Assembly (NCBI GenBank): GCA_004335835.1
Contig: RWJK01001415.1
Span: 1 to 10,510, forward strand
DNA: 10,510 nucleotides
Direction: 5' to 3'
From: Scenedesmus sp. ARA3
Taxonomy: Eukaryota; Chlorophyta; Chlorophyceae; Sphaeropleales; Scenedesmaceae
The position numbers and the translations under genes were made by a program. How positions within the stretch are numbered: the stretch's first letter is position 1; each line of letters opens with the position of its first letter. Positions 1 to 10,510 of this stretch are shown piece after piece. Under the pieces are notes generated by a model. It had not been told where the DNA came from. It saw only the letters and a list, made by a program, of their open reading frames with translations, and ran no database searches.

Positions 1-480
1 ATGCGCTTTCACGTGTTCCGATGCAACAGGTAAGTCCAGACTGCACCACCAGCTTGAGCCCTAACAGTGGTAGGGGGACCCAGTAATGGTAAAGTCATGT
101 ACTCATACAACTGCTGGGCAGTAGTTCAGCTGTGGAGGAGTACAGGGCTTCACTCAAGCGTCAATAAACGTTTTTAGGCACTATCTAGCTTTTCCAATGG
201 AGAATAGCAGTGTCAGGCCGATCTGCCTAGCACTCACAGGCAGATTTGGCACTGCTGGAGCAAGGTCTAGCCAAGTACTTCACATACCTGCCTCTGTCAG
301 TCACCAAAACAGACCAAGAGGTCAATCAAAAGGTTATCGATTGGTTAACCATCGGTATAATCCACTCACAAGTCTCTCAAATGCAAAACTTGACTGTGCC
401 ATCCAAGGCGGGAGCAGCTGCCAGCTGTCACATCCACTTTCAGTCCCTGCCATGCACAGCAGTGGCTGCACAATGCAAAA
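1..480. other. No supported gene
   Basis: No open frame here shows family similarity. The CAG|GTAAGT at 29-37 looks like a plus-strand splice donor, but with only ten codons in front I cannot tell an exon from chance. Confidence 0.5.
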
Positions 481-631
481 TGTGACACTATCTGCACAAT
501 GCACTAAGATAGGGCCCATCCACAGGCTGTAGCAGAGGGTAAGGACTATCCAAAGGACTAATTGCAATTAGTCCCTCTGCTACAGCCTGTGGATGGGCCC
601 TATCTGAGTGCATTGTGCAGATAGTGTCACA
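481..631. repeat. Fold-back element / long hairpin (59-bp arms)
   Basis: Arms 481-539 and 573-631 are reverse complements with one mismatch (A versus C next to GCACT). The loop is about 33 nt, and a perfect 20-bp palindrome at 555-574 overlaps it and the inner edge of the right arm. The 14-bp word CACAATGCAAAATG is directly repeated at 469-482 and 628-641, overlapping the arm ends, as target-site duplication would leave. It could be a MITE-like element or a pre-miRNA/siRNA hairpin. No transposase or protein coding is visible. Confidence 0.85.
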
Positions 632-641
632 ATGCAAAATG

Positions 642-1939
642 CGTGCTGAGTGTTGCAGATGGCAGCTGGCTCAGCCGCGCTGGCCGAGCCTGGCAGATCT
701 TTCATCAAGGCTTGCAAAGTTGGAGAGTCGGGAGGGGTACTAGGCGGACACGATTACAGTGCAGAGTGCATGCACTGCCAGCGTCAAGCTGGGCCAAGCG
801 CTAAAGAACAACCCAAATGTCTGAAGTTTCGACGCCTCTGTCATCATGGTAAAAGCCTTCAGCCTACAGCCGTTGGCTATGCCTTCTATCAACCATACCC
901 CTCTTGAGCAGATGTGCGCTGCTGCCATGCCATGGCCATGGCCGCAACTGTCAGGCCTGCGCCGACCACTAGTAGGGCGTTGTCAGTGCAAATGCATCTA
1001 GTCAGCAGCTGCAAGTGGAACCAGTGACCCCTAACAACCACCTGCTGAGCAGTAGCCTACTGTGGAAGTTCCACACGAATCCCTGCAAGCTTCTATGCGC
1101 AGACATTGCCTTGGCAGCACAGGTCACTCGCCATGCATGCGTTAGTGCAACTAGAATGTGATGCCACCTGGAGTACAGGAGGGTCTACTGCATCTACATC
1201 GTTACGCCACCCCTGCACGCCAAAAGACCGCGTGGATGCACAAGCCAGTATAAGCAAGGCCTGTTATTCCAAATCTAGTCCAGCAGCTGTGCTGCAATGC
1301 ATCCTGAGGTCCATGTGTGTGTGCACATGCAGAGTCATAACGCATGCCCGACACAGGCAGCTTCATCATCACAATGTTGCCTGGCAAATGCACACAATTC
1401 CTCTGTCAACACAAAAGGGTGGTGGCGCGGGACACTCTGCAGCTGCAGCACTGCTGGCAGCCTTATGCATGATGCCATCATGGCAGCCCTGTGCACAAAA
1501 GAAGCATCACGAGTGGATTCAGCCCTGCCAGAACGTTTGCCAGAAGCAGACTGATTGTTATTGTAACAGTTCAGGCACATAATGCTGAGCGCTGCCGGCC
1601 TGTGCACGCGTACACACGTAACACACAAAGAGATGACAAGTTCACCCCACCCCCGCTGCATGTTTCAACACAGTTCAACAACATGGCGATTTTGCAGAGC
1701 AAGTGAACACGAGTGCCTAAGCCAGTGTTGTGCTGTAACCTGTAAGCAGTCTTGCAATGCATATCATCAAGTCTGTTGTTATTAGCTGCAGGCCACTACC
1801 TGGCCCAGCTGTGCCTAGAAAGAAGCCACTGACTGCAGCAGCAGCAGCAGCTAGTCAACTTTGACCAGCCCCAACCAACGTTAGCAGCGGAGAGCAGCAG
1901 CTCAGAAACAAGTGCTGCAATGCATAGCCGCCTAAACGC
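642..1939. other. Intergenic region, nothing recognised
   Basis: Open frames up to 158 codons occur on the plus strand (e.g. 1106-1582), but they lack domain similarity, have Cys/His/Gln-rich composition and overlap open frames on the other strand. They look like chance frames in CA/TGCA-rich DNA. The only TTACA (complement of the algal TGTAA poly(A) signal) below the stop codon is at 754-758, about 1.7 kb away, so the 3' end of the fusion gene is not located. Confidence 0.6.
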
Positions 1940-2587
1940 CTGCCCACAAGCGCTCCCCCGCAGCACCCGGCAGCCCCTTTTGCCTTGGGCAGTGCACAGC
2001 GCAGCAGCTGCAGTGACACTACAAACACATAAACCATAATCCAACTGCCAGCAGCAGCTTACTAGGTGTGTGACACACCCTCCCACCAGCGCTGCCCCGC
2101 TGCATCTGGCAGCCCTTTGGCCTTTTTGCGCAGTGCACAACACTGCTGCAGCAGCCCCGAAACAACACCTGCAAACTAGCTGCCAGCAGCAGCCTACACG
2201 CCCTCCAACTATCGCTGCCCTGCAGCCATGGGCAGTGCACAGCGCTGCAGCTGCAGTGACGCCCAGCAAAACGCACACATACCTAAGCTAGCTGGAAGCC
2301 CCCTACACGCCCTCCCACCAGCGCTGCCCCGCTGCACCTGGCAGCCCCTTTGCCTTCAGCAGCATCTGGATGAACCCGTGTGCACTGTAGATGTAGCAAA
2401 ACACCCAACGAGCTCACACACGGCTGCTGCTGCTACAGCTGCTGTAGTGACGCTCTCTGACAGACAAAAAGAATAACATCCCAGCAGCTAGCAGCAGCCA
2501 TATTGCACGCCCTCCCACCACCGCTGCCCAGCTGCATCTGGCAGTCCCTTCGCCTTCAGCAGCACCGTCTGAATGAACCCGTTGCCC
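1940..2587 (-). repeat. Exon-edge echoes: end of exon 12 and stop repeated downstream
   Basis: Degenerate copies of the KAKGLPDAAGQRWWEGV-coding end lie at about 2301-2378 (in frame to a TAG), 2178-2240, 2079-2132 and 1940-1990, separated by about 200, 109, 123 and 139 bp. The intervening GCAGTGCACAGC and CAGCTGCAGTGAC blocks repeat as well. If the transcript extends this far, they make up its 3' UTR. Confidence 0.75.
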
Positions 2588-2870
2588 TGCTGGCACTTGG
2601 CCATGTTAATATCGTCCGCAACCAGCCCCGCCACGGCCGCCGAAAAGCCTGCGGAATTCAGCAAGCTGACCGTATTCGCCGGATTGTTCATGTCGCGGTC
2701 ATCAACCCAAGCATCATTATCATCTGGGCCACCGACTAAGCCGCCACGCAGTGTGTGGAAGTTAGGGTCAGTTGTGTAGTAGGCCGTCTCCCAGGTGCAG
2801 TCGGAGATGTCTGCTGGGGGGCAAGAGGCAGCCTTGTGTGGCGTCTTGCGCGGTTGCACAGCACCGTAGC
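2488..2870 (-). CDS. Exon 12 (GH9 C-terminal, stop)
   Basis: The 383-nt final exon covers YGAVQPRKTPHKAASCPPAD, an LVGGPDDNDAWVDDRD segment, NPANTVSLLNSAGF, and a tail (KAKGLPDAAGQRWWEGVQYGCC split over the repeat-prone 3' end) before TAG at 2490-2488. The acceptor is GCGTGCAG. The Glu normally found in the NE..xDYNAGF motif is absent. The last ~80 nt of the exon recur as degenerate copies downstream. Confidence 0.9.
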
Positions 2871-5707
2871 CTGCACGCATAAGCGGCGAAGGAGGCAGCG
2901 GCAGCGTCAAACACCTTGTGAGGGTGATGAAATGCACAGTTGAGGTTCATAACAGCGCGCACATGCATGTCAGCTCAACGTTTGTGATTTTGACGATGAC
3001 GCGTGCACGCCCAGCACCTCTTATGCATGGCAACGACACGTCATCCACATGTCTAACATGTTGCAATGACACAAAGTGACAAGCAAGGACTTGAGTAACA
3101 GCACACATGTCACGTGCGAACGCCCCGCACGATGCGGGCCACATTTCCTACGCATGGCAGTGACATGTCATCAACACGTATGTAACATGTTACTAACACA
3201 TAGTGACAAGGCAGGCCTGCCGTAACAGCTCACCTGTCACATAGGAGCGCCCGGCATCTCCCAGCATATAGCCAATCTGGTTGCGCGCCCAGCATGCATA
3301 CAGCATGTAGTTGCCCTTGAGCACGGTTTTGGCAGCAAGCAGCGTGTAGAACGCCGCGTTCGCGGTGTGCTGCAGCGTGCCGTCCGGCGAGGCCTTTGCT
3401 AAGCCCTTGCGCGTGTAAAACACCTCGCTGGAGCCTGCATCGCGCTGCTGCTGACTATTCATCCACTTGTTGACGAACGCGGCCACGTTGGCTTTGTACG
3501 TCGCCTCGCCGGTCACTTGCGCGAGCAGCAGGTCCAGCGCGGGAATCACGTTTTCGTAATTCCATTGGTACGGATTCGAACTCACGTGGCCCTCCGAGGC
3601 GACGGACTTGCCGTAGAACGCGATCGCCTCGGAAAGATACTTCTGCTGCCCTGTGCCGATGTAGAGCCACACTGCTGCGTAGGCCAGGTCGTCGTGCATT
3701 GACACGGAAGGGTAGAGCTTGCCGGAGTCGATGAACTTGGCGTAGAGGCTGCGCCAGCGCTGCGCGTAGGTGTACAGCAGCTGCGCCTTGGCAAGGTACT
3801 TTTGAGCCACCTGCGGGTGAAAACAACGGGTGGCGGACACGCAAAGGTGAGTGTAAGATCTTCGTGTGCGGAGCGCTGCCAGGAGCATTGCCAGGTACCT
3901 CTGACTCAGAGCTCAGCGCCATCTGCGGGTGAAAACAGAAGGCGTCGAAGATGCAGTGACACCTGGCAAATGTGACACCAGCTGGCAGTGACACCCGTTT
4001 CATGGTGACAAATGTACAGCAGCTGCGCCTTGGCCACTTCTGAGCCGCCTGCGGTGGAGGCGCAGAGTGACAGATGTGCTTGAAGATGCAGCCGTAAAGT
4101 GCAAGCTGCACAGCAGCTGCGCTTTGGCCGATGTATCTGAGCCACTTGCGGGTGAGGAATGAGGTGACACACATGCTCAAAGATGAAATCTTGAAGTGCA
4201 AGGTGTGCGTGAAAGCTTGCTGTTAGCGTTGCCAGCGGGGGCCAGCACACCCCGGGCGTGTGTGGATGTTGCTCAGCCGGGCCCAGAGAACACCCTACAA
4301 CCCGCGCTTACTTGCAGTGAGCCTCCCTGAACCGCCACAGCAGCAGCAGCCAAGCCAGCAGCTGCCATGGCCATGTCGTTAGTGCCTGGCACGTCTACAG
4401 CCGCACATCATCCACAAACCTAAAACCCGCGCTCACCTGCAGAGAGTCCCCTTGCACCGCCACAGCAGCAGCAGCCAGGCCCGCAGCCGTCATGGCCATT
4501 GCGTCAGTGCCTGGCCGGGCCTGTGACAGGAAACTTGCAGGGCGGGGGATGGTGGAACGTTCTGGTTGCCCCCAGTAGGCGCGGTCGCGGGTGATGTCGC
4601 CAACCTGCAGGGATCGAGTAAAAGTAACAATGTCATAACACACAGCAGGTAACATGAGATGCGGCAGTGCACAGGGGATGCAGCACTGCGTGTGTACGTG
4701 GGTGGGGAAGCAGAATCACTGCTGCCAATCAAAGCAAGTTGAACCATTGCGATGTTACAGCTTGATACCGCCCCTAGAGCTGAGCGCGGACGCATGCTGT
4801 CGCCCAGTCTGCTGATGGCACTCTTAACAATCATCACATCGCGCCATAGGTCAGAAGGCACATTGCAGACATGTGAATAATAATGATAATAATATCTGCG
4901 CGCCACACCTGTGCCACAAAGATGGGCTGCACCGTGCCGCTGCTGCTGGTGATGTTTGTGATGGCCACCGTGTTCAGGTAGTCAGCGCCCCAGCGTATGG
5001 TGTTTGCACCAAATTCCAGGTTGTCACTCGCAGCATAGCCCTGTTTGAACTCCCAGTAGGCCCAGCTCAGCAGTGACACCGTAAAAGCAGTGGGGTAGGT
5101 CAGCTTGAGCATGCCACCTGCAGCACAGCACAGCAACATATGTTTTCAGTGTTCACTCTTTTTAATCTGGTCGCTGACCACGTGTTCGCCCTGTTGTGGC
5201 TCATACCATTCAAGATCAGATGAGCAGTGACACTGTGAAGGCGGTGGAATAGGTCAGCTTGAGCATGCCGCCTGCAACGCAGCGTGGCGACGACAATGGT
5301 GAGTTCACATCAGCTGGCTGTGGTCAGAGTTGCAAGAGAGGAGTTGAGGAGGCAGTACACATCACTAACACTTTTAAGGTCGCTCGTACCAAGCCACAAC
5401 CACGCAGCGCAACGTAATAACATCGTACCACTTTGTGCGCATGCACAAAACACAGGTTCAGGAGCAGGCGGCTGCTGCGTGCAGCACAGCATGCTGTACA
5501 TCACTGTGGGCAGGGGTCTCCTGGTTCAGCACTAATAAAAGGGGCTATGCATTGACTGTATAAGTTCGTCCTTTCACATGGCTCACCGTCGTCGTACCAG
5601 CCTCCCAGCAGCGAGTAGTTCTTGCCGTTGGGCAGCAGCACGCTGTCCCAGACGCCGCTGTTGCCGCGCCAGGGCGTGTTGCTGATGCGAGGGAGCTTGC
5701 CGGAGCG
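2488..5707 (-). CDS. Module: glycoside hydrolase family 9 (endoglucanase-like) domain (exons 8-12)
   Basis: GH9 enzymes are (alpha/alpha)6-barrel beta-1,4-glucanases; KORRIGAN members act in plant cellulose synthesis. The module reads RSGKLP...TPWRGNSG (424-441), GGWYDDGGMLKL (458-469), PTAFTVSLLSW, IRWGADYL, QVGDITRDRAYWGQPE (533-548), MHDDLAYAAVWLY, NPYQWNY, YTRKGLA, NAAFYTLL, IGYMLGD, SYVTGYG, PHKAASCP (792-799) and LVGGPDDNDAWVDDRD (826-841). That is the normal family order at normal length (~450 residues), plus a short tail ending GCC. Two catalytic positions are unusual. The DAGD motif reads DDGG, so the base Asp is Gly at 465. The NExxxDYNAGF motif reads NPANTVSLLNSAGF, without a Glu. 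The HHR motif is also weak (PHK). A catalytically reduced, glucan-binding role is therefore plausible. Fusion to the synthase places it at the glucan exit. Confidence 0.87.
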
Positions 5708-8302
5708 CTGCATGCATAAGATGACAGGCAGGCAGACAATATGATGTCAGGCGACTCCTATGTGCGCCTTGTAACTAGTGACACCTGCTGCCAACAGTCA
5801 CAAGTGACACCTGCCGAGGAGCTTGCTGGAGCGCTGCATAAGAAATGTAACAGACAGCCAGGTGATGAGCAGGTGGAAATAGCGGGGTGAATATGCGCCA
5901 GGGCGTGTTGATGATGAGAGGAAGCTCGCTGGAGCGCTGCATAAGGAATGTAACAGACAGCCAGACGATTAGCAGGTGGAAATAGCGGGACGAGTATGCG
6001 CCAGGGCGCGTTGCTGATGCAGGGAAGCTTGACGGAGCGCTGCATAACGAATGTAACAGACAGCCAGATGATTAGCAGGTGGAAACGGCGGGACGTTGAA
6101 ATGTATGCGGCAGGGCGTGTTGCTGATGCGCGGGAGCTTGCTGGAGCGCTGCATGCATTAGCGCGTCGGACACATCAAGAAAGACAGTCAGCACGTGGAA
6201 AGCAGCGATGGCGATTTTCGCCTGATTGAGCCCACCTGCTGCAGTGATAGGCCGCATGATGCCGTAGTGCCACCCACCTGCATTTAGGGACTGTATTGAA
6301 ACATCGACATTACGTGACGTTGCACGTGCTTCAGGTCGAAATCTTTGAGCACCAGCCAGGTGGACTCCCATAACCATGACACCCGCAGCAGGGACACCCA
6401 GACCGATGCTAGTGACACCTGCTGCCGAGGTTGTCATCAGTGACACCCACCTGTGCCTTGAAGAACTGTAGTGACACATTCAGCACTTGTCCGAGGTTGT
6501 AATCATCGGGCACCAGCCAGGTGCAGGCAACGCCTCCAACTGCCATTGCGAAGCTCAGCGCAAAAGCAAAGCTGCAGAAGTCCTCAAAGAGCTCCAGTGA
6601 CTTTTGCTTGGGCTTGGGGTCGTCACCTTCTGCTGCTGTCGGGTCCACATCCATGTAGATGTAGCGCAGGAACAGCGCGGGCGGGATCTGCAAGTATGAA
6701 AGCAGGCGCTTTTGTGATATGTATGGACAATGTGACCGCTGCATGCTTATATCGGGTGTACAGGAGCGGGTCTCCGTCCATGTAGATGTAGCGCAGGAAC
6801 AGCGCGGGCGGGATATGCGGGCGACAATAAAATACGTAAAATGACAAATCTATACAGCTCCTGGATTCCAAAGACGTGATTTTGTCACAGGCAAACAACC
6901 CATCTCAAACATGCATGCCACAATTCTTCACCTTCGCTGAGGCTTACAGTCGTGTGCAATCATGCATGGGGACATAACAACAGCAACACGGCAAGTCACT
7001 TCAAGCAACGTATCATGCATTGCACCCTTGCCTGTTCCTTCCCTTTGTAAAGTGAGATTTCAAGAAGCAACACGTCACATAACAGATCTACACAAGCTGA
7101 CCTGCTCACCATGTTGTGGATGGCCCAGAAGACTGACAGCAGCAGGAACCAGCGCACCTCGCCCTGCGCTGTATACGGCTTGTCGATAATCCCAAAGATG
7201 CCAACTGCCGCTGTGATAAACGACAGCAGGAATGACACCAGCAGAACATAGTGGTCCCAGGTACCAGCCATATCTCCGAGGTACTTTGGCTTCAGCCAAG
7301 AGAAGCATCCCCCGCTGCAGATCCTGCGTTTGGGCTTGGAATCGGCGCCATTCGCTGCCGCTGCCGCGTTCTTGGCGCCCGTGACTTTGAAGCCGAGCAT
7401 CTTGCCGGTCAGGGGAGCGATGATCGCTACGTTGATGACGGCTTTCGTGAAGGTGAACCACAGCAGGTGGCAGGACACGATGCAGAACCACACCGGCTTC
7501 AGGTGCTCCCAGCGGCGCGCGTACTGCACAAGGCATGGGCAGGCGGGCAAAAACAATTCAGAATCAGCCAATATTCAACTGTAAAAACATCACAGCGGCT
7601 TCCAGTGCTCCCAGCGCGCATACTGCAAGGGCGAGGGGGATGGGCAACTGGTGACAGCGGATTTGAATTTAGGTTTGCATTTGAATTTCTGAATGCAGAA
7701 CCACACCGGCTTGAGGTGCTCCCAGCGGCGTGCGTACTGCACAAGGATGGGCAGGCGGGCAATCAAGTCAGAGACAACCAGAGGAAGTGATGTGAGTGTT
7801 GGTTTGCAATCAGTATTCTAGAGTCACACCAGCCGCAAAGGATCCTTGCGGCATGCAGACTGCAGGGGACACACCAGCAGCGACATGCAACTGACATTGC
7901 ATCTTTACCAGCCACGTGCTACTGCAAGCCGTGAATGTCATTTATAGAATCATACATGTCATTTTGGATATTCCAGCTCACCATAGTGACCATGGTTGAC
8001 GAGGTGTAGTACAGCGTAGCCGCAAGTGCAAAGTCGCGGTTCAGCACCAGCGGGTAAACCCCAAACACCAGCGCAATGAAGGGCACCAGCACGCTGCAGG
8101 GTACTGCCAGCATGTTGGTGATGTAGCTCCAGGTGACGCTGGTGTACAGCAGGCGCATGTCCAAGGTTAGGCCGGTGTCCAGGAGAGGGCACTCCTTGGA
8201 GAACAGCACCTGTGGAGAAGAGTTGGCAGCAGCAGCAGCAGCAGGGTGATTGGCGTGTACAGCAGCTGCATGTCCAGGGACATTCATGCGAGAACGCCGC
8301 CT

Positions 8303-8340
<38 letters not shown>

Positions 8341-8451
8341 GTGATCAGCATGTTGGTGATGTAGCTCCAGGAAACGCTGGTATACAGCAGGCGCATGTCC
8401 AAGGTTAGGCCGGTGTCCAAGAGGGGGCACTCCTTGGAGAAAAACACCTGG

Positions 8452-8485
<34 letters not shown>

Positions 8486-8594
8486 GCACATAATTTTGGT
8501 GATGTAGCTCCAGGTGACGCTGGTGTACAGCAGCCGCATGTCCAGCGTGAGGCCAGTGTCAAGGAGGGGACACTCCTGAGAGAAGAGCACCTGC

Positions 8595-8629
<35 letters not shown>

Positions 8630-10054
8630 CAGCAGCAGGTTGATCGATGTGTACAGCAGCCGCATGTCCAAGGTTAAGCAGGTGTCCAGTGTGGAGCACT
8701 CTTAGGAGAAAGGCACCTGCGGAGAGGACAGTGGAAGCAGCAGCAGCAGCAGCAACAGGGCCACGCTGATGTACAGCAGCCTTCATCTGGACCTCGCACT
8801 AGCGTGAGCGCTGCTATAAGACCTAAGCAACAATCCACCCAAAGAGCCTGCGAAGCATACAGCTACTGTGCATGTGTCGCCCGGCTTGGCAATCCGCAAG
8901 TATGTCAGCATGACTCCGCGCACCTGCGTCTGCCCTTTGGGCCAGCGCGAGCGCTGCTGGGATGGAAGTCCCGACCAACACACAATCCAAAGAGCAATTT
9001 GCAAGTTTGTCATAACGTCATGTATGCCCCGCACCTGCATCTGCCCCTTGCACCTTCACAAGCGCTGCTGGAAGGCCAAACCAACCAGTCAACCCATCAC
9101 TCTGCAAAGCTGTGGTTGCTTTGTCTACATGCTGCATTTGCAACTGCAAATGTGACATGCATTAACTTGTTTACCCCCACCTGCATCTGGCCCTTGCACC
9201 AGCGTGAGCGCTGCTGGAAGACCTTGCGCACCGTCTCGGGCGAGGTGCCAAACACCAGGTACTCGTTGAGGTACCTGGCAGCAGCAGCATGAAGCAGCAT
9301 GAAGCAGCATGAAGCAGCATGTCAGCCTGTGTACCAACGACTAGAATTATTTATTCCGTCTGCTTGTATGCTGTGTTAGGTGGGGAAGGCTATGCAGGTA
9401 AGCAGATGCAAAACACTAGAACTGTATAAGCCTGCAACGATCCAAATTTATTGACAATGCTAAGCCCCACCTGGCCTTGTAGCCTTTCGCCTTGAGGTTC
9501 ATGCCCAGGGTGTAGTCCTCAGTGACTGACCAGGTGGGGAACCAGCCGCACTTGAACAGCGCATCGCAGCGCAGCCCAAAGTTGGTGCCGGTGCAGGCAA
9601 TGTACTCCACCGCGTCAGTGCCTGCAGCAGCAGCAGCAGAAGCGCAGCAGCAGCAGCGGCGGCAGCAGCAGCAGCAGCAATGGCAACGGCGGCACCAGCA
9701 AGGCAACATGTGTGTGAGCAAGAGGATGTATACTCGACATGCCGGGTGCTGCATGGCGTGCATGCACGAGGCCGCAGCAGCCAATAGAGCAGCGGCTGCA
9801 GCTGCCGGCAGCAATTGCAGCCTTGAAGAGACGAAACCTGAGCAGCGTGATGCATGTCCAGCTGGCAGGACAACAACGTCATGGGCTGCAACGGCAATGC
9901 CAGCTTAAGGGTTCAGGGTTTGGATCCTCTACGTGACTTTTTGATCAGTCAGTCCACAAGGCTGCTGACCTGGCAGCATGTACTCCCAGAAGGAGAGGTT
10001 GAGGCAGTTGAAGATGTCGTAGGAGGCCTTCACGTCATCAAAGCTGCGAGGTGG

Positions 10055-10092
<38 letters not shown>

Positions 10093-10453
10093 CAGTGGTG
10101 TTGTCAGCAGCAGAGCACGCTGTGCATGTATGGGTGGTTCCAATGCAACTGCATAAAGTATGGCTGACGCAGGTTTATCTGCAACTCAGACCGCCAACAA
10201 TGCGCACAGAGAAGGACGATCGCAATGTCAACAATAGTATATACTAACATATATGTTATGAAACCACGCTCACTTCTGTGATATGCGGCACAGCGCAATC
10301 TCCTTGTCAGCCGTCACAGTTCTAAGCACAGCATGCGTAACAGGAACATCTCTGTCATGTGCAGTCACCCCAACCTACTCACTTCTGTGGTGTGAGGCAC
10401 AGCGCAATGTCCTTGTCAGCCATCACTTCCAGCACACGGCAGAAGAAGCTCTC
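2488..10453 (-). CDS. Cellulose synthase-GH9 endoglucanase fusion gene, 12 exons, 5' end outside window
   Basis: Exons on the minus strand: 10453-10383, 10043-9970, 9621-9471, 9274-9181, 8209-7982, 7523-7110, 6687-6451, 5707-5587, 5117-4909, 4604-4437, 3810-3234, 2870-2488. All introns are GT-AG, all junction phases agree, and the sum is 908 codons plus TAG. Residues 1-345 match the C-terminal half of a BcsA/CesA-type GT2 synthase, which polymerises UDP-glucose into beta-1,4-glucan at the cytosolic face and extrudes it: TPQN at 21-24, TED at 82-84, QRSRW at 120-124, FKVTGAK at 251-257, then membrane helices. Residues ~382-403 are one more helix, and 405-908 are a GH9 module that starts FFKAQ|RSGKLP across the exon 7/8 junction. 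The first catalytic Asp and the DxD of the GT domain must lie upstream of the window. I recognise both families from motifs. That they form one polypeptide is inferred from in-frame splicing and from exon 7 completing the last synthase helix. The main alternative is two adjacent genes, with a KORRIGAN-like GH9 starting at Met356. Confidence 0.85.
3018..3257 (-). repeat. 127-bp tandem duplication across exon 11 donor / intron 11
   Basis: 3018-3130 and 3145-3257 align at a constant offset of 127 bp. The upper unit contains the true exon 11 end and donor. The lower unit contains a decayed version in which the GTGAGC donor is lost. Confidence 0.75.
3234..3810 (-). CDS. Exon 11 (GH9 core)
   Basis: The longest exon, at 577 nt, encodes VAQKYLAKAQLLYTYAQRW through HDDLAYAAVWLYIGTG, NPYQWNYENVIPALDLLLAQ, YTRKGLA, HTANAAFYTLLAAK and IGYMLGDAGRSYVT, ending in split Gly. 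These are successive barrel helices and the YxxK.GL and YxLGDN-type segments of GH9. The acceptor is ACCCGCAG and the donor GTGAGC. Confidence 0.92.
3780..4156 (-). repeat. Exon-edge echoes: 5' end of exon 11 in three extra copies
   Basis: Copies of the acceptor plus first codons lie at about 3912-3936, 4015-4058 and 4110-4156. They share GCAGCTGCGC(C/T)TTGGCC, (T)GAGCC and CTGCGGGTGA blocks. The second and third have internal deletions that break the frame. Confidence 0.7.
4294..4518 (-). repeat. Exon-edge echo: 3' end of exon 10 duplicated in intron 10
   Basis: 4294-4392 repeats 4419-4518 at offset 125. The copy ends in an intact GTAAGC donor after an Ala-rich segment similar to MAMTAAGLAAAAVAVQ. 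Confidence 0.8.
4437..4604 (-). CDS. Exon 10 (GH9, VGD...W.QPE segment)
   Basis: The 168-nt exon encodes VGDITRDRAYWGQPERSTIP followed by RPASFLSQARPGTDAMAM and an Ala-rich helix. It matches the QVGDG..DH..W.RPE and PGS(E/D)xA.ETAAALAAAS region of GH9. The acceptor is CCCTGCAG and the donor GTGAGC, with phase 0 at both ends. Confidence 0.9.
4909..5117 (-). CDS. Exon 9 (GH9)
   Basis: The 209-nt exon runs from split Gly, GMLKLTYPTAFTVSLLSW to SSGTVQPIFVAQ. It completes the DDGG variant of DAGD and contains the TIRWGADYL helix. The acceptor is GCTGCAG and the donor GTGTGG, in phase 0. The junction base makes position 465 Gly instead of Asp. No other acceptor nearby restores it. Confidence 0.9.
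5053..5280 (-). repeat. Exon-edge echo: 5' end of exon 9 duplicated in intron 8
   Basis: 5221-5280 repeats 5067-5125 at offset 154, including acceptor TTGCAG and GGMLKLTYSTAFTVSLL-like coding before a stop. It carries the same Gly-Gly at the catalytic position as the true exon. Confidence 0.8.
5587..5707 (-). CDS. Exon 8 (GH9 N-terminal, DAGD-like motif start)
   Basis: The 121-nt exon encodes RSGKLPRISNTPWRGNSG to GGWYDD, ending in split Gly. The acceptor is GCATGCAG and the donor G|GTGAGC. FFKAQ|RSGKLP across the exon 7/8 junction reproduces the GH9 FF.AQRSGKLP signature, which strongly supports the splice. Four partial copies of the 5' end with acceptor sequence lie in intron 7. Confidence 0.9.
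5657..6156 (-). repeat. Exon-edge echoes: 5' end of exon 8 in four extra copies
   Basis: The GAGCGCTGC word (acceptor plus first exon codons) occurs at 5703 (true exon), 5829, 5932, 6035 and 6144, spacings 126, 103, 103 and 109. Copies encode QRSSKLPRISNTP-like variants. The intronic flank (ATGTAACAGACAGCCAG) is duplicated too, so the unit spans intron and exon. Confidence 0.85.
6262..6530 (-). repeat. Exon-edge echo: 3' end of exon 7 duplicated in intron 7
   Basis: 6262-6366 resembles 6441-6530. It shares GCACCAGCCAGG and the donor block CACCCACCTG (AG|GTGGGTG on the coding strand), at offsets of 161 and 173 because of small indels. It is a more diverged copy. Confidence 0.6.
6451..6687 (-). 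CDS. Exon 7 (fusion linker: synthase helix end, extra TM helix, GH9 start)
   Basis: This 237-nt exon joins the two enzymes. It begins IPPALFLRYIYM, finishing the helix opened in exon 6. A charged linker follows (DVDPTAAEGDDPKPKQKS), then a hydrophobic segment at 382-403 (FCSFAFALSFAMAVGGVACT and WLV), then DYNLGQVLNVSLQFFKAQ, the N-terminal helix typical of GH9. The acceptor is CTTGCAG and the donor GTGGGT, in phase 0. Met356 could be a start codon for a free KORRIGAN-like protein with a ~25-residue cytosolic tail. That is the alternative to a fusion. Confidence 0.85.
6451..10453 (-). CDS. Module: C-terminal half of GT2 cellulose synthase (exons 1-7)
   Basis: Visible order in the family: TPQN followed by a DIFN-like segment (residues 21-40), which matches the TPQ acceptor-site loop; an IACTGTNFG strand (56-64) equivalent to the FCG(S/T) segment; SVTED (80-84) holding the putative general-base Asp; QQRSRW (119-124), the Q(Q/R)xRW motif that binds the glucan end; and CPLLDTGLTLDMRLLY (137-152), matching the interface helix after QRxRW. 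Hydrophobic stretches follow at about 165-186, 217-241, 297-319 and 329-355. The gating-loop motif FxVTxK appears as FKVTGAK with one extra residue. Between loop and next helix lies an Ala-rich, basic, Cys-containing insertion (258-290). No PilZ domain follows, unlike bacterial BcsA. There is no sign of the plant-specific or class-specific regions in the part that is visible, but most of those would lie upstream. Substrate specificity (beta-1,4-glucan rather than mannan or hyaluronan) is inferred from motif spacing and from the attached GH9. Confidence 0.85.
6643..6816 (-). repeat. Exon-edge echo: 5' end of exon 7 duplicated in intron 6
   Basis: 6772-6816 repeats 6643-6690 at offset 127 with almost no change in the coding part (IPPALFLRYIYMDGDP), but the acceptor CAG has become CAT. 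Confidence 0.8.
7110..7523 (-). CDS. Exon 6 (GT2, gating loop and membrane helices)
   Basis: The exon has 414 nt and 138 codons, phase 0 at both ends, acceptor TTGTGCAG and donor ATG|GTGAGC. It opens YARRWEHLKPVWFC, passes a membrane or interface helix (LLWFTFTKAVINVAII), a gating-loop-like FKVTGAK, an Ala-rich basic insertion with RRICSGGC, a strong helix HYVLLVSFLLSFITAAVGIF, and the start of the last synthase helix (RWFLLLSVFWAIHNM). Reading past the donor gives about 40 unrelated residues and a stop. Confidence 0.87.
7490..7865 (-). repeat. Exon-edge echoes: 5' end of exon 6 in three extra copies
   Basis: The acceptor plus YARRWEHLKPVW-coding sequence recurs at about 7590-7627 (reads YARWEHWKPL then stop), 7690-7743 (nearly identical, continues only to WFCI) and 7826-7865 (diverged, still preceded by CTGCAG). 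Spacings are 99, 114 and about 123 bp. Confidence 0.8.
7982..8209 (-). CDS. Exon 5 (GT2, interface helix and membrane helices)
   Basis: The exon has 228 nt, phase 0 at both ends, acceptor CTCCACAG and donor ATG|GTGAGC. It encodes VLFSKECPLLDTGLTLDM, then a helix pair with PCSVLVPFIALVFGVYPLVL and a polar YYTSSTMVTM end. It corresponds to the interface helix and first post-GT transmembrane segment of BcsA. Several upstream copies exist in intron 4. Only this copy runs on into the membrane segment, so it is taken as the functional exon. Confidence 0.85.
8107..8780 (-). repeat. Exon-edge echoes: 5' end of exon 5 in five extra copies, with CAG tracts
   Basis: Copies occur at about 8242-8301 (internal deletion), 8341-8447, 8490-8593, 8641-8720 and 8761-8780 (fragment). 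They keep the CAG|GTG acceptor and code for variants of the CPLLDTGLTLDMRLLYTSV segment. Spacings of the GCATGTCC word are 113, 125, 143 and 126 bp, and about 120 bp to the last fragment. CAG runs separate the copies. Confidence 0.85.
8226..8756. repeat. Group of CAG tracts interleaved with exon 5 echoes
   Basis: Runs occur near 8226-8245, 8304-8339 (twelve perfect units), 8452-8487, 8595-8637 and 8736-8756. Each separates neighbouring exon 5 copies, which suggests the tract is part of the duplicated unit. Confidence 0.9.
8781..9230 (-). repeat. Exon-edge echoes: 3' end of exon 4 in three extra copies
   Basis: Copies of the QQRSRW.KGQ.Q|GT segment lie at about 9029-9079, 8916-8961 and 8781-8825, with spacings of 146, 111 and 143 bp from the true exon. 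The first has a TGA inside the motif. The second still reads QQRSRWPKGQTQ followed by GTGCGC. The third is more diverged and abuts an exon 5-like fragment. Confidence 0.8.
9181..9274 (-). CDS. Exon 4 (GT2, QRxRW motif)
   Basis: The 94-nt exon encodes YLNEYLVFGTSPETVRKVF and then QQRSRWCKGQMQ. This is the acceptor-glucan binding Q(Q/R)xRW motif at the exit of the GT active site. The acceptor is TGCCAG and the donor GTGGGG, leaving in phase 0. Three degenerate copies of its 3' end with donor lie downstream in intron 4. Confidence 0.9.
9281..9320. repeat. Decamer tandem repeat, intron 3
   Basis: Three perfect GAAGCAGCAT units preceded by GCAGCAGCAT, next to the exon 4 acceptor. It appears to derive from a CAG tract. 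Confidence 0.9.
9471..9621 (-). CDS. Exon 3 (GT2, TED catalytic motif)
   Basis: The 151-nt exon opens with split Gly, then TDAVEYIACTGTNFG, and continues to WSVTEDYTLGMNLKAKGYKA. TED at residues 82-84 supplies the putative general base of the glycosyl transfer. The acceptor CTGCAG follows CTG repeats and the donor is GTGGGG. Residue 99 is Arg, split AG|G. Reading beyond the donor leaves the family similarity at once, which fixes the 3' boundary. Confidence 0.88.
9622..9685. repeat. Imperfect CAG/CGG tract, intron 2 end
   Basis: An imperfect triplet tract with GAA, CGG and CAA interruptions directly abuts the exon 3 acceptor. Read in the wrong frame it gives poly-Ala or poly-Cys. Confidence 0.9.
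9970..10043 (-). CDS. Exon 2 (GT2)
   Basis: Seventy-four nt. The acceptor CTCGCAG lies at the 10050-10044 end. The split codon AA|C gives Asn, producing TPQNFDDVKASYDIFN across the junction, as expected after the TPQ motif. The exon ends CTGCCAG before GTCAGC, a weaker donor than its neighbours, in phase 1. The encoded part FWEYMLPG continues in frame into exon 3. Confidence 0.8.
10057..10095. repeat. CAG tract, intron 1 end
   Basis: Eleven CAG units, then TAG and CAG, lie a few bases upstream (coding strand) of the exon 2 acceptor. Confidence 0.95.
10268..10440 (-). repeat. Exon-edge echo: 3' end of exon 1 duplicated in intron 1
   Basis: Plus-strand 10268-10334 copies 10377-10440 at an offset of 109. 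It shares the CACTTCTGTG, CACAGCGCAAT and CCTTGTCAGCC blocks, and thus the exon end plus a GTGAGC donor. An in-frame stop shows decay. Confidence 0.75.
10383..10453 (-). CDS. Exon 1 seen in window (GT2, TPQ segment)
   Basis: Seventy-one nt, phase 0 in and phase 2 out. It encodes ESFFCRVLEVMADKDIALCL followed by TPQ, and ends CAGAA before GTGAGT. The acceptor CTGCAG at 10459-10454 directly adjoins a CTG tract (CAG on the plus strand) that runs to the window edge. The exon could begin further upstream inside the tract, so the 5' boundary is the least certain of the twelve. The DxD motif and the N-terminal helices must be upstream. Confidence 0.75.
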
Positions 10454-10455
10454 CT

Positions 10456-10456
<1 letters not shown>

Positions 10457-10510
<54 letters not shown>
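10457..10510. repeat. (CAG)18 tract at window edge
   Basis: It is an uninterrupted CAG run on the plus strand, CTG on the coding strand. It sits immediately upstream of the exon 1 acceptor and is cut by the window end, so its true length is unknown. Confidence 0.95.

What the first reader, a model, noticed from the sequence alone, without database searches (positions are those of the whole stretch)
2488..10453. Cellulose synthase fused to a GH9 endoglucanase module in one gene
Twelve exons chain in phase (2727 nt, no internal stop) from a GT2 synthase with TPQN, TED, QRSRW and gating loop into a full GH9 domain. Exon 7 completes the last synthase helix and begins GH9; exon 7/8 restores the FFKAQ|RSGKLP signature. 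Bacteria keep synthase and endoglucanase (BcsA/BcsZ, GH8) as separate genes, and plants use separate CesA and KORRIGAN (GH9). Tunicates fuse CesA to a GH6-type domain. A green-algal GT2-GH9 fusion would be an independent solution that ties glucan synthesis to an editing or guiding domain. I do not know whether this has been described.
Basis: partly seen in the sequence, partly recalled or inferred. Interest (0 to 1): 0.95.

Follow-up and report, generated by a model that had tools for sequence, protein, structure and literature searches.

The report
Cellulose synthase fused to dead cellulase
A green alga, likely very close to Tetradesmus obliquus, has a gene whose exons join, in one predicted protein, a cellulose-synthase-type enzyme and a cellulase-shaped part that has lost two of the three amino acids such enzymes use to cut, so this part likely holds or guides the new chain instead of cutting it.

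Summary
The fusion is real. Twelve GT-AG exons on the minus strand (10453-2488) join in phase into 908 codons: TED and QRSRW synthase motifs, the last membrane helix, then a complete GH9 fold. A Tetradesmus obliquus annotation matches at 98%; two paralogues of the same build lie elsewhere in this genome. The fusion class was reported in Coccomyxa in 2012 (PMC3446292). Not found in print (eight searches): the GH9 half has lost its catalytic base (D to G) and acid (E to T). In 63 fusions the acid is readable in 55 and kept in 9; 19 of 23 hand-picked unfused GH9 proteins keep all three residues. Synthase motifs are intact in 46 of 49 readable fusions of the first set, but in 3 of 8 of a second. 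GH9 dN/dS is about 0.2. A full-length model (pLDDT 86) has seven membrane helices, placing GH9 on the exit side. Best reading: a cellulose-type synthase with a built-in, non-cutting chain holder or guide, like the tunicate CesA-GH6 fusion, whose GH6 lost a catalytic Asp. Product and guiding role are inferred; some fusions keep an intact GH9.

The parts
10383..10453 (-). exon 1 of those in the window (GT2 domain, up to TPQ|N); the gene continues 5' of the window
   Evidence: P0001 aligns from its residue 265
9970..10043 (-). exon 2, GT2 domain
9471..9621 (-). exon 3, GT2 domain; TED motif at 9523-9515
9181..9274 (-). exon 4, GT2 domain; QRSRW motif at 9213-9199
7982..8209 (-). exon 5, first two predicted membrane helices after the GT2 core
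   Evidence: helices in the model of P0001
7110..7523 (-). exon 6, interfacial helices, gating-loop-like FKVT (7391-7380), the next membrane helix and the start of the one after it
6451..6687 (-). exon 7: end of that helix, last membrane helix (FCSFAFALSFAMAVGGVACTWLV 6579-6511) and start of GH9 in one exon
5587..5707 (-). exon 8, GH9; D55-equivalent Asp kept at 5593-5591
4909..5117 (-). exon 9, GH9; D58-equivalent (catalytic base) is Gly at 5115-5113
4437..4604 (-). exon 10, GH9
3234..3810 (-). exon 11, GH9
2488..2870 (-). exon 12, GH9 C-terminal part and stop; E424-equivalent (catalytic acid) is Thr at 2673-2671

Best explanation
The twelve exons join in frame into one predicted membrane protein in which a BcsA-like GT2 synthase with its TED and QxxRW motifs leads, through a predicted last membrane helix, into a GH9 fold that has lost its catalytic base and acid and likely sits outside the cell as a non-cutting holder or guide of the chain that the synthase is predicted to make. 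Shown: in-frame joins, paralogues and orthologues of the same build, the synthase motifs, loss of the GH9 residues, low dN/dS in GH9. Predicted: seven membrane helices (two before and five after the GT2 core), hence GH9 on the exit side. Inferred from the nearest solved relatives (BcsA, then plant CslF6 and CesA): the product is a beta-1,4-glucan, most likely cellulose. Inferred: the GH9 cleft, freed of hydrolysis, receives the chain leaving the channel, or holds neighbouring synthases together, so that chains are laid down in an ordered way.
Against: Guiding is not tested by anything here. Several positions that bind sugar in T. fusca Cel9A (roles recalled) are changed too, so glucan binding itself could be lost. 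Nine fusions keep an intact triad, among them Symbiochloris P0185 with an intact synthase, so an active GH9 is compatible with the fusion. In the 8 fusions of the third search the synthase is not always intact: 3 intact, 2 with only the T of TED changed, 3 damaged. Many close GT2 proteins lack GH9 (28 such rows), so the domain is dispensable in some relatives, though some of these are partial contigs. Sequons do not help to place GH9 outside in P0001 (2 in GT2, 3 in GH9) and P0081 has more in GT2 than in GH9 (3 against 2); one membrane span (452-471) is only weakly hydrophobic. The first Asp and DxD motifs are read from P0001, since those exons are not in the window.
Confidence: 0.6

Rival explanations
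1. The GH9 half is mainly a scaffold: it binds other subunits or neighbouring synthases and helps assemble a linear terminal complex, without holding glucan.
For: Catalytic and several sugar-binding positions are changed together, yet the domain has low dN/dS and a model with the full fold.
Against: No interaction data. The Y206 and D214 positions are the same in every row of the alignment, which fits some remaining ligand or structural role.
Confidence: 0.22
2. One reading: the GH9 half is an active endoglucanase that trims the nascent chain, as KORRIGAN or BcsZ is thought to do.
For: Nine of 55 readable fusions keep the acid Glu and both Asp. Glucanases linked to cellulose synthesis are said to need activity (PMC13181414, passages seen).
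Against: This gene and its two paralogues lack both base and acid, and 46 of 55 readable fusions lack the acid.
Confidence: 0.06
3. The GH9 half has been turned to another chemistry or substrate, with the kept Asp55-equivalent or a new residue as catalyst.
For: The D55-equivalent is kept in this gene; 20 of 47 readable fusions carry Arg at the acid position, a directed-looking change.
Against: GH9 catalysis needs base and acid (recalled); the D55-equivalent is kept in only 16 of 50 readable fusions.
Confidence: 0.06
4. The synthase makes a mannan or glucomannan, not cellulose, and GH9 handles that polymer. This concerns the product and can be true together with the readings above.
For: Walls of this group are said to be rich in mannose as well as glucose (recalled; brought no paper that I read on it). 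The product cannot be read from motifs.
Against: Sequence search of solved structures finds BcsA, then CslF6 and CesA; no mannan synthase was compared.
Confidence: 0.15
5. Two genes wrongly joined, by the reader or by assembly.
For: None found; the window ends at an assembly gap, but that lies 5' of the GT2 exons, not at the junction.
Against: Exon 7 spans the junction; another annotation, two paralogues and other species agree.
Confidence: 0.01

Closest known systems
Coccomyxa subellipsoidea cellulose synthase-like/GH9 fusions (Blanc et al. 2012, PMC3446292)
   Same: [quoted passage not shown] four such proteins reported there; a C. subellipsoidea protein (P0072) falls among the fusions here.
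   Different: The paper names C-169, C. variabilis and E. huxleyi as the only algae with such synthase domains and says nothing, in the passages seen, of lost GH9 catalytic residues. This gene belongs to another starred group of GH9 domains, with Monoraphidium.
Tunicate CesA (GT2 plus GH6)
   Same: Synthase joined to a glucanase-type domain that has lost a catalytic Asp (PMC7464555, passages seen).
   Different: GH6, not GH9; animal; alike by build. No tunicate CesA was put in my trees.
Bacterial BcsA with separate BcsZ (GH8)
   Same: Best solved relatives of the GT2 part; D, DxD, TED, QxxRW.
   Different: No fused hydrolase; BcsA has a PilZ domain (recalled), which is not among the Pfam matches here.
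Plant CesA with KORRIGAN (GH9)
   Same: A GH9 protein linked to cellulose synthesis; seven membrane helices as in plant CesA (recalled).
   Different: Two proteins; KORRIGAN is a working hydrolase (recalled; PMC13181414 passages); the GT2 part is nearer BcsA than plant CesA by E-value.

Membership tests
Chlorophyte cellulose synthase-like/GH9 fusions | GT2 synthase followed by GH9 in one frame | tested here: met
Chlorophyte cellulose synthase-like/GH9 fusions | sequence kinship with Coccomyxa fusions | tested here: met
   P0067-P0069 and P0072 found with the profile and in the same 74-row algal group of the GT2 tree as P0001
BcsA/CesA-type processive GT2 | D, DxD, TED, QxxRW | tested here: met
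   TED and QRSRW in the window; D and DxD in the orthologue P0001
BcsA/CesA-type processive GT2 | membrane synthase fold | tested here: met
   [not shown]
BcsA/CesA-type processive GT2 | makes cellulose from UDP-glucose | not testable with these tools
   needs biochemistry
Plant-type (rosette) CesA | full Cellulose_synt domain PF03552 | tested here: inconclusive
   27.5 bits against a cut-off of 24.7, matching profile 408-527 of 722 only; the 5' part is outside the window
GH9 hydrolase | GH9 fold | tested here: met
   [not shown]
GH9 hydrolase | catalytic Asp (base) and Glu (acid) | tested here: not met
   Gly and Thr in their places
GH9 hydrolase | measured endoglucanase activity | not testable with these tools
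   needs assay
Tunicate CesA-GH6 | GH6 domain | tested here: not met
   the fused domain is GH9 and no GH6 match is listed

The most novel reading that the evidence does not exclude
Green algae built a cellulose synthase with its own dead cellulase as an outside chain guide, the same trick that tunicates reached with GH6; and in Chlorophyceae this fusion is the long-sought synthase of the linear terminal complexes seen under the microscope but not found in earlier genomes.
Probability: 0.3. Interest if true: 0.85.

Novelty: new variant of a known kind. Interest (0 to 1): 0.6.

Why it matters
If a cellulase fold that cannot cut is kept fused to a synthase in many green algae, as GH6 is in tunicates, then hydrolase folds serve in cellulose making for something other than cutting. 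It also offers a concrete gene for an open question stated in PMC3797821 (GT2 section read): linear complexes were described in Chlorophyceae by ultrastructural studies, but their cellulose synthases could not be found in the genomes then analysed. Both points can be tested with one protein.

Tried and rejected
Rejected: separate genes; an active editing GH9 for this gene. A claim that all Chlorophyceae and Trebouxiophyceae fusions lost the triad was dropped when one search showed Symbiochloris P0185 intact. One single clade of all rows with a lost triad is rejected (p-AU 0.0127), one such row (P0189) lying among the intact ones; one single clade of the fused GH9 domains is not rejected (p-AU 0.182, 0.118). 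The GT2 tree mixes fused and GT2-only rows (11 changes, 9 forced by starred branches), so the domain was lost or gained often; partial contigs may add to this. Rfam gave no match at gathering scores. Plant-type CesA in the own genome could not be counted.

Rows dropped before counts: P0059 was left out of the 55 fusions; 8 of the 55 had no readable acid position; 7 of the 15 new proteins lacked GT2 and were not counted as fusions. One search listed 120 of 131 matches and 120 of 1063. The query was an intact fusion, so its set leans to intact ones. Of the 63 fusions the named ones are all green algae; many are unnamed contigs. In one search the D54/D57 columns of the Chlamydomonas and Haematococcus rows look badly aligned, and these rows are not in the GH9 trees. 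In one search the position that I called W129 is Gly in the reference and was not used; the site names there are recalled. Of 10 paper searches 9 were used: eight bear on whether the fusion or the loss is in print, and on the wall. Passages of PMC3499364, PMC5977491, PMC10762512 and PMC7590803 showed nothing on a GT2-GH9 fusion.

Full report
What was checked. The window is bases 1-10510 of contig C1043 (37283 bases) in an 87.3 Mb genome of 1567 contigs. On its minus strand I placed twelve exons with GT-AG introns; they join in phase into 2727 nt, 908 codons and a stop. Upstream of 10453 a CTG run leads into a stretch of N, and beyond it lie open frames that match the N-terminal membrane helices and the start of the GT2 domain of P0001. 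The full protein is seen in T. obliquus OEZ85_002267 (P0001, 1178 aa): 898 of 914 aligned columns are identical, ten of eleven exon joins are the same without a gap, and at the exon 5/6 join P0001 has ten extra residues. By this one protein the organism is very close to T. obliquus.

Not chance, not an artefact. Exon 7 alone holds the last synthase helix and the start of GH9. Two more genes of the same build lie on C199 and C963. A search of about 5.8 billion proteins gave fusions in Tetradesmus, Monoraphidium, Raphidocelis, Micractinium and a protein labelled Chlamydomonas euryale, and a profile search added Coccomyxa, Trebouxia, Myrmecia, Elliptochloris, Apatococcus, Symbiochloris, Haematococcus and others. 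P0002 and P0003 carry identifiers of transcriptome-assembly form with 'ORF type:complete', so a single transcript is likely in those species; the meaning of the identifier's form is recalled.

Across the family: acid position readable in 47 of 55 fusions, Glu in 6, Arg in 20, Trp in 5, Thr in 4, others fewer; full triad in 6 of 44 readable at all three. A third search, whose query was an intact fusion and so leans to intact ones, added 8 fusions: Glu in 3, lost in 5. Together 55 readable of 63, Glu in 9. Unfused GH9 proteins picked by hand keep all three in 10 of 11 (the profile was built from these 11) and 9 of 12; the exceptions are a mollusc and two tunicate proteins with two GH9 domains each, and a quinoa protein. 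In P0115 and P0164 (Bryopsis) and P0165 the GH9 triad is intact while synthase motifs are damaged, the reverse of the window gene. Both halves are intact in P0079, P0080, P0081, P0087 and P0185, and in P0088 but for T to N.

Constraint. Among the three paralogues dN/dS of the GH9 half is 0.24, 0.20 and 0.22, against 0.09-0.32 for the GT2 core and 0.20-0.40 for the membrane part (Nei-Gojobori, dS 0.7-1.35, so rough; the last exon of the C199 gene was not in the count). The domain is not decaying freely.

History. In the 60-row GH9 tree the rows with a lost triad fall in an 18-row group whose named members are trebouxiophytes, a Myrmecia-Trebouxia pair, a 13-row group that holds the window gene and Monoraphidium, and P0189. 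Eight intact fusions form a group with P0189 that includes both Bryopsis proteins; Symbiochloris P0185 lies beside unfused Chlorella and Micractinium genes. One clade of all fused GH9 is not rejected (p-AU 0.118); one clade of all lost rows is (0.0127). In the GT2 tree GT2-only proteins are scattered among the fusions. A fair summary, inferred, is an old fusion, loss of the active site in most sampled lines with at least one further separate loss, and repeated loss of the domain. Class names here are recalled.

Mechanism. Shown: one reading frame, synthase motifs, absent GH9 catalysts, low dN/dS. Predicted: topology. Inferred: a beta-1,4-glucan leaves the channel and is received by a GH9 cleft that cannot cut it, or GH9 holds neighbouring synthases. 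I put 0.6 on a non-cutting holder or guide, 0.22 on a pure scaffold.

What is known. The fusion class was reported in 2012 for Coccomyxa C-169, likened there to the tunicate fusion (PMC3446292, passages seen). Tunicate CesA-GH6 lost a catalytic Asp (PMC7464555, passages seen). [quoted passage not shown] PMC9915684 (passages seen) treats BcsA-like synthases of streptophyte algae, which cluster with tunicate CesA, as possible horizontal transfers. The searches, read as listings, showed no paper on lost catalytic residues in algal GT2-GH9 fusions; the library lacks most subscription journals, so this is weak evidence of absence.

Noticed in passing
window introns and 3' flank, e.g. 8324-8450, 8493-8596, 8649-8728, 7693-7750, 6107-6161, 4299-4390, 2306-2387: Ten of the twelve exons have one to four degenerate copies (22-130 bases, 77-95% identical) of part of the exon, mostly with its border, in the neighbouring intron or 3' flank: acceptor-side pieces upstream, donor-side pieces downstream (hits of 16-17 bases in CTG runs dropped). 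The same test at a stricter cut-off printed none for the paralogues on L011 and L012. It looks like introns growing by tandem duplication of exon borders.
   Followed up: partly
P0001 residues 471-490; window 7693-7750: The T. obliquus annotation has YARRWEHLKP twice; the window has a copy of the start of exon 6 in the intron before it, so the annotation likely spliced in such a copy.
   Followed up: partly
P0115 and P0164 (Bryopsis), P0165: Fusions with an intact GH9 triad but damaged GT2 motifs, the reverse of the window gene.
   Followed up: partly
P0059 (10438-base contig, source lgn): A bacterial-looking protein with GT2, CelD_N and GH9 with DAGD; loci in genome contigs match one half or the other, none both.
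   Followed up: partly
P0181 (Clavelina), P0183 (Ciona): Tunicate proteins with two GH9 domains, both without the catalytic base and acid.
   Followed up: no
C1043 about 19200-19415 (L009): An open frame with terpene-cyclase-like (cycloartenol synthase type, recognised from recall) sequence upstream of the gene.
   Followed up: no
C602 about 70000-76300: Two GH9 genes in tandem, without a GT2 match beside them in the stretch read, with intact catalytic motifs.
   Followed up: partly
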